47,289 nucleotides of DNA from an uncultured Bacteroidales bacterium (GTDB lineage: Bacteria; Bacteroidota; Bacteroidia; Bacteroidales; FEN-979), in NCBI GenBank assembly GCA_903929315.1, contig CAIYUC010000100.1:1-47289 (forward strand). The letters run 5' to 3'. The position numbers and the translations under genes are program-made. Below are positions 1-47,289 of the stretch, piece after piece (the stretch's first letter is position 1; each line of letters opens with the position of its first letter). A model generated the notes under the pieces. That model saw only the letters and a list, made by a program, of their open reading frames with translations, was not told the DNA's origin and did not search any database.

Positions 1-124
1 AAATCTGCGGGTTGGTCTTGGTATCAGTTATCGTTATTCTCCTGACCATCATCATATGGACACTTCTCCCGATCTGCTCAACCAGTTAACTGGTAAACTC
101 AGCTTTCGTTTCGGAAAGTTCTGA
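1..124 (+). CDS. C-terminal end of an outer-membrane protein (partial)
   Basis: The window opens inside a reading frame that ends at the TGA at 122-124. The visible 40 residues read NLRVGLGISYRYSPD at the start and end in LSFRFGKF. Alternating hydrophobic and aromatic residues with a terminal phenylalanine are typical of the last strand of an outer-membrane beta-barrel, where the final aromatic serves as an assembly signal. Only this tail is present, so the family cannot be named. It points the same way as the Omp85-like gene 350 bp downstream. The call as a barrel end is an inference from composition. Confidence 0.5.
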   Translation, partial: NLRVGLGISYRYSPDHHHMDTSPDLLNQLTGKLSFRFGKF

Positions 125-474
125 TTTCTCCTTCTCACTACCACGCCTCTGAAACCCGGTGTGGATAACGAATAATAAGCTGATGTGCATTTGCACATAA
201 GATACCATGAATTTTGATACTCTGGTTTCTCAGGAAACTATTCATTATTTTTCATGGGAAAAATTTAAAGAATTCTTGAGAAAAGGATATACTTGTGGCA
301 AGCCATAATGGTTCCAAGCTACAATCCACAAAACTGCCTATCAGTGTCTCAGAACCTCCCGAAACGGAAGCTGAGTTTGGCTGTGAATGTGAATTGGTTG
401 ATAAGATTGGAAGAGGATAAAATAAATTTCAGGTTACTCTGTTAATATAAATTCCCGAACCGTATTCCTTCCTT
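125..474. other. Intergenic region with small palindrome and a possible 41-residue ORF
   Basis: No convincing gene. A perfect 7-bp inverted repeat (ATGTGCA, 2-base loop, TGCACAT) lies at 183-198 and could be a hairpin or operator. A GTG-initiated frame at 295-420 would encode 41 residues ending CECELVDKIGRG. Its composition looks protein-like, but it has no recognisable family and no clear ribosome-binding site. It may be a decayed gene end. Confidence 0.3.
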
Positions 475-1773
475 ATGAGTAAAGGATTATTCATGGTGGT
501 GGTTTATTTCATTGTAACGGCTGTCAATACCGGTGCTGCAGCTCAAATTGTGAATGACACAATTTCCATAGATCGAAATGACAGTTGTTGCTCTCAAAAT
601 GATCTGGTCGATTTAATTTTCAAAGGAAATAATCCATTCAGGACCATCAAATCGCATCGGATCAGGGCTTTCGGTGTACCGCTGATTGCTTTTAATCCGG
701 CGACGAGCTTACAGTTTGGTCTCGGAGGATCATTTTCTGTTCAATTGGATGATCCCTCAAACACGAAAATTTCCGCGGGGACGACTTCCATACTTTACAC
801 GTTGAAACAACAGTTTTTTATGCAGTTCAAGAGCAATATATTCTTCCCTCAAAATACCTGGCTTCTGCAAAGCGATTGGCGTTATTATCTCTTCAAACTT
901 CCGTCTTATTCACTGGGTGCTCAAAACCAAACCGAGATCCCGTCTCTTCCCGGGTATTCCACAGTGATCATTGACCCATCGCTGGGAGGAAGATATTTGC
1001 TGTCCTATAACTGGCTGAAATTTCATAACATTCTTTCCCATAAAGTCACCGACAACATTTACTGCGGGATGGGCTATCATTTTGATTATCATTTCGATAT
1101 CGATGATTTCGAACTGAAGATCACCAAAGATACCTTGTTCAACACGCCGAATTATTCCTACAGCATCCTGCACGGATTCAACCCGAATCATTATATATCC
1201 TCCGGATTAAGTGCCAATTTTGTATTCGATACCCGGGATGACATGGTAAACGCCTATAAAGGGGTTTATGTCAATGTCAATTACCGGTACAATTTAATCT
1301 GGCTGGGAAGCAACCGCGATGGTTCTGAATTATGGACAGAATTCCGGACTTATGTCAGTCTCTCGAAGCGGTGTCCGCGTCATTTGCTGGCCTTCTGGTA
1401 CTATGGTTGCTTTGTGATGACCGGCGCCATTCCGTATCTTGATCTGATGAGCATCAGCTATGACCAGATGAACTCTTCAGGGCGCGGTTATGCTCAGGGA
1501 AGATATCGTGGAGAAGATATTGCATATGGTGAAATGGAGTATCGTTTTCCGATTTCACCCCACACACACATCCTGGGCGGTGTTGTTTTTACAAATGTCT
1601 GTACGGTTTCAAACCGCGCCATGAACATTCCGTTGTTTGGATATTTTCAGCCTGCTGCCGGTGTTGGACTCCGTATCATGGTGGGGAAGCATGACCGTAC
1701 AAATATCGCCATCGATTTCGGCGTCGGCAATAAGTCGACTGGTTTGTATGCACAAACCCAGGAAATTTTTTAA
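475..1773 (+). CDS. Omp85/D15-type outer-membrane beta-barrel protein
   Basis: 432 residues: an N-terminal signal peptide ending near residue 23 (VNTGAAAQ), a short periplasmic stretch, then a long barrel with many aromatic strands and a terminal phenylalanine (TQEIF). The segment GRGYAQGRYRGED, around residues 336-348, matches the arginine-glycine loop-6 motif of the Omp85/D15 surface antigen family. The following HILGGVVFTNVCTVSN is also typical. There is no room for several POTRA domains, so it resembles the short Omp85-like proteins (bacterial surface antigen, C-terminal domain only) common in Bacteroidota rather than BamA. Such proteins sit in the outer membrane; substrate or partner is unknown. 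No operon partner is evident. Confidence 0.75.
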   Translation: MSKGLFMVVVYFIVTAVNTGAAAQIVNDTISIDRNDSCCSQNDLVDLIFKGNNPFRTIKSHRIRAFGVPLIAFNPATSLQFGLGGSFSVQLDDPSNTKISAGTTSILYTLKQQFFMQFKSNIFFPQNTWLLQSDWRYYLFKLPSYSLGAQNQTEIPSLPGYSTVIIDPSLGGRYLLSYNWLKFHNILSHKVTDNIYCGMGYHFDYHFDIDDFELKITKDTLFNTPNYSYSILHGFNPNHYISSGLSANFVFDTRDDMVNAYKGVYVNVNYRYNLIWLGSNRDGSELWTEFRTYVSLSKRCPRHLLAFWYYGCFVMTGAIPYLDLMSISYDQMNSSGRGYAQGRYRGEDIAYGEMEYRFPISPHTHILGGVVFTNVCTVSNRAMNIPLFGYFQPAAGVGLRIMVGKHDRTNIAIDFGVGNKSTGLYAQTQEIF

Positions 1774-1906
1774 TGAAATCAATTCGTTAGCATGTGCCAC
1801 AGGGGTGCGCTAGTCTGTGAGTTATTTCCAAACTCATAATTCGCATTATCAATTAACCACCATTTTTCATTCCTGTTTTTCACAGGATTAAAAATTTTTT
1901 GATTTT

Positions 1907-1939
1907 TTTGTTTATATGAAGAAAAAGCACCTACCTTTG
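1907..1939 (+). promoter_or_regulatory. Bacteroidota-type promoter for the peroxiredoxin gene
   Basis: TACCTTTG at 1932-1939 fits the Bacteroidota -7 consensus TAnnTTTG. A TTTG at 1907-1910 lies 21 bp upstream, the expected place for the -33 element. The start codon follows about 28 bp downstream. Confidence 0.6.
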
Positions 1940-1967
1940 CATTTATTTAATCTAAATAAACTTAATT

Positions 1968-2699
1968 ATGAAAAAAGCAACAATTATTACAGTAGTATTA
2001 TTTATTACTGCCTTTCAAACCTGGGCACAAAAAAATACAAATGGCTCGATTCCCATGATTGGGGAAAGCGCACCCTCGTTTACCGCCGAATCCACGACCG
2101 GGACCATTCATTTCCCGGGCGATTATTCCAATAAATGGAAAATCCTGTTCAGTCACCCTGCTGATTTCACTCCTGTCTGTACATCCGAACTACTTGATCT
2201 TGCTGCTATGCAGGATGATTTCAATAATCTCGGCACGCAGATCGTCGTTATATCAGTGAATGATGTTGCCTCACATACTCAATGGGAAAAATCAATGGAA
2301 TCAATTAATTATAAAAACCGTCAAGCATCAAAGATCAAATTTCCCCTTGTAGGTGATAATACCCTTGAAATTTCAAGGAAATATGGCATGATACAACCTT
2401 CTTCCAATTCTACCAAAGACGTGAGAGGGGTATTTATTATCGACCCGAAAAACACGATCCGCGCTATCTTTTTCTACCCCATGAATATCGGAAGAAATAT
2501 TGACGAGATAAAAAGGACCGTTATTGCCTTGCAAACAGCCGACAATAAAAATGTACTGCTTCCCTCTGGCTGGCAACCCGGAGGTGATGTCCTGTTACCC
2601 TATACAAAATATACTTCCGACCAGGAAGCTCTTGCCAAGCAAAATGATCCTGACATGTACAAAGTCACGTGGTATATGTGGGGTACAAAACTGAAATAA
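1968..2699 (+). CDS. Secreted 1-Cys peroxiredoxin (Prx6 type)
   Basis: 243 residues. A signal peptide (about residues 1-20, cleavage near TWAQ) is followed by an AhpC/TSA fold. The peroxidatic motif PADFTPVCTSE carries Cys71, the only cysteine in the protein, so this is a 1-Cys enzyme that must be reduced by an external thiol. The long C-terminal extension after VRGVFIIDP (NIGRNIDEIKRTVIALQTAD, then LLPSGWQPG) is characteristic of the Prx6 subfamily. It would reduce H2O2 or organic peroxides; the signal peptide places it in the periplasm, unusual for Prx6 members. It lies just upstream of a PerR-type regulator and catalase, so peroxide defence is the shared theme, although it has its own promoter and terminator. 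Confidence 0.88.
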   Translation: MKKATIITVVLFITAFQTWAQKNTNGSIPMIGESAPSFTAESTTGTIHFPGDYSNKWKILFSHPADFTPVCTSELLDLAAMQDDFNNLGTQIVVISVNDVASHTQWEKSMESINYKNRQASKIKFPLVGDNTLEISRKYGMIQPSSNSTKDVRGVFIIDPKNTIRAIFFYPMNIGRNIDEIKRTVIALQTADNKNVLLPSGWQPGGDVLLPYTKYTSDQEALAKQNDPDMYKVTWYMWGTKLK

Positions 2700-2747
2700 T
2701 AAGGAAAGGAAAGAAGATTCCAATATTGAATCCTGATCCGGATACTG

Positions 2748-2779
2748 AAAAAACCCTCGCAAAAACTGCGAGGTTTTTT
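2748..2779 (+). terminator. Rho-independent terminator after peroxiredoxin
   Basis: CCTCGC (2755-2760), a 7-base loop and GCGAGG (2768-2773) form a stem followed by six T. It is the first of two terminators before perR. Confidence 0.8.
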
Positions 2780-2897
2780 AATGAACAATGAAGAATGAAA
2801 AATGAAGGATTCACTCCTCAAACTCATCTCCCCTTTGCTTTAATTATTTTAAGATAGTGGTTTGATTATCCTTACAGAACTTCAAAAGGATTGATTT

Positions 2898-2932
2898 AAA
2901 AAGTTGGCGGGGAACCCCGCCAACTTTTTTTT
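2898..2932 (+). terminator. Strong GC-rich terminator hairpin
   Basis: AAGTTGGCGGGG (2901-2912), a 2-base loop and CCCCGCCAACTT (2915-2926) form a perfect 12-bp stem followed by a T tract. The A tract on the left would let it work in both directions. It lies just upstream of the perR promoter and insulates it from the peroxiredoxin gene. Nothing coding is visible in 2780-2897. Confidence 0.8.
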
Positions 2933-2963
2933 GCCTTTTTTTATATGTTCGTAATTTTTGTCT

Positions 2964-2990
2964 TATCTTTGCTTATTCTTTAATAAGAAT
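2964..2990 (+). promoter_or_regulatory. perR promoter -7 element and palindromic operator
   Basis: TATCTTTG at 2964-2971 fits the -7 consensus. It is followed by ATTCTT-TAAT-AAGAAT at 2975-2990, a perfect 6-4-6 inverted repeat of the AT-rich type bound by Fur/PerR proteins. The palindrome covers the expected transcription start, so bound regulator should block initiation. Autoregulation of perR-katA is an inference from this position. Confidence 0.6.
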
Positions 2991-3016
2991 TATTCTCTAT
3001 TAATAATATTTCACCA

Positions 3017-3433
3017 ATGAAAACGGGAGATATCCGAAATGAATTGACAAGCAAGGGATTGAGGGTCACCCCTCAAAGGGTTGCAATTATGGAAACAATA
3101 ATCGAATTGAAAAACCATCCCACCGCTGATAACATCATTGACTTTATCAAAAAGCATCATCCCAATATTGCGATAGGAACAGTTTATAAGGTTCTTGATG
3201 CTTTGGTTGAAAACGGACTGATTAACAAGGTCAAGACAGATAGGGATATCATGAGATATGATGCTATTGTAGAGCCCCACCACCATTTATACAGTGCTGA
3301 ATCTGGCAGGATCGAGGATTATTTTAATGAGGAACTGAATACTCTGCTTTCTGATTATTTCAAAAAGAAGAAAATTCCTGAATTCGAGATTAAAGATATC
3401 AAACTTCAAATAATTGGCAATTTCAAAAATTAA
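3017..3433 (+). CDS. perR: Fur-family peroxide-responsive repressor (PerR-like, cysteine-free)
   Basis: 138 residues with the Fur winged-helix (LRVTPQRVAIMETI; NIAIGTVYKVLDALVENGLI) and C-terminal metal-binding domain. His34, Asp82, His88, His90 and Asp101 each sit exactly three positions before the regulatory metal ligands of Bacillus subtilis PerR (H37, D85, H91, H93, D104). Asp rather than Glu at the last position is the PerR hallmark. The protein has no cysteine at all, so the Cys4 structural zinc site is missing; YSAESG stands where a CxxC would be. It would repress peroxide genes until a bound metal-catalysed His oxidation releases it. The catalase gene starts 17 bp downstream, which makes catalase the obvious target. 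Confidence 0.85.
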   Translation: MKTGDIRNELTSKGLRVTPQRVAIMETIIELKNHPTADNIIDFIKKHHPNIAIGTVYKVLDALVENGLINKVKTDRDIMRYDAIVEPHHHLYSAESGRIEDYFNEELNTLLSDYFKKKKIPEFEIKDIKLQIIGNFKN

Positions 3434-3450
3434 AACTTATAAAATAAATT

Positions 3451-4929
3451 ATGGAAAAGAAGAACAAAAAATTAACGACAGCCTCTGGTCGTCCCTATTA
3501 CGAGAACGAGGACAGCCTGACTGCTGGCAGAAGAGGTCAGATTCTGTTGCAGGATTCCTATCTGCATGAGAAACTCGCACATTTCAACCGTGAACGAATC
3601 CCGGAACGGGTGGTTCATGCCAAGGGAACCGGTGCATTCGGAAAATTCACCGTGACCCATGATATCACAGCTTTTACCAAGGCTTCTATTTTCAGGAAAA
3701 TCGGCAATGAATGCCGTGTTTTTGTAAGATTCTCAACCGTTGGTGGCGAAAAAGGCAGCGCTGATACTGAAAGAGACCCAAGGGGATTTGCCTTGAAGTT
3801 CTATACCGAGGACGGAAATTGGGATTTGGTTGGGAACAATACTCCGGTATTCTTTATTAAAGATCCCAAAAAGTTCCCTGATTTTATTCATACGCAAAAG
3901 CGAGATCCCAGGACCAACCTGAAAAGTCCGACAATGATGTGGGATTTCTGGAGTCTGAATCCTGAAAGTTTACATCAGGTAATGATCCTTTTCAGTGACA
4001 GGGGAACACCCGATGGCTACAGAAAAATGGATGGTTTCGGTAGCCATACGTTCTCTTTGATTAACAGTAATAATGAACAGATTTTTGTAAAATTCCATTT
4101 CAAAACCCAACAAGGAAATAAAACCCTGACAGGAGCTGAAGCAGAAAAATTGAAAGGGAAAGACCCTGACTATGCCCAACGGGATTTGGTTGAAGCCATT
4201 GCAAAAGGTGATTTCCCGAAATGGGCATTAAAAATTCAGGTGATGACCGATGATCAGACAAGAAAATTCAAATGGAACCCATTTGATGTTACCAAAGTAT
4301 GGCCACATTCCGAATATCCATTAATTGACGCAGGTATCATGGAATTAAATGAAATACCAACCAACTATTTTGCCGATGTGGAACAAGCTGCATTTGCACC
4401 ATCACATGTTGTTGACGGAATTGGCCTTTCGCCCGACAAAATGTTACAAGGCAGAATACTGGCTTATCCCGATGCACATCGTTATCGTTTGGGAGCAAAT
4501 TATGAGCAAATTCCTGTTAACCGTCCGATCAACGAGGTTCATTATCATCAAAGGGATGGTATGATGAATGTGATTGGAAATGGAGAGGCTAGTCCTAATT
4601 ATTATCCCAACAGTTTTGACGACATTATAGCCGATAAAAAGTACAAAGAACCGTCATTTAAACTGTATAGTGACATTGCTGACAGCTATGACCGCAATGA
4701 AAATGATGACGATCACTATTCTCAGCCAGGAGTTTTGTTTAGAAAAGTGATGACAGATCAGGAACGTCAGAATACCATCAATAATATTGTAGGCGCTATG
4801 AGTGGGATATCAGGAGAAAAGCATGATGAGATCATTCAACGGCAACTGAATCATTTTCACAAAGCCGATAAAGAATTGGCTATCCAGGTTGCAAAAGGAC
4901 TCAACTTCAATTTTATTCCAAATAATTAA
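3451..4929 (+). CDS. katA: Monofunctional heme catalase (small subunit)
   Basis: 492 residues, the usual size of small-subunit clade 3 catalases. The catalytic His56 lies in RERIPERVVHAKG and the distal Asn129 in NWDLVGNNTPVFF. The proximal heme ligand Tyr339 lies in RILAYPDAHRYRLG. The RFSTVGGEKGSADTERDPRG block is also intact. It disproportionates H2O2 to water and oxygen; no signal peptide, so cytoplasmic. The gap to perR is only 17 bp with no terminator, so the two are probably co-transcribed from the perR promoter and controlled by PerR. A terminator follows the stop codon. Confidence 0.97.
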   Translation: MEKKNKKLTTASGRPYYENEDSLTAGRRGQILLQDSYLHEKLAHFNRERIPERVVHAKGTGAFGKFTVTHDITAFTKASIFRKIGNECRVFVRFSTVGGEKGSADTERDPRGFALKFYTEDGNWDLVGNNTPVFFIKDPKKFPDFIHTQKRDPRTNLKSPTMMWDFWSLNPESLHQVMILFSDRGTPDGYRKMDGFGSHTFSLINSNNEQIFVKFHFKTQQGNKTLTGAEAEKLKGKDPDYAQRDLVEAIAKGDFPKWALKIQVMTDDQTRKFKWNPFDVTKVWPHSEYPLIDAGIMELNEIPTNYFADVEQAAFAPSHVVDGIGLSPDKMLQGRILAYPDAHRYRLGANYEQIPVNRPINEVHYHQRDGMMNVIGNGEASPNYYPNSFDDIIADKKYKEPSFKLYSDIADSYDRNENDDDHYSQPGVLFRKVMTDQERQNTINNIVGAMSGISGEKHDEIIQRQLNHFHKADKELAIQVAKGLNFNFIPNN

Positions 4930-4967
4930 GATTGAGCATATGGCTTTAATTAAGCTCAACATTACAG

Positions 4968-4998
4968 AGCCTACCTGTTTGCCTGGGTAGGCTTTTTC
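4968..4998 (+). terminator. Rho-independent terminator after catalase
   Basis: AGCCTACC (4968-4975), a 10-base loop and GGTAGGCT (4986-4993) form a perfect 8-bp stem running into a T tract. It closes the perR-katA operon. Confidence 0.85.
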
Positions 4999-5057
4999 AT
5001 TTTAATAATTTTATTAAATTTGATGTTTCGCTTTATCCGTTTTAACTTTATATAACT

Positions 5058-5480
5058 ATGTTTAATCCAAAAAGTACTTTAATTATCATTCTGGCTGGAC
5101 TTCTGATTTTTTCACAGAAACAAGTTCAATCTCAACAAAATGATACAACAGGCATTTCTCCTAAGCCAAAAATTGTTGTCTTAAACCTTGCGTCGGAAAA
5201 CTATCAATGTATTTTCGATGGTCCGCCTGAAACAGTTCTATTTCACTCTGGCTTAATAACTCTTCAACCTGATGAATCTGTTGGAATTCATAATACCAAG
5301 GCTTATGAGGAAATGATCATTGTATTAGAAGGGGAATGTCAGTTGATAAGTACAAAAGGCGAGGATTTTCAACTTAAATATGGCGTTGTAGCCTATTGTC
5401 CGCCACATACGGAACATAATATCAAGAATACCGGCTCTAAACCATTGAAATACATTTATATCGCAACAAAAGCAAATTGA
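5058..5480 (+). CDS. Secreted small cupin-domain protein
   Basis: 140 residues. A signal peptide (hydrophobic residues 8-20, cleavage near QVQSQQ) is followed by a single conserved cupin barrel. Cupin motif 1 is partial: GIHNTKAYEEMIIVLEGE supplies His78 and Glu84/85, but Thr80 replaces the second His of the usual HxH. Motif 2 (PPHTEHNIKN) supplies His117 and His120. A metal site is possible but not canonical. Substrate is unknown; single-domain cupins may be enzymes, binding proteins or regulators. It has no close partner; the next frame is an epimerase stub 60 bp on. Confidence 0.7.
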   Translation: MFNPKSTLIIILAGLLIFSQKQVQSQQNDTTGISPKPKIVVLNLASENYQCIFDGPPETVLFHSGLITLQPDESVGIHNTKAYEEMIIVLEGECQLISTKGEDFQLKYGVVAYCPPHTEHNIKNTGSKPLKYIYIATKAN

Positions 5481-5542
5481 ACTTAATAAGAGCCTTATGT
5501 CCTATAAACAAAATACATCATTATAAAAAAACCAGGGAGACA

Positions 5543-5689
5543 ATGGAAAATATCAAGATCAGAGCAATTATTACAGGAGCCACAGGAATGGTAGGTGAAG
5601 GTGTACTACACGAATGCCTGCAGCATTCTTTGATATCATCTTCCAATTACGTACTTTTGAATGACAATTTAAATCTCTTTTTGTCATGA
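5543..5689 (+). pseudogene. N-terminal stub of an NAD(P)-binding epimerase-like protein
   Basis: The frame starts MENIKIRAIITGATGMVGEG and continues VLHECLQHS. This is the start of the Rossmann-fold epimerase/NmrA-like proteins of Bacteroidota, including the nucleotide-binding GxxGxxG motif. After about 31 residues the similarity stops, and 17 unrelated residues lead to TGA at 5687-5689; intact members are more than 200 residues. It therefore looks like the 5' end of a gene whose remainder was deleted. Its stop codon overlaps the start of the K+ channel gene (ATGA, 5686-5689). The remnant may now act as a translated leader. Confidence 0.6.
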
Positions 5690-6510
5690 ACTTTTCCATC
5701 AAAACAAAAGAAATCCTGTTGTTCATTTTCCTCTTCCTGAGCTTGTATGGATTGACTATTTTACTGTTTGCCTATTTTTATTATATCACGAACAGTATTG
5801 GAATGACAGCATATTCTAACCCCGTCGCAGATAAAATTGACTTCAAAAAAGCGATTTATTTCAGTATTGTTTCTTTCCATACCATTGGATTTGGCGATAT
5901 TCGCCCGGTTACTGACCAGGGCCGGTTTATCGTAATGATCCAGTCTACGATCTCCCTATTTTATACTGCCATTTTTTCAGGATTTCTCGTTTATTTTGTG
6001 ATCAAACGGCCGCATGATATTTTCCTGACCCACCACCTTTACATCCGTTACCGGAATGGTGGATACTTATTATCGGTCCGGGTGGGAAACAAAGGAAGAA
6101 CCATCATTGACCTGAATAGCAAGTTTGAGGCGTGGACCATTGAAAACAATACAAGAATAAGGACTTTTCAGCATGAACAGGAATTACCCGACCTTGAAAG
6201 GATCCTCTATTATGACATCGATTTGAATGCCCCCGGTAACGGAAAGTTGAAAAAGGCCTTAGGTAAAGCGATCGAACAAAAATCCCGGTTGCATATGAAG
6301 TTCTCATTTATCGGTACTGATATCAGAACGGGTGAACAGGTTGCTTTTGCCAAGTATTATGATTCAAACGATCTGCGATATGGAACGACATTTCTTAATG
6401 TATATTCCTGGGATACTAACGGCAGGAGAAAGGATTTCCGTTGGAAGAACTTTGAAAGGATCGGAGAGATGGATGCCCAAAGGATAGAGCAATTCAATAC
6501 CCCTGTGTAA
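5686..6510 (+). CDS. Two-TM potassium channel, inward-rectifier-like
   Basis: 274 residues. TM1 spans about residues 9-33; a pore loop carries the K+ selectivity filter TIGFGD (66-71); TM2 spans about 80-105. The C-terminal 165 residues are soluble and beta-rich (LLSVRVGNKGRTIIDLN), resembling the cytoplasmic immunoglobulin-like domain of Kir/KirBac channels. The TIGFG filter is also of Kir type. It should form a tetrameric inner-membrane K+ channel; gating ligand unknown. The ATG overlaps the stop of the epimerase stub, so translation may be coupled. The Kir assignment of the C-terminal domain is less certain than the channel core. Confidence 0.8.
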   Translation: MNFSIKTKEILLFIFLFLSLYGLTILLFAYFYYITNSIGMTAYSNPVADKIDFKKAIYFSIVSFHTIGFGDIRPVTDQGRFIVMIQSTISLFYTAIFSGFLVYFVIKRPHDIFLTHHLYIRYRNGGYLLSVRVGNKGRTIIDLNSKFEAWTIENNTRIRTFQHEQELPDLERILYYDIDLNAPGNGKLKKALGKAIEQKSRLHMKFSFIGTDIRTGEQVAFAKYYDSNDLRYGTTFLNVYSWDTNGRRKDFRWKNFERIGEMDAQRIEQFNTPV

Positions 6511-6571
6511 AAGCCAATTGAATGTTATTTCCCCGGATCACCAAACAAATATCTATTGGTTTATCATACAT

Positions 6572-7129
6572 CTATAGTCCAAGCTGATCTGCAATGGGAA
6601 GCATCGCCTGAATACATACAGCGGCAAATTCGTCAATAGGTATTCCGATTTTTTCACATTCCATTATGGTCTCGCGATTAACTGTAGCAGCAAAGGCTTT
6701 CTCCTTCATTCGTTTGACCACAGATTTGGGTTTTATACTGGTGAGTTTTTTATCAGGATAGACATATGTAGTGGCAAAGATTAACCCTGTGATGGTCTCC
6801 CCGGCAGCAAGGGCGTGTTGAAATTCTGTTGTCCGTTCTTTCTTGCTTGCGATTTCATTATGCATCCGGATAGCATCCAGGATATCCGGATCTATATCCT
6901 GATCTTTCAGAAGAATTTCCGTCTGTAAACCATGGACGTTGGGGTCCGCATTCGTAATCTCCACGTCCAGATCGTGTAACAAGCCGGCAAGTGCCCATTT
7001 TTCCTCATCCCGGCCCAATTTACGGGCTAGTCCACGCATAACCGCCTCAGATGCCAGACAATGAGAGATCATCTTTTCGTTTTTTATATATGCATGTAAC
7101 AATTCTAATGCTTTATCTCGATCTAGCAT
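6572..7129 (-). CDS. HD-domain protein (HDIG-type phosphohydrolase)
   Basis: 185 residues from MLDRDKALELL. HD-superfamily metal ligands are visible: His in MISHCLASE, the HD pair in GLLHDLDVE, and a downstream His in IRMHNE. Small stand-alone HD proteins of this size usually hydrolyse phosphate esters or nucleotides; the substrate is not known. A longer frame runs to 7246, but that would overlap the peptidase gene by about 100 bp and add residues without domain similarity, so the ATG at 7127-7129 is preferred. It lies 13 bp behind the M28 peptidase gene and is probably co-transcribed with it. The gene converges on the K+ channel gene. Confidence 0.8.
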   Translation of the reverse strand: MLDRDKALELLHAYIKNEKMISHCLASEAVMRGLARKLGRDEEKWALAGLLHDLDVEITNADPNVHGLQTEILLKDQDIDPDILDAIRMHNEIASKKERTTEFQHALAAGETITGLIFATTYVYPDKKLTSIKPKSVVKRMKEKAFAATVNRETIMECEKIGIPIDEFAAVCIQAMLPIADQLGL

Positions 7130-7142
7130 TCTATAATCGGTT

Positions 7143-8603
7143 CTATAGTCCGTAAATATCAATGAGGTAAACCAATGCCGCGATGGAAGCTGAACCAAGC
7201 TGTAGTTCCCGCGGATGAACTTTATCGAAGGTATCGCTTGCCGCATGGTGGTAATCGAAATACCGTTGGGAATCCGTCACTAATCCTATCACCGGAACTC
7301 CAAATTTTTTAAGACTACTGACATCAACTCCGCTGCCGCCCTTCTCGAGTAAGTAAAGACCATAGGGCAAAAGGAGACTTTTCCAGCTTTGGATCTTTTT
7401 CAGTTGCGCATCCGATGCATCGATAGAGAAACCCAGCGGAGTAAAGCCTCCCCTGTCAGCTTCTATAGCAGCGATATGATTACCGATATACTCTGCCGGT
7501 TGCCTGAATTTTGAACCTTTCAGTAAACTATCTCCTTTAAATTGATCCAATATGGAATTCCTTGAATTTATCATCTGTTGGGCCGATTCCGTATACCGTT
7601 TTGCACCTCGTTGTTCCATTTCTTCATCCATAAATGCAACTGCCCGTAATGTATTCTTTGGCCTGATATGAAGGGCTTTGAACAACCGGAGGACTTCAAT
7701 GGATTGTATCACTCCTGTTCCGTCATCGTGTGCACCCTGGCCAAGTTCCCAGGAATCAAGATGTCCCCCGAAGGCAATGATCTGGTCAGGATGCTCTGTT
7801 CCGCGGATTTCTCCGATGACATTGTAAGAGACTACTTCCGGCAATTCCTTGCATGTTAACCGGATGTAAAGGTTGAGGTTCGGATCGTTTTTAAGGCCAT
7901 TACTTAATTTATCCGCATCATTGGTACTGATCGCAATAGCAGGGATCTTTTCCACAGTATCTGCATAATGCATGATACCTGTGTGGGGGAATTCATCATG
8001 AGCAAGTGTGGCAGAGCGAACCACTGCAGCGATCGCTCCATATCTTGCAGCCTGCACCGCACCTCTTGCCCGAAACGCCACCGCTCCGCCATAGGCACTG
8101 AAAGTTGTATAAAAGGAAGGATCTGCAGGATGGTTAAAAAAGACGATCTTACCTGAAATATTCTGCCTTCCGAGTTTTGCAAGGTCGTCAAATTCCTTCA
8201 CTTCTATCACATTCGCCGACAACCCTTTTTCTCCTGTCCCGATCGAACCGCCAAGGGCACAGGCCTGAAGCTTGTAAGAAGATGCCTTTTCAGGATTTAC
8301 AATAGCTACCTCCTTCTCTCCTCTTACCCAATGCCTTACACTCGTTTCCTGCAAGTAAACAGTATCCAGGTCCATACCGTCCAATACATGTTTTACCCAT
8401 TCAACTGCTTTTGCTGCCTGGGGAGATCCACAGATACGTCCGCCGATCTTTGTGCAGAGGAATTCCAGGTTTTTGTATGCAGTGTTATCGGTAAGCGCTT
8501 CGCTGAAAATTTTACGGATGACCAATGAATCCGTGTTCTGGGAATTACAAGATGTGAAGATGGACAATAGATAAAAGACGGAGAAAATAGCAAGTTTTAG
8601 CAT
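7143..8603 (-). CDS. Secreted M28-family zinc aminopeptidase/carboxypeptidase
   Basis: 486 residues from MLKLAIFSVFYLL. The signal sequence ends IFTSCNSQ, a plausible though not ideal lipobox, so it may be a lipoprotein. The M28 co-catalytic zinc site is complete: His281 and Asp283 (GGHLDSWELG), bridging Asp293 (AHDDGTG), catalytic Glu pair (AFMDEEMEQ), Asp in EADRGG, and the last His in DYHHAASDTF. A PA-like domain precedes it (residues about 110-230). Layout resembles carboxypeptidase Q (PGCP)-type M28 enzymes, which cleave peptides outside the cell. The frame can be read from 8660, but the ATG at 8601-8603 begins the signal peptide. Confidence 0.9.
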   Translation of the reverse strand: MLKLAIFSVFYLLSIFTSCNSQNTDSLVIRKIFSEALTDNTAYKNLEFLCTKIGGRICGSPQAAKAVEWVKHVLDGMDLDTVYLQETSVRHWVRGEKEVAIVNPEKASSYKLQACALGGSIGTGEKGLSANVIEVKEFDDLAKLGRQNISGKIVFFNHPADPSFYTTFSAYGGAVAFRARGAVQAARYGAIAAVVRSATLAHDEFPHTGIMHYADTVEKIPAIAISTNDADKLSNGLKNDPNLNLYIRLTCKELPEVVSYNVIGEIRGTEHPDQIIAFGGHLDSWELGQGAHDDGTGVIQSIEVLRLFKALHIRPKNTLRAVAFMDEEMEQRGAKRYTESAQQMINSRNSILDQFKGDSLLKGSKFRQPAEYIGNHIAAIEADRGGFTPLGFSIDASDAQLKKIQSWKSLLLPYGLYLLEKGGSGVDVSSLKKFGVPVIGLVTDSQRYFDYHHAASDTFDKVHPRELQLGSASIAALVYLIDIYGL

Positions 8604-8680
8604 AACTGAATTTTTTGAGCCAAAATTAATAATTATAGTGAACCAATGGATTGAGGTCAATTAGAACGCTAACTACTTTT

Positions 8681-8788
8681 TTAACCACAATGTGCACAAT
8701 GCCTGCCGGCCAGGCAGGTAAGCACAATGATCACGATGAAAATATTCCTTGTGGTCATTGTGTAAAGCATTGTGGTCATTGTGGTTAT
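8681..8788. repeat. Long imperfect palindromic element (CACAATG type)
   Basis: Outer arms AACCACAATG (8683-8692) and CATTGTGGTT (8777-8786) are perfect complements. Further copies of CACAATG in the left half and CATTGTG in the right half extend the symmetry inward. A second hairpin, CCTGCC/GGCAGG (8702-8707 and 8713-8718), is nested in the left half. It lies between two divergently transcribed genes, so it is not simply a terminator. Confidence 0.7.
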
Positions 8789-8894
8789 TTTTTTTTCCGG
8801 TAATTACTTTTATATATGAGAAAAAAGTTATTAACACTTGTATCACCTTTTGGGTTTTTGTTGATTAATGTTTAATCAAATAAAATTAGACTGT

Positions 8895-11825
8895 ATGAAA
8901 AAGATACTTCTATTTTATCTTCTCATTCCCGGAATGCTTTACCAGGGGTGGGGACAAACGATAATCTATTCGGAAAGTTTCGGGACCGGAACTATTTTGC
9001 CAACCGGATGGACGGCAACAAGCGGAACGAACACCTGGACAGCGTCAACCGGTTCGCCTTCTTCCGGTTATCCGGGGGCATCGGGCGGAACAAACGTCGT
9101 TGCAACGAATGGCTCTACCTTAAATACCTATTATTTAACCTATTCCAATAATTTATCCACGATCGGGTACACTAATATCACAATTATATGGGGCGCGAGA
9201 AGAACAAGCACCTTTTCAAATGGAGTTACGTTTGAATGGAGCAATGATGGTAGTACCTGGAATCCGGTTACCTATACCCAGGTAACTTCTAACAGCACAT
9301 GGGCACTGGTAAACGCAGGTATTGCCATACCTTTAGCTGCTACGTCGGAAGGTGTTGCAAATTTGAGATTACGATGGAGCTACACACAAATAACCGGTTC
9401 CGGAACATACAGGATTGATGATCTGGCTGTCCAGGGAATCCTTTTTAGTCCGGTTGTCACTTATACCTGGCAGGGGGTTGATGGCGGGGATTGGTCCGTC
9501 CCGGCGAATTGGAATCCGTTACGTACAGCTCCTGCTCCCAATGACATTCTGCAGTTTAATGATGGAACAACAAAAATTATAAGTAATGTAATATCGCAAA
9601 CAATCGGTCAGTTATCTGTGGTTAATTTAACCTCCATAACCTTGCAAGCTTCAAGTCCATCTGTCCTGACTATTGCCGGCGGAACAGGTGATGATATCAT
9701 GGTCAGCGAAAATTCATATCTCAACATCAATGGGCCTGATGCTTTGACAGTATCGTTAAATACAGGCGCATCAGGTGTTATTAACGGAGGTATGACATTT
9801 TCAGGAGGTGGTCATAAACTATTAGCCGCCGATGCAAACAGCCTGGCTTTCCTACCTCCCGGCATTTTTACTGCTGGTGCAGGTTTTACCGGAAATCCAT
9901 TTGGAACATCAAACTTAAACTCTGTTATTTTCCAACCCGGATCCACGTATGTTTCCCAGGCAGGCAGTAATCCTTTCGGTGCAACCACGCCAAATTCAGT
10001 TGTGGCGTTTCAACCCGGAAGCTTTTACATTCATCAGCAATCCGGGAGCCTTTCTTTATCCGGCAGAACCTATGGTAATTTCGAATTAAATTATCCGGCC
10101 ACATTCACACAATCAGGCTCGAGTGCTGTTTCCATGGGAAATCTTACCATTACTTCAGGAACTTTGAATTTTAATTTAACCGGCCCGGCTTCCGGGACAC
10201 ATTCAATTAAAGGGAATATCAGCATTGCAAGTGGACAAGCATTGAATTTTAATCCTTCTTCTACAGGGAATGTTACACTCAACGGAACTTATAGTCAATT
10301 GCTTTCAGGAGACGGAACGATCAGTAATTCGGGAAATTCAACTTTAATTCTCAATAATAGCCTGGGTTTTACAGATGCTTTGAATACCCCCATTACTTTG
10401 AACGGCAACCTCATCCTTTCAAACGGCCAGTTCATTATTAATCCTGCTAAATCACTGGTAATTAATGGGATATTGACCAACAATCTTCCTGACGGTTTGC
10501 TGATCAAATCGGACGCAACAGGTACCGGTTCGTTTATCGGTAATACTATTTCCGGAACGGGTACAATGAAGATAGAACGATATATTCCTGCATGGACATC
10601 CAGTACCGATGGGTGGCATTTTCTTTCTTCTCCTGTTATAAACCAGTCCATTGGCCCAAATTTCACCGATCCTATCCCTGCAAATTATGACTTTTACAAA
10701 TGGGATGAATCCACTATTACATGGCTGAACCAAAAAGTGAGTGCAAATAATATGACATTTTTCACCAGTGGTGAAGGTTACCTTGTCTCTTATGCAAGCA
10801 CATCGGTGAAGAATTTCTCCGGAACACTGAATAATTCAGATCTGGCACTCAGCAATCTTTCTTTTACCCCTGTAAATCCTAATTTCTATGGGTGGCATCT
10901 CCTCGGTAATCCTTTTTCGTGTGCACTTCATTGGAATGATGGCAACTGGGGCTTAAATCATGTAGCTGGAATAGCTAAAGTCCTTAATAGTGGCGGTACT
11001 TATACAGACATTGGACCGGGCGAAACGATCCCTTTGATGAATGGATTCCTGGTCCAGGTAACAGATGTTTCAAATGCACTGACCATCCCAAAAAATTCCA
11101 GGGTCAACGATAATGGAACCGGCTGGTATAAAGCAAATAAAGCGGATTCGAATAAATTAATTCTTATAGCATCATCCAATGAAGATAACGCTTATGCAGA
11201 ATGCGTTATTAAATTTGATCTTAATTCAACTTCCTCGTATGACCCGGATTATGACAGTCATTTCCTCGAAGGACTGGAAGGAACACCTAAAATGTACTCT
11301 ATTCTGAAGAATGATACATTTCTGTCGACGAATGCCTTTCCCCCGGTTCCTGAAAACAAGACGATAAAGATCGGTTTCAAAAAAGGATCGTCAGGAAATT
11401 ATACATTAAACGCATCAGGGATCGAAACTTTCGGCCAGGGAAACACCATAATGTTGGAAGATCTGAAAACCGGTCAAACACAGGAGCTGACGCAACATCC
11501 TTTCTATATCTTTTCATCCGGAGAAGATGATAATTCCCAACGTTTCATTTTGCATTTCGGAACAACATTCGGTATCGGAGATCAAAAGAAAAATGAACAG
11601 GTGATGATCTATTCATCAGGGAATTCAATATATATAAAGAACCCTGATAGGCTTATATTAAACGGGAAACTAATTATTTACAATTTACTGGGTCAGGAAC
11701 TTTTGATGAAACCATTGGATGATCAATTCATGGATATTGTTCGATGGGATGGAACTCCCGGGTATTGCATCGTTCGGGTTGTTGATGACAATATGGTTGT
11801 GACTGAGAAACTTTTCCTTAAATGA
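8895..11825 (+). CDS. Large cell-surface or secreted T9SS cargo protein
   Basis: 976 residues from MKKILLFYLLIPG. A signal peptide (about 1-21) is followed by a jelly-roll-like module (SESFGTGTILPTGWT) of the cleaved-adhesin/choice-of-anchor type. A repetitive beta-rich middle follows (TYTWQGVDGGDW; many NGSNTLTI-like strands, about residues 190-540), probably a beta-helix. Then comes a region starting GTGTMKIERYIPAWT that is common in Bacteroidota exoproteins. The C-terminal 75 residues (LNGKLIIYNLLGQELLMKPL ... EKLFLK) are a T9SS type A sorting domain. Likely function is adhesion or surface structure, but no enzymatic motif is visible. The frame can be read from 8868; the signal peptide fixes the start at 8895. 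The PIDGG protein follows 19 bp later. Confidence 0.85.
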   Translation: MKKILLFYLLIPGMLYQGWGQTIIYSESFGTGTILPTGWTATSGTNTWTASTGSPSSGYPGASGGTNVVATNGSTLNTYYLTYSNNLSTIGYTNITIIWGARRTSTFSNGVTFEWSNDGSTWNPVTYTQVTSNSTWALVNAGIAIPLAATSEGVANLRLRWSYTQITGSGTYRIDDLAVQGILFSPVVTYTWQGVDGGDWSVPANWNPLRTAPAPNDILQFNDGTTKIISNVISQTIGQLSVVNLTSITLQASSPSVLTIAGGTGDDIMVSENSYLNINGPDALTVSLNTGASGVINGGMTFSGGGHKLLAADANSLAFLPPGIFTAGAGFTGNPFGTSNLNSVIFQPGSTYVSQAGSNPFGATTPNSVVAFQPGSFYIHQQSGSLSLSGRTYGNFELNYPATFTQSGSSAVSMGNLTITSGTLNFNLTGPASGTHSIKGNISIASGQALNFNPSSTGNVTLNGTYSQLLSGDGTISNSGNSTLILNNSLGFTDALNTPITLNGNLILSNGQFIINPAKSLVINGILTNNLPDGLLIKSDATGTGSFIGNTISGTGTMKIERYIPAWTSSTDGWHFLSSPVINQSIGPNFTDPIPANYDFYKWDESTITWLNQKVSANNMTFFTSGEGYLVSYASTSVKNFSGTLNNSDLALSNLSFTPVNPNFYGWHLLGNPFSCALHWNDGNWGLNHVAGIAKVLNSGGTYTDIGPGETIPLMNGFLVQVTDVSNALTIPKNSRVNDNGTGWYKANKADSNKLILIASSNEDNAYAECVIKFDLNSTSSYDPDYDSHFLEGLEGTPKMYSILKNDTFLSTNAFPPVPENKTIKIGFKKGSSGNYTLNASGIETFGQGNTIMLEDLKTGQTQELTQHPFYIFSSGEDDNSQRFILHFGTTFGIGDQKKNEQVMIYSSGNSIYIKNPDRLILNGKLIIYNLLGQELLMKPLDDQFMDIVRWDGTPGYCIVRVVDDNMVVTEKLFLK

Positions 11826-11844
11826 ATTTCAAGAACATAAAGGT

Positions 11845-12087
11845 ATGAAAAAGATTTCCCGGTTTCTTTTTATTGCAGCATTTGCGATGATGACATTTTC
11901 CGCTATAAATCTCCTTCGTGCCGATCCGCCGGCGCCTCCTTCACTTCCCGGGGGACACGGATACGGGGACAATGTACCCGCAGGAGCTCCAATTGACGGG
12001 GGTCTGGGCATTTTGCTGGGATTGGGGCTGGGTTACGGAGCAAAGGTTTTATTGAAAGCAGGGAAGAAGGGGTTGTCTAAAAAGTAG
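11845..12087 (+). CDS. Small exported protein with PIDGG sorting-type tail
   Basis: 80 residues. A signal peptide (residues 1-26, ending NLLRAD) is followed by a Pro/Gly-rich mature stretch (PPAPPSLPGGHGYGDN). Then come the motif PAGAPIDGG, a hydrophobic helix (LGILLGLGLGYGAKVLL) and a basic end (KAGKKGLSKK). Motif, then helix, then positive tail is the plan of C-terminal protein-sorting signals. The PIDGG form corresponds to what I recall as the PID-CTERM class of Bacteroidota. Almost nothing lies between the two signals. It starts 19 bp behind the T9SS cargo gene, so co-expression is likely. Function unknown. Confidence 0.7.
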   Translation: MKKISRFLFIAAFAMMTFSAINLLRADPPAPPSLPGGHGYGDNVPAGAPIDGGLGILLGLGLGYGAKVLLKAGKKGLSKK

Positions 12088-12097
12088 ATTTTTTTTC

Positions 12098-12176
12098 TTC
12101 ACCACGGAGGCACTAAGACACCAAGAATTTAAAATCACTGATTTATTGCTCCGTGTCTTAGTGCCTCCGTGGTGAA
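12098..12176. repeat. Perfect 24-bp inverted repeat hairpin
   Basis: The arms 12098-12121 and 12153-12176 are perfect reverse complements (left arm begins TTCACCACGGAGGCAC) around a 31-base loop. T and A tracts flank the outer ends. It lies between convergent genes and could terminate both. The sequence belongs to the repetitive 'CACCACGGAGGCAC' type familiar from environmental Bacteroidota genomes. Confidence 0.85.
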
Positions 12177-12190
12177 AAAAGGCTTGCAGA

Positions 12191-12643
12191 TTAATTGTTG
12201 GGCTTTGTTGTCAGGTTTCTTACTTCAATTTGAAGCTGGCTAATTTGTTTTTCAAGTTTCGCCTGGTATACCGCCAGTTGCAATCCGACATGTACCATGT
12301 AGATATCGAAAGGTTTGATCAGGAAGGGGACCGGTTTTTCTTCAACTATTTGTTCAATCAGTTCAAGTTGGCCAAGACCTGTCAATAACATAACACCACA
12401 GCCATATTTTTCACCGATCACCTTCATGGCTTCAATACCATCCATGTTTCCTTTCAGGTTGATATCCATAATAACTGCATCGGGGAATTGATCTGTATTC
12501 TGGAATTTCTCCATGTATGCCAATCCTTGCTCTGCCTTAATAAACATCCCAAGAACTACATAACCAAGAGCTGTTAATTGTTTTTTCAGATCGGTTGCAG
12601 GAAGAAATTCATCTTCACAGATAAGGATTTTTAAACCTTTCAT
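12191..12643 (-). CDS. Stand-alone response-regulator receiver protein
   Basis: 150 residues: one CheY-like receiver with acidic pocket Glu10/Asp11, phospho-acceptor Asp60 (VIMDINL), Thr88 (MLLTG) and Lys110 (LIKPF). A heptad-like C-terminal helix follows (LEKQISQLQIEVRNL). There is no DNA-binding output domain, so it probably signals through protein contact. Its ATG overlaps the stop of the rhaD-like gene (ATGA, 12640-12643), so translation is coupled. No histidine kinase is adjacent; the partner is elsewhere. Confidence 0.85.
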   Translation of the reverse strand: MKGLKILICEDEFLPATDLKKQLTALGYVVLGMFIKAEQGLAYMEKFQNTDQFPDAVIMDINLKGNMDGIEAMKVIGEKYGCGVMLLTGLGQLELIEQIVEEKPVPFLIKPFDIYMVHVGLQLAVYQAKLEKQISQLQIEVRNLTTKPNN

Positions 12644-13455
12644 AGGGATTGTTTTTTTCTGATCTCTTCGATTTGGATAGCTGTCATTCCTTCCGGTTCA
12701 TAACCGGCATTCCGGCAACAGAACCAGGTCTGCGCGGACTTTACCAGGAGATCAATGGTATCAAAGGCTTCAATTATATTTGTCCCGGTAGACAGGACGC
12801 CATGTTTTTCCCAGATGACTGCCTGATATCTCTCGAATTCCTTCATGGTAGCCTGTGCGATTTTTTCAGTCCCTGGTATGGTAAAAGGCAGAAATCCTAC
12901 CCCTTCAGGCACAAACAGGATGTTTTCAGGGTGCATACCCCATAAAATACTATTGATTGCTTCTTTGGACTTGAACAGAGGAATTTGTGTCAATGCGATT
13001 AATTCAGTGGCATGGGTATGAAGGAGGACTTTTGAATCCCGGTTCTTTTCTGCAAACATATCTTGAACTGCCAGGTGGGTCGGAATTTCAGAAGTAGGCC
13101 GCAGGCCTGGCTTTGCCGGGCTGTTACAATACTGTTGGTATCCAATCCCTGTTTCACTGATCCTGATAAAACAAATGTTCTCTTCCGGTCTGCGGGCAAG
13201 ATCGCGCATCCGCGTTCCTGTTCCCGTCAGAATAAAGGTATTTCCCTTCAGGTTATAGTAAGGGATCTGTAAAAGTGTGTACGTCGAATCATTAAAAAGA
13301 CCCAACGATTTTTCGTTTACCAGACCTGTGATGTTGATGGAAATATTTCCGGCATTCTTTTCCGCCCAGCCTCTTTCCCATAGGTATTTGGCTACTTCGG
13401 CCATTTCTGTTAAAACATTCCGGATCTTCTCTGAATTTAAAAATGGGTTTTCCAA
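12640..13455 (-). CDS. rhaD: Rhamnulose-1-phosphate aldolase (class II aldolase family)
   Basis: 271 residues, close to the 274 of E. coli RhaD and similar along its length: WERGWAEKNAGNIS, FILTGTGTRMRDL, PTSEIPTHLAVQ, LLHTHATELIALT, ILFVPEGVGFLPFTIPGTEK and IWEKHGVLSTG. The zinc ligands correspond to both His of HTH and the later His of EKHG; the Glu of TSE aligns with the catalytic base. It should split L-rhamnulose-1-phosphate into dihydroxyacetone phosphate and L-lactaldehyde in the cytoplasm. No other rhamnose gene is in the window. It is translationally coupled to a receiver gene and lies 31 bp behind tadA. A different class II aldolase substrate is possible. Confidence 0.82.
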   Translation of the reverse strand: MENPFLNSEKIRNVLTEMAEVAKYLWERGWAEKNAGNISINITGLVNEKSLGLFNDSTYTLLQIPYYNLKGNTFILTGTGTRMRDLARRPEENICFIRISETGIGYQQYCNSPAKPGLRPTSEIPTHLAVQDMFAEKNRDSKVLLHTHATELIALTQIPLFKSKEAINSILWGMHPENILFVPEGVGFLPFTIPGTEKIAQATMKEFERYQAVIWEKHGVLSTGTNIIEAFDTIDLLVKSAQTWFCCRNAGYEPEGMTAIQIEEIRKKQSL

Positions 13456-13486
13456 TTCGCTAATGAATAAGGTTTATTATCCTGGT

Positions 13487-13957
13487 CTAATTTCTTTTTC
13501 TTTTAAAAAAGTCTGTCAACAACTGACCGCATTCTTTTGCCATTATATCTGAAAGAACTTCTGTGTTCGGATGGAGTAAATTCTGAGGTATTAACCGGTA
13601 TCCTCTTTTTTCATCATCTGCTCCGTAAACAAGCTTTCCCAGTTGGGTCCAGTAGGCAGCACCCGCGCACATTACACAAGGTTCCAGCGTCACATAGAGA
13701 ATGCATTCATCCAGGTACTTTCCCCCCAGATAATCGGCAGCGGCGGTGAATGCCTGCATTTCGGCATGTGCCGTTACGTCATTCAATGTTTCTGTGAGGT
13801 TATGGGCCCGCGCTATGATCCTGTTCTCACAAACTACAATGGCGCCTACCGGAACTTCGTTTTTTTCCAGCGCAATTTGCGCCTCTTTAAGGGCTTCAGA
13901 CATGAAGAATTCTATTGAGTTCGGGGGATAAGAGAGTCGTTTTGGCATAGCCTGCAT
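13487..13957 (-). CDS. tadA: tRNA-specific adenosine deaminase / CMP-dCMP deaminase family
   Basis: 156 residues with the zinc deaminase motifs HAE (VTAHAEMQAF) and PCxxC (LEPCVMCAGA). The C-terminal YGADDEKRGY and LTDFFKRKR are typical of TadA, which converts A34 to inosine in tRNA-Arg(ACG). The start may be the Met at 13957, or one three codons or eighteen codons downstream; the usual TadA begins near the last. It is 12 bp behind the T9SS propeller gene and just upstream of rhaD on the same strand. A guanine deaminase role cannot be excluded. Confidence 0.85.
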   Translation of the reverse strand: MQAMPKRLSYPPNSIEFFMSEALKEAQIALEKNEVPVGAIVVCENRIIARAHNLTETLNDVTAHAEMQAFTAAADYLGGKYLDECILYVTLEPCVMCAGAAYWTQLGKLVYGADDEKRGYRLIPQNLLHPNTEVLSDIMAKECGQLLTDFFKRKRN

Positions 13958-13969
13958 TTTGCACTCTGA

Positions 13970-16711
13970 TTAATCCAGGATGATCTTTTCCGTTCTTACC
14001 TTCTTCCCGTCCTGCAAAATGCTGAGATAATATATTCCTTTCGCCTGGCCGGAAAGGTTCATTTGCCTTTTGTACGACCCGGGACCCGGGTTCAGATAAT
14101 ACTCCACAACAATTTTCCCGTTCTGATCATAAACCCGGATCAGGCTGTTAACCATCTTATTTGTTTCAAAAGTAAGGGTGAACAGGCCGGTCGTTGGATT
14201 CGGGGAAACCCTGAATTTTGAATTTTGGATATTTTCAATCCCGGTCGAAATATCGAATGTAGCCGTGAATAAGCCACGTCCGTGTGTTGCTGCAATAACC
14301 GTGTTATCGGATTTACGGAGGGAAAGCATATCCACTCTGACGTTTGCCATCCCGTCTACTGCCGGTTGCCAGTAAACATTCGCTTGATCGAGGTTATTAC
14401 TTATCCATACCCCTGTTTCGGTCGCAAGCAAAGCGATTTTTGAGTCCTGTTGCTGATAAAGGGCCCACCGTATTGGCATATCGGGTAAATTACCCTCCTT
14501 ATCCTGCCATGTCTGGCCTCCATCATAGCTCTGCCAGACAGAAGGCACACCATAATTGGAAAAGGTCACCAGTAAGGTGTCTTCTGAACCCCCGATAGCA
14601 ATGCAGGAGATATTGGCAGCAGGAAAGTTTGAACCGGTAATCTCTGTTTTAACAGGAGTCGCTTCAGCATGATTCATTCTGAAAAGCCTTCCGGACTGGG
14701 TTCCAAAGAAAACAGTGCTTTGTCCGGTTGGAGAATAGGGCGAATACTTTACACTGGAAAAATAGACCTGTGAACCTGTATGCAATGGAACAAAAGTTCC
14801 ATTTGGATTACTGCCTGTGACATTGGTTATCCTGAGCATCTCGTCCTGGTAGGTCCCGATATAATCTGTCGCATTTGCATAAAGATTATTTAAATTATAA
14901 TCGAGATCAGCGGGGTTTACAAAAATTCCGCTTGCCCAGTTGGGAAGATTGTTGTAATATATTCCATTTTGGAAAATGTAATATGTGTTATAATATATGG
15001 AAGTGATTGACATGGTAGCATCATTCTGGTCATAAAAACAATAAGCGCCGTCCCCTCCGCTCACCATATCATTGATCGTCAATGGATGACCTGTGTAATA
15101 AAGACATCCGTTATCCTGGAGACCGCCAAGGAATTCCTGTTGTCCACTCAAAGGGTTAATTGCACAAGAGTAAAACTGTAAGGAAGTATAGTTCTTATTA
15201 TGTTGCTCGAAGACAGGTTGCGGAACCGCTCCGCTTGAAGTATAAAACACGCCCCCGTCCGATCCAAAAAGTATTTCTGAGGAAGAACCCGGTTTATACA
15301 CGATAATATGCTGGTCAGCATGTATGTATTGGATCCCTCCTCCGCTGTACATCAAAGACCAGTCGCTTACCCTGTTCCACGAATTTCCTCCATTTGTGGT
15401 TTTTTGGATATCCAATCCTCCTATATACACAGCATCCGGGTCATTCGGATCAACGGCAATATCCAATGCATGCCAGGCGATGGTAGCGAAATTAGCACCT
15501 GATGAAAGATCTGTCGGTTGATTTTGTTTAACCCAGGTAACACCTTTGTTACCCGATCGTTCGATATAATTACAATAGAAATATTGGAAATTGTTTGCGG
15601 AACTGATAAAGCCGGAAGCAATCAGTGCATAAACCACATTGGGATCTGATGGCGCTGCAGCCATCACCACACGGCCCGGAATGTTATAGGAAGGGTCGCT
15701 TTCTATCAGGATCCTGAAGGATTCATTCACTGTCCACGAACCAGCAAGACCGCTGTCAGAATATAACAGTGTGGCAGCGCCATTCCCGTCAAGATTCGGG
15801 CGTGTCCCGACATAGATCCTGCTGCTATCGCCAGCAATGGTTATATCTGACACAGCGAAAGGGACAGTATGTCCTGTTATGTTTGGCAGAACCTGCTGCC
15901 AAGTGATCCCTCCGTCGGCAGAACGGTAAAGCCCGTCGGACGGAAGACTGTGATGCTGCTGACCTTCATAAAGACCGGAAGCTACACCCGCATAGATAAT
16001 ACTGTTTCCTCCTTCAACCCTGATATGAATGCTTGTTACATAAGCAAAGGTGGTGGTGCCGGGTATCAGATCCCAGGTTTGCCCGCCATCCAGGGATTTC
16101 CATATTCCATCACCAAGACCCGATGACTCGCGGTAGGTTTGAACAGCTGTCTCAGCTTCACCCGTACCGACATAAAAGGTTAATGGATTCTTAGGATCAT
16201 AAGTAATACAACGGATCGCCAGATCACTCCAGAAATCACCCAATGGTACCCATGCTGAATTTGCGTTGGTAATATTGGTGTTATACCATAATCCTCCTGT
16301 CACGCCGCCAGCCCATACTTTCTTATGGGTAGCATCGTTCGGATCAAACATGATCGTACGTGTCCGTCCGCCCATATCGGCTTCATATCCCTGCCACTGC
16401 ATATTGAGGGGACTGCTTTTTGTGTTTTCCAGAAACCGGGTTTGCTGATATGCCTTCAATAGTCTTTCGCGCGGGATCGTCCTGGTTTTCGGATCCATCG
16501 TCATAAAATATTCCCGCAAGGCTTCCATCTCGGGTTGATCAGCAGAAAGTTCCCTGTTCTCTTCTTTGGTATAACGGGGAACTTTTTTATACTCTTTTTT
16601 AAGGAAGACCTCAAAACTAGCTCTTTCCGATTTTTTGGATTTTGTATGGAATATGCCCCCTGAGATAATTGCAGATCCCAGAATGAACACAATAATGATT
16701 AACTTTTTCAT
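13970..16711 (-). CDS. T9SS-exported BNR/sortilin-like beta-propeller protein
   Basis: 913 residues. A signal peptide or N-terminal anchor (residues 1-22) comes first, followed by repeated Asp-box motifs of the BNR/sialidase type. Examples are WKSLDGGQTWDL, YRSADGGITWQQ, QKTTNGGNSWNR and WQSYDGGQTWQD. They imply one or two seven- to ten-bladed propellers like the VPS10/xyloglucanase-type fold. The last 85 residues (FRVSPNPTTGLFTLTFE ... RTEKIILD) form a T9SS type A sorting domain, so it is released or anchored at the surface. No sialidase catalytic residues are evident; binding or glycan/peptide hydrolysis is open. Possible promoter: TAAATTTG on the minus strand at 16755-16762. Confidence 0.85.
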   Translation of the reverse strand: MKKLIIIVFILGSAIISGGIFHTKSKKSERASFEVFLKKEYKKVPRYTKEENRELSADQPEMEALREYFMTMDPKTRTIPRERLLKAYQQTRFLENTKSSPLNMQWQGYEADMGGRTRTIMFDPNDATHKKVWAGGVTGGLWYNTNITNANSAWVPLGDFWSDLAIRCITYDPKNPLTFYVGTGEAETAVQTYRESSGLGDGIWKSLDGGQTWDLIPGTTTFAYVTSIHIRVEGGNSIIYAGVASGLYEGQQHHSLPSDGLYRSADGGITWQQVLPNITGHTVPFAVSDITIAGDSSRIYVGTRPNLDGNGAATLLYSDSGLAGSWTVNESFRILIESDPSYNIPGRVVMAAAPSDPNVVYALIASGFISSANNFQYFYCNYIERSGNKGVTWVKQNQPTDLSSGANFATIAWHALDIAVDPNDPDAVYIGGLDIQKTTNGGNSWNRVSDWSLMYSGGGIQYIHADQHIIVYKPGSSSEILFGSDGGVFYTSSGAVPQPVFEQHNKNYTSLQFYSCAINPLSGQQEFLGGLQDNGCLYYTGHPLTINDMVSGGDGAYCFYDQNDATMSITSIYYNTYYIFQNGIYYNNLPNWASGIFVNPADLDYNLNNLYANATDYIGTYQDEMLRITNVTGSNPNGTFVPLHTGSQVYFSSVKYSPYSPTGQSTVFFGTQSGRLFRMNHAEATPVKTEITGSNFPAANISCIAIGGSEDTLLVTFSNYGVPSVWQSYDGGQTWQDKEGNLPDMPIRWALYQQQDSKIALLATETGVWISNNLDQANVYWQPAVDGMANVRVDMLSLRKSDNTVIAATHGRGLFTATFDISTGIENIQNSKFRVSPNPTTGLFTLTFETNKMVNSLIRVYDQNGKIVVEYYLNPGPGSYKRQMNLSGQAKGIYYLSILQDGKKVRTEKIILD

Positions 16712-16957
16712 GGAAATTATAAGTATATAAATCCTGTTTCTATAATCTGTCCCACAAATTTACGAATTTATAAACAGGTGAGGATTGTTATTGTTGAAGT
16801 AACAAAGTCACAGAGTCATAGAGTCACAAAGTGATGTAGACTTTGGGGATGGGAATAAAACCTGATCCCGTAGGGATTTCAATCTTGTAGGAAGCATGAC
16901 AAACAATAAAATTTCCCCTCCCCATGTGTGGGGAGGTATCAGGGGGGGGCCTCGGCC

Positions 16958-17161
16958 CTATGTTTTGACAACTTTTATTGATTTGTAGATTTTCCCATTT
17001 ACCTTCAATGAGACAATATAAACCCCTGACCTACATGGCGCAAAACCATCCGCAAACCCACGCCATATTATGGAATGAGATCCTCCTTTCATTTGTTGAT
17101 TGATTATACATGTAATAAACTTTCCCTGAAGATCTAACCTGCATTATTCATAAACCCAAAA
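16958..17161 (-). pseudogene. Orphan T9SS type A sorting-domain fragment
   Basis: Reading the minus strand towards the TAG at 16958-16960 gives DLQGKFITCIINQQMKGG, then SHSIIWRGFADGFAPCRSGVY and IVSLKVNGKIYKSIKVVKT. This has the order of a T9SS C-terminal domain: a strand with GK, a hydrophobic/charged strand, W-x-G, SGVY, and a final K-rich strand. Upstream in the same frame is EFWVYE followed by a TAA, so the rest of the parent gene is missing or shifted. It is the decayed tail of another exported protein. Confidence 0.65.
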
Positions 17162-17412
17162 TTCGACAAAAAAATGATGCCGGGGGTCTTGGGAGGACAG
17201 AAAATTGTTTTTCCATGGGGGATATTATGGTGATTTATACTGCTTGATCTTGAAAAAAATCTTTTCATAGCTCGTATTTCTTGGGAAAACAGCCAATACT
17301 AACAGTTTTTTTGGTTATTAACAATGTTTTTCGTGTCCGCTTTGCGGTTTATGGGGGTTATTCTGTAAATCGGATGGTTTGGCTGGTGTTTCCAGGGGTT
17401 TTCAACAATGAG

Positions 17413-17556
17413 CTAACATCGTAACGGCTTGAAGATACCCAGGCAATTTGCGACTACATCCATATCCGGAAATTGTTTTGGGAACTCAATTTTGATTCGG
17501 GTCTTCATTTCTTTTACATAGGCGGCGATCTTGATCAGGCGCAACCGGATTGTCAT
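17413..17556 (-). pseudogene. C-terminal fragment of a transposase (probably IS1380/IS4-like)
   Basis: The minus-strand frame from ATG 17554-17556 to TAG 17413-17415 reads MTIRLRLIKIAAYVKEMKT, then RIKIEFPKQFPDMDVV and ANCLGIFKPLRC. The RLIKIAA..VKEMKTRIKIEFP pattern is like the strand-rich C-terminus of IS1380-type DDE transposases, which end soon after such a block. No upstream catalytic domain or terminal inverted repeats are visible. It is therefore a remnant. The family assignment is from memory of the motif and is tentative. Confidence 0.4.
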
Positions 17557-17766
17557 AATTGTCGTACGTCATAAATATGTTACGTTAAAATATACTTTTA
17601 ATTAAAATGAGCAAAGAAGAAAGGTATTTATTTGAAAAGAATGAACTTGCAACGATTGAACAGGAATAAACCACAGATCCACAGAAAGGCAATTGAAACT
17701 ATTCCATTATAAAGTTAGTATCGCACGCGCTGCAAGTGCGCGCGAGCATGAGTTGTTGCCTTTTCT

Positions 17767-17794
17767 CGTAATTCGTAATCCGTAATTCGTAATC
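17767..17794. repeat. Two direct copies of a 14-bp repeat
   Basis: CGTAATTCGTAATC occurs at 17767-17780 and again, identically, at 17781-17794. It is followed by TTTCGCTATTTCACTATTTC-type low-complexity sequence up to 17857. Confidence 0.8.
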
Positions 17795-17857
17795 TTTTTC
17801 TGTCCGCTTGTCCGCTGTATTTCGCTATTTCACTATTTCACTACTTCGCTATTTATT

Positions 17858-20800
17858 TCACGGTTCTTTCATAAACTCCTCTTCGGTCAGGACTTTTATC
17901 TCCTCTTTTTTTGCTTCTACCAGCGCCTGGTTGATCTTTGTCAGGTCTTGTTCCCTGAAAACTTTTATATCGGATTTCAATTGGTCAACTTCCCTGATAA
18001 AATCGTTTACACCGGTGAGCTGGGAATCTGTCGGTTTTCCCTGGTAACTGATCATCGCCCCATAGATAAAAGCGAGTTTTTCTCTCAGTCGTTCTTCCCC
18101 GGTGACTTTTCCTTCTTTCGTGGCAACGAGTTTCGAATGCATCGTGTCCATCCGGATAGCGATCTTATTCAGCCTTATTGTTAGAGGTTTTGATGTGCTT
18201 TTTGCTCTTTCTTTAGCCATATCCCTGATGTCCGTCGCCTGACGATCAATATATGCCAGCGATTCAAGGAGATGATATGCTTGCATTAGAGCAGTTTGAC
18301 GGATTTCACGATCTTTGACAGAATACCTGGATTTCGGATCGAACAATAAATGAATCTTCGTTTCGAATACCTCCTTATCGATGAAAAGTTTCACCGTATA
18401 TTCCCCTGGTGCAAAGTTCGGACCTGACATAGCTGCGCCTTCCAATTGGGGGGAAGCAGGTACTTTAGGTGGTTTCATGCTGATATTCCAATAAACGAGG
18501 TTGATCCCTTTCCGTTTTCCGGCCGGCAATTTTTGGATCATTTTACCATCCTTATCATAGATTTCCATGTTCATATCACCAAAAACATGTCGTTTTTTCA
18601 GATAGTACCCGATTGTAGCTGCTTCAGGAGGAACGCTACCGGTATATTCATCATCCCCGTTCCAACCCTGCCGGTTAAAATTTTCCGTGATCACATAATC
18701 TTTTGTCGTGAGAAACCTTAAATCAGCGTCCAGAACTTCCCTGGATAATTGACGCAAAGGTGTCAGGTCATCGATGATCATGATCCCACGGCCGTGCGTC
18801 GCCAGCACAAGCGATTGATCCCGGGGATGTATCACCATATCCATAATGGGAACTTTGGGCACTTTTCCCCTGAAAGACGACCAGCTCCGGCCTCCGTCAA
18901 TTGTCAGATAGAGCCCGGATTCCGTACCCAGAAAAAGTAATCCCGGATTTACCAGGTCTTCTTTGATGATATGGCAATATGCTTTGATCGAGGTATCTGC
19001 CAATGCCGTCCAACTCTTGCCTAAATCAGCAGACGTAAAAATATACGGGGATTTATCTCCGGAACGATGACCGTCGAAAGTAACATATACTTTATTTTTA
19101 TCAAAATGACCGGGCTCGACATATGAACACCAGGTGTTGAAAGGAAGTCCGGAAATGTTTTTCACCACATTGGTCCAGGTTTTTCCTCCATCTGAGGTCA
19201 CCTGCAGGTTACCATCGTCAGTGCCCACCCAGATCAGCAAACTGTCCAATGGGGATTCGTTGATCGTATAAATCGTACAGTGATTCTCGGCAGATGAGTT
19301 ATCTACGGTAAGACCACCGGAGTTTTCCTGCTTCTCTTTTTTGGGGTTGTCGGTGGTTAAATCGGGGGAAATCCTTGTCCAGGCATCGCCTCTGTTGGTG
19401 GATTTAAAGAGGTATTGTGCCCCCAGGTAAAATGAATTGCTTTGGGGGCTGAAAATCATAGGGGCATTCCAGTTAAAGCGAAGTTCTTTGCTGCCTTGGT
19501 CCTTGAAAGGACGTAAGGATTTGTATTCTCCCGTTTTTTGATAATACCGGGCAATATATCCACCCTGAAATTGCCAGTATAATATTGTGGAATCCAGTTT
19601 ATCGCAATATACATAAAAGCCATCACCGAAGCCAACGCTTTTCCAATCAGCATTTGTAATGCCATAAGAAGTTTTCGACGGTCCATACCAGGAACCATTA
19701 TCCTGTAATCCGCCATATACATTAAAAGGGTCGGCCATGTCAGTGCTGACATGATAAAATTGAGAAACAGGCAGATTTCTTAAAAACCGCCAGGTGTTAC
19801 CTTTATCCATTGAAACATAAACCCCTCCATCCGTCCCCATATAGATAAGGTTATGATCCTTCTTGCTGATGTACAAAGGATGGCAATCACCATGATAATT
19901 GCCGCCTTCCACCGCCGCGGAACTGAAGGTTTTACCGCCGTCTGTACTTTCATTAAGGTTGAATCCGGGTTTATAAAGTAGATTTGTGTCAACCGGGTCT
20001 GTAGCCAGGAAAGAAAAATAAAACGGGCGATCACTGATGGCTTCTGCCTGGGTCATCATTTTCCATGAGATGCCCTTGTCACCTGAACGGTATAAAGCTG
20101 TTTTTTCAGCTTCGATGAGTGCATAAACAATATCCGGTTTTACCGGGGAAATGGAGATGGAAATTCGTCCAAGCAGGCCGCTGGGAAAATCTTTTGTCTC
20201 CTTGGACCACGTTTTTCCGCCATCGGAAGACCTATATAAGCCGCTGCTTTTCCCTCCCGAACTAAAGGACCAGGGAGTTCTCCTGAATTCCCACATCCCG
20301 GCATAAAGAATATCAGGATTTTGCCAATCGATAGCTACGTCGCAACACCCGGTATTTTCATCAACAAACAGTATTTTTTCCCAGGTTTTCCCTCCATTGG
20401 TCGTTTTAAACAACCCTCTGTCTGTATTTGAATTCCAGAGATCTCCAAGTGCGGCAACAAAAACAATATCCGGATTCTTTGGATGGATAACAATTTTCGC
20501 AATACGTTCGGTTTTCTGCAGGCCCATTTTTTCCCAGGTTTCTCCTCCATTCTTTGTTCTATAGATACCGTCACCGACGGAAACGGAGTTACGTACCCAG
20601 ACTTCGCCGGTACCTACCCATATGGTATCAGGGTGGTTTTGGTCGATCGTTATTGCACCGATGGACTGGATGTACTTATCGAAAACAGGTTTGAAAGTAG
20701 TCCCGTAGTTTTTTGTTTTCCAAAGTCCTCCGCTGGCTGCACCCACATAAACAACAGCCGGGTTTTTATCCACGGCATCAATGGCAGAGATACGTCCGCT

Positions 20801-20938
20801 CATGGTAGCAGGGCCTATCTGGCGGGCAATGATATCTCCAAAAGTATTTTCATCTGTTTTTACTTTGTCCTGAGCTTCTGCTGCACCTGTATAAATGGTA
20901 AAAATGAATAGTTGAATGATTGTGATTATCCTTTTCAT
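17858..20938 (-). CDS. VPS10/sortilin-like beta-propeller exoprotein
   Basis: 1026 residues. A signal peptide (1-22, ending GAAEAQ) is followed by a long propeller region starting RQIGPATMSGRISAIDAV and rich in Asp-box repeats (LWKTKNYGTTF, IYRTKNGGETWEK, LFKTTNGGKTWEK, LYRSSDGGKTWSK, QVTSDGGKTWTN, LYLTIDGGRSWSS). This is the widespread Bacteroidota 'glycosyl hydrolase/VPS10' type. After about residue 730 the fold changes to an FlgD-like Ig segment (NLVYWNISMKPPKVP) and a charged helical end (DQLKSDIKVFREQ). It has no T9SS sorting domain, unlike the next propeller protein on the same strand, so it is probably periplasmic or exported differently. Function unknown. Confidence 0.82.
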   Translation of the reverse strand: MKRIITIIQLFIFTIYTGAAEAQDKVKTDENTFGDIIARQIGPATMSGRISAIDAVDKNPAVVYVGAASGGLWKTKNYGTTFKPVFDKYIQSIGAITIDQNHPDTIWVGTGEVWVRNSVSVGDGIYRTKNGGETWEKMGLQKTERIAKIVIHPKNPDIVFVAALGDLWNSNTDRGLFKTTNGGKTWEKILFVDENTGCCDVAIDWQNPDILYAGMWEFRRTPWSFSSGGKSSGLYRSSDGGKTWSKETKDFPSGLLGRISISISPVKPDIVYALIEAEKTALYRSGDKGISWKMMTQAEAISDRPFYFSFLATDPVDTNLLYKPGFNLNESTDGGKTFSSAAVEGGNYHGDCHPLYISKKDHNLIYMGTDGGVYVSMDKGNTWRFLRNLPVSQFYHVSTDMADPFNVYGGLQDNGSWYGPSKTSYGITNADWKSVGFGDGFYVYCDKLDSTILYWQFQGGYIARYYQKTGEYKSLRPFKDQGSKELRFNWNAPMIFSPQSNSFYLGAQYLFKSTNRGDAWTRISPDLTTDNPKKEKQENSGGLTVDNSSAENHCTIYTINESPLDSLLIWVGTDDGNLQVTSDGGKTWTNVVKNISGLPFNTWCSYVEPGHFDKNKVYVTFDGHRSGDKSPYIFTSADLGKSWTALADTSIKAYCHIIKEDLVNPGLLFLGTESGLYLTIDGGRSWSSFRGKVPKVPIMDMVIHPRDQSLVLATHGRGIMIIDDLTPLRQLSREVLDADLRFLTTKDYVITENFNRQGWNGDDEYTGSVPPEAATIGYYLKKRHVFGDMNMEIYDKDGKMIQKLPAGKRKGINLVYWNISMKPPKVPASPQLEGAAMSGPNFAPGEYTVKLFIDKEVFETKIHLLFDPKSRYSVKDREIRQTALMQAYHLLESLAYIDRQATDIRDMAKERAKSTSKPLTIRLNKIAIRMDTMHSKLVATKEGKVTGEERLREKLAFIYGAMISYQGKPTDSQLTGVNDFIREVDQLKSDIKVFREQDLTKINQALVEAKKEEIKVLTEEEFMKEP

Positions 20939-20966
20939 TTCTTTTCCTATTTGAACTTTTTTCCCA

Positions 20967-21695
20967 CTATTTTTTTACCGGTTTTATGAAAATACTATCG
21001 TTTATTTCCGTGTTTATTTCATATTTGTCAACAATGAAATGAGAAACTGTTTGTCCTTTGGATTTATTTTCGATGGTAAAAGGTAATAAGACTCCATTGA
21101 CTTCCTTGTAATTGCCACTTAAACTTTCACCTTCACTTTCATTTCCCTGAATTTTTATATTGGAAGTTACTTTTAAGATTACAAAATTCTCCGCATCAAT
21201 GAAATAATTTTCAATATCCCCATTCGCTTTGGTAACTTTAATATTATATGCCGGTGACCCATCAACATCTTCTTTGCCTATTAATTCAGCTTTATGACCT
21301 TTCTCCTGCCAGTTGTATAAACTACCTTCGAAATCGGCCTGATCTTTAATTATCTTGGTTTCATCGTTTGTCATGTCCTGCGGATCAGTCGATCCCGACC
21401 AGGGCATGATCATCCATCCATGCTGGCCATCAAATGCCTGTATCATTTTCATGCTTTGAATTTCTACTTCAATCCTGATTTTCCCGGGTCGTTTCATGAT
21501 GATCCGGCAGGGGTATTCAGTGCCCTGGGAGTTTGCTTTTCCGATAGTAATAATCGTCTGCCATTCTTTCATCTTTTCTATGCCGATCGTATTGAAATAT
21601 TTCGTCAGAATGTCGTCAAGTTTTAGTTCCTGTGATTTCCCTTGGGTTGAAAATACAATAAAGAGGATCAGGAAGAAATAAATTGATTTTTTCAT
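20967..21695 (-). CDS. LolA/outer-membrane lipoprotein-sorting-like exported protein
   Basis: 242 residues. A signal peptide (1-21, TQGKSQ) is followed by a domain with the LolA/LppX-like sequence of antiparallel strands (RPGKIRIEVEIQ, MIQAFDGQHGWMIMPWSG, GSPAYNIKVTKANGDIENYF, LLPFTIENKSKG). Such 'outer membrane lipoprotein-sorting protein' family members bind hydrophobic ligands in a half-barrel, but this one lacks a specific functional marker. It lies 28 bp upstream of the VPS10-like gene on the same strand, so the two are likely an operon. A candidate -7 box TAATTTTG is on the minus strand at 21752-21759. Confidence 0.7.
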   Translation of the reverse strand: MKKSIYFFLILFIVFSTQGKSQELKLDDILTKYFNTIGIEKMKEWQTIITIGKANSQGTEYPCRIIMKRPGKIRIEVEIQSMKMIQAFDGQHGWMIMPWSGSTDPQDMTNDETKIIKDQADFEGSLYNWQEKGHKAELIGKEDVDGSPAYNIKVTKANGDIENYFIDAENFVILKVTSNIKIQGNESEGESLSGNYKEVNGVLLPFTIENKSKGQTVSHFIVDKYEINTEINDSIFIKPVKK

Positions 21696-22144
21696 AATAG
21701 TATTATTTTTTACTTTAGTACTGTAATGTGTAATGCCTGTTTTAGGGAGAGCAAAATTAGTAAAGTCTTGCGTTAAATAAATGGAATTAACGGAAATTAA
21801 CTGATTATATCTACCTCACCCCCCGGTGGGTGTCCAATAAGTTTTTTTTTCTCGCAGAGTTTCGCTGATGAAATCGCAGAGTTTCGCAGAAAGCTGATAA
21901 CGTGCAGTATAACTCTGCGGAACTCCGCGAAAAACTTTGCGGAACTCCGCGAGAAATAATCTTTTTCATACATTTTAGACAACCCCAGAAGGGTGTGAGG
22001 CTTTAAATAATTCAATATTTAGAGTCATTTTTTTGGCCGGAATCTATTTTGTTCCTTATTTTGTCTTGCATTTCGTTATCCGGGTTATTCCTGTGATTGA
22101 AAATAACCATCTTAATACTGCGTTATTAAGTAAATGAAAAGATA
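21696..22144. other. Divergent intergenic region
   Basis: Separates the LolA-like gene (leftward) from the histidine kinase gene (rightward). Its centre is occupied by the palindromic element at 21848-21956. No coding sequence is credible; the minus-strand frame 21797-22015 is a translation of the repeat. Confidence 0.75.
21848..21956. repeat. Gene-less palindromic element (CGCAGAG type)
   Basis: Left arm 21848-21890 and right arm 21914-21956 are 43 bases each and align end to end as an imperfect inverted repeat, best in their outer 18 and inner 13 bases. The left arm begins TTTCTCGCAGAGTTTCGC; the right arm read from the other strand begins TTTCTCGCGGAGTTCCGC. The 23-base centre holds nothing coding. 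The outer arm sequence matches the arms around the GxxExxY gene at 25788-26251. Confidence 0.8.
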
Positions 22145-23644
22145 GTGGATATCTACTTAAGAAAAAAGCGTTGGAAATGGATTCTTTTCGGGGCTGCCGT
22201 GTTGATCGTCTCAGTATCACTCTACTTTACCAATATTCTGGTCGAGGAGATCCGGAAAGATGAACGTAAAAACGTTCAGATCTGGGCTGATGCCATTCAC
22301 AGGAAGGCGGATCTTGTTAATTTCACAAACAAGCTTTTTGAGCAGATCAAGGAAGAAGAACGTCAGAGAGTTACTGTCGTAGCTGAAGCCGGGGAACGCA
22401 TTCTTACCACCACATCCGATGAGGACCGGAATTTTTTTCTCGACATAATTGCCAATAATAAGACAATCCCTGTTGTCCTTGCGGATAAAAACGGAAATAT
22501 CAGAAATCACAGGAACGTGGATTACGATACAAACCTGATTACACGTCTTGAGGGTGAACTAAAGAAACAATTTACAGTTTATCCTCCGATCGAGGTCCGT
22601 TATCTTAATACAAAGGATTATTTGTATTATAAAGATTCCAATATTTTCACTGAACTTAAGAGGGTCATTGATGACCTGATGCAGGCATTTTTCTCGGAAG
22701 TGGTATTGAATTCTGCTTCTGTTCCTGTCATCATCACCGATAGCACGCAAAAAAATGTCATTGCATTCGGGAACATACCTGAAAAAAAGATGAAAGATTC
22801 GATTTTTGTTGCGGCAACCATTCACACGATGTCATCTCAAAATAAACCGATTAAGATCAATCTTGCTGAGACAGGTATCCGGTATATTTTTTACCAGGAT
22901 TCATTTTTATTAACGCAACTAAAATACTATCCTATTATTCAATTTGCTGTGATCGGGATATTCCTGTTCATCGCGTACCTGCTTTTCAGCTATGCACGTA
23001 GATCGGAACAAAACCAGGTTTGGGTGGGTATGGCAAAAGAAACTGCACATCAGCTTGGGACTCCAATGTCCTCCATGGTAGCCTGGGTTGAATTGCTGAA
23101 ACTAAAAGGAGTCGATTCCGAGACACTTTCTGAGATTGAGAAGGATGTGAACCGGTTGGAAACAATTACTGACCGTTTCTCCAAGATCGGATCGAAAGCC
23201 CGGTTGGAAAATACCGAAATAGTAAGTGTCATTCGTAATACTCTTTCCTATATAAAATCACGGACTTCCCGGAATATATCCTTTAACATCAAATCTTCCC
23301 CTGAAACTATCATCGTTCCTATCAATACCCATCTTTTCGAGTGGGTTATCGAAAATATCTCCAAGAATGCAGTGGATGCAATGGAAGGAAATGGCTCCAT
23401 TGGTATCGACATCAGTGAAACGGATACCTGTGTTACTATCGATATAAGCGATACCGGCAAGGGGATTCCCAAATCGCTTTTCAAGACCATCTTCCATCCT
23501 GGATACACCAGTAAGCAACGCGGCTGGGGATTAGGGCTTACTTTGTCAAAACGCATTATTGAAAACTACCACACCGGTAAAATTTTCGTTAAGTCGTCGA
23601 CGCTGAATAAAGGAACTACTTTTCGGATACTATTAAAAAAATAA
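22145..23644 (+). CDS. Membrane sensor histidine kinase
   Basis: 499 residues, starting at GTG; no in-frame ATG lies between this codon and the preceding stop. TM1 is at about residues 12-30 and TM2 at about 262-283, enclosing a sensor region of about 230 residues without a recognisable family. The dimerisation helix carries phospho-acceptor His302 (AKETAHQLGTPMSSM). The ATPase has an N box (VIENISKNAVDAM), a G1 box (DISDTGKGIP) and a G2 box (GWGLGLTLSKRIIE). HQLGTP is typical of a Bacteroidota kinase subgroup. No response regulator is adjacent. hemW begins 6 bp downstream, so the two are co-transcribed. Confidence 0.9.
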   Translation: MDIYLRKKRWKWILFGAAVLIVSVSLYFTNILVEEIRKDERKNVQIWADAIHRKADLVNFTNKLFEQIKEEERQRVTVVAEAGERILTTTSDEDRNFFLDIIANNKTIPVVLADKNGNIRNHRNVDYDTNLITRLEGELKKQFTVYPPIEVRYLNTKDYLYYKDSNIFTELKRVIDDLMQAFFSEVVLNSASVPVIITDSTQKNVIAFGNIPEKKMKDSIFVAATIHTMSSQNKPIKINLAETGIRYIFYQDSFLLTQLKYYPIIQFAVIGIFLFIAYLLFSYARRSEQNQVWVGMAKETAHQLGTPMSSMVAWVELLKLKGVDSETLSEIEKDVNRLETITDRFSKIGSKARLENTEIVSVIRNTLSYIKSRTSRNISFNIKSSPETIIVPINTHLFEWVIENISKNAVDAMEGNGSIGIDISETDTCVTIDISDTGKGIPKSLFKTIFHPGYTSKQRGWGLGLTLSKRIIENYHTGKIFVKSSTLNKGTTFRILLKK

Positions 23645-23650
23645 CCTTCT

Positions 23651-24799
23651 TTGGCCGGTCTGTATATTCATATCCCATTCTGCCGGAAAAAATGCCATTA
23701 TTGCAATTTTTACTCACTGGCTTCGGTTAAATATCTTGACTCTTTCTATGATGCTTTGCTGGAAGAGATCTATATCCAGCGAAAATACCTTGAAGGTAAA
23801 AACATACAGTCCATTTATTTCGGGGGAGGAACACCGACATTTGTAAATCCGGATATTATCAGACAAGCACTTCAATCGATAAGCAAATATTATAGCATTG
23901 TTGTTGATCCGGAGATCACTTTAGAAGCAAATCCTGACGATATCAATAATTCTTTATTACGGGAATATAAGGATATCGGGATCAATCGTCTTAGTATTGG
24001 TGTACAATCCTTTTTTGATGATGATCTCCGGTACCTGAATCGTTTGCATTCCGCAGGGCAGGCCTATCAGGCAGTGATAGAAGCAAAGTCTGCAGGATTT
24101 GAAAACCTTGGTATTGATCTTATTTACGGAATCCCAACCCTGACAAATGAAAAATGGGCGCAAAACCTGGAGAAAGCTTTCTCTCTTGATATCCCGCATA
24201 TATCTGCATATTCCTTAACCGTCGAAGAAAAAACCGCCTTGTATATCCTGATCCAAAAGAAGGCGCTTACCGCTCCGACTGATGAACAGATGATCGGGCA
24301 TTTTCGTATTTTACAGGACAAAATGAAGGAGCATGATTATCTTCATTATGAGATATCCAATTTTTGCAAGACCGGCTATTATTCACGGCATAACAGCATG
24401 TATTGGACGGGAGAGCATTACCTGGGTATAGGACCCTCGGCACATTCTTATAATGGTGTTTCAAGACAATGGAATGTCAACAACATTTTACAATATGTTG
24501 ATCTGATTGCAAGGAATGACAGGTTTTATCAGACGGAAGAGCTGACTGATATCCAGCGGTTCAATGAACGGATCATGGTTTCCCTCCGGACGATGTGGGG
24601 TTTTGATCTGAATAAGACCAGGGAAGAATTTGGTGAGGAGGTTGCTTCTCACTTTCTGCGATCCGCTTCCCGTTATATAAATTCCGGAGAGATGGTTGAA
24701 AACAATGGTATTTATACCTTGACTGATGCAGGAAAGCTGTTCGCTGATGGCATAGCTTCAGATCTTTTTCTGGAATCGCAGGACAGTTCCCAGGGGTAA
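23651..24799 (+). CDS. hemW: Radical SAM heme chaperone HemW
   Basis: 382 residues from a TTG codon (MAGLYIHIPFCRKKC). The radical SAM cluster motif CRKKCHYCNF (CxxxCxxC) opens the protein. It is followed by the family blocks FGGGTPTF, EITLEANPDD, NRLSIGVQSF and DLIYGIPTLT, and the C-terminal IGPSAHSY. HemW is related to coproporphyrinogen dehydrogenase HemN but acts as a heme-binding chaperone; the length and the CxxxCxxC-F start favour HemW. Cytoplasmic. It begins 6 bp after the kinase. Its last 42 bases overlap the 3' end of the convergent methyltransferase gene. Confidence 0.92.
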   Translation: MAGLYIHIPFCRKKCHYCNFYSLASVKYLDSFYDALLEEIYIQRKYLEGKNIQSIYFGGGTPTFVNPDIIRQALQSISKYYSIVVDPEITLEANPDDINNSLLREYKDIGINRLSIGVQSFFDDDLRYLNRLHSAGQAYQAVIEAKSAGFENLGIDLIYGIPTLTNEKWAQNLEKAFSLDIPHISAYSLTVEEKTALYILIQKKALTAPTDEQMIGHFRILQDKMKEHDYLHYEISNFCKTGYYSRHNSMYWTGEHYLGIGPSAHSYNGVSRQWNVNNILQYVDLIARNDRFYQTEELTDIQRFNERIMVSLRTMWGFDLNKTREEFGEEVASHFLRSASRYINSGEMVENNGIYTLTDAGKLFADGIASDLFLESQDSSQG

Positions 24800-25660
24800 G
24801 ATCCTTCCGCTACGGTCGGAAAAAACAAGTTCTCCGGATTCTTTCTGCCCGGTTTCCGTGAAATGTGTTTTCACAAGGTTGTCGCAAATAAGTGGGGAAA
24901 ACCCCATGGAATAAAGACTGAGGATGAACAATCCATGATCTGGTTCCATAAGCTGGCTGCATAATTTCACCATTTCATCAAGTCCGTCAGAAAGGGCCCA
25001 TTTTTCTCCTTCAGGACCTCTGCCATAAGCAGGTGGATCAAGGATAATTCCCTGATAATGATTTCCTCTTTTCACTTCTCTTTTGACAAATTTCAATGCA
25101 TCTTCCACGACCCACCGGATATCTTTAAGACCGCTGGCATCCATATCATCCCTGGCCCATTGAATGACAGGTTTTACCGAATCGACATGCACTACATCAG
25201 CTCCGGCTGCTTTTGCTGCCAGGGATGCTCCCCCTGTATAAGCAAATAAATTCAAGACCTTAAATGGTTTGTTTGTAGAGATAATAAAGTCGTAAATATA
25301 TTCCCAGTTGCTGGCTTGCTCTGGAAAGATGCCGATATGGCCGAATGCCGTCAATCCTAACCGGAATTTCAGTTGCATTTCTTTATAGGAATACCCGATG
25401 AACCACTGTTCAGGCATCCCCGGTTTTAATGACCACGCTCCTTTCTCTGAAAATTCATGCTTTGCAGGGTCACCCCCTTTCGACCTTTTATACCTGGCAT
25501 TTGAAAGCTCTTCCCATTCTTTTTCCGGCAGCGCTTTTTGCCAGACAGCCTGAGGCTCCGGTCGTATCAGGATATATTTCCCGAACCGTTCCAGTTTCTC
25601 GAGACCGCCGGTATCGATGAGTTCATAATCTTTCCAATGATCTGATGTAAATATCCGCAT
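24758..25660 (-). CDS. Class I SAM-dependent rRNA methyltransferase (RlmI-like)
   Basis: 300 residues from MRIFTSDHWKDYELID (the frame can start at 25678). The Rossmann SAM-binding motif is VLNLFAYTGGASLAAKAAG, followed by VHVDSVKPVIQWA and the catalytic-type ILDPPAYGRGPEG. This pattern is found in RlmI-related 23S rRNA methyltransferases. No PUA domain is evident at the N-terminus, so exact specificity is open. The gene converges with hemW and the coding regions overlap by 42 bases. Confidence 0.85.
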   Translation of the reverse strand: MRIFTSDHWKDYELIDTGGLEKLERFGKYILIRPEPQAVWQKALPEKEWEELSNARYKRSKGGDPAKHEFSEKGAWSLKPGMPEQWFIGYSYKEMQLKFRLGLTAFGHIGIFPEQASNWEYIYDFIISTNKPFKVLNLFAYTGGASLAAKAAGADVVHVDSVKPVIQWARDDMDASGLKDIRWVVEDALKFVKREVKRGNHYQGIILDPPAYGRGPEGEKWALSDGLDEMVKLCSQLMEPDHGLFILSLYSMGFSPLICDNLVKTHFTETGQKESGELVFSDRSGRILPLGTVLRFQKKI

Positions 25661-25787
25661 GTTTTTAAAATTCAGCAAGGAGCATTATTTTCTTTACAAA
25701 CGTAAGGAAAACTTTCGGGACAATGTGAGAAAAATTCTTATTCAGCTGAGGAACAGGAATGGTGATTTACCAGAATCGATTGAAATT

Positions 25788-25828
25788 TCTCGCAGATTTC
25801 CGCAGATTAAACGCAGATTTTCGCAGAT
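25788..25828. repeat. Left inverted repeat of the GxxExxY element
   Basis: 41 bases beginning TCTCGCAGATTTCCGC with further CGCAGAT copies inside. It matches the reverse complement of 26211-26251 at 35 of 41 positions. It ends one base before the stop codon of the GxxExxY gene. Confidence 0.85.
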
Positions 25829-25829
25829 G

Positions 25830-26210
25830 TTATAAATTATTTACGATCCTGATCAATGCTGTTTTGTTGAGGGATATCGCATTAAAATTTATTAACAACC
25901 CAAGCTTCTTATGCATCAATTTCAGGTATGTCAGTAGTTGTTTATGATGGATATCCAATAAAATGTCAACAGATTTAACTTCTATGATTACCAAATTATT
26001 CACCAAAATATCCAGACGAAATCCGCAATCAAAGTGAACATTTTCATATATCATTGGAATCCCCAGTTGGGTCTTAACTTCAAAACCCAAAGACCTTAAT
26101 TCATAAGCCAGAGCCCTTTCATAGACAGACTCAAGCAATCCGGGTCCTAAGGAATTATGCACCTTGAATGCCGCTCCCCGGATAAGAAAAGAAATTTCAT
26201 TCTCATTCAT
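25830..26210 (-). CDS. GxxExxY family protein with PD-(D/E)XK-type residues
   Basis: 126 residues from MNENEISFLIRGAAFKVH. The family signature is GLLESVY at residues 24-30 (Gly24, Glu27, Tyr30). A downstream nuclease-like core, FRLDILVNNLVIIEVKS, supplies Asp67, Glu77 and Lys79. This agrees with the placement of the family among PD-(D/E)XK-type proteins; activity and substrate are unproven. A longer frame runs to 26270, but those 20 residues are translated from the flanking repeat, so the ATG at 26208-26210 is preferred. It is bracketed by inverted repeats that touch both ends of the gene. It is not in an operon. Confidence 0.88.
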   Translation of the reverse strand: MNENEISFLIRGAAFKVHNSLGPGLLESVYERALAYELRSLGFEVKTQLGIPMIYENVHFDCGFRLDILVNNLVIIEVKSVDILLDIHHKQLLTYLKLMHKKLGLLINFNAISLNKTALIRIVNNL

Positions 26211-26251
26211 ATCTGCGAAAATCTGCGGATAATTTGCGAAACTCCGCGAGA
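26211..26251. repeat. Right inverted repeat of the GxxExxY element
   Basis: 41 bases ending ACTCCGCGAGA, directly adjacent to the GxxExxY start codon. It is the inverted partner of 25788-25828. Confidence 0.85.
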
Positions 26252-26451
26252 ACCTTTTTAAAGCAAGCAATTACATTAATCGGAATAATCTGAAAAGGTG
26301 ATACGTTTGTTGAGGATTTTTTTATAAAATTCAAATATGCACTTTTGCCAGGAGTATAATACTATTTCAATATGTCTAATAAAAGTTCTGAATACTTTTA
26401 GTTTAGAATCAGAAAATATATCATAAATTAGCTGATAATCTCTCCGGGCTT

Positions 26452-28083
26452 ATGAAAACCTATTTCATTACGGCGGTTTTCCTGTTTTTTATATTGATCA
26501 GCTATAATGGAACACTGCATGGCCAGGATTGGAAAACTTCATGGGGTCAGCTGGCATCTTGCCATTCCGAAAGCGCCATGGAAATGCTCTGTTGCGATAG
26601 TCACAACAATACTTACGGTGGTATGGGGTACACCGATTCAATCTATTTCCCGGATACTTCATTCATACATTCCAGTTATATGAATTATGTGATTGCCAAG
26701 TATGACCGATTAGGAAAATTCATAAAAGCCATTGATATTTATTCCATTCCCGGCGGATCCGTTGGATATATGCATTGCAGGTCAGATGATGACGGGAATA
26801 TTTATATCTGCGGTGAATTCTCCATTTGCGTTATCCTACAGGATACTGTGATCTATACCGAACCAGATGAGGTTTTTCCTGAAACACCTGATGTTTTCCT
26901 AGCCAAACTTGGGCCTGATTATAAGATAAAATGGATAAAAACAATCAACAGCAACTTGCAGGATGATGATTGGGGGTTCTGTCTTTCAGGTGATGGTCAT
27001 TTGTATATTGCCTGCGAACATTATGGTTCAGGAAATACAACAAAGATTCTTCATATTCTCGGCCAGGATACTATACCCTATCAGAAAGACCTTAATACAG
27101 TAACAAAAACCGATCTTAACGGCACCATAGAATGGGTTCGTCAGATCACTGCAAAAGGTAACTACGGTATGTCAGGTCATTATATGCAAATCGGACTCGA
27201 CAACAATATTTATTATAATGGTGATGCCAGCGATGATATTTATGTTAACGGTGATACGATCCCCTTTAATCCTGAGCATTTATATAATTATGCCGGTGTT
27301 ATGATTTCATTCACACCTGAAGGAAACCTTCATTCCGGAAAGTTCGAAGATTTGGTTTGGGATGATTTCAAAGTAAATGAATACGGTCAATTTTACTTTA
27401 AAGCAAATCTGTACGACACCATGTTTATCGGGAAGGATACGGTGGTGAGGAGTGGAGATACAATAGTGGAGGTTGTTGGAAAAGCAGATAGCGCCTTTCA
27501 ACCACTGTGGTATCATGCAATAAAAAAATACCCTTATCATGGATTTGAATCCTGTGCTATGGATATAAAGGACGATAGCCTGGTCTTTGCACTGCCTGCT
27601 GATCGTCAGATGGTGTTCATGGACAGTATTTACGATGTCGGATTATACAATAAAACATTCATCGTTCAACTGGATCCATCAGGGAATCTCATCCATCAGC
27701 AGTTTTTCAGTTCTGAATATGACCTGATTCCGTATGGTCTTGTCCTTGATCATTGTTCAAACATCATAATTTCAGGACAATTCAGGGGAACTGTCGTTTT
27801 TGGCAGAGATACACTGGTATCATATTCTTCTCTTGTGAATGATGCCTTTGTCGGGGCAATTAAAAGGGTATTCAACTCGATTGATATTGGTCCGGATACC
27901 ACTGTCTGTAATTCCATTATACTGCATGGTCCGCCCGGTTTCGCGTATTATAGCTGGAACGACGGGCTTTCCAATAAACCGGATTTTCTGGTTACTCAAA
28001 CGGGGAATTATCATCTCGCTGTATCGACTGAAGATCATTGCTGGCTGGATGATACGATCCATGTGACGGTTTTAATGGATTAG
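26452..28083 (+). CDS. Secreted SBBP-like propeller protein, truncated by an amber codon
   Basis: 543 residues. A signal peptide (1-24, GTLHGQ) is followed by propeller-like repeats (IAKYDRLGKFI, FLAKLGPDYKIKWIKTI, TVTKTDLNGTIEWVRQI) of the SBBP/T9SS exoprotein type. Then come Ig-like or PKD-like strands (IDIGPDTTVCNSIILHGPPG; LAVSTEDHCWLDDTIHVTV). The frame ends at TAG 28081-28083. The same frame continues without a gap into another Ig-like repeat and a T9SS sorting domain (28084-28566). The parent protein was therefore about 704 residues. As it stands the product would lack its T9SS signal and remain in the periplasm. The stop is a single codon with no frameshift, so a sequencing error or recent mutation is possible. 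Confidence 0.8.
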   Translation: MKTYFITAVFLFFILISYNGTLHGQDWKTSWGQLASCHSESAMEMLCCDSHNNTYGGMGYTDSIYFPDTSFIHSSYMNYVIAKYDRLGKFIKAIDIYSIPGGSVGYMHCRSDDDGNIYICGEFSICVILQDTVIYTEPDEVFPETPDVFLAKLGPDYKIKWIKTINSNLQDDDWGFCLSGDGHLYIACEHYGSGNTTKILHILGQDTIPYQKDLNTVTKTDLNGTIEWVRQITAKGNYGMSGHYMQIGLDNNIYYNGDASDDIYVNGDTIPFNPEHLYNYAGVMISFTPEGNLHSGKFEDLVWDDFKVNEYGQFYFKANLYDTMFIGKDTVVRSGDTIVEVVGKADSAFQPLWYHAIKKYPYHGFESCAMDIKDDSLVFALPADRQMVFMDSIYDVGLYNKTFIVQLDPSGNLIHQQFFSSEYDLIPYGLVLDHCSNIIISGQFRGTVVFGRDTLVSYSSLVNDAFVGAIKRVFNSIDIGPDTTVCNSIILHGPPGFAYYSWNDGLSNKPDFLVTQTGNYHLAVSTEDHCWLDDTIHVTVLMD

Positions 28084-28566
28084 CCGATAGATCTCGGAAA
28101 AGATACGACCATCTTCAGGGATGATTCGATGGTTCTTTCCTTACCATCAAAATATTCCTCCTATGAATGGTCAACAGGCGACACCACCGCAAGTGTCAAA
28201 CTTTATGGATCAATCCTTGGCCTCGGGGTCCATCTGATCCGGGTCAGGGTTGGCGAAGAGTTTTGCAGTGAATCGGATTCCATTACGGTTACTGTGGTTA
28301 GGGCTCCCGGTATTCAGGAAGAGGAGGATGCAATGTTACGTGTTTTTCCTGTACCCGCTACCGCGTCGATCAGGATTGAGATTCCTTTCAATAATTGCGA
28401 GATCACAATCCTGGATGCACAGGGAACTGAAATTTATACCCAGTATTATAACAAACATGTACCTGCCGGTTTGAGCTTCGATCTTTCAGGATTTAAGAAT
28501 GGGATCTATTTTATAAGGATAAACACCGGTGATCGGATCCTGATGCGAAAATTTGTAAAGATCTGA
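28084..28566 (+). pseudogene. Detached C-terminal part with T9SS sorting domain
   Basis: In frame with the preceding gene after the TAG. It begins PIDLGKDTTIFRDDSMVL, which repeats the DIGPDTTVCNSIIL module just upstream. It ends with the sorting domain MLRVFPVPATASIRIEI, then FDLSGFKNGIYFIRINTG and RILMRKFVKI. An internal ATG at 28129 could start a 145-residue product, but that would have no signal peptide and no cargo. It is therefore the severed tail of the 26452 gene. Confidence 0.8.
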
Positions 28567-28583
28567 TGCACCCGGATACCTGC

Positions 28584-28673
28584 TCAGATTTTATGAAAAA
28601 AAGTATGCACCTCTGATGGGGTTTTCTCTCTTAAAAAAGTTTCGAAACCTGCATTCTTTAACTTTTCGATCAT
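28584..28673 (-). other. Possible 29-residue ORF or gene remnant downstream of the cupin
   Basis: Minus-strand ATG at 28671-28673 to TGA at 28584-28586: MIEKLKNAGFETFLREK, then TPSEVHTFFHKI. Composition is convincingly protein-like. The same frame stays open upstream (SNPIPSVP) for 13 codons until a stop, where it meets the cupin stop in the same frame. No family is recognised. It may be the end of a deleted gene. Confidence 0.35.
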
Positions 28674-28721
28674 AGGGACAGACGGGATCGGATTACTATT
28701 TAATAAAAGATCTTAATATGA

Positions 28722-29051
28722 CTATCCTCGTATCATCGTCAATACCATTTTAAATTTACCGACGGCATTCACCGCATGGGTGATATTTGCAGGCATGATA
28801 ATGGTATCGCCTGCCATCAACTGATAAGGTACTTTATCAATTACGATTTCGGCGTTACCCTCAATAACCTGTGCCATTGCATCATAAGGAGCGGAATGTT
28901 CACTGAGTCGCTGACCCTCGTCAAAAGCAAACAGCGTAACATTTCCCACCGGACGGTCAATTACTTTTTTACTGACAATTCCCTCGGCAGAATATTCTAC
29001 TTTTTCATTAAACCTGAATACATTAGCAGGTCCAAAAATACTTTTTTCCAT
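28722..29051 (-). CDS. Cytoplasmic single-domain cupin
   Basis: 109 residues from MEKSIFGPANVFRF. It is a small cupin barrel with motif 1 around GQRLSEHSAPYDAMAQVIEG (His52, Gln61) and motif 2 around IIMPANITHAVNAV (His92). Cupins of this type frequently accompany Rrf2 regulators and ferredoxins near nitrosative/redox stress genes in anaerobes. Ligand unknown. A longer frame to 29162 only reads through the repeat-rich leader, so the ATG at 29049-29051 is chosen. It follows the ferredoxin gene on the same strand after a 253-bp gap, so it has a separate or read-through transcript. Confidence 0.8.
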   Translation of the reverse strand: MEKSIFGPANVFRFNEKVEYSAEGIVSKKVIDRPVGNVTLFAFDEGQRLSEHSAPYDAMAQVIEGNAEIVIDKVPYQLMAGDTIIMPANITHAVNAVGKFKMVLTMIRG

Positions 29052-29090
29052 AGTTTTAGTTTTTAAATTTTTATAATCAATTGGTATGAA

Positions 29091-29190
29091 CCCCAGGGCA
29101 AGCCCTGGACCCGAATTCCGGGGCAAGCCCGGGGAATTTACCACGCACGTCATCCCCTGCACCCCTTCTCCTTAAGGAGAAGGGGACGGG
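29091..29190. repeat. Cluster of three GC-rich hairpins
   Basis: Three hairpins lie in a row: CCAGGGC/GCCCTGG (29093-29108), AATTCC...GGAATT around a GGGGCAAGCCC core (about 29113-29139), and TTCTCC-TTAA-GGAGAA (about 29165-29180). The last is in a CCCC...GGGG context. It occupies the upstream region of the cupin gene. These short sequence types recur in many Bacteroidota genomes. Confidence 0.6.
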
Positions 29191-29304
29191 GGTTGAGGTG
29201 ATAAAATTAAAATCTCCCGCATCACCAGGGTTCTTTCATGATATGCATAATAGCCATTACCGGATGAAACCCAAAAATGCATCGGTCGATCCGTATAGTC
29301 TTTC

Positions 29305-30219
29305 CTAAATCTCTTCTTCTTCTATTATCTCTCCTTGCAGACCAACTACAACCACCTGGATTGGCATGACTCTTCCTGAGTTATCCCTGGCAATTTTTGC
29401 CATTTGCACTAATCCTCCACAGCAAGGAACCTCCATGATGATTACCTTAAGCGAGTTGATCCTGGCTTCGGTCATCATAGTTGTTAGCTTCTGAATGTAA
29501 GATTCTTTGTTGGTATCAAGCTTCGGGCAGGCTATTGCCAGGGAATTACCTTTTAAAAAATGTGCATGGAAATTGGCCATTGCAAAAGCAACGCAATCGG
29601 CCGTCAGAATGACATCCTTTCCCTGGAAATACGAAGCCATCGGATTCAGCAGATGTAACTGCACCGGCCACTGCTTAAGTTCGGAGGGAGCATTTATTGG
29701 GTTCATTTCTTCAACGGTTGATACAGCTTCTGCCACTGCTATACTATCGTTCCTGAAATCACGGCTCATTGAACCGGGACAACCAGATGAACTGATTTGT
29801 TCCATTTTTACTTCTTTATTCATGGTATTTCCTTGTTCAAATACCTTGGTTGATGACTGCGTTTCTTCCTGATTCAATTTAATTTTATTTTCTTTTATAT
29901 AATCAATCGCCTCTCGTAAATATAAATGTTCGTTATGATCCCTGAGGTGTTCAAGATGGGCAAGAATCGTGTTGGTTCCTTTTTGTGTAATGATTTCCAT
30001 CACTTTTCTTTCGTTATAAGGTTCAGCGTCTCTCTCCTCAATCGAGATGGCACCCTCGGGGCAGTAGCCAATACAGGCACCCAATCCATCGCAGAAAAGA
30101 TCACTTATTAACCGGGCTTTCCCATCAATCACCTGCAAAGCCCCTTCGTGGCATTCAGGAATGCATAATCCGCACCCGTTGCATTTTTCTTCGTCAATAC
30201 TGATAATCTTTCTCTTCAT
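29305..30219 (-). CDS. 4Fe-4S ferredoxin-domain protein with Cys-rich C-terminal domain
   Basis: 304 residues. The N-terminal ferredoxin domain has Cys13, Cys16, Cys19 and Cys23 (CNGCGLCIPEC) and a second set, Cys43, Cys49 and Cys53 (CDGLGACIGYCP). Leu46 stands where a fourth cysteine is usual, so the second cluster may be incomplete or unusual. After a linker (about 80-150), a C-terminal domain carries CPGS, ADCVAFAMANFHAHFL, ACPKLD and VPCCGGL. It is a redox protein; the partner is not in the window. It lies 51 bp behind the Rrf2 regulator, so both are likely one operon under its control. Confidence 0.85.
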   Translation of the reverse strand: MKRKIISIDEEKCNGCGLCIPECHEGALQVIDGKARLISDLFCDGLGACIGYCPEGAISIEERDAEPYNERKVMEIITQKGTNTILAHLEHLRDHNEHLYLREAIDYIKENKIKLNQEETQSSTKVFEQGNTMNKEVKMEQISSSGCPGSMSRDFRNDSIAVAEAVSTVEEMNPINAPSELKQWPVQLHLLNPMASYFQGKDVILTADCVAFAMANFHAHFLKGNSLAIACPKLDTNKESYIQKLTTMMTEARINSLKVIIMEVPCCGGLVQMAKIARDNSGRVMPIQVVVVGLQGEIIEEEEI

Positions 30220-30270
30220 GATTCCATGTTATTATATAGGGTAATTGTAGATTCACCCCTTTATTAAAAA

Positions 30271-30669
30271 TTATAAGTAATCCTGTAAAGTTTGTTTATC
30301 CAGAAATCGTTTGAATTCCAATGCCATTTTATTAATGACATTTAACATCAGACATCTGTCGAAGTGGCATACTTCATTCTCAAAAGGACAATCGGTTATT
30401 TCCATCGGCCCTTCGATGGATTCATAAATAGTAAGCAAGGAAATTTTTTCAGCATGCTTCTTGAGCATAAACCCACCAGCAGGTCCGCGGACAGATTTCA
30501 ATAAGTCACTCTTCACCAATCGCTGTAATACTTTTGATATATGGTTTTTTGAAGAACCGGTATTTTCAGCGATTTTTACAGCATTGATCCCGGTCTCATT
30601 GCGGGCGATAAGAACCATGCTATGAATTCCGATCGAAGCCGCTTCTGACATGGCAAAAATCTTTGACAT
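30271..30669 (-). CDS. Rrf2-family transcriptional regulator with three cysteines
   Basis: 132 residues with the Rrf2 winged helix (AVKIAENTGSSKNHISKVLQRLVKSDLLKSVRGPAGGF). Cys94, Cys101 and Cys106 (DCPFENEVCHFDRC) fit an iron-sulphur sensing site. The spacing (6 and 4 residues between) differs from the even spacing of IscR/NsrR, though the total span is the same. It probably senses NO, O2 or Fe-S status and controls the ferredoxin and perhaps the cupin. A palindrome over its own promoter supports autoregulation. Confidence 0.87.
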   Translation of the reverse strand: MSKIFAMSEAASIGIHSMVLIARNETGINAVKIAENTGSSKNHISKVLQRLVKSDLLKSVRGPAGGFMLKKHAEKISLLTIYESIEGPMEITDCPFENEVCHFDRCLMLNVINKMALEFKRFLDKQTLQDYL

Positions 30670-30683
30670 AAATCTTATTTAGG

Positions 30684-30703
30684 TATTTGAATACGCAAAT
30701 ATA
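30684..30703 (-). promoter_or_regulatory. rrf2 promoter and palindromic operator
   Basis: TATTTG-AATACG-CAAATA (30684-30701) is a perfect 6-6-6 inverted repeat, 15 bp upstream of the regulator's start codon. On the minus strand it overlaps TATATTTG (30696-30703), a -7 element. A TTTG (30721-30724, minus) could be the -33 element, although its spacing (17 bp) is short. Confidence 0.55.
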
Positions 30704-30745
30704 TAAATATTTTTAATATCCAAATAAAAATTAAAAAAAAATTTT

Positions 30746-30753
30746 TACTTTTG
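30746..30753 (+). promoter_or_regulatory. Candidate -7 element for the SpoU methyltransferase gene
   Basis: TACTTTTG fits TAnnTTTG. It is about 130 bp upstream of the ATG, leaving a long leader containing GGCAATAGGCAGTAGGCAAT and TCACGTGTCACGCGTTACAC low-complexity repeats. Confidence 0.35.
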
Positions 30754-30886
30754 AAGCTATTCATGAAATTGTTATTACGGACCAGATTTAAGGCAACAGG
30801 CAATAGGCAGTAGGCAATTGGTCACGTGTCACGCGTTACACGTCACGATTAAAGCGCGGGTGAGTTGAGTAAAGAGAGAGGATGAT

Positions 30887-31693
30887 ATGGGAAAGATTAT
30901 TTCAAGTTTGCAAAATCCTGTTATAAAGAATGTTTTACTGCTCCAGGAAAAACCCCGTGAAAGGAAGCAACAAAATCTCATTGTAATCGAAGGCCTTCGT
31001 GAAATCCGGCTTGCATTGATCTCCGGATTTAACATCACTACAATGCTTTATTGCAGGAATTTTATAGACGACGATGATCTACGTATATTATTTTCTCAAT
31101 CGGTATCTTCATTTGATTCGTCAGAAGTTACCCCGGAAGTTTACAACAGGATGGCGTACCGTAAGGATAATGGAGGGGCAATAGCTCTTGCCGAACCGAA
31201 AAGGTTGCTTTTTCGCGATCTTAAATTAAGTTCTTGTCCTTTAATTCTGGTATTGGAATCGGTCGAGAAACCCGGGAACCTTGGTGCGGTGCTCCGCACC
31301 GCTGATGCTGCCAACCTGGATGCCGTTATCATCTGTGATCCTCAAACCGATATTTATAATCCCAATGCTATCCGTTCAAGCCTTGGAACCATTTTCACCA
31401 TGCCTGTTGTCACAAGCACTACCGAGCATACTATCAGCTGGCTCAGATCGAACAAAATAAAAATGTTCGGCACTGCACTCACTGCTATACGATTTTATCA
31501 TGAGATGCAATTCCGATTACCGGCGGCAATCATTATGGGGTCAGAAGCATCCGGCCTCAGTCAAAAATGGCTTGATGAAGCTGATTACCTGATCCGGATC
31601 CCCATGCTGGGAAAAATAGATTCAATGAATGTTTCTGCCTCCGGAGCTATTGTAATTTTTGAAGCTTTGAGACAAAGGAACTTCACCAAATAA
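30887..31693 (+). CDS. SpoU/TrmH-family RNA methyltransferase
   Basis: 268 residues. An N-terminal substrate-binding domain (KNVLLLQEKPRERKQQNLIV, L30e-like) is followed by the knotted SPOUT domain. It has all three motifs: VEKPGNLGAVLRTADA, IIMGSEASGLS and IPMLGKIDSMNVSASGA. It methylates a ribose 2'-O in rRNA or tRNA (TrmH/RlmB group); the exact base is not deducible. The ATG follows a GGAGAGG-like ribosome-binding site. No operon partner. Confidence 0.9.
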   Translation: MGKIISSLQNPVIKNVLLLQEKPRERKQQNLIVIEGLREIRLALISGFNITTMLYCRNFIDDDDLRILFSQSVSSFDSSEVTPEVYNRMAYRKDNGGAIALAEPKRLLFRDLKLSSCPLILVLESVEKPGNLGAVLRTADAANLDAVIICDPQTDIYNPNAIRSSLGTIFTMPVVTSTTEHTISWLRSNKIKMFGTALTAIRFYHEMQFRLPAAIIMGSEASGLSQKWLDEADYLIRIPMLGKIDSMNVSASGAIVIFEALRQRNFTK

Positions 31694-31757
31694 GTCGATA
31701 ACCGATTCATTATCTCTGCAAAGACAATTATTCAGAAAATAAGAAAGAACCAGGAGT

Positions 31758-31786
31758 AAAAAAAAGGCTGAATGTTTAATTCAGCC
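31758..31786 (-). terminator. Terminator for the small secreted protein gene
   Basis: GGCTGAAT (31766-31773), a 5-base loop and ATTCAGCC (31779-31786) form a perfect stem. The A tract 31758-31765 becomes a U tract on the minus strand, so it ends minus-strand transcription coming from 32360. Confidence 0.75.
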
Positions 31787-31952
31787 CCCTCTGACCTCAA
31801 TCAGAAACAAAAGAATAAAAATGAAACGCTATATTTTTATAAAAGTTTAGGTAAACTTTTCCACTACCAGGTAAACAATTAAGTTTTCCTGGTCTATAAA
31901 ATTAATATTGTGATTCTTAAGAAGTATTTTTTTCGTTGAGTAGAAAATCCGG

Positions 31953-32360
31953 TTACAAATTTTCATTCGCCACTACACCGGGTCCTCCTTCATCGTCTGT
32001 CCATACGGAAACTATCACTTCATCAGTACATTGTACAACGGTACCCCAATTCCGGTCGTCTATCGGGACTGAAATCTGGTCATTGCCCAAAAGGATGTAT
32101 GGACCCAGATAATCCTGCATATCAAGACTATAAAACCAAATGGTGACCGGGGCTTTTGATGGCCCTGCTACCTGGATCACAACGATCATATCCCTTTTCT
32201 CTTTCATGCCAGAATTGGGGGCATTACCATTATGATGCTTTTCCTGAAAATTTGCCTCGTTGCGAACCAGTATGTTATAGGACGGTATTGGTTTTGATGC
32301 TTGTAAATGAACTCCTGCCCCTAAGGCAAGGATCATTAAGAAAGTAATTAGTTTTTTCAT
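31953..32360 (-). CDS. Small secreted protein of unknown function
   Basis: 135 residues from MKKLITFLMILALGAGV. A signal peptide (1-22, HLQAS) is followed by a mature domain with beta strands (DMIVVIQVAGPSKAPVTIWFYSLDMQDYLGPYILLGNDQ...), ending VANENL. The mature part has a single cysteine. No family is recognised and no neighbour suggests a role. The frame can be read from 32387; the signal peptide decides the start. Confidence 0.6.
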   Translation of the reverse strand: MKKLITFLMILALGAGVHLQASKPIPSYNILVRNEANFQEKHHNGNAPNSGMKEKRDMIVVIQVAGPSKAPVTIWFYSLDMQDYLGPYILLGNDQISVPIDDRNWGTVVQCTDEVIVSVWTDDEGGPGVVANENL

Positions 32361-32709
32361 GATGAGGTCGGTTTTTTTGCGTTTCATTCATAAATTAAAA
32401 TCAGTTTTTGCGTTTCACTAATCAATTAATATAAGAATGTATGTAAATGTATCCACAATATAGAAACAAGTCAATTGCGGTTTTTATATTTTTTTTATTA
32501 CCGAAAACCGGAATCAATTCGGGACAACTTTTTACTTTTTTGTTAATAATCAGATAGTTAAAAAAAATAGTGGCGTGCAAATTGCACGCCACAAAAAAAA
32601 ATTTTTTGCCGGATTTCTCACAAGAAAGGATGTTATGTAAGGAAAAACCAATGTTAGGTAAGGAAAAGAAAATATCATAAACAGACAAAACGGGGATAAC
32701 AACTCGTAC
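32361..32709. other. Intergenic region
   Basis: Separates the small secreted protein from the end of the LuxR-type regulator gene. It contains the hairpin at 32570-32592 but no believable coding sequence; the frame at 32422-32688 reads through that hairpin. Confidence 0.7.
32560..32592 (-). terminator. Terminator for the two-component operon
   Basis: GTGGCGTGCAA (32570-32580) and TTGCACGCCAC (32582-32592) form a perfect 11-bp stem. The A tract 32560-32567 gives a U tract on the minus strand. It lies about 120 bp after the regulator stop codon. Confidence 0.8.
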
Positions 32710-33342
32710 TTATATAATTCCCTGTTCCAGAAGAATTTTTGTTAATTCAGCATTATTTCTGGCATTAAATGCCTCCCTGATATGTTTGATGGTTTTTTCA
32801 ATATTTGATACGCTGGTACCCTTATTATCAGCAATTTTTTTCTGGGTAGTTCCATTGGAAAGCATGATGGCAATTTCCAGTTGATTAGGTGTCAGAAAAT
32901 GTCTGGCACTTGCCATTTCCTGGCTTAATTTTTTATTCAGGTAATCCTGTTCCATTACTCCAGCAAAAACGGTCATTCCCATGGCGACTTTTTCAAGTGT
33001 CAATTTAATCTCAATTTTTTCAGCGGTTTTTAAAAGATAGGCTTTTACACCGGCGTCAAACATCTTTCGTTGCCAGACGGAGGATTCTTCAGAAGTAAAC
33101 ATTACAATGGGTTTATCTGGAAATTTTTCCTTCAACTTTTTCATGTTTTCCAACGGAGGGCTTGACTGGAGCCAGAGGTCGAGCATGATGATGTCAAAAA
33201 CTTCAGGATCGGCTGTTTGAACCGCTTCATCTGCAGAGGAAGCGCTTCCGTAAATTTCGATCTCATCACGGGAAGGGCGGAATAGATTCCGTAAACCTGT
33301 TACAATGATAGGATGATCTTCTATTACAAAAAGCCGGATCAC
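32710..33342 (-). CDS. LuxR/NarL-type response regulator
   Basis: 210 residues. The receiver has Glu8/Asp9, phospho-acceptor Asp55 (IIMLDLWLQ) and the conserved Lys near 106 (YLLKTAE). The LuxR-like helix-turn-helix is at about 145-205 (LTPNQLEIAIMLSNGTTQKKIADNKG, then VSNIEKTIKHIREAF). It regulates transcription of unknown targets. Its ATG overlaps the kinase stop by 4 bases (33339-33342), so it is the cognate partner of that kinase and is translationally coupled to it. Confidence 0.92.
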   Translation of the reverse strand: MIRLFVIEDHPIIVTGLRNLFRPSRDEIEIYGSASSADEAVQTADPEVFDIIMLDLWLQSSPPLENMKKLKEKFPDKPIVMFTSEESSVWQRKMFDAGVKAYLLKTAEKIEIKLTLEKVAMGMTVFAGVMEQDYLNKKLSQEMASARHFLTPNQLEIAIMLSNGTTQKKIADNKGTSVSNIEKTIKHIREAFNARNNAELTKILLEQGII

Positions 33343-35261
33343 ACGTTAACTTTCTTTAATGAACTTTTTTTTCTGATTCTACGTGGAATTAAAATTTCCC
33401 ATTTTGTCCCGTTACCAGGCGAAGAAGTTAATTTTGCTTTCCCACCCAATAATTTTGTACGCTCAAAGATATTCATAATTCCCATACCGTGATTTTTTAT
33501 TTCCTTGGAATCAAATCCCTTCCCATTGTCGGAGTAAGACATGATAAGATTATTGTTCCTGTTGATAAAGCTTATTCTTACAGTGCTTTCTGAGACGTAC
33601 TTACTTGCATTTGTGAGCAATTCCTGTACAATACGGTATGTATGCAAGACCATTTCCTCAGGTAAATCATAAATACCCTCGGGCATATCAAGTTGTACGC
33701 ACATTCCGGTCAGCTTTTCAATATCTTCACACTGCCCCGTGATGAGCTCTTTAAAAGTGAAATGCTCCAGCATCGCTTTATTCATCCGATGGGATATGGC
33801 CCGGATACTACGACCTAAATCCTTGATCTTCGCTTGTATTTCAGCTTTGTTCCTGTCATCCGGAAGATCAAGTTTTTCTACTGCTCCTGTAATTCCCATT
33901 ATCAGTTGGCCCGTGATGTCATGAAGGTCCCTTGCCGTTCTTCCTTTTTCACTTTCTTCCATTTCGATAAGTCGTCTGGCCGAAGTAATTTGCTGATTCT
34001 GCAGTTTCATCTTGTTTCGCTGCATCAATGACAGAAGTACAAAAACAGAAACAATCACAAATAATACTGAAACAGCCAGCCATAGTTTCGTTTGTTGTAA
34101 CCGGTTTTTTTGGACGAGTAACTCTGTTTCCGTATTTTGAATGATTAATTCCTTGTTTTTTACATCGAGTTGAGCAGCCAGTAACCTTACTTGCCCGGTA
34201 GCTTGTCTTGTGTCTGCTTCTTTTCGCTTATGTAAAGCCATCCTTTCATAATGGAATGCACTATCACTCTTTTTTAATGCATAAAAAACATCGGCATATG
34301 AATCATATAGGGAAGAAAGCATGTCAATATTTCCTGTTTTTATTGCAAGTAGTAGGGCTTTCTCAAGAGATACTTTTGCCTTATTATATTCCTTTTTATC
34401 CAGATAGCTGTACACCATATTATTATAAGCGTTGATTTCAATATTGGGCAAATTCCCGTATTTTGCAATTTGCAGAGCTTTCTGGTAATAAAATAAGGCG
34501 GAATCCGGTTTGTTATTCCTGTTACCGATATCAATGTAGAATTTAGGGATTTCTTCTTCTGTACCTTTGGCTTTCATCAGGTAACTTATCGCTATTTTCA
34601 GTTGTTTGATTCCTTTTTTATTGTCACCCTGAAAGATAGAAAGATTCCCAAAAGCAGCTCCCATTTGTCTATATAATGAATGATCTTCTGAGATCTGGAA
34701 AGACATCTCAAAATTATGCCTTGCATTTGTAGTATCCTGTAACTCGTTATAAATACCTCCTAGGGCATTATAAGCATTGGCCATCAGCGCGTATTCCTTT
34801 GCGATTCCTGATAACCGTATTGTCGAGTCTAAAAGGGCAATACCTTTTTTATAATCACCGGTTGTGTTATTGAGGATAGCCAGATTATAATTGATCCGCA
34901 CTTTTTGTTTTAAAAGACCTGCCGAATCAGCAAGTTTTAAGGCATTGCTGAAATAAAAATAGCTCGAATCTTTATCATTTGTATTAAAACCAGTGCCCTT
35001 AATAATATATGCTTTAACCAAATCCTCTGCTTTACCGCTTTGCCGGGCTAGTATCAACGCTCTCTTCGCATAAAGTAAAGAAAGTCGATTATTTGTAATC
35101 CTGGTTTCTTCAACCAATGAGTCAAGTATGGAAAGCGAGTCGCTGTGATTCGTTAACGTTTTTTCCGTTTTCTCCGGAACAGGCATTGCTTCTGTAACAC
35201 GGCTTAAACCTGTCATAACTATACAAACGATAATGGAAAAAAGAAAATGGTGAACCTTCAT
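33339..35261 (-). CDS. TPR-containing membrane histidine kinase (HisKA_3 type)
   Basis: 640 residues from MKVHHFLFSIIVCIVMTGL. A signal sequence is followed by TPR repeats over about residues 40-350 (ALKLADSAGLLKQKVRINYNLA; NAYNALGGIYNEL). A coiled-coil and TM come next (LWLAVSVLFVIVSVFVLLS), then a HisKA_3 box with His447 (DLHDITGQLIMGI). The HATPase domain follows (VQELLTNASKYV; DNGKGF; GMGIMNIFERTKLLGG). It phosphorylates the coupled LuxR regulator; the periplasmic TPRs are the likely sensor. The M at 35261 gives the signal peptide. Minus-strand TACTTTTG at 35288-35295 is a good -7 element. Confidence 0.9.
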   Translation of the reverse strand: MKVHHFLFSIIVCIVMTGLSRVTEAMPVPEKTEKTLTNHSDSLSILDSLVEETRITNNRLSLLYAKRALILARQSGKAEDLVKAYIIKGTGFNTNDKDSSYFYFSNALKLADSAGLLKQKVRINYNLAILNNTTGDYKKGIALLDSTIRLSGIAKEYALMANAYNALGGIYNELQDTTNARHNFEMSFQISEDHSLYRQMGAAFGNLSIFQGDNKKGIKQLKIAISYLMKAKGTEEEIPKFYIDIGNRNNKPDSALFYYQKALQIAKYGNLPNIEINAYNNMVYSYLDKKEYNKAKVSLEKALLLAIKTGNIDMLSSLYDSYADVFYALKKSDSAFHYERMALHKRKEADTRQATGQVRLLAAQLDVKNKELIIQNTETELLVQKNRLQQTKLWLAVSVLFVIVSVFVLLSLMQRNKMKLQNQQITSARRLIEMEESEKGRTARDLHDITGQLIMGITGAVEKLDLPDDRNKAEIQAKIKDLGRSIRAISHRMNKAMLEHFTFKELITGQCEDIEKLTGMCVQLDMPEGIYDLPEEMVLHTYRIVQELLTNASKYVSESTVRISFINRNNNLIMSYSDNGKGFDSKEIKNHGMGIMNIFERTKLLGGKAKLTSSPGNGTKWEILIPRRIRKKSSLKKVNV

Positions 35262-35406
35262 ATTTCTTAAAAACTCACAAAGCAAAACAAAAGTAAGAAA
35301 TTTTACTTTTTACCTGACCTTCAATTCCATGATAATATCCAAATGTTATTCACATTTACCAGAAAAACGGAAAGGATCATTTTTTATTAGATTACCTTGA
35401 GGAACT

Positions 35407-36282
35407 CTATTTATACTTTTCATCTTTCTCATTTAACCTCAGAAACCCTTTAGGCAGCGGTGATTCAATTTTCAGTTGTTCACCTGAAACAGGATGATGG
35501 AATGCAAAATGATAAGCATGAAGCCGGATTTGCCGTTTAAATGGATCCTGCGAACCATATTTATGGTCACCTGCTACAGGGCAACCAATACCGGCCAGCT
35601 GAACACGTATCTGGTTCTTGCGCCCTGTGTCTATCCTGACCTCCAGCAGGGTGTGTGCCGGGAACTCTTTCAAAACCTTATAATGTGTGATCGCTAATTT
35701 AGCATCTTCCGATTGTTGCGTGATATACATTTTTTGCGTTGAAGTTTCCTTTAGCCAACTGCTGATCGTTCCTTCGGTTTCTTTTGGTTTTCCTTCAACC
35801 AAAGCATAATAAACCTTTTCCGTTTCTTTCCATTTTTCTTTGATCTTTTGCTGGACCTCTTCACTTTTTGCAAACAGGACTATTCCTGAAACTTCTTTGT
35901 CAAGACGGTGTACCACATAGATCCTTTCTCTTCCTTTGGATCTCTCGCGTAAATAATCCAATAGCATTTTATACAAAGAGGTCCCAACGGTGCCTCTTTC
36001 ACCATAGGTGAGGATACCAGCAGGTTTTTCGATAAAAAGCAATTGGTCGTCTTCATAAAGGATGGGAAAAGGAGCGCCTTGGGTATTGGCAGTCATCCTG
36101 TATTTTTGATATTCAATGCAATCAGCAGGTTTAAGAAGAAAGACGGGATTCGTTATTTTTTTTCCATTCACTGAGATATTTCCATGCCCTATTATTTTTT
36201 TTATTGAAGTTCTTGAAGCTCCTTTGAATTCCTGAAGAAGAAGATCAATCAAAAAGATTTCCCTGTCTGATGTAATTTTCAT
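35407..36282 (-). CDS. RluA-family rRNA/tRNA pseudouridine synthase
   Basis: 291 residues. An S4 RNA-binding domain (TSIKKIIGHGNISVNGKKI, about 20-55) is followed by the synthase domain with the catalytic Asp128 in VVHRLDKEVSGI. It also has the family blocks FIEKPAGILTYG, LLEVRIDTGRKNQIRVQL and IGCPVAGDHKYG. It isomerises uridine in structured RNA; the target cannot be fixed from sequence. Single gene, divergent from the GH3-like gene. Confidence 0.92.
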   Translation of the reverse strand: MKITSDREIFLIDLLLQEFKGASRTSIKKIIGHGNISVNGKKITNPVFLLKPADCIEYQKYRMTANTQGAPFPILYEDDQLLFIEKPAGILTYGERGTVGTSLYKMLLDYLRERSKGRERIYVVHRLDKEVSGIVLFAKSEEVQQKIKEKWKETEKVYYALVEGKPKETEGTISSWLKETSTQKMYITQQSEDAKLAITHYKVLKEFPAHTLLEVRIDTGRKNQIRVQLAGIGCPVAGDHKYGSQDPFKRQIRLHAYHFAFHHPVSGEQLKIESPLPKGFLRLNEKDEKYK

Positions 36283-36518
36283 TTCACCTGGTTAACTTAA
36301 AAAAATTATGAACACCCGTGATGACATGATGGTTTTAAAGACCCAAAATTAAGTATTCTTCTTTTGCGCTTTCATTTGCCGGTAATAAAAATTAAATTAC
36401 CTTATGTAAGCTCGGGATCATCGCCCGGGCTCTTTTCACCTTATCAAAAACTAAGAGCACCAAGTTTACCAATATTGTTTTAATTTTACCCTTTCAAACT
36501 GTCTTTCAAAGATCCGAT

Positions 36519-38063
36519 ATGCCGATCCTGGGATCCATAATAAAAACCGCCTATACCTTAAGACATTTTCCCCTTGATATTAAAAAAAACTTCAATCCTT
36601 CATGGGTACAAAAGAAAGAATTAAAAAAATTGCTGATAAAAGCCCAGGATACGGCTTTCGGTGAGCATTACCATTTTGCTGATATCCTCGGGCAGAAAGA
36701 CATTGTAAAAGCCTTCCGTTCTGTAGTCCCGATCCTGGATTACAGCACCATGTTCAAAAACTGGTGGTACCGTAGTTTGAATGGAGAACCATGGGTTACA
36801 TGGCCGGGGAAAGTCAAATATTTCGCTCTTACATCAGGGACTTCGGAAGCATCCTCGAAACATATTCCTGTTACCCAGGATATGCTTCGTGCCATAAAGA
36901 AAGCCAGCATACGTCTGCTGGTTACAACAACCAAATACAATTTCCCGGATGAATTTTATGAGAAAGGCGCTCTGATGATCGGGGGGAGTACTCATTTACA
37001 GTTCAACGGGACTTATTACCGTGGCGATCTTTCGGGCATCACTGCCAATAACCTTCCATTTTGGTTTCAGCATTTTTACAAACCGGGCAGGCGGATTTCA
37101 CGTGAAAAGGAATGGTCAGTCAAACTGAACGAGATCGTCAGGAATGCAAAAGACTGGGATATTGGGATTATTGTTGGAGTTCCGGCATGGATCCAGATCA
37201 TACTTGAAAAAATTGTCTCCTACTATAAAGTAAAAACTATACACGAGATTTGGCCAAATTTTTCTGCTTACGTACATAGCGGGGTCTGTTTTGATCCTTA
37301 TGTTAAAAGCTTCGAACGATTGCTGGAAAGACCCATCGTTTATAACGAATCCTACCTTGCCTCGGAAGGATATATCGCTTATCAGCAGCCCGGCAGCAAC
37401 AAGTCAATGACCTTAATTCTCGATAACGGAATTTATTATGAATTTATCCCGTTTAACGGGGTACATTTTGATGTTGACGGCAACCTTCTTCCAAAAGCAG
37501 AATCTGTAACACTGGATGAGGTGGAAGAAAATAAGGAATATGCACTTGTGCTGTCCACCTGCGCAGGCGCTTGGCGTTACCTGATCGGTGATACGATCAG
37601 GTTTACATCGAAAGATAAATGCGAAATCATTCTTACCGGTAGAACAAAACATTTTCTGAGTATCTGCGGGGAACATTTATCTCTGGATAATATGAACCGG
37701 GCTATCAAGATGTTACAGGATGAATTTAATATCAAGATCAATGAATTCACAGTAGCCGGGATTACAACCGGACCCCTTTTTTCTCATAAATGGTTCCTGG
37801 GAACCGACGACTTGATCGACGCAGAAACCGCTGCAAATAAAATTGATGAGTACCTTAAGACCCTGAATGACGATTACCGTGTTGAACGCTCTGAAGCAAT
37901 CCGGAATGTGTACACTGAAGTCTTGCCTTTGCAGGTTTTCTATGACTGGATGAAGATCCGTGGGAAAGAAGGCGGAGCCAATAAATTTCCAAGAGTTTTA
38001 AGGAATGAACAGTTGGCAGAATGGGAGGATCACATAAAAAGAAGTAAAGTTAGGATCACATAA
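36519..38063 (+). CDS. GH3 family protein (acyl-adenylate-forming superfamily)
   Basis: 514 residues, typical of bacterial GH3-like proteins. The ATP/adenylate motif region is KYFALTSGTSEASSKHIPV, followed by YNESYLASEGYIAY and the C-terminal LVLSTCAGAWRYLIGDTIRF and ILTGRTKHFLSICGEHLS. Plant GH3 enzymes conjugate amino acids to acyl acids via an adenylate; the bacterial substrate is unknown. No signal peptide. A weak GC-rich hairpin with one wobble pair (36410-36430) lies upstream in the divergent promoter region. A LysE-like gene follows 33 bp after its stop. Confidence 0.9.
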   Translation: MPILGSIIKTAYTLRHFPLDIKKNFNPSWVQKKELKKLLIKAQDTAFGEHYHFADILGQKDIVKAFRSVVPILDYSTMFKNWWYRSLNGEPWVTWPGKVKYFALTSGTSEASSKHIPVTQDMLRAIKKASIRLLVTTTKYNFPDEFYEKGALMIGGSTHLQFNGTYYRGDLSGITANNLPFWFQHFYKPGRRISREKEWSVKLNEIVRNAKDWDIGIIVGVPAWIQIILEKIVSYYKVKTIHEIWPNFSAYVHSGVCFDPYVKSFERLLERPIVYNESYLASEGYIAYQQPGSNKSMTLILDNGIYYEFIPFNGVHFDVDGNLLPKAESVTLDEVEENKEYALVLSTCAGAWRYLIGDTIRFTSKDKCEIILTGRTKHFLSICGEHLSLDNMNRAIKMLQDEFNIKINEFTVAGITTGPLFSHKWFLGTDDLIDAETAANKIDEYLKTLNDDYRVERSEAIRNVYTEVLPLQVFYDWMKIRGKEGGANKFPRVLRNEQLAEWEDHIKRSKVRIT

Positions 38064-38093
38064 TTCATATTTCATAATTCATATTTCATAATT
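38059..38093. repeat. 2.5 copies of a 14-bp tandem repeat
   Basis: CATAATTCATATTT at 38059-38072 and 38073-38086, then CATAATT. The first copy includes the GH3-like gene's stop codon; the array ends four bases before the GTG of the exporter gene. Confidence 0.85.
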
Positions 38094-38096
38094 AAC

Positions 38097-38747
38097 GTGT
38101 TACACTCTGTATTTGAAGGAATAATACTCGGAATTACTGTCTCAATCAGCGTAGGACCCGCAATGCTTGCCTTATTGCAAACAAGCATTAAGCATGGCAT
38201 TAAAACCGGGATCTTCCTTGCCCTTGGTATCTTTACCAGTGACCTGATTGTCGTTATTTGCGCATATTTCGGGGCTTCCCACATCGTTACGAACCAGGAT
38301 ACCCATCTGATCTTCGGGATTATCGGTGGAAGCATCCTGATAATTTTCGGACTATTCCAATCTTTACGCAGAGTGAAGATGAGCGAACAGGTGGAAGCAA
38401 TCCAGGAAATAAAAGTCAAAAAACCCGGGGTATTCCCCTATTATTTCAAAGGTTTTGTTTTGAATATTGCGAATCCTTTCCTATGGGCTTTCTGGATAAC
38501 TTCCGTCATTGCCATCTCTTCATCTTATGCTGGAAATAAACTTGCTGTTCTTCTGTTTTTTTCCGGTACACTGGGTACAGTGTTTTCCATTGACATTCTC
38601 AAATGTATTCTTGCCAACAAAATCAAGGTCAATACCAATCCTTATATAAAAATATGGATCAACAGGATCGTTGGGTTTATTTTTATTCTCTTTGGAATAT
38701 TTGTCATCATCAATGTATTGTGGAAAATACCGAACCCTATGAAATAA
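38097..38747 (+). CDS. LysE/RhtB-type transporter
   Basis: 216 residues, GTG start (MLHSVFEGIILG). About six hydrophobic segments; the family signature GPAMLALLQTSIKHG, then LALGIFTSD, is near residues 20-45, and NIANPFLWAFW follows at about 125. LysE-type proteins export amino acids or their derivatives through the inner membrane. Substrate unknown. It lies 33 bp behind the GH3-like gene, and co-transcription is plausible; a tandem repeat fills the gap. Confidence 0.85.
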   Translation: MLHSVFEGIILGITVSISVGPAMLALLQTSIKHGIKTGIFLALGIFTSDLIVVICAYFGASHIVTNQDTHLIFGIIGGSILIIFGLFQSLRRVKMSEQVEAIQEIKVKKPGVFPYYFKGFVLNIANPFLWAFWITSVIAISSSYAGNKLAVLLFFSGTLGTVFSIDILKCILANKIKVNTNPYIKIWINRIVGFIFILFGIFVIINVLWKIPNPMK

Positions 38748-38820
38748 TTGATTCCTGTTTCGCTTTACTTTATGTGAAAAGAAATGCATGACTGGCAATT
38801 TCATTAAACACTAAAATAAT

Positions 38821-39384
38821 ATGGAAACAAAACTTTACAAAAACTGGTGGTTTCTCGCATTAAACGGGGTAATTGCAATCCTGGTCGGTCTTTTATTCCT
38901 GTTTTATACGATAACCTTGCTTGCTTCTATTATCAATGCTGTCGGAATTATTATCCTGGCAGGTGGTCTGGTTCAATTGATCCTGGCGCTCTACTATTTC
39001 AAGAAGGATAAAAGAATGGTTAGCAGTTTTATCCTCGCTGTTATTTTTTTTACCATCGGGATTTGCATTCTTCTCTTTCAGCAAAGTTCACAGGCACTGT
39101 TTTTTATCATGATGGGCGTTTGGGCAGTGATTGTGGGGATTTTCCAGCTTGTTATCCTGGTTAATGTGAAAAGAAATCTCTCCAATAAAAATATCATTCT
39201 TTTCAATGGATTACTGACCATTATTTTGGGTGCGCTCTTTTTCTTAAACCCATCTTCGTTTCCCGATATAGTAATAAAAATCCTGGGATTTTTCGCGGTT
39301 ATTTTTGGAGTGGTGATGATCTACCTGTCATTTGTGATTCGCAAAGTTACCCTGACAGGAGAAAAAGAGGAGCCATACAAATAA
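38821..39384 (+). CDS. DUF308/HdeD-like membrane protein
   Basis: 187 residues with about six transmembrane helices in three similar pairs (WWFLALNGVIAILVGLLFLF; IILFNGLLTIILGALFFLNP). The repeating GxxxxxxGxxF pattern is that of the HdeD/DUF308 family. Family function is poorly known; E. coli HdeD is linked to acid tolerance. The last 15 residues are charged. Own gene between the exporter and the S46 peptidase. Confidence 0.82.
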   Translation: METKLYKNWWFLALNGVIAILVGLLFLFYTITLLASIINAVGIIILAGGLVQLILALYYFKKDKRMVSSFILAVIFFTIGICILLFQQSSQALFFIMMGVWAVIVGIFQLVILVNVKRNLSNKNIILFNGLLTIILGALFFLNPSSFPDIVIKILGFFAVIFGVVMIYLSFVIRKVTLTGEKEEPYK

Positions 39385-39517
39385 TACAAACCTATGTGAA
39401 ATATAATGTAATATTGCAATTTATTTATTTCCTATTTATAGCGAATCTCTTAAAAACATTCTCATTATGAACAAACGAATTGCAACCCTCGGGGTTGAAT
39501 TGACCCGGAGTGTCATC

Positions 39518-41695
39518 ATGAAGATGAGGATGACAGCGTGGATAATGATCCTTTTCCTGGCTGTTTCCAGGTCTTTTGCCGCTAATCCTCCGGATGAGGG
39601 CATGTGGTTGCCCATACTGATTGAGCGTCTGAATTATGTTGACATGCAGAAGATGGGGCTCCATCTCACAGTTGAAGAACTTTACAGTATTAACCATTCC
39701 AGTCTGAAAGACGCGATCGTCGGGCTTTCAGGAGGTCCTGCAAGCAATGGGTTCTTCTGCACAGCAGAAGTGGTATCGGACAAAGGACTAATTTTTACAA
39801 ACCATCATTGCGGGTTTAATGCAATTGATAATCACAGCTCACCTGAACACGATTACCTGAAAAACGGCTTTTGGGCAATGTCGGAAAAAGAAGAATTGTC
39901 CAATGACAACCTCAATGCAACCTTCCTTGTGCGCATGGAAAACGTCACTGATTCAATCATTCCGTTTCTTTCCGATACCTTAAAGGAAACAGACAGAACC
40001 GCAAAAGTGAAGGACATTTCAAACAGGTTGAAAAAGAGAGCTTCAGAAAAAGATAAATACGAGGTAGCAATAAAAGCATTTTATGCAGGTAATGAATATT
40101 ATTTGTTTGTTTTTAAAACATATAAAGATGTTCGTTTAGTTGGAGCCCCACCATCCTCCATTGGCAAATTCGGCGGGGATACGGATAACTGGATGTGGCC
40201 AAGGCATACCGGTGATTTTTCCATTTTCCGGATCTATGCCGATTCTGCAGGGAATCCCGCTGAATACTCTCAGAAAAATATACCATTGCGACCCCAATAT
40301 CATTTTCCGATCAGCCTGAAGGGTGTTAAAAAGAATGATTTTGCAATGGTTTGGGGATACCCCGGAAGTACCAGTCGTTACCTCACTTCATATGGTCTCG
40401 AATATGATCTCACTGTTTTCTATCCTACTCTCGTCAAGATATTCGGTAAAGAACTGGAGGTCATGAAAGACCGTATGGACGCAGATAAGAAGGTTCAACT
40501 CGCTTACGCCAGCAACTATGCAAATATTGCCAATACCTGGAAAAATTTTATCGGACAGGAAAAAATGCTGGTTAGGAATAAAGTTGAAGATAAAAAGAAG
40601 GAAATTGAAAATTCATTCGCCGATTGGTATAATAGAGACCCGGAATTACGAAAAAAATATGGGCCTGTATTGCATAACATTCAATCGGGGTATGAAAAAA
40701 TGAATAAAATTGCGATTCCTTTTTTCTATTCAAATTTTGCAGGCTCAGGACTGAATATCGTCAGTTTCGCTAACCAGTTCGGTCAGTTGAAATCATCACT
40801 GGAAAAGAAGAGCAAGGGCGGAATTGAAGAATCTGTGAATGCATTGAAAGAAACCACAAAAACACATTTTAAGGATGACGATCTGATGGTATCCAAAAAA
40901 ACATTCGCAGAACTTCTGAAACTTTATTACAAGAATGTTCCCAAAGACCAGCTTCCTTCGATTTTCCAGGTGATTGAAAAAGATTATAAGAACAATATTG
41001 ATGCGTTTACCGATGCTGTTTATACTAAATCGGCGTTTGCAACGGCTGAAAATACGAATAAGTTCCTTGAGAAACCTACTCTTAAAGTATTCAAAAAAGA
41101 TCTCGGATGGCAGTGTGCACAATCCTTCCAGGAATCAATGGGTAAATATTCCGGAACATTTGCAGAAGCCAGGGCCTCAATCAGTGCAGGTAACCGGTTA
41201 TTCATTGCAGGACTGCGCCAGATGAACCCGGGTAAAGTATTTTATCCGGATGCCAATTCTTCAATGCGTATGTCTTATGGATCGGTTCAGGATTATTTTC
41301 CTGCAGACGCCATTCATTATGATTATTTTACCACCCTAAAAGGTGTCATGGACAAAGAGGATTCTACCAATGAAGAGTTCATTGTTGAAAAGAAATTGAA
41401 AGATCTTTTCCAGTCAAAAAATTACGGCCCTTATGGTGAAGACGGAAAAATGGTCGTTTGCTTCCTGACAACGAATGATATTACCGGCGGTAACTCAGGC
41501 AGTCCTGTGATCAATGGCAATGGACAATTGATCGGACTTGCTTTTGACGGGAACTGGGAAGCCATGAGCGGAGATATTTCTTATGAACAAAAATTACAAA
41601 GAACCATCTGTGTCGATATCCGGTATGTTCTTTTCATCATCGATAAATTCGCCGGTGATACAAACCTTATAAAAGAACTGACACTGGTACAATAA
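39518..41695 (+). CDS. S46 family dipeptidyl peptidase (DPP7/DPP11 type)
   Basis: 725 residues from MKMRMTAWIMILFL with signal peptide (SRSFAANPPDEGMWLP). The S46 triad is present: His in IFTNHHCGFN, Asp in GGDTDNWMWPRHTGDF, Ser in TGGNSGSPVINGNG. The stretch GLAFDGNWEAMSGD has Gly where, as I recall, DPP11 carries the Arg that selects acidic residues, so DPP7-like hydrophobic preference is favoured. It releases dipeptides from oligopeptides in the periplasm. The frame can also start at 39467; those 17 residues look like translated intergenic repeat (CAACCCTCGGGGTTG). Confidence 0.92.
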   Translation: MKMRMTAWIMILFLAVSRSFAANPPDEGMWLPILIERLNYVDMQKMGLHLTVEELYSINHSSLKDAIVGLSGGPASNGFFCTAEVVSDKGLIFTNHHCGFNAIDNHSSPEHDYLKNGFWAMSEKEELSNDNLNATFLVRMENVTDSIIPFLSDTLKETDRTAKVKDISNRLKKRASEKDKYEVAIKAFYAGNEYYLFVFKTYKDVRLVGAPPSSIGKFGGDTDNWMWPRHTGDFSIFRIYADSAGNPAEYSQKNIPLRPQYHFPISLKGVKKNDFAMVWGYPGSTSRYLTSYGLEYDLTVFYPTLVKIFGKELEVMKDRMDADKKVQLAYASNYANIANTWKNFIGQEKMLVRNKVEDKKKEIENSFADWYNRDPELRKKYGPVLHNIQSGYEKMNKIAIPFFYSNFAGSGLNIVSFANQFGQLKSSLEKKSKGGIEESVNALKETTKTHFKDDDLMVSKKTFAELLKLYYKNVPKDQLPSIFQVIEKDYKNNIDAFTDAVYTKSAFATAENTNKFLEKPTLKVFKKDLGWQCAQSFQESMGKYSGTFAEARASISAGNRLFIAGLRQMNPGKVFYPDANSSMRMSYGSVQDYFPADAIHYDYFTTLKGVMDKEDSTNEEFIVEKKLKDLFQSKNYGPYGEDGKMVVCFLTTNDITGGNSGSPVINGNGQLIGLAFDGNWEAMSGDISYEQKLQRTICVDIRYVLFIIDKFAGDTNLIKELTLVQ

Positions 41696-41743
41696 CTATG
41701 ATTCTTTGATAAGCGTGGTATAACGCTTGTTTTAAACTTTCAA

Positions 41744-41778
41744 ATAGGGACAGGACATATCACGTCCCTATTTTTTAT
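41744..41778 (+). terminator. Rho-independent terminator after the S46 peptidase
   Basis: ATAGGGAC (41744-41751), a 12-base loop and GTCCCTAT (41764-41771) form a perfect 8-bp stem that leads into a T tract. Confidence 0.85.
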
Positions 41779-41794
41779 TTAGCCGAAGAAACCT

Positions 41795-41802
41795 TACTTT
41801 TG
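41795..41802 (+). promoter_or_regulatory. -7 element for the CNNM/CorC gene
   Basis: TACTTTTG fits TAnnTTTG, 23 bp upstream of the ATG and just after the terminator of the previous gene. No clear -33 TTTG. Confidence 0.5.
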
Positions 41803-41825
41803 TATAATCTTTTCGATCTCCCTGT

Positions 41826-43112
41826 ATGAAATATTTGTTTTTGTTTTTTCTTTTATTGTTGAACGGGATACTTGCTATGTTCGAATTGGCCGTTGTATCA
41901 TCCCGAAAGACCCGTCTTGAAGAAAAGGCCGGAAAAGGAAGCAGGGGAGCGTCATTTGTATTGGATTTACAGAATAACCCCGCAAAGTTTCTTTCTACTG
42001 TTCAGATTGGGATCACCATTATCGGAATTCTGACAGGAGCTGTCAGTGGTTTGACCGTGGGATCCGATCTTTCTCCCGTCTTACAACTAATCGGTTTATC
42101 ACCCCAACTGGCGAAAGCCGTTTCCATTGTCCTCATTGTCGGAATTATCACTTATATCTCGCTGATATTCGGTGAAATCCTCCCGAAAACGATTGCCCTC
42201 GGCAACCCTGAACAGATTGCTGTTTATCTGAGTCCGGCGATACGTCTTTTTGCATTCATTACATACCCCCTGGTAGCTATCCTTAGCCTGTCAACAAAAC
42301 TGGTCTCAGGTGTATTTAAATTAAATCAAAACAAAAAGCCGCCTGTGACCGAAGAAGAATTGCAAATAATGATAAAACAAGGTTCGGAACATGGAGTGAT
42401 CGATAAAAAAGAATCAGATATCATTAAAGAAGTTTTTCGCTTCGGTGATAAGACTGCCTATAGCCTGATGACTTCCAGCATGGATATTGTGTTCCTTGAA
42501 ATAAATCAATCCGAAAAAGAGATTATTGATACGATCTTCCGGTCGAGTTTTTCCAGGTTTCCTGTTTGTGATAAAACCATTGATAATGTTGTAGGGATCA
42601 TTTCAGTGAAGGATCTCCTTTTTTCTCTTTCGGTAAAAAAGAAATTCAACCTTATGGAGATGATCTCAAAGCCGTTGTACATCCCGGAGACGATGCCGGC
42701 AATAAAAGTGCTTGAATTGTTCAGGGAAAAGAAAGTCCATATCGGAATTGTCGTAAATGAATTCGGTGCGACCGAAGGATTGATCACACTCCATGACATT
42801 TCAGAAAATATCCTCGGTGACCTGCCTGCGCTTTTTGATAAAACCCAACCGGAAATATTCAAAAGGGATGACGGTTCTTTTCTTGTTGACGGAAGTGTGA
42901 AAATAGAAGATCTCCAGGATCTGTTGAACAGCAAGATACTAGGGAGTGAATTCGAATCCGAAAACATTACCACCCTTGGGGGCTTGGCCATGGCTGTACT
43001 CAATCGCATACCCTCCGTGGGAGACATTTTTGTTATGGCCAATTATCATTTTGAGATCATCGAAATGGACGGCCACCGCGTCGATAAAGTCCTGATCAAA
43101 CAGGTTGCTTAA
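41826..43112 (+). CDS. CNNM/CorC-type hemolysin-family membrane protein
   Basis: 428 residues: DUF21 membrane domain with four hydrophobic helices (1-165; FELAVVSSRKTRLEEKAGKG; FGEILPKTIALGNPE), a CBS pair (about 205-335; VGIISVKDLLF; GIVVNEFGATEGLITLHDI) and a C-terminal CorC/HlyC domain (SFLVDGSVKIEDLQDLL to KVLIK). Family members take part in Mg2+ (or Co2+) efflux or transport; older 'hemolysin' names are historical. It ends 4 bases inside the convergent neighbour. Confidence 0.9.
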   Translation: MKYLFLFFLLLLNGILAMFELAVVSSRKTRLEEKAGKGSRGASFVLDLQNNPAKFLSTVQIGITIIGILTGAVSGLTVGSDLSPVLQLIGLSPQLAKAVSIVLIVGIITYISLIFGEILPKTIALGNPEQIAVYLSPAIRLFAFITYPLVAILSLSTKLVSGVFKLNQNKKPPVTEEELQIMIKQGSEHGVIDKKESDIIKEVFRFGDKTAYSLMTSSMDIVFLEINQSEKEIIDTIFRSSFSRFPVCDKTIDNVVGIISVKDLLFSLSVKKKFNLMEMISKPLYIPETMPAIKVLELFREKKVHIGIVVNEFGATEGLITLHDISENILGDLPALFDKTQPEIFKRDDGSFLVDGSVKIEDLQDLLNSKILGSEFESENITTLGGLAMAVLNRIPSVGDIFVMANYHFEIIEMDGHRVDKVLIKQVA

Positions 43113-44416
43113 AAGATCGAATGCCTGAATAATTCTTTATTATCACCGCTTCCCGCTTCATGGTATAAATAATAGACATAACCATCATGTATCTGCAGTT
43201 TTTCCGGGTAAAGATGGGCAATGGATAAAACTTTTTTCAGCTCTCCTGTATTCAGATCGACAGTATAAAGAAAATAATAACCGTTCTGAATAAAAGTCGT
43301 ATAAACTTTTGATTTCCCTTCATCGATATATATATCCTTTGACCAGTTTCCTTCCTTTATATTTTTGATCAGTAACTGGAGCTTGAATGCATAACTTCCA
43401 TCAATTTTGTAAAATTCGATGGTTCCGGCGACCGTATTAAAAATACAGATGAAATCCCCGATTTTACACAGGGCAGTGGAAATGGGCCGGTATAATATTT
43501 TATGAACATAACTCCAATCCACAAAATCCTCCCTGCCGATAGGTTGAACTGATTGCATCAGTAAATCATTATCACGGGGATTTCTTCGTAACATTTTCGT
43601 CTTGAGACTATCTTCAATAGCCGTCAGGATCTGTCTTTGATTGGTTATCCGGTCGACTTTATAATAGCTGACCGTTTGTCCGTTTTTCTCAAATTTCCGG
43701 ATAAATAACATGTCCCTTGTAGAACAAACGCAATTCACAAGGACATCATTGAATTTTTTCAATGCCACCGGGTAGATCAACATGAGTCGCTTCGAGTCCC
43801 TGAATACCTGGAAAGCAGAATCCCCTGTCAGAACATGTATGTTTCCCAGACAATCCTTAAATAATTTTTTAGGATTAATGGTAAGAATTTTATTCCAGGC
43901 AACCGTGTCGCCTTTAAAATCCTTGCAGATTACTGCTGATCTTGCTGACCTGAGATCGTTGATGAGCACAAAAATATTTCCGGTATCTACCTCGTAATCT
44001 ATGACATTGAGGTACTGATCCCGGAAAACTGTTTCATAATTGCTTTTTCCTGAAATGACAATTTCTTCGAGTTGCTGGATCTTTGGCTGCAGATATACGA
44101 TCAGGGAAAATGAAGTTTTATCAAGTAGTAACTTTTTGGTCTCATAGCCAATATGGCTCACCACCATGATCATTGGCAAAGTATCGATATAAAAAGAGAA
44201 ATCACCTTTGTTATTGGAAATGGTACCCTTCCGGGAGCCTTCAAAATAGATATTTACATCCGGTATCCCGTTATTGGTGACCTGGTCCAGAACTTTCCCG
44301 TAAAAAAAATTATATTTCCGCTGAGCTGAAGTTTGACCTGCAGCAATAAGAACCAGAATGAAAATCAAGAAAATTTGTCTATTCCTGAAACTCATTCCTT
44401 TAGTTCTCTTTTTCAT
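43109..44416 (-). CDS. Exported carboxypeptidase-regulatory-like domain plus propeller protein
   Basis: 435 residues. A signal peptide (to about residue 31, GQTSAQ) is followed by a CarboxypepD_reg-like beta domain (FYGKVLDQVTNNGIPDVNIY, FEGSRKGTISNNKGDFSFYI, HIGYETKKLLL) as in TonB-receptor partners. The rest, about 300 residues, looks like a 6-bladed propeller (IFVLINDLRSARSAVICK; KVYTTFIQNGYYFLYTVDL). No T9SS domain or TonB plug. Role unknown. Its 3' end overlaps the CNNM gene by 4 bases. Confidence 0.75.
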   Translation of the reverse strand: MKKRTKGMSFRNRQIFLIFILVLIAAGQTSAQRKYNFFYGKVLDQVTNNGIPDVNIYFEGSRKGTISNNKGDFSFYIDTLPMIMVVSHIGYETKKLLLDKTSFSLIVYLQPKIQQLEEIVISGKSNYETVFRDQYLNVIDYEVDTGNIFVLINDLRSARSAVICKDFKGDTVAWNKILTINPKKLFKDCLGNIHVLTGDSAFQVFRDSKRLMLIYPVALKKFNDVLVNCVCSTRDMLFIRKFEKNGQTVSYYKVDRITNQRQILTAIEDSLKTKMLRRNPRDNDLLMQSVQPIGREDFVDWSYVHKILYRPISTALCKIGDFICIFNTVAGTIEFYKIDGSYAFKLQLLIKNIKEGNWSKDIYIDEGKSKVYTTFIQNGYYFLYTVDLNTGELKKVLSIAHLYPEKLQIHDGYVYYLYHEAGSGDNKELFRHSIF

Positions 44417-44442
44417 GTAAGTAAATGGAAAGTTAGATTTAT

Positions 44443-44545
44443 TTTCTTTGTGTTGCTTTGTGAATGCTTTGTGTTCTTTGTGGTTAAGCCTTTAAAAGAT
44501 AACCACAAAGGTCACCATGTTTTGCACAAAGTTCACAAAGATGTT
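44443..44545. repeat. Long imperfect palindromic element (CTTTGTG type)
   Basis: Core arms CTTTGTGGTTA (44476-44486) and TAACCACAAAG (44500-44510) are perfect complements. Several more CTTTGTG copies on the left face CACAAAG copies on the right. It fills the gap between the propeller gene and the RNase R gene. Confidence 0.75.
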
Positions 44546-44570
44546 TAAACACCCGCTTAAGGGGATGAAA

Positions 44571-46733
44571 CTACCTTACCAAACCAAAATCCATTTGCTT
44601 TTTCGGCAGATCGATCTTTTTGACTTTTATCCTGACTTTGTCACCCAGTTTGAAATTTTGTCCATGCCGTGTACCGGTCACCTGGTAGTTTTCCTCATCC
44701 AGGTAATAAAAGTCGTCGCTCAGGTCCCGTAACCGGATCATACCCTCACACTTTGTACCTATGATCTCAACAAAGATGCCCCATTTGCTGACACCGGATA
44801 TCAGCCCGTCGAATTCCTGACCGATCTTATCCAGCATGTATTCTGCCTGTTTATACTTCACGGATAACCGTTCTGCAGATTCTGCCTTTCTTTCCATTTC
44901 AGAGGAATGATCGCATTTTTCTTCATATTCATCGCGGTTTGCTGATTTTCCCTTCTGAAGGTAATCGAACAGTAACCGGTGGACCATAAGGTCAGGATAA
45001 CGCCGGATAGGGGAAGTAAAATGGGTGTAAAAAGGAAATGCAAGCCCGTAATGTCCGATGTTTTCCGTTGTATAATATGCTTTGGCCATAGTTCTTACTG
45101 CAATTGTCTCGATCATATTTTCTTCCCCTTTTCCCTTGATCTGCTCGAAGAGTTTATTAAAGGAATCGGCCATGCTTTTTCGTGATGCGATCTTCATCCT
45201 GTATCCCAGTTTTGTTACAAATTGGACGAATGTCTCCAGTTTTTCAGGTGTGGGACTGTCATGTACCCTGTAGACGAATGTTTTTGGTTCTGCATCCCCT
45301 TTCTTTTTTCCGTTCCATTCGGCAACTTTACGGTTTGCAAGCAACATGAAATCTTCTATCAGCTTGTTGGAGTCTTTCATTTCCCGGAGAAAGATCCGCA
45401 ATGGTTTCCCATCCTTATCCAGTTCAAATTTTACTTCCTGTGTCTCAAAGTTGATCGATCCTTTTTTAAACCGTTCATCACGCAGTTTTTTGGCAAGATT
45501 GGCAAGGACGGTTATTTCAGCAGCATATTCACCTTTCCCTGTTTCAATAATCTGTTGGACTTCATCATAGTTGAAGCGGCGATCGGAATGAATGATCGTT
45601 TTTCCAAACCATTCATTAAGGATGGTTGCATTGTTATCCATTTCAAACACTGCAGAAAAGCAGAGGCGGTCTTTATCCGGCTGAAGAGAACATAGCTGGT
45701 TCGATAGTTTTTCAGGAAGCATTGGAATTACACGGTCGACAAGGTAGATTGAGGTGCCTCGTTCGAAAGCTTCCTTGTCAATGGCAGTTCCGGGTTTCAC
45801 ATAATAGGACACATCGGCGATGTGTACGCCGGCTTCCCAATTCCCGGAGGGAAGTTTCCGGAGGGAAAGTGCATCATCAAAATCCTTGGCATCGGGCGGG
45901 TCGATAGTAATGGTAAAGACATCTCTGAAATCTTTTCTTTTCCTTATTTCTTCTTCGGGTATTCCTTCGGAAAATTGTCCGGCTTCCTTTTCTGACTTTG
46001 GATTGAATGACAACGGAAATTCAAATTCTGCCAAAATGGATTCCATCTCCACGTTGTTGTCTCCGGGTTTACCCAGCACATTAATGACTTCGCCGAAAGG
46101 GTTCTCGGATTGAGGCGGCCACTCGGTAATCGTGGCTATGACCTTCTGCCCGTTTTTAGCACCGTTGAGGTGTGTGAGCGGAATGAAAATATCAACCGGC
46201 ATACTCGGGCTGTCAGGGATGAGAAAAGCAAAATTCCGTGCAATTTCGATCGTTCCTACAAATTGTTTTTTACGTCTTTGGAGGATCTCGACAATCTGTC
46301 CTTCGGTTTTTTTCCCCTTTCTTTTAGGAAAGAGCATCACTTTGACCGTGTCGCCGTGAAGTGCATGGCCTGTATTGACAGGGGCAATATAGATATCTTC
46401 ACTGTTATCTTCCGGTATGACATAGGCCTTGCCGGTTTGTTTCATATCGACGGAGCCGGTAATATGTGTGTTTACCTGGGTAAGATATCCCTTATTTTCC
46501 CTATTGATCTGGTATTTCCCTTTTTTTATCGTAACCAGTTGATTGCTTGCCGAGAGTTTTTCAATAATATCCCTCACAAGTTTTTTGCTGGCTTCATCGG
46601 ATATTCCCAGACGGTGGGATACTTCTTTATAATTAAATCCCGTGAAAGGATTCGTCTGAAAAACCTCCAGGACGCTTTTAACAAAAGAATTGATGTTTTT
46701 TGTTCCGGATTTGTTGATTTTCTTTTTCTTCAT
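44571..46733 (-). CDS. rnr: Ribonuclease R
   Basis: 720 residues. An N-terminal winged helix (KSVLEVFQTNPFTGFNYKEV) is followed by cold-shock domains and then the RNB catalytic domain. The RNB domain has the Asp cluster ITIDPPDAKDFDDALS and the conserved ADVSYYVKPGTAIDKEA, FERGTSIYLVDRVIPMLPEKL and HYGLAFPFYTHFTSPIRRYPD. A C-terminal S1 domain (GLISGVSKWGIFVEI to FGLVR) follows. It is a 3'-5' exoribonuclease that degrades structured RNA. Single gene. Confidence 0.97.
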   Translation of the reverse strand: MKKKKINKSGTKNINSFVKSVLEVFQTNPFTGFNYKEVSHRLGISDEASKKLVRDIIEKLSASNQLVTIKKGKYQINRENKGYLTQVNTHITGSVDMKQTGKAYVIPEDNSEDIYIAPVNTGHALHGDTVKVMLFPKRKGKKTEGQIVEILQRRKKQFVGTIEIARNFAFLIPDSPSMPVDIFIPLTHLNGAKNGQKVIATITEWPPQSENPFGEVINVLGKPGDNNVEMESILAEFEFPLSFNPKSEKEAGQFSEGIPEEEIRKRKDFRDVFTITIDPPDAKDFDDALSLRKLPSGNWEAGVHIADVSYYVKPGTAIDKEAFERGTSIYLVDRVIPMLPEKLSNQLCSLQPDKDRLCFSAVFEMDNNATILNEWFGKTIIHSDRRFNYDEVQQIIETGKGEYAAEITVLANLAKKLRDERFKKGSINFETQEVKFELDKDGKPLRIFLREMKDSNKLIEDFMLLANRKVAEWNGKKKGDAEPKTFVYRVHDSPTPEKLETFVQFVTKLGYRMKIASRKSMADSFNKLFEQIKGKGEENMIETIAVRTMAKAYYTTENIGHYGLAFPFYTHFTSPIRRYPDLMVHRLLFDYLQKGKSANRDEYEEKCDHSSEMERKAESAERLSVKYKQAEYMLDKIGQEFDGLISGVSKWGIFVEIIGTKCEGMIRLRDLSDDFYYLDEENYQVTGTRHGQNFKLGDKVRIKVKKIDLPKKQMDFGLVR

Positions 46734-47289
46734 GGATCTCTTATTCTATGGAGTAAATGTACGACAAAATCTTATTCCTGGGATCGTGTAATAGTGTCTC
46801 GGCAGAACTGGTGAACTGGTGAACTGGTGAAAAAACAGATACACGATTCTTGGTCCCCGATGTGTAGGTCTAGGGATTGGATATTTACCTGCATGTGGGG
46901 GGTTATTTGTTATCGGATTTTATATTGGTTAAATCTTTTTTTAAGGTGCTGGAATAATCTTTATATAATTTCCAGAATGATAGTTTGAAAAAAATTCTTC
47001 CTGGATTGATTAAAAAGTCATACTTTTTTTTAAATCCGCAGAGACGCAGAGGCTCAGATAAATTATTAATATGTTTTTAGCTCTATATATCCCAAGCCAT
47101 CCCAATTTTGTAATTGGTAATCCCTGCCTGACAGCAGTCAGGCGTAATTTGAAAAATTTATGGCATCATATTGTCTGATTTCAATATCTATTTCTTATCT
47201 TTGTTGGAAGGATAAAAAATAGCATGAAATAAACGCTCTTTAATTTCCGGATGTGTGTTTTTACAACTTCACAAAATATCCCCCCCTCC
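46734..47289. other. Gene-free right end with repeats and an outward promoter
   Basis: No gene seen. It has a ten-base tandem repeat TGGTGAACTGG-type (about 46807-46830), a CCAATT/AATTGG hairpin (47102-47117) and a GCCTGAC/GTCAGGC hairpin (47126-47143). A -7-like TATCTTTG at 47196-47203, with TTG 22 bp upstream, probably drives a gene beyond the window. Confidence 0.55.

Follow-up and report, generated by a model that had tools for sequence, protein, structure and literature searches.

The window, by which we mean the whole 47,289-nt stretch of DNA analysed here, holds a GxxExxY gene enclosed between two inverted arms built of repeated heptamer words. Arms of this kind accompany GxxExxY genes at many other loci, and their words agree within a locus and follow the subclade of the protein. 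The reading favoured here, tentatively and just short of even confidence, is that of a one-gene chromosomal selfish hairpin element, in which a protein of nuclease fold would recognise its own word tetrads, maintaining or spreading its copies. The arms offer a concrete candidate substrate for GxxExxY, a widespread family.

The window locus and its protein

The left arm (25787..25828, plus strand) is a tetrad of four exact CGCAGAT words at offsets 0, 10, 21 and 31. The right arm (26211..26252, minus strand) reads inward as CGCGGAG, CGCAAAT, CGCAGAT and CGCAGAT, with the same 10-11-10 spacing. Each arm measures 42 nt; the two are 86% complementary, lie 382 nt apart and form the longest inverted pair among the pairs of at least 24 nt listed in the 47-kb window. 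The gene between them (25830..26210, minus strand; TIGR04256 / PF13366 PDDEXK_3) encodes 126 aa, including D67, E77 and K79. Its ATG (26208-26210) abuts the right arm at 26211, and the end of its stop codon at 25830 stands one base off the left arm at 25828. The preliminary description had drawn the arms as 41-bp inverted repeats agreeing at 35 of 41 positions, with internal CGCAGAT copies in each; the arms are real at the length and complementarity given above, the CGCAGAT copies number four on the left and two exact ones on the right, and the positions assigned to the start and stop codons, together with the residues, hold.

The 5' and 3' flanks of the locus score 54 when compared in inverted orientation, and in RNA folding the one arm base-pairs with the other (z -6.6), with 0 of 100 shuffles equally stable. 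Heptamer runs number 9 in the window, against 0.05 per Markov-generated window (20 generated). Outside the right arm lies a 5' leader (26253..26304, minus strand) with the box GTATCACCTTTTCAG..CCGATTAATG, common to other copies of the unit and homologous to L001, L004, L005 and L067. A similar box, GTATCACCTTTT..GATTAATG, precedes an unrelated large gene at about 8830-8868 of the window. The neighbours of the element are a SAM methyltransferase gene (PF10672) and a gene for a 543-aa protein without a Pfam match at E 0.001.

The window protein is a member of TIGR04256 (134.4 bits, cut-off 35) and PF13366 PDDEXK_3 (130.4 bits, cut-off 22) by score and by its catalytic residues. The PD-(D/E)XK-like arrangement of Asp67, Glu77 and Lys79 proposed earlier is borne out by the Pfam match and by the invariance of all three residues among 52 aligned relatives; the structure model reaches a pLDDT of 95.9 and a pTM of 0.89. 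For this model Foldseek returns zero matches reaching E 0.001, and a profile search at E 0.1 yields no relatives with a solved structure. The best neighbour aligned by VIA-align is SSO0001 (Z 9.7, 3.2 Å over 99 residues), which we take from its annotation to be a Cas4, followed by 3ijm (Z 8.4) and an archaeal Hjc (Z 7.4, where a Z below 8 may mean merely a common arrangement). The Pfam match, the invariant D/E/K residues and the neighbours of the structure model together support a predicted PD-(D/E)XK fold; folds of Cas4, restriction-endonuclease and Hjc type align with it best. The likeness to Cas4/RecB-type proteins consists of the SSO0001 alignment, a sub-threshold Cas4 match that is the only Pfam match at E ≤0.1 besides PDDEXK_3, and a weak match to the padloc Cas4 profile (16.1 bits, E 0.0026). 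Cas4 proteins carry four Fe-S cysteines, whereas the window protein lacks these and has a single Cys, and it is therefore not a Cas4-type Fe-S protein.

Among 17 intact Flavobacterium genes the median dN/dS is 0.077 over 106 non-independent pairs, and the GxxExxY protein is thus under purifying selection. Within the papers found, GxxExxY receives passing mentions only, with no biology described; the arms and their word agreement are likewise without a description in the literature searched, which under-covers subscription journals.

Arms and words at other GxxExxY loci

Across GxxExxY loci, arms consist of four heptamer words of the form CRCNRAG/T, spaced about 10-11-10 bp, roughly one word per helical turn. 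The 577 kb surrounding 143 unique GxxExxY loci contain 249 runs of CRCNRAK words, compared with 3 for the complemented-only and 3 for the reversed-only control over the same length. Three or four words make up 247 of the 249 runs; the four-word runs (n=133) show spacings of 10-11-10 in 45 cases and 10-12-10 in 35. The runs concentrate within 100 bp of the gene and point toward it from either side (42 forward runs upstream, 50 reverse runs downstream), and their density falls to between 0 and 4 per 100 bp at distances above 300 bp. A run within 150 bp is present on at least one side in 74/143 loci and on both sides in 26/143.

The pairing of the flanks was scored by aligning the 5' flank with the reverse complement of the 3' flank, a score of at least 30 counting as positive. 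By this test 65/140 GxxExxY loci are positive, compared with 8/236 neighbour genes (Fisher 1e-24). The bracketing that the preliminary description regarded as untypical of an ordinary gene, and for which it had proposed to look for arms at other GxxExxY loci, is thus systematic. Six of the eight positive neighbour genes are 23S_rRNA_IVP genes (S23, PF05635) and one is another PF13366 gene; the last is an ORF of 105 aa in a tract of palindromes and is taken as spurious. Among the 80 named loci, 77 have sufficient flank for the test and 35/77 are positive, against 461/5852 mismatched flank pairs and 6/150 neighbour genes; the scoring that gave the window locus its 54 covers the loci other than L008, L044, L046, L048, L066 and L074, and L067, read there as a wrong ORF, is excluded from later counts. 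The loci retrieved are the best-scoring matches, hence decayed copies are under-represented.

The words of the two arms belong together. In the loci armed on both sides (n=26), the word distance between own arms is 0.47, against 1.57 across loci (permutation p 1e-4). They also follow the protein: over the 74 of 143 loci that have a word run, protein distance and word distance correlate with a Mantel r of 0.50 (n=74, p 5e-4). For 35 disjoint nearest pairs the word distance is 0.88 versus 1.46 (p 5e-5), and for the 21 nearest pairs below 75% identity it is 1.13 versus 1.46 (p 0.0075), the near-duplicates L004, L005, L006 and L068 being excluded from the nearest-pair test. The agreement is carried mostly by word positions 2, 5 and 7. 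Proteins of the MEFDTVSKE type go with CACGAAG, those of the MEINQITEKI type mostly with CACRGAG, and those of the KEE..IIGA type with CRCNRAT. In MAGs titled Bacteroidetes (L113) and Planctomycetota (L114) the MTENEIS type is paired with CGCARAG, and a near relative of this type has CGCARAG in a MAG titled Melioribacter (L118). Shared ancestry is a partial alternative for the agreement between word and subclade, the statistics being computed without a host tree. Recognition could be studied with the naturally matched protein variants and DNA words that this agreement supplies.

This agreement in cis supports recognition of the words by the protein, and the likeness to arrays elsewhere in the genome supports it weakly. 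In the mechanism we propose, the GxxExxY protein would recognise its cognate word tetrads in duplex form or in an extruded hairpin or cruciform. It may then nick or resolve the tetrads, and copies of the element, or of a derivative lacking the gene, would thereby reach intergenic hairpin sites elsewhere. The arms could serve as the ends of a minimal transposon-like unit; alternatively, a gene-free palindrome would be cut and then mended on the template of a copy that holds the gene, as happens in homing. Binding, cutting and movement are inferred.

Copies, sites and gene-free palindromes

The genome of the window holds 8 GxxExxY matches, one of them truncated by a contig end. Matches above the cut-off occur in 26/43 genomes of the family and in 80/149 of the order sample, frequently as multiple and decayed copies. 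Phage records contain none (0/50,697), plasmid records 8/72,556 and IMG/VR 3 loci. GxxExxY is a chromosomal, patchy, multi-copy family. A phage or plasmid defence gene was considered and rejected on these phage and plasmid counts, on the lack of a PHROG match at E 0.1 and on the weakness of the padloc Cas4 match.

L001, L004, L005 and L067 are homologous to the window copy from 25783-25787 to 26304-26311, the BLAST ends being approximate. On the left the homology starts close to the outer end of the arm; on the right it takes in the leader box and reaches about 52 bp beyond the arm. L069 is similar to the window copy in the gene only. The segment 25786-26253, for which the preliminary description proposed to look for clean presence or absence and target duplications, is a candidate only for an exact mobile unit. 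L004 and L005 are nested in larger inverted ends, GGCTAAATCTTATTTTGATGTGC, about 690 bp apart, and in other genomes the GGCTAAATCTTATTTTGATGTGC core flanks gene L129 on either side and adjoins L140. If these outer ends were the mobile ends in this genome, the GxxExxY gene would be the passenger of a conventional transposon and the heptamer arms internal to it. This is very unlikely: the window copy lacks GGCTAAATCTTATTTTGATGTGC-type outer ends and is homologous only as far as approximately the left arm, the exact core gives an end at 6 distinct loci among those scanned whereas heptamer arms are frequent, and no second gene is seen inside. At the outer ends of L193 and L199 no target duplication is clear by eye, and the flanks of relatives have diverged too far for one to be read.

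At the window locus no clean empty site was obtained among the 14 relatives examined. The left neighbour is present without GxxExxY in 14/14, and the right neighbour is absent from the compared stretch too. A restriction-modification pair with the adjacent SAM methyltransferase was rejected as an explanation, since 14/14 relatives keep the methyltransferase without GxxExxY in the compared stretch. The comparison of occupied and empty sites called for in the preliminary description thus gives no clean site here, but relatives do differ in occupancy at an orthologous Flavobacterium site. As other GxxExxY loci are armed too, neither outcome named there as a refutation came about, and the interpretation given there is supported in part. 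A hemW-like radical-SAM gene (HemN_C) and a putative cyclase gene border the Flavobacterium site; of the 150 genomes searched, it was examined in the 30 best-matching loci and in 40 chosen stretches.

The occupants of the Flavobacterium site include GxxExxY genes with arms, 8-bp triad palindromes, a CGCTGAT/ATCCGCG palindrome and other genes. In L323 and L326 the site carries a tight, almost loopless palindrome of 4+4 words, and in L322, L340 and L360 almost nothing (16-29 bp). Sister species differ: L304 has the gene and L322 is empty (29 bp), while L305 has the gene and L335 gene-free words. The unoccupied alleles examined mostly hold other hairpins or genes. The tips of the element at this site are, by eye, TTAACC...GGTTAA. 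Unrelated occupants at one site would also be expected if terminator-like hairpins were hot intergenic sites attracting varied insertions, the gene merely landing there. Such a coincidence is scarcely credible, given that ordinary neighbour genes are almost never armed and that the words vary with the protein subclade.

The flank tree spans 63 of these species, with 25/60 inner branches well supported. The GxxExxY state requires 15 changes on it, of which at least 8 are forced, against a mean of 16.6 for shuffled labels; the presence of GxxExxY is hence hardly clustered. This tree excludes L303, L318, L354 and L361 (short), L341 (incomplete) and L343 and L345 (duplicates), and L330 is coded OTHER though it carries a GIY-YIG gene. 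Gene and flank identity correlate at 0.76 among the 17 intact Flavobacterium genes, a set that excludes L297, L302 and L310 (no intact ORF) and L354 (short flank). The AU p is 0.041 for the flank tree on the gene data and 0.007 for the reverse. As the gene and flank trees agree in broad outline, a long-standing presence with recurrent loss and replacement fits better than frequent jumping. A second Flavobacterium site has orthologous GxxExxY genes in L132, L142 and L152. At a further intergenic site shared by three species, L057 and L061 carry GxxExxY of one subclade and L073 of another, which suggests replacement at one site.

Orthologous retention at the hemW-like site and at the second site fits a gene useful to its host. 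The protein would then be an Hjc/RecB-like nuclease for autoregulation or hairpin maintenance that processes cruciforms, the arms would be an operator and a transcript hairpin, and the gene-free palindromes its substrates or transcription terminators. The strong purifying selection agrees with this, as do the start codon abutting the arm, the pairing of the arms in RNA and the presence of Hjc among the structural neighbours. Even so, a host function is distinctly unlikely: GxxExxY is patchy even among genomes of the family, many copies are decayed, the occupancy of one site varies, and single genomes have several copies carrying different words.

Under the favoured reading of a selfish hairpin element, gene-free palindromes would be MITE- or REPIN-like dependants of it; if this is true, many intergenic hairpins of Bacteroidota (CRCNRAG arrays) are dependants of GxxExxY genes. 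The window itself holds a gene-free tetrad palindrome of the arm word class (21853..21951) within a MITE-like unit with tips gggtgtccaataag / ttagacaacccc, which by eye belongs to a repeat family of genome-wide MITE-like copies. Exact CGCAGATNNNCGCAGAT sites number 45 in the genome, against 0 for the reversed pattern, and the retrieved CGCAGATNNNCGCAGAT loci (n=30) are, by eye, mostly gene-free palindromes in this unit. The unit (L009-L038; window 21820-21970) measures about 165 bp and has tips GGGGTTGTCTAATAAGTT / GGGGGTGTCCAATAAGTT, several copies lying at contig ends. Arms of the gene-free copies L024 and L027 of the same genome share 95.7% identity over 47 bp with the left arm of the window element. 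A second gene-free palindrome (12094..12180) is of the 8-bp triad class (CACGGAG CACTAAG CACCAAG). Other gene-free hairpins or runs occupy the window at about 8684-8786 and at 44446-44482; together with the one at 12094-12180 they are of related word classes, comprising CACGGAG/CACTAAG triads, CACAATG words and CACAAAG x4.

Between genomes, gene-free arrays stand closer to the arms of their own genome, with a word distance of 0.81 versus 1.21 (p 0.0013, 18 genomes). With one Flavobacterium kept (14 genomes) the p is 0.022, and with the eight order genomes alone it is 0.31. The comparison excludes genomes without a parsed GxxExxY locus or listed arrays, and G136, where the arrays lie beside the gene. 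Gene-free arrays may thus share their words with the arms of the GxxExxY gene in their own genome, a resemblance that is suggestive only. At the level of the order, the gene is present in 27/29 array-bearing genomes versus 55/120 others (p 2e-6), a co-occurrence that is partly trivial because the arms themselves count as arrays; when arrays are required to exceed twice the gene count, the figures are 10/82 versus 2/67 (one-sided p 0.036). Tandem series of palindrome units or arms occur at G136:C6:80925-83025 (beside L089), at L069 1928-2611 and at G184:C9:172760-177643, those of G136 and L069 directly beside a GxxExxY gene.

Other gene-bearing hairpins and known systems

Inverted arms are not confined to GxxExxY. 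S23/IVP genes of the same genomes (L252-L281) have them in 19/30 cases, versus 11/870 mismatched pairs, and their arm words vary by locus (by eye 7-8 bp). Three-word runs of the GxxExxY class occur at 0/30 of these S23 loci, L254 holding two such words. At the Flavobacterium site, five GIY-YIG genes (L330, L352, L355, L356, L357) are bracketed by inverted CTGAACTAGTTTCAGGATCT / AGATGCTGAAATAAATTCAGCAT words; the gene of L357 is PF01541 and that of L356 is broken. In the order of the window, 5/29 GIY-YIG genes have arms, versus 9/812 mismatched pairs, and the generalisation of this layout outside Flavobacterium is weak.

The S23 parallel points to a wider class of gene-bearing hairpins and argues against deducing a transposase role from the bracketing alone. 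As the S23 layout comes without a nuclease of PD-(D/E)XK fold, another factor may act on the arms, which weakens the step from a bracketed gene to a GxxExxY protein that moves itself. It is thus conceivable, though we consider it rather unlikely, that the hairpin element is generic: the arrays would be made and moved by a shared process or a trans enzyme (candidates are a RAYT-type transposase, a reverse transcriptase and replication template switching), and GxxExxY, S23/IVP and GIY-YIG would be alternative passengers that aid persistence. The armed S23 genes with their locus-specific words speak for such an element, as do the five bracketed GIY-YIG genes of Flavobacterium, though only 5/29 are armed in the order. 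In the genome of the window, the left part of the outer segment around GxxExxY copies such as L004 and L005 also stands ahead of a gene with a Y1_Tnp score of 21.1 bits (cut-off 23), which from its motifs we take to be RAYT-like. In L192, the GxxExxY leader segment at 1500-2497 is common to such a RAYT-like gene with Y1_Tnp below the cut-off. A published case adds to this side: in PMC4990558 the Coxiella 23S intervening sequence (IVS) is called selfish; it ends in inverted repeats, contains an S23 ORF and has heptamers in tandem ahead of the start codon of that ORF. Against generic arrays stands the finding that words track the GxxExxY subclade, which is unexpected for a passenger unless words and genes are simply co-inherited.

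A broader form of the favoured reading is possible, and we hold it with considerable doubt. It proposes a new minimal class of selfish elements in which one PD-(D/E)XK protein reads an evolvable code of four heptamers per arm, one for each helical turn, protein subclade and word co-evolving, while parallel S23 and GIY-YIG classes with words of their own vie for those intergenic hairpin sites in Bacteroidota and further phyla. If this is true, GxxExxY, S23/IVS and some GIY-YIG genes are gene-bearing hairpins that contend for the same sites.

Several known systems resemble the GxxExxY element in part. REPtrons and TIRtrons (PMC3733652) consist of a RAYT tyrosine transposase gene flanked by REPs or long inverted repeats, with dispersed REPs as well. 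The likeness lies in a small DNA-processing gene, inverted hairpin flanks, gene-specific repeat families and intergenic gene-free copies. The differences are that GxxExxY is predicted to have a PD-(D/E)XK fold and not HUH/Y1, that its arms are heptamer tetrads spaced ~10-11-10, and that the window arms, judged by eye, lack a GTAG/CGTC tag at the hairpin foot. By analogy, the GxxExxY element would work like a RAYT-REP system and is not a member of it. With the 23S rRNA IVS it shares a single small ORF between terminal inverted repeats and resembles the IVS in its heptamers, which in the IVS stand in tandem before the start codon (PMC4990558). Unlike the IVS, the window element lies outside an rRNA gene, judging by its neighbours alone, and has no S23 ORF by profile; the protein is unrelated and the word class is different.

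The GxxExxY element also recalls homing endonuclease genes in having occupied and unoccupied alleles at one site, and GIY-YIG alternates with GxxExxY in Flavobacterium. Homing endonucleases include GIY-YIG enzymes and the PD-(D/E)XK enzyme I-Ssp6803I. The GxxExxY element differs from their genes in that no intron or intein is seen and that arms flank the gene on both sides. Among Flavobacterium species, an S23/IVP gene lies upstream of the hemW-like gene in some and is absent in L123 and L149, and S23/IVP genes (PF05635) are bracketed by inverted arrays in L134, L135, L168 and L130.
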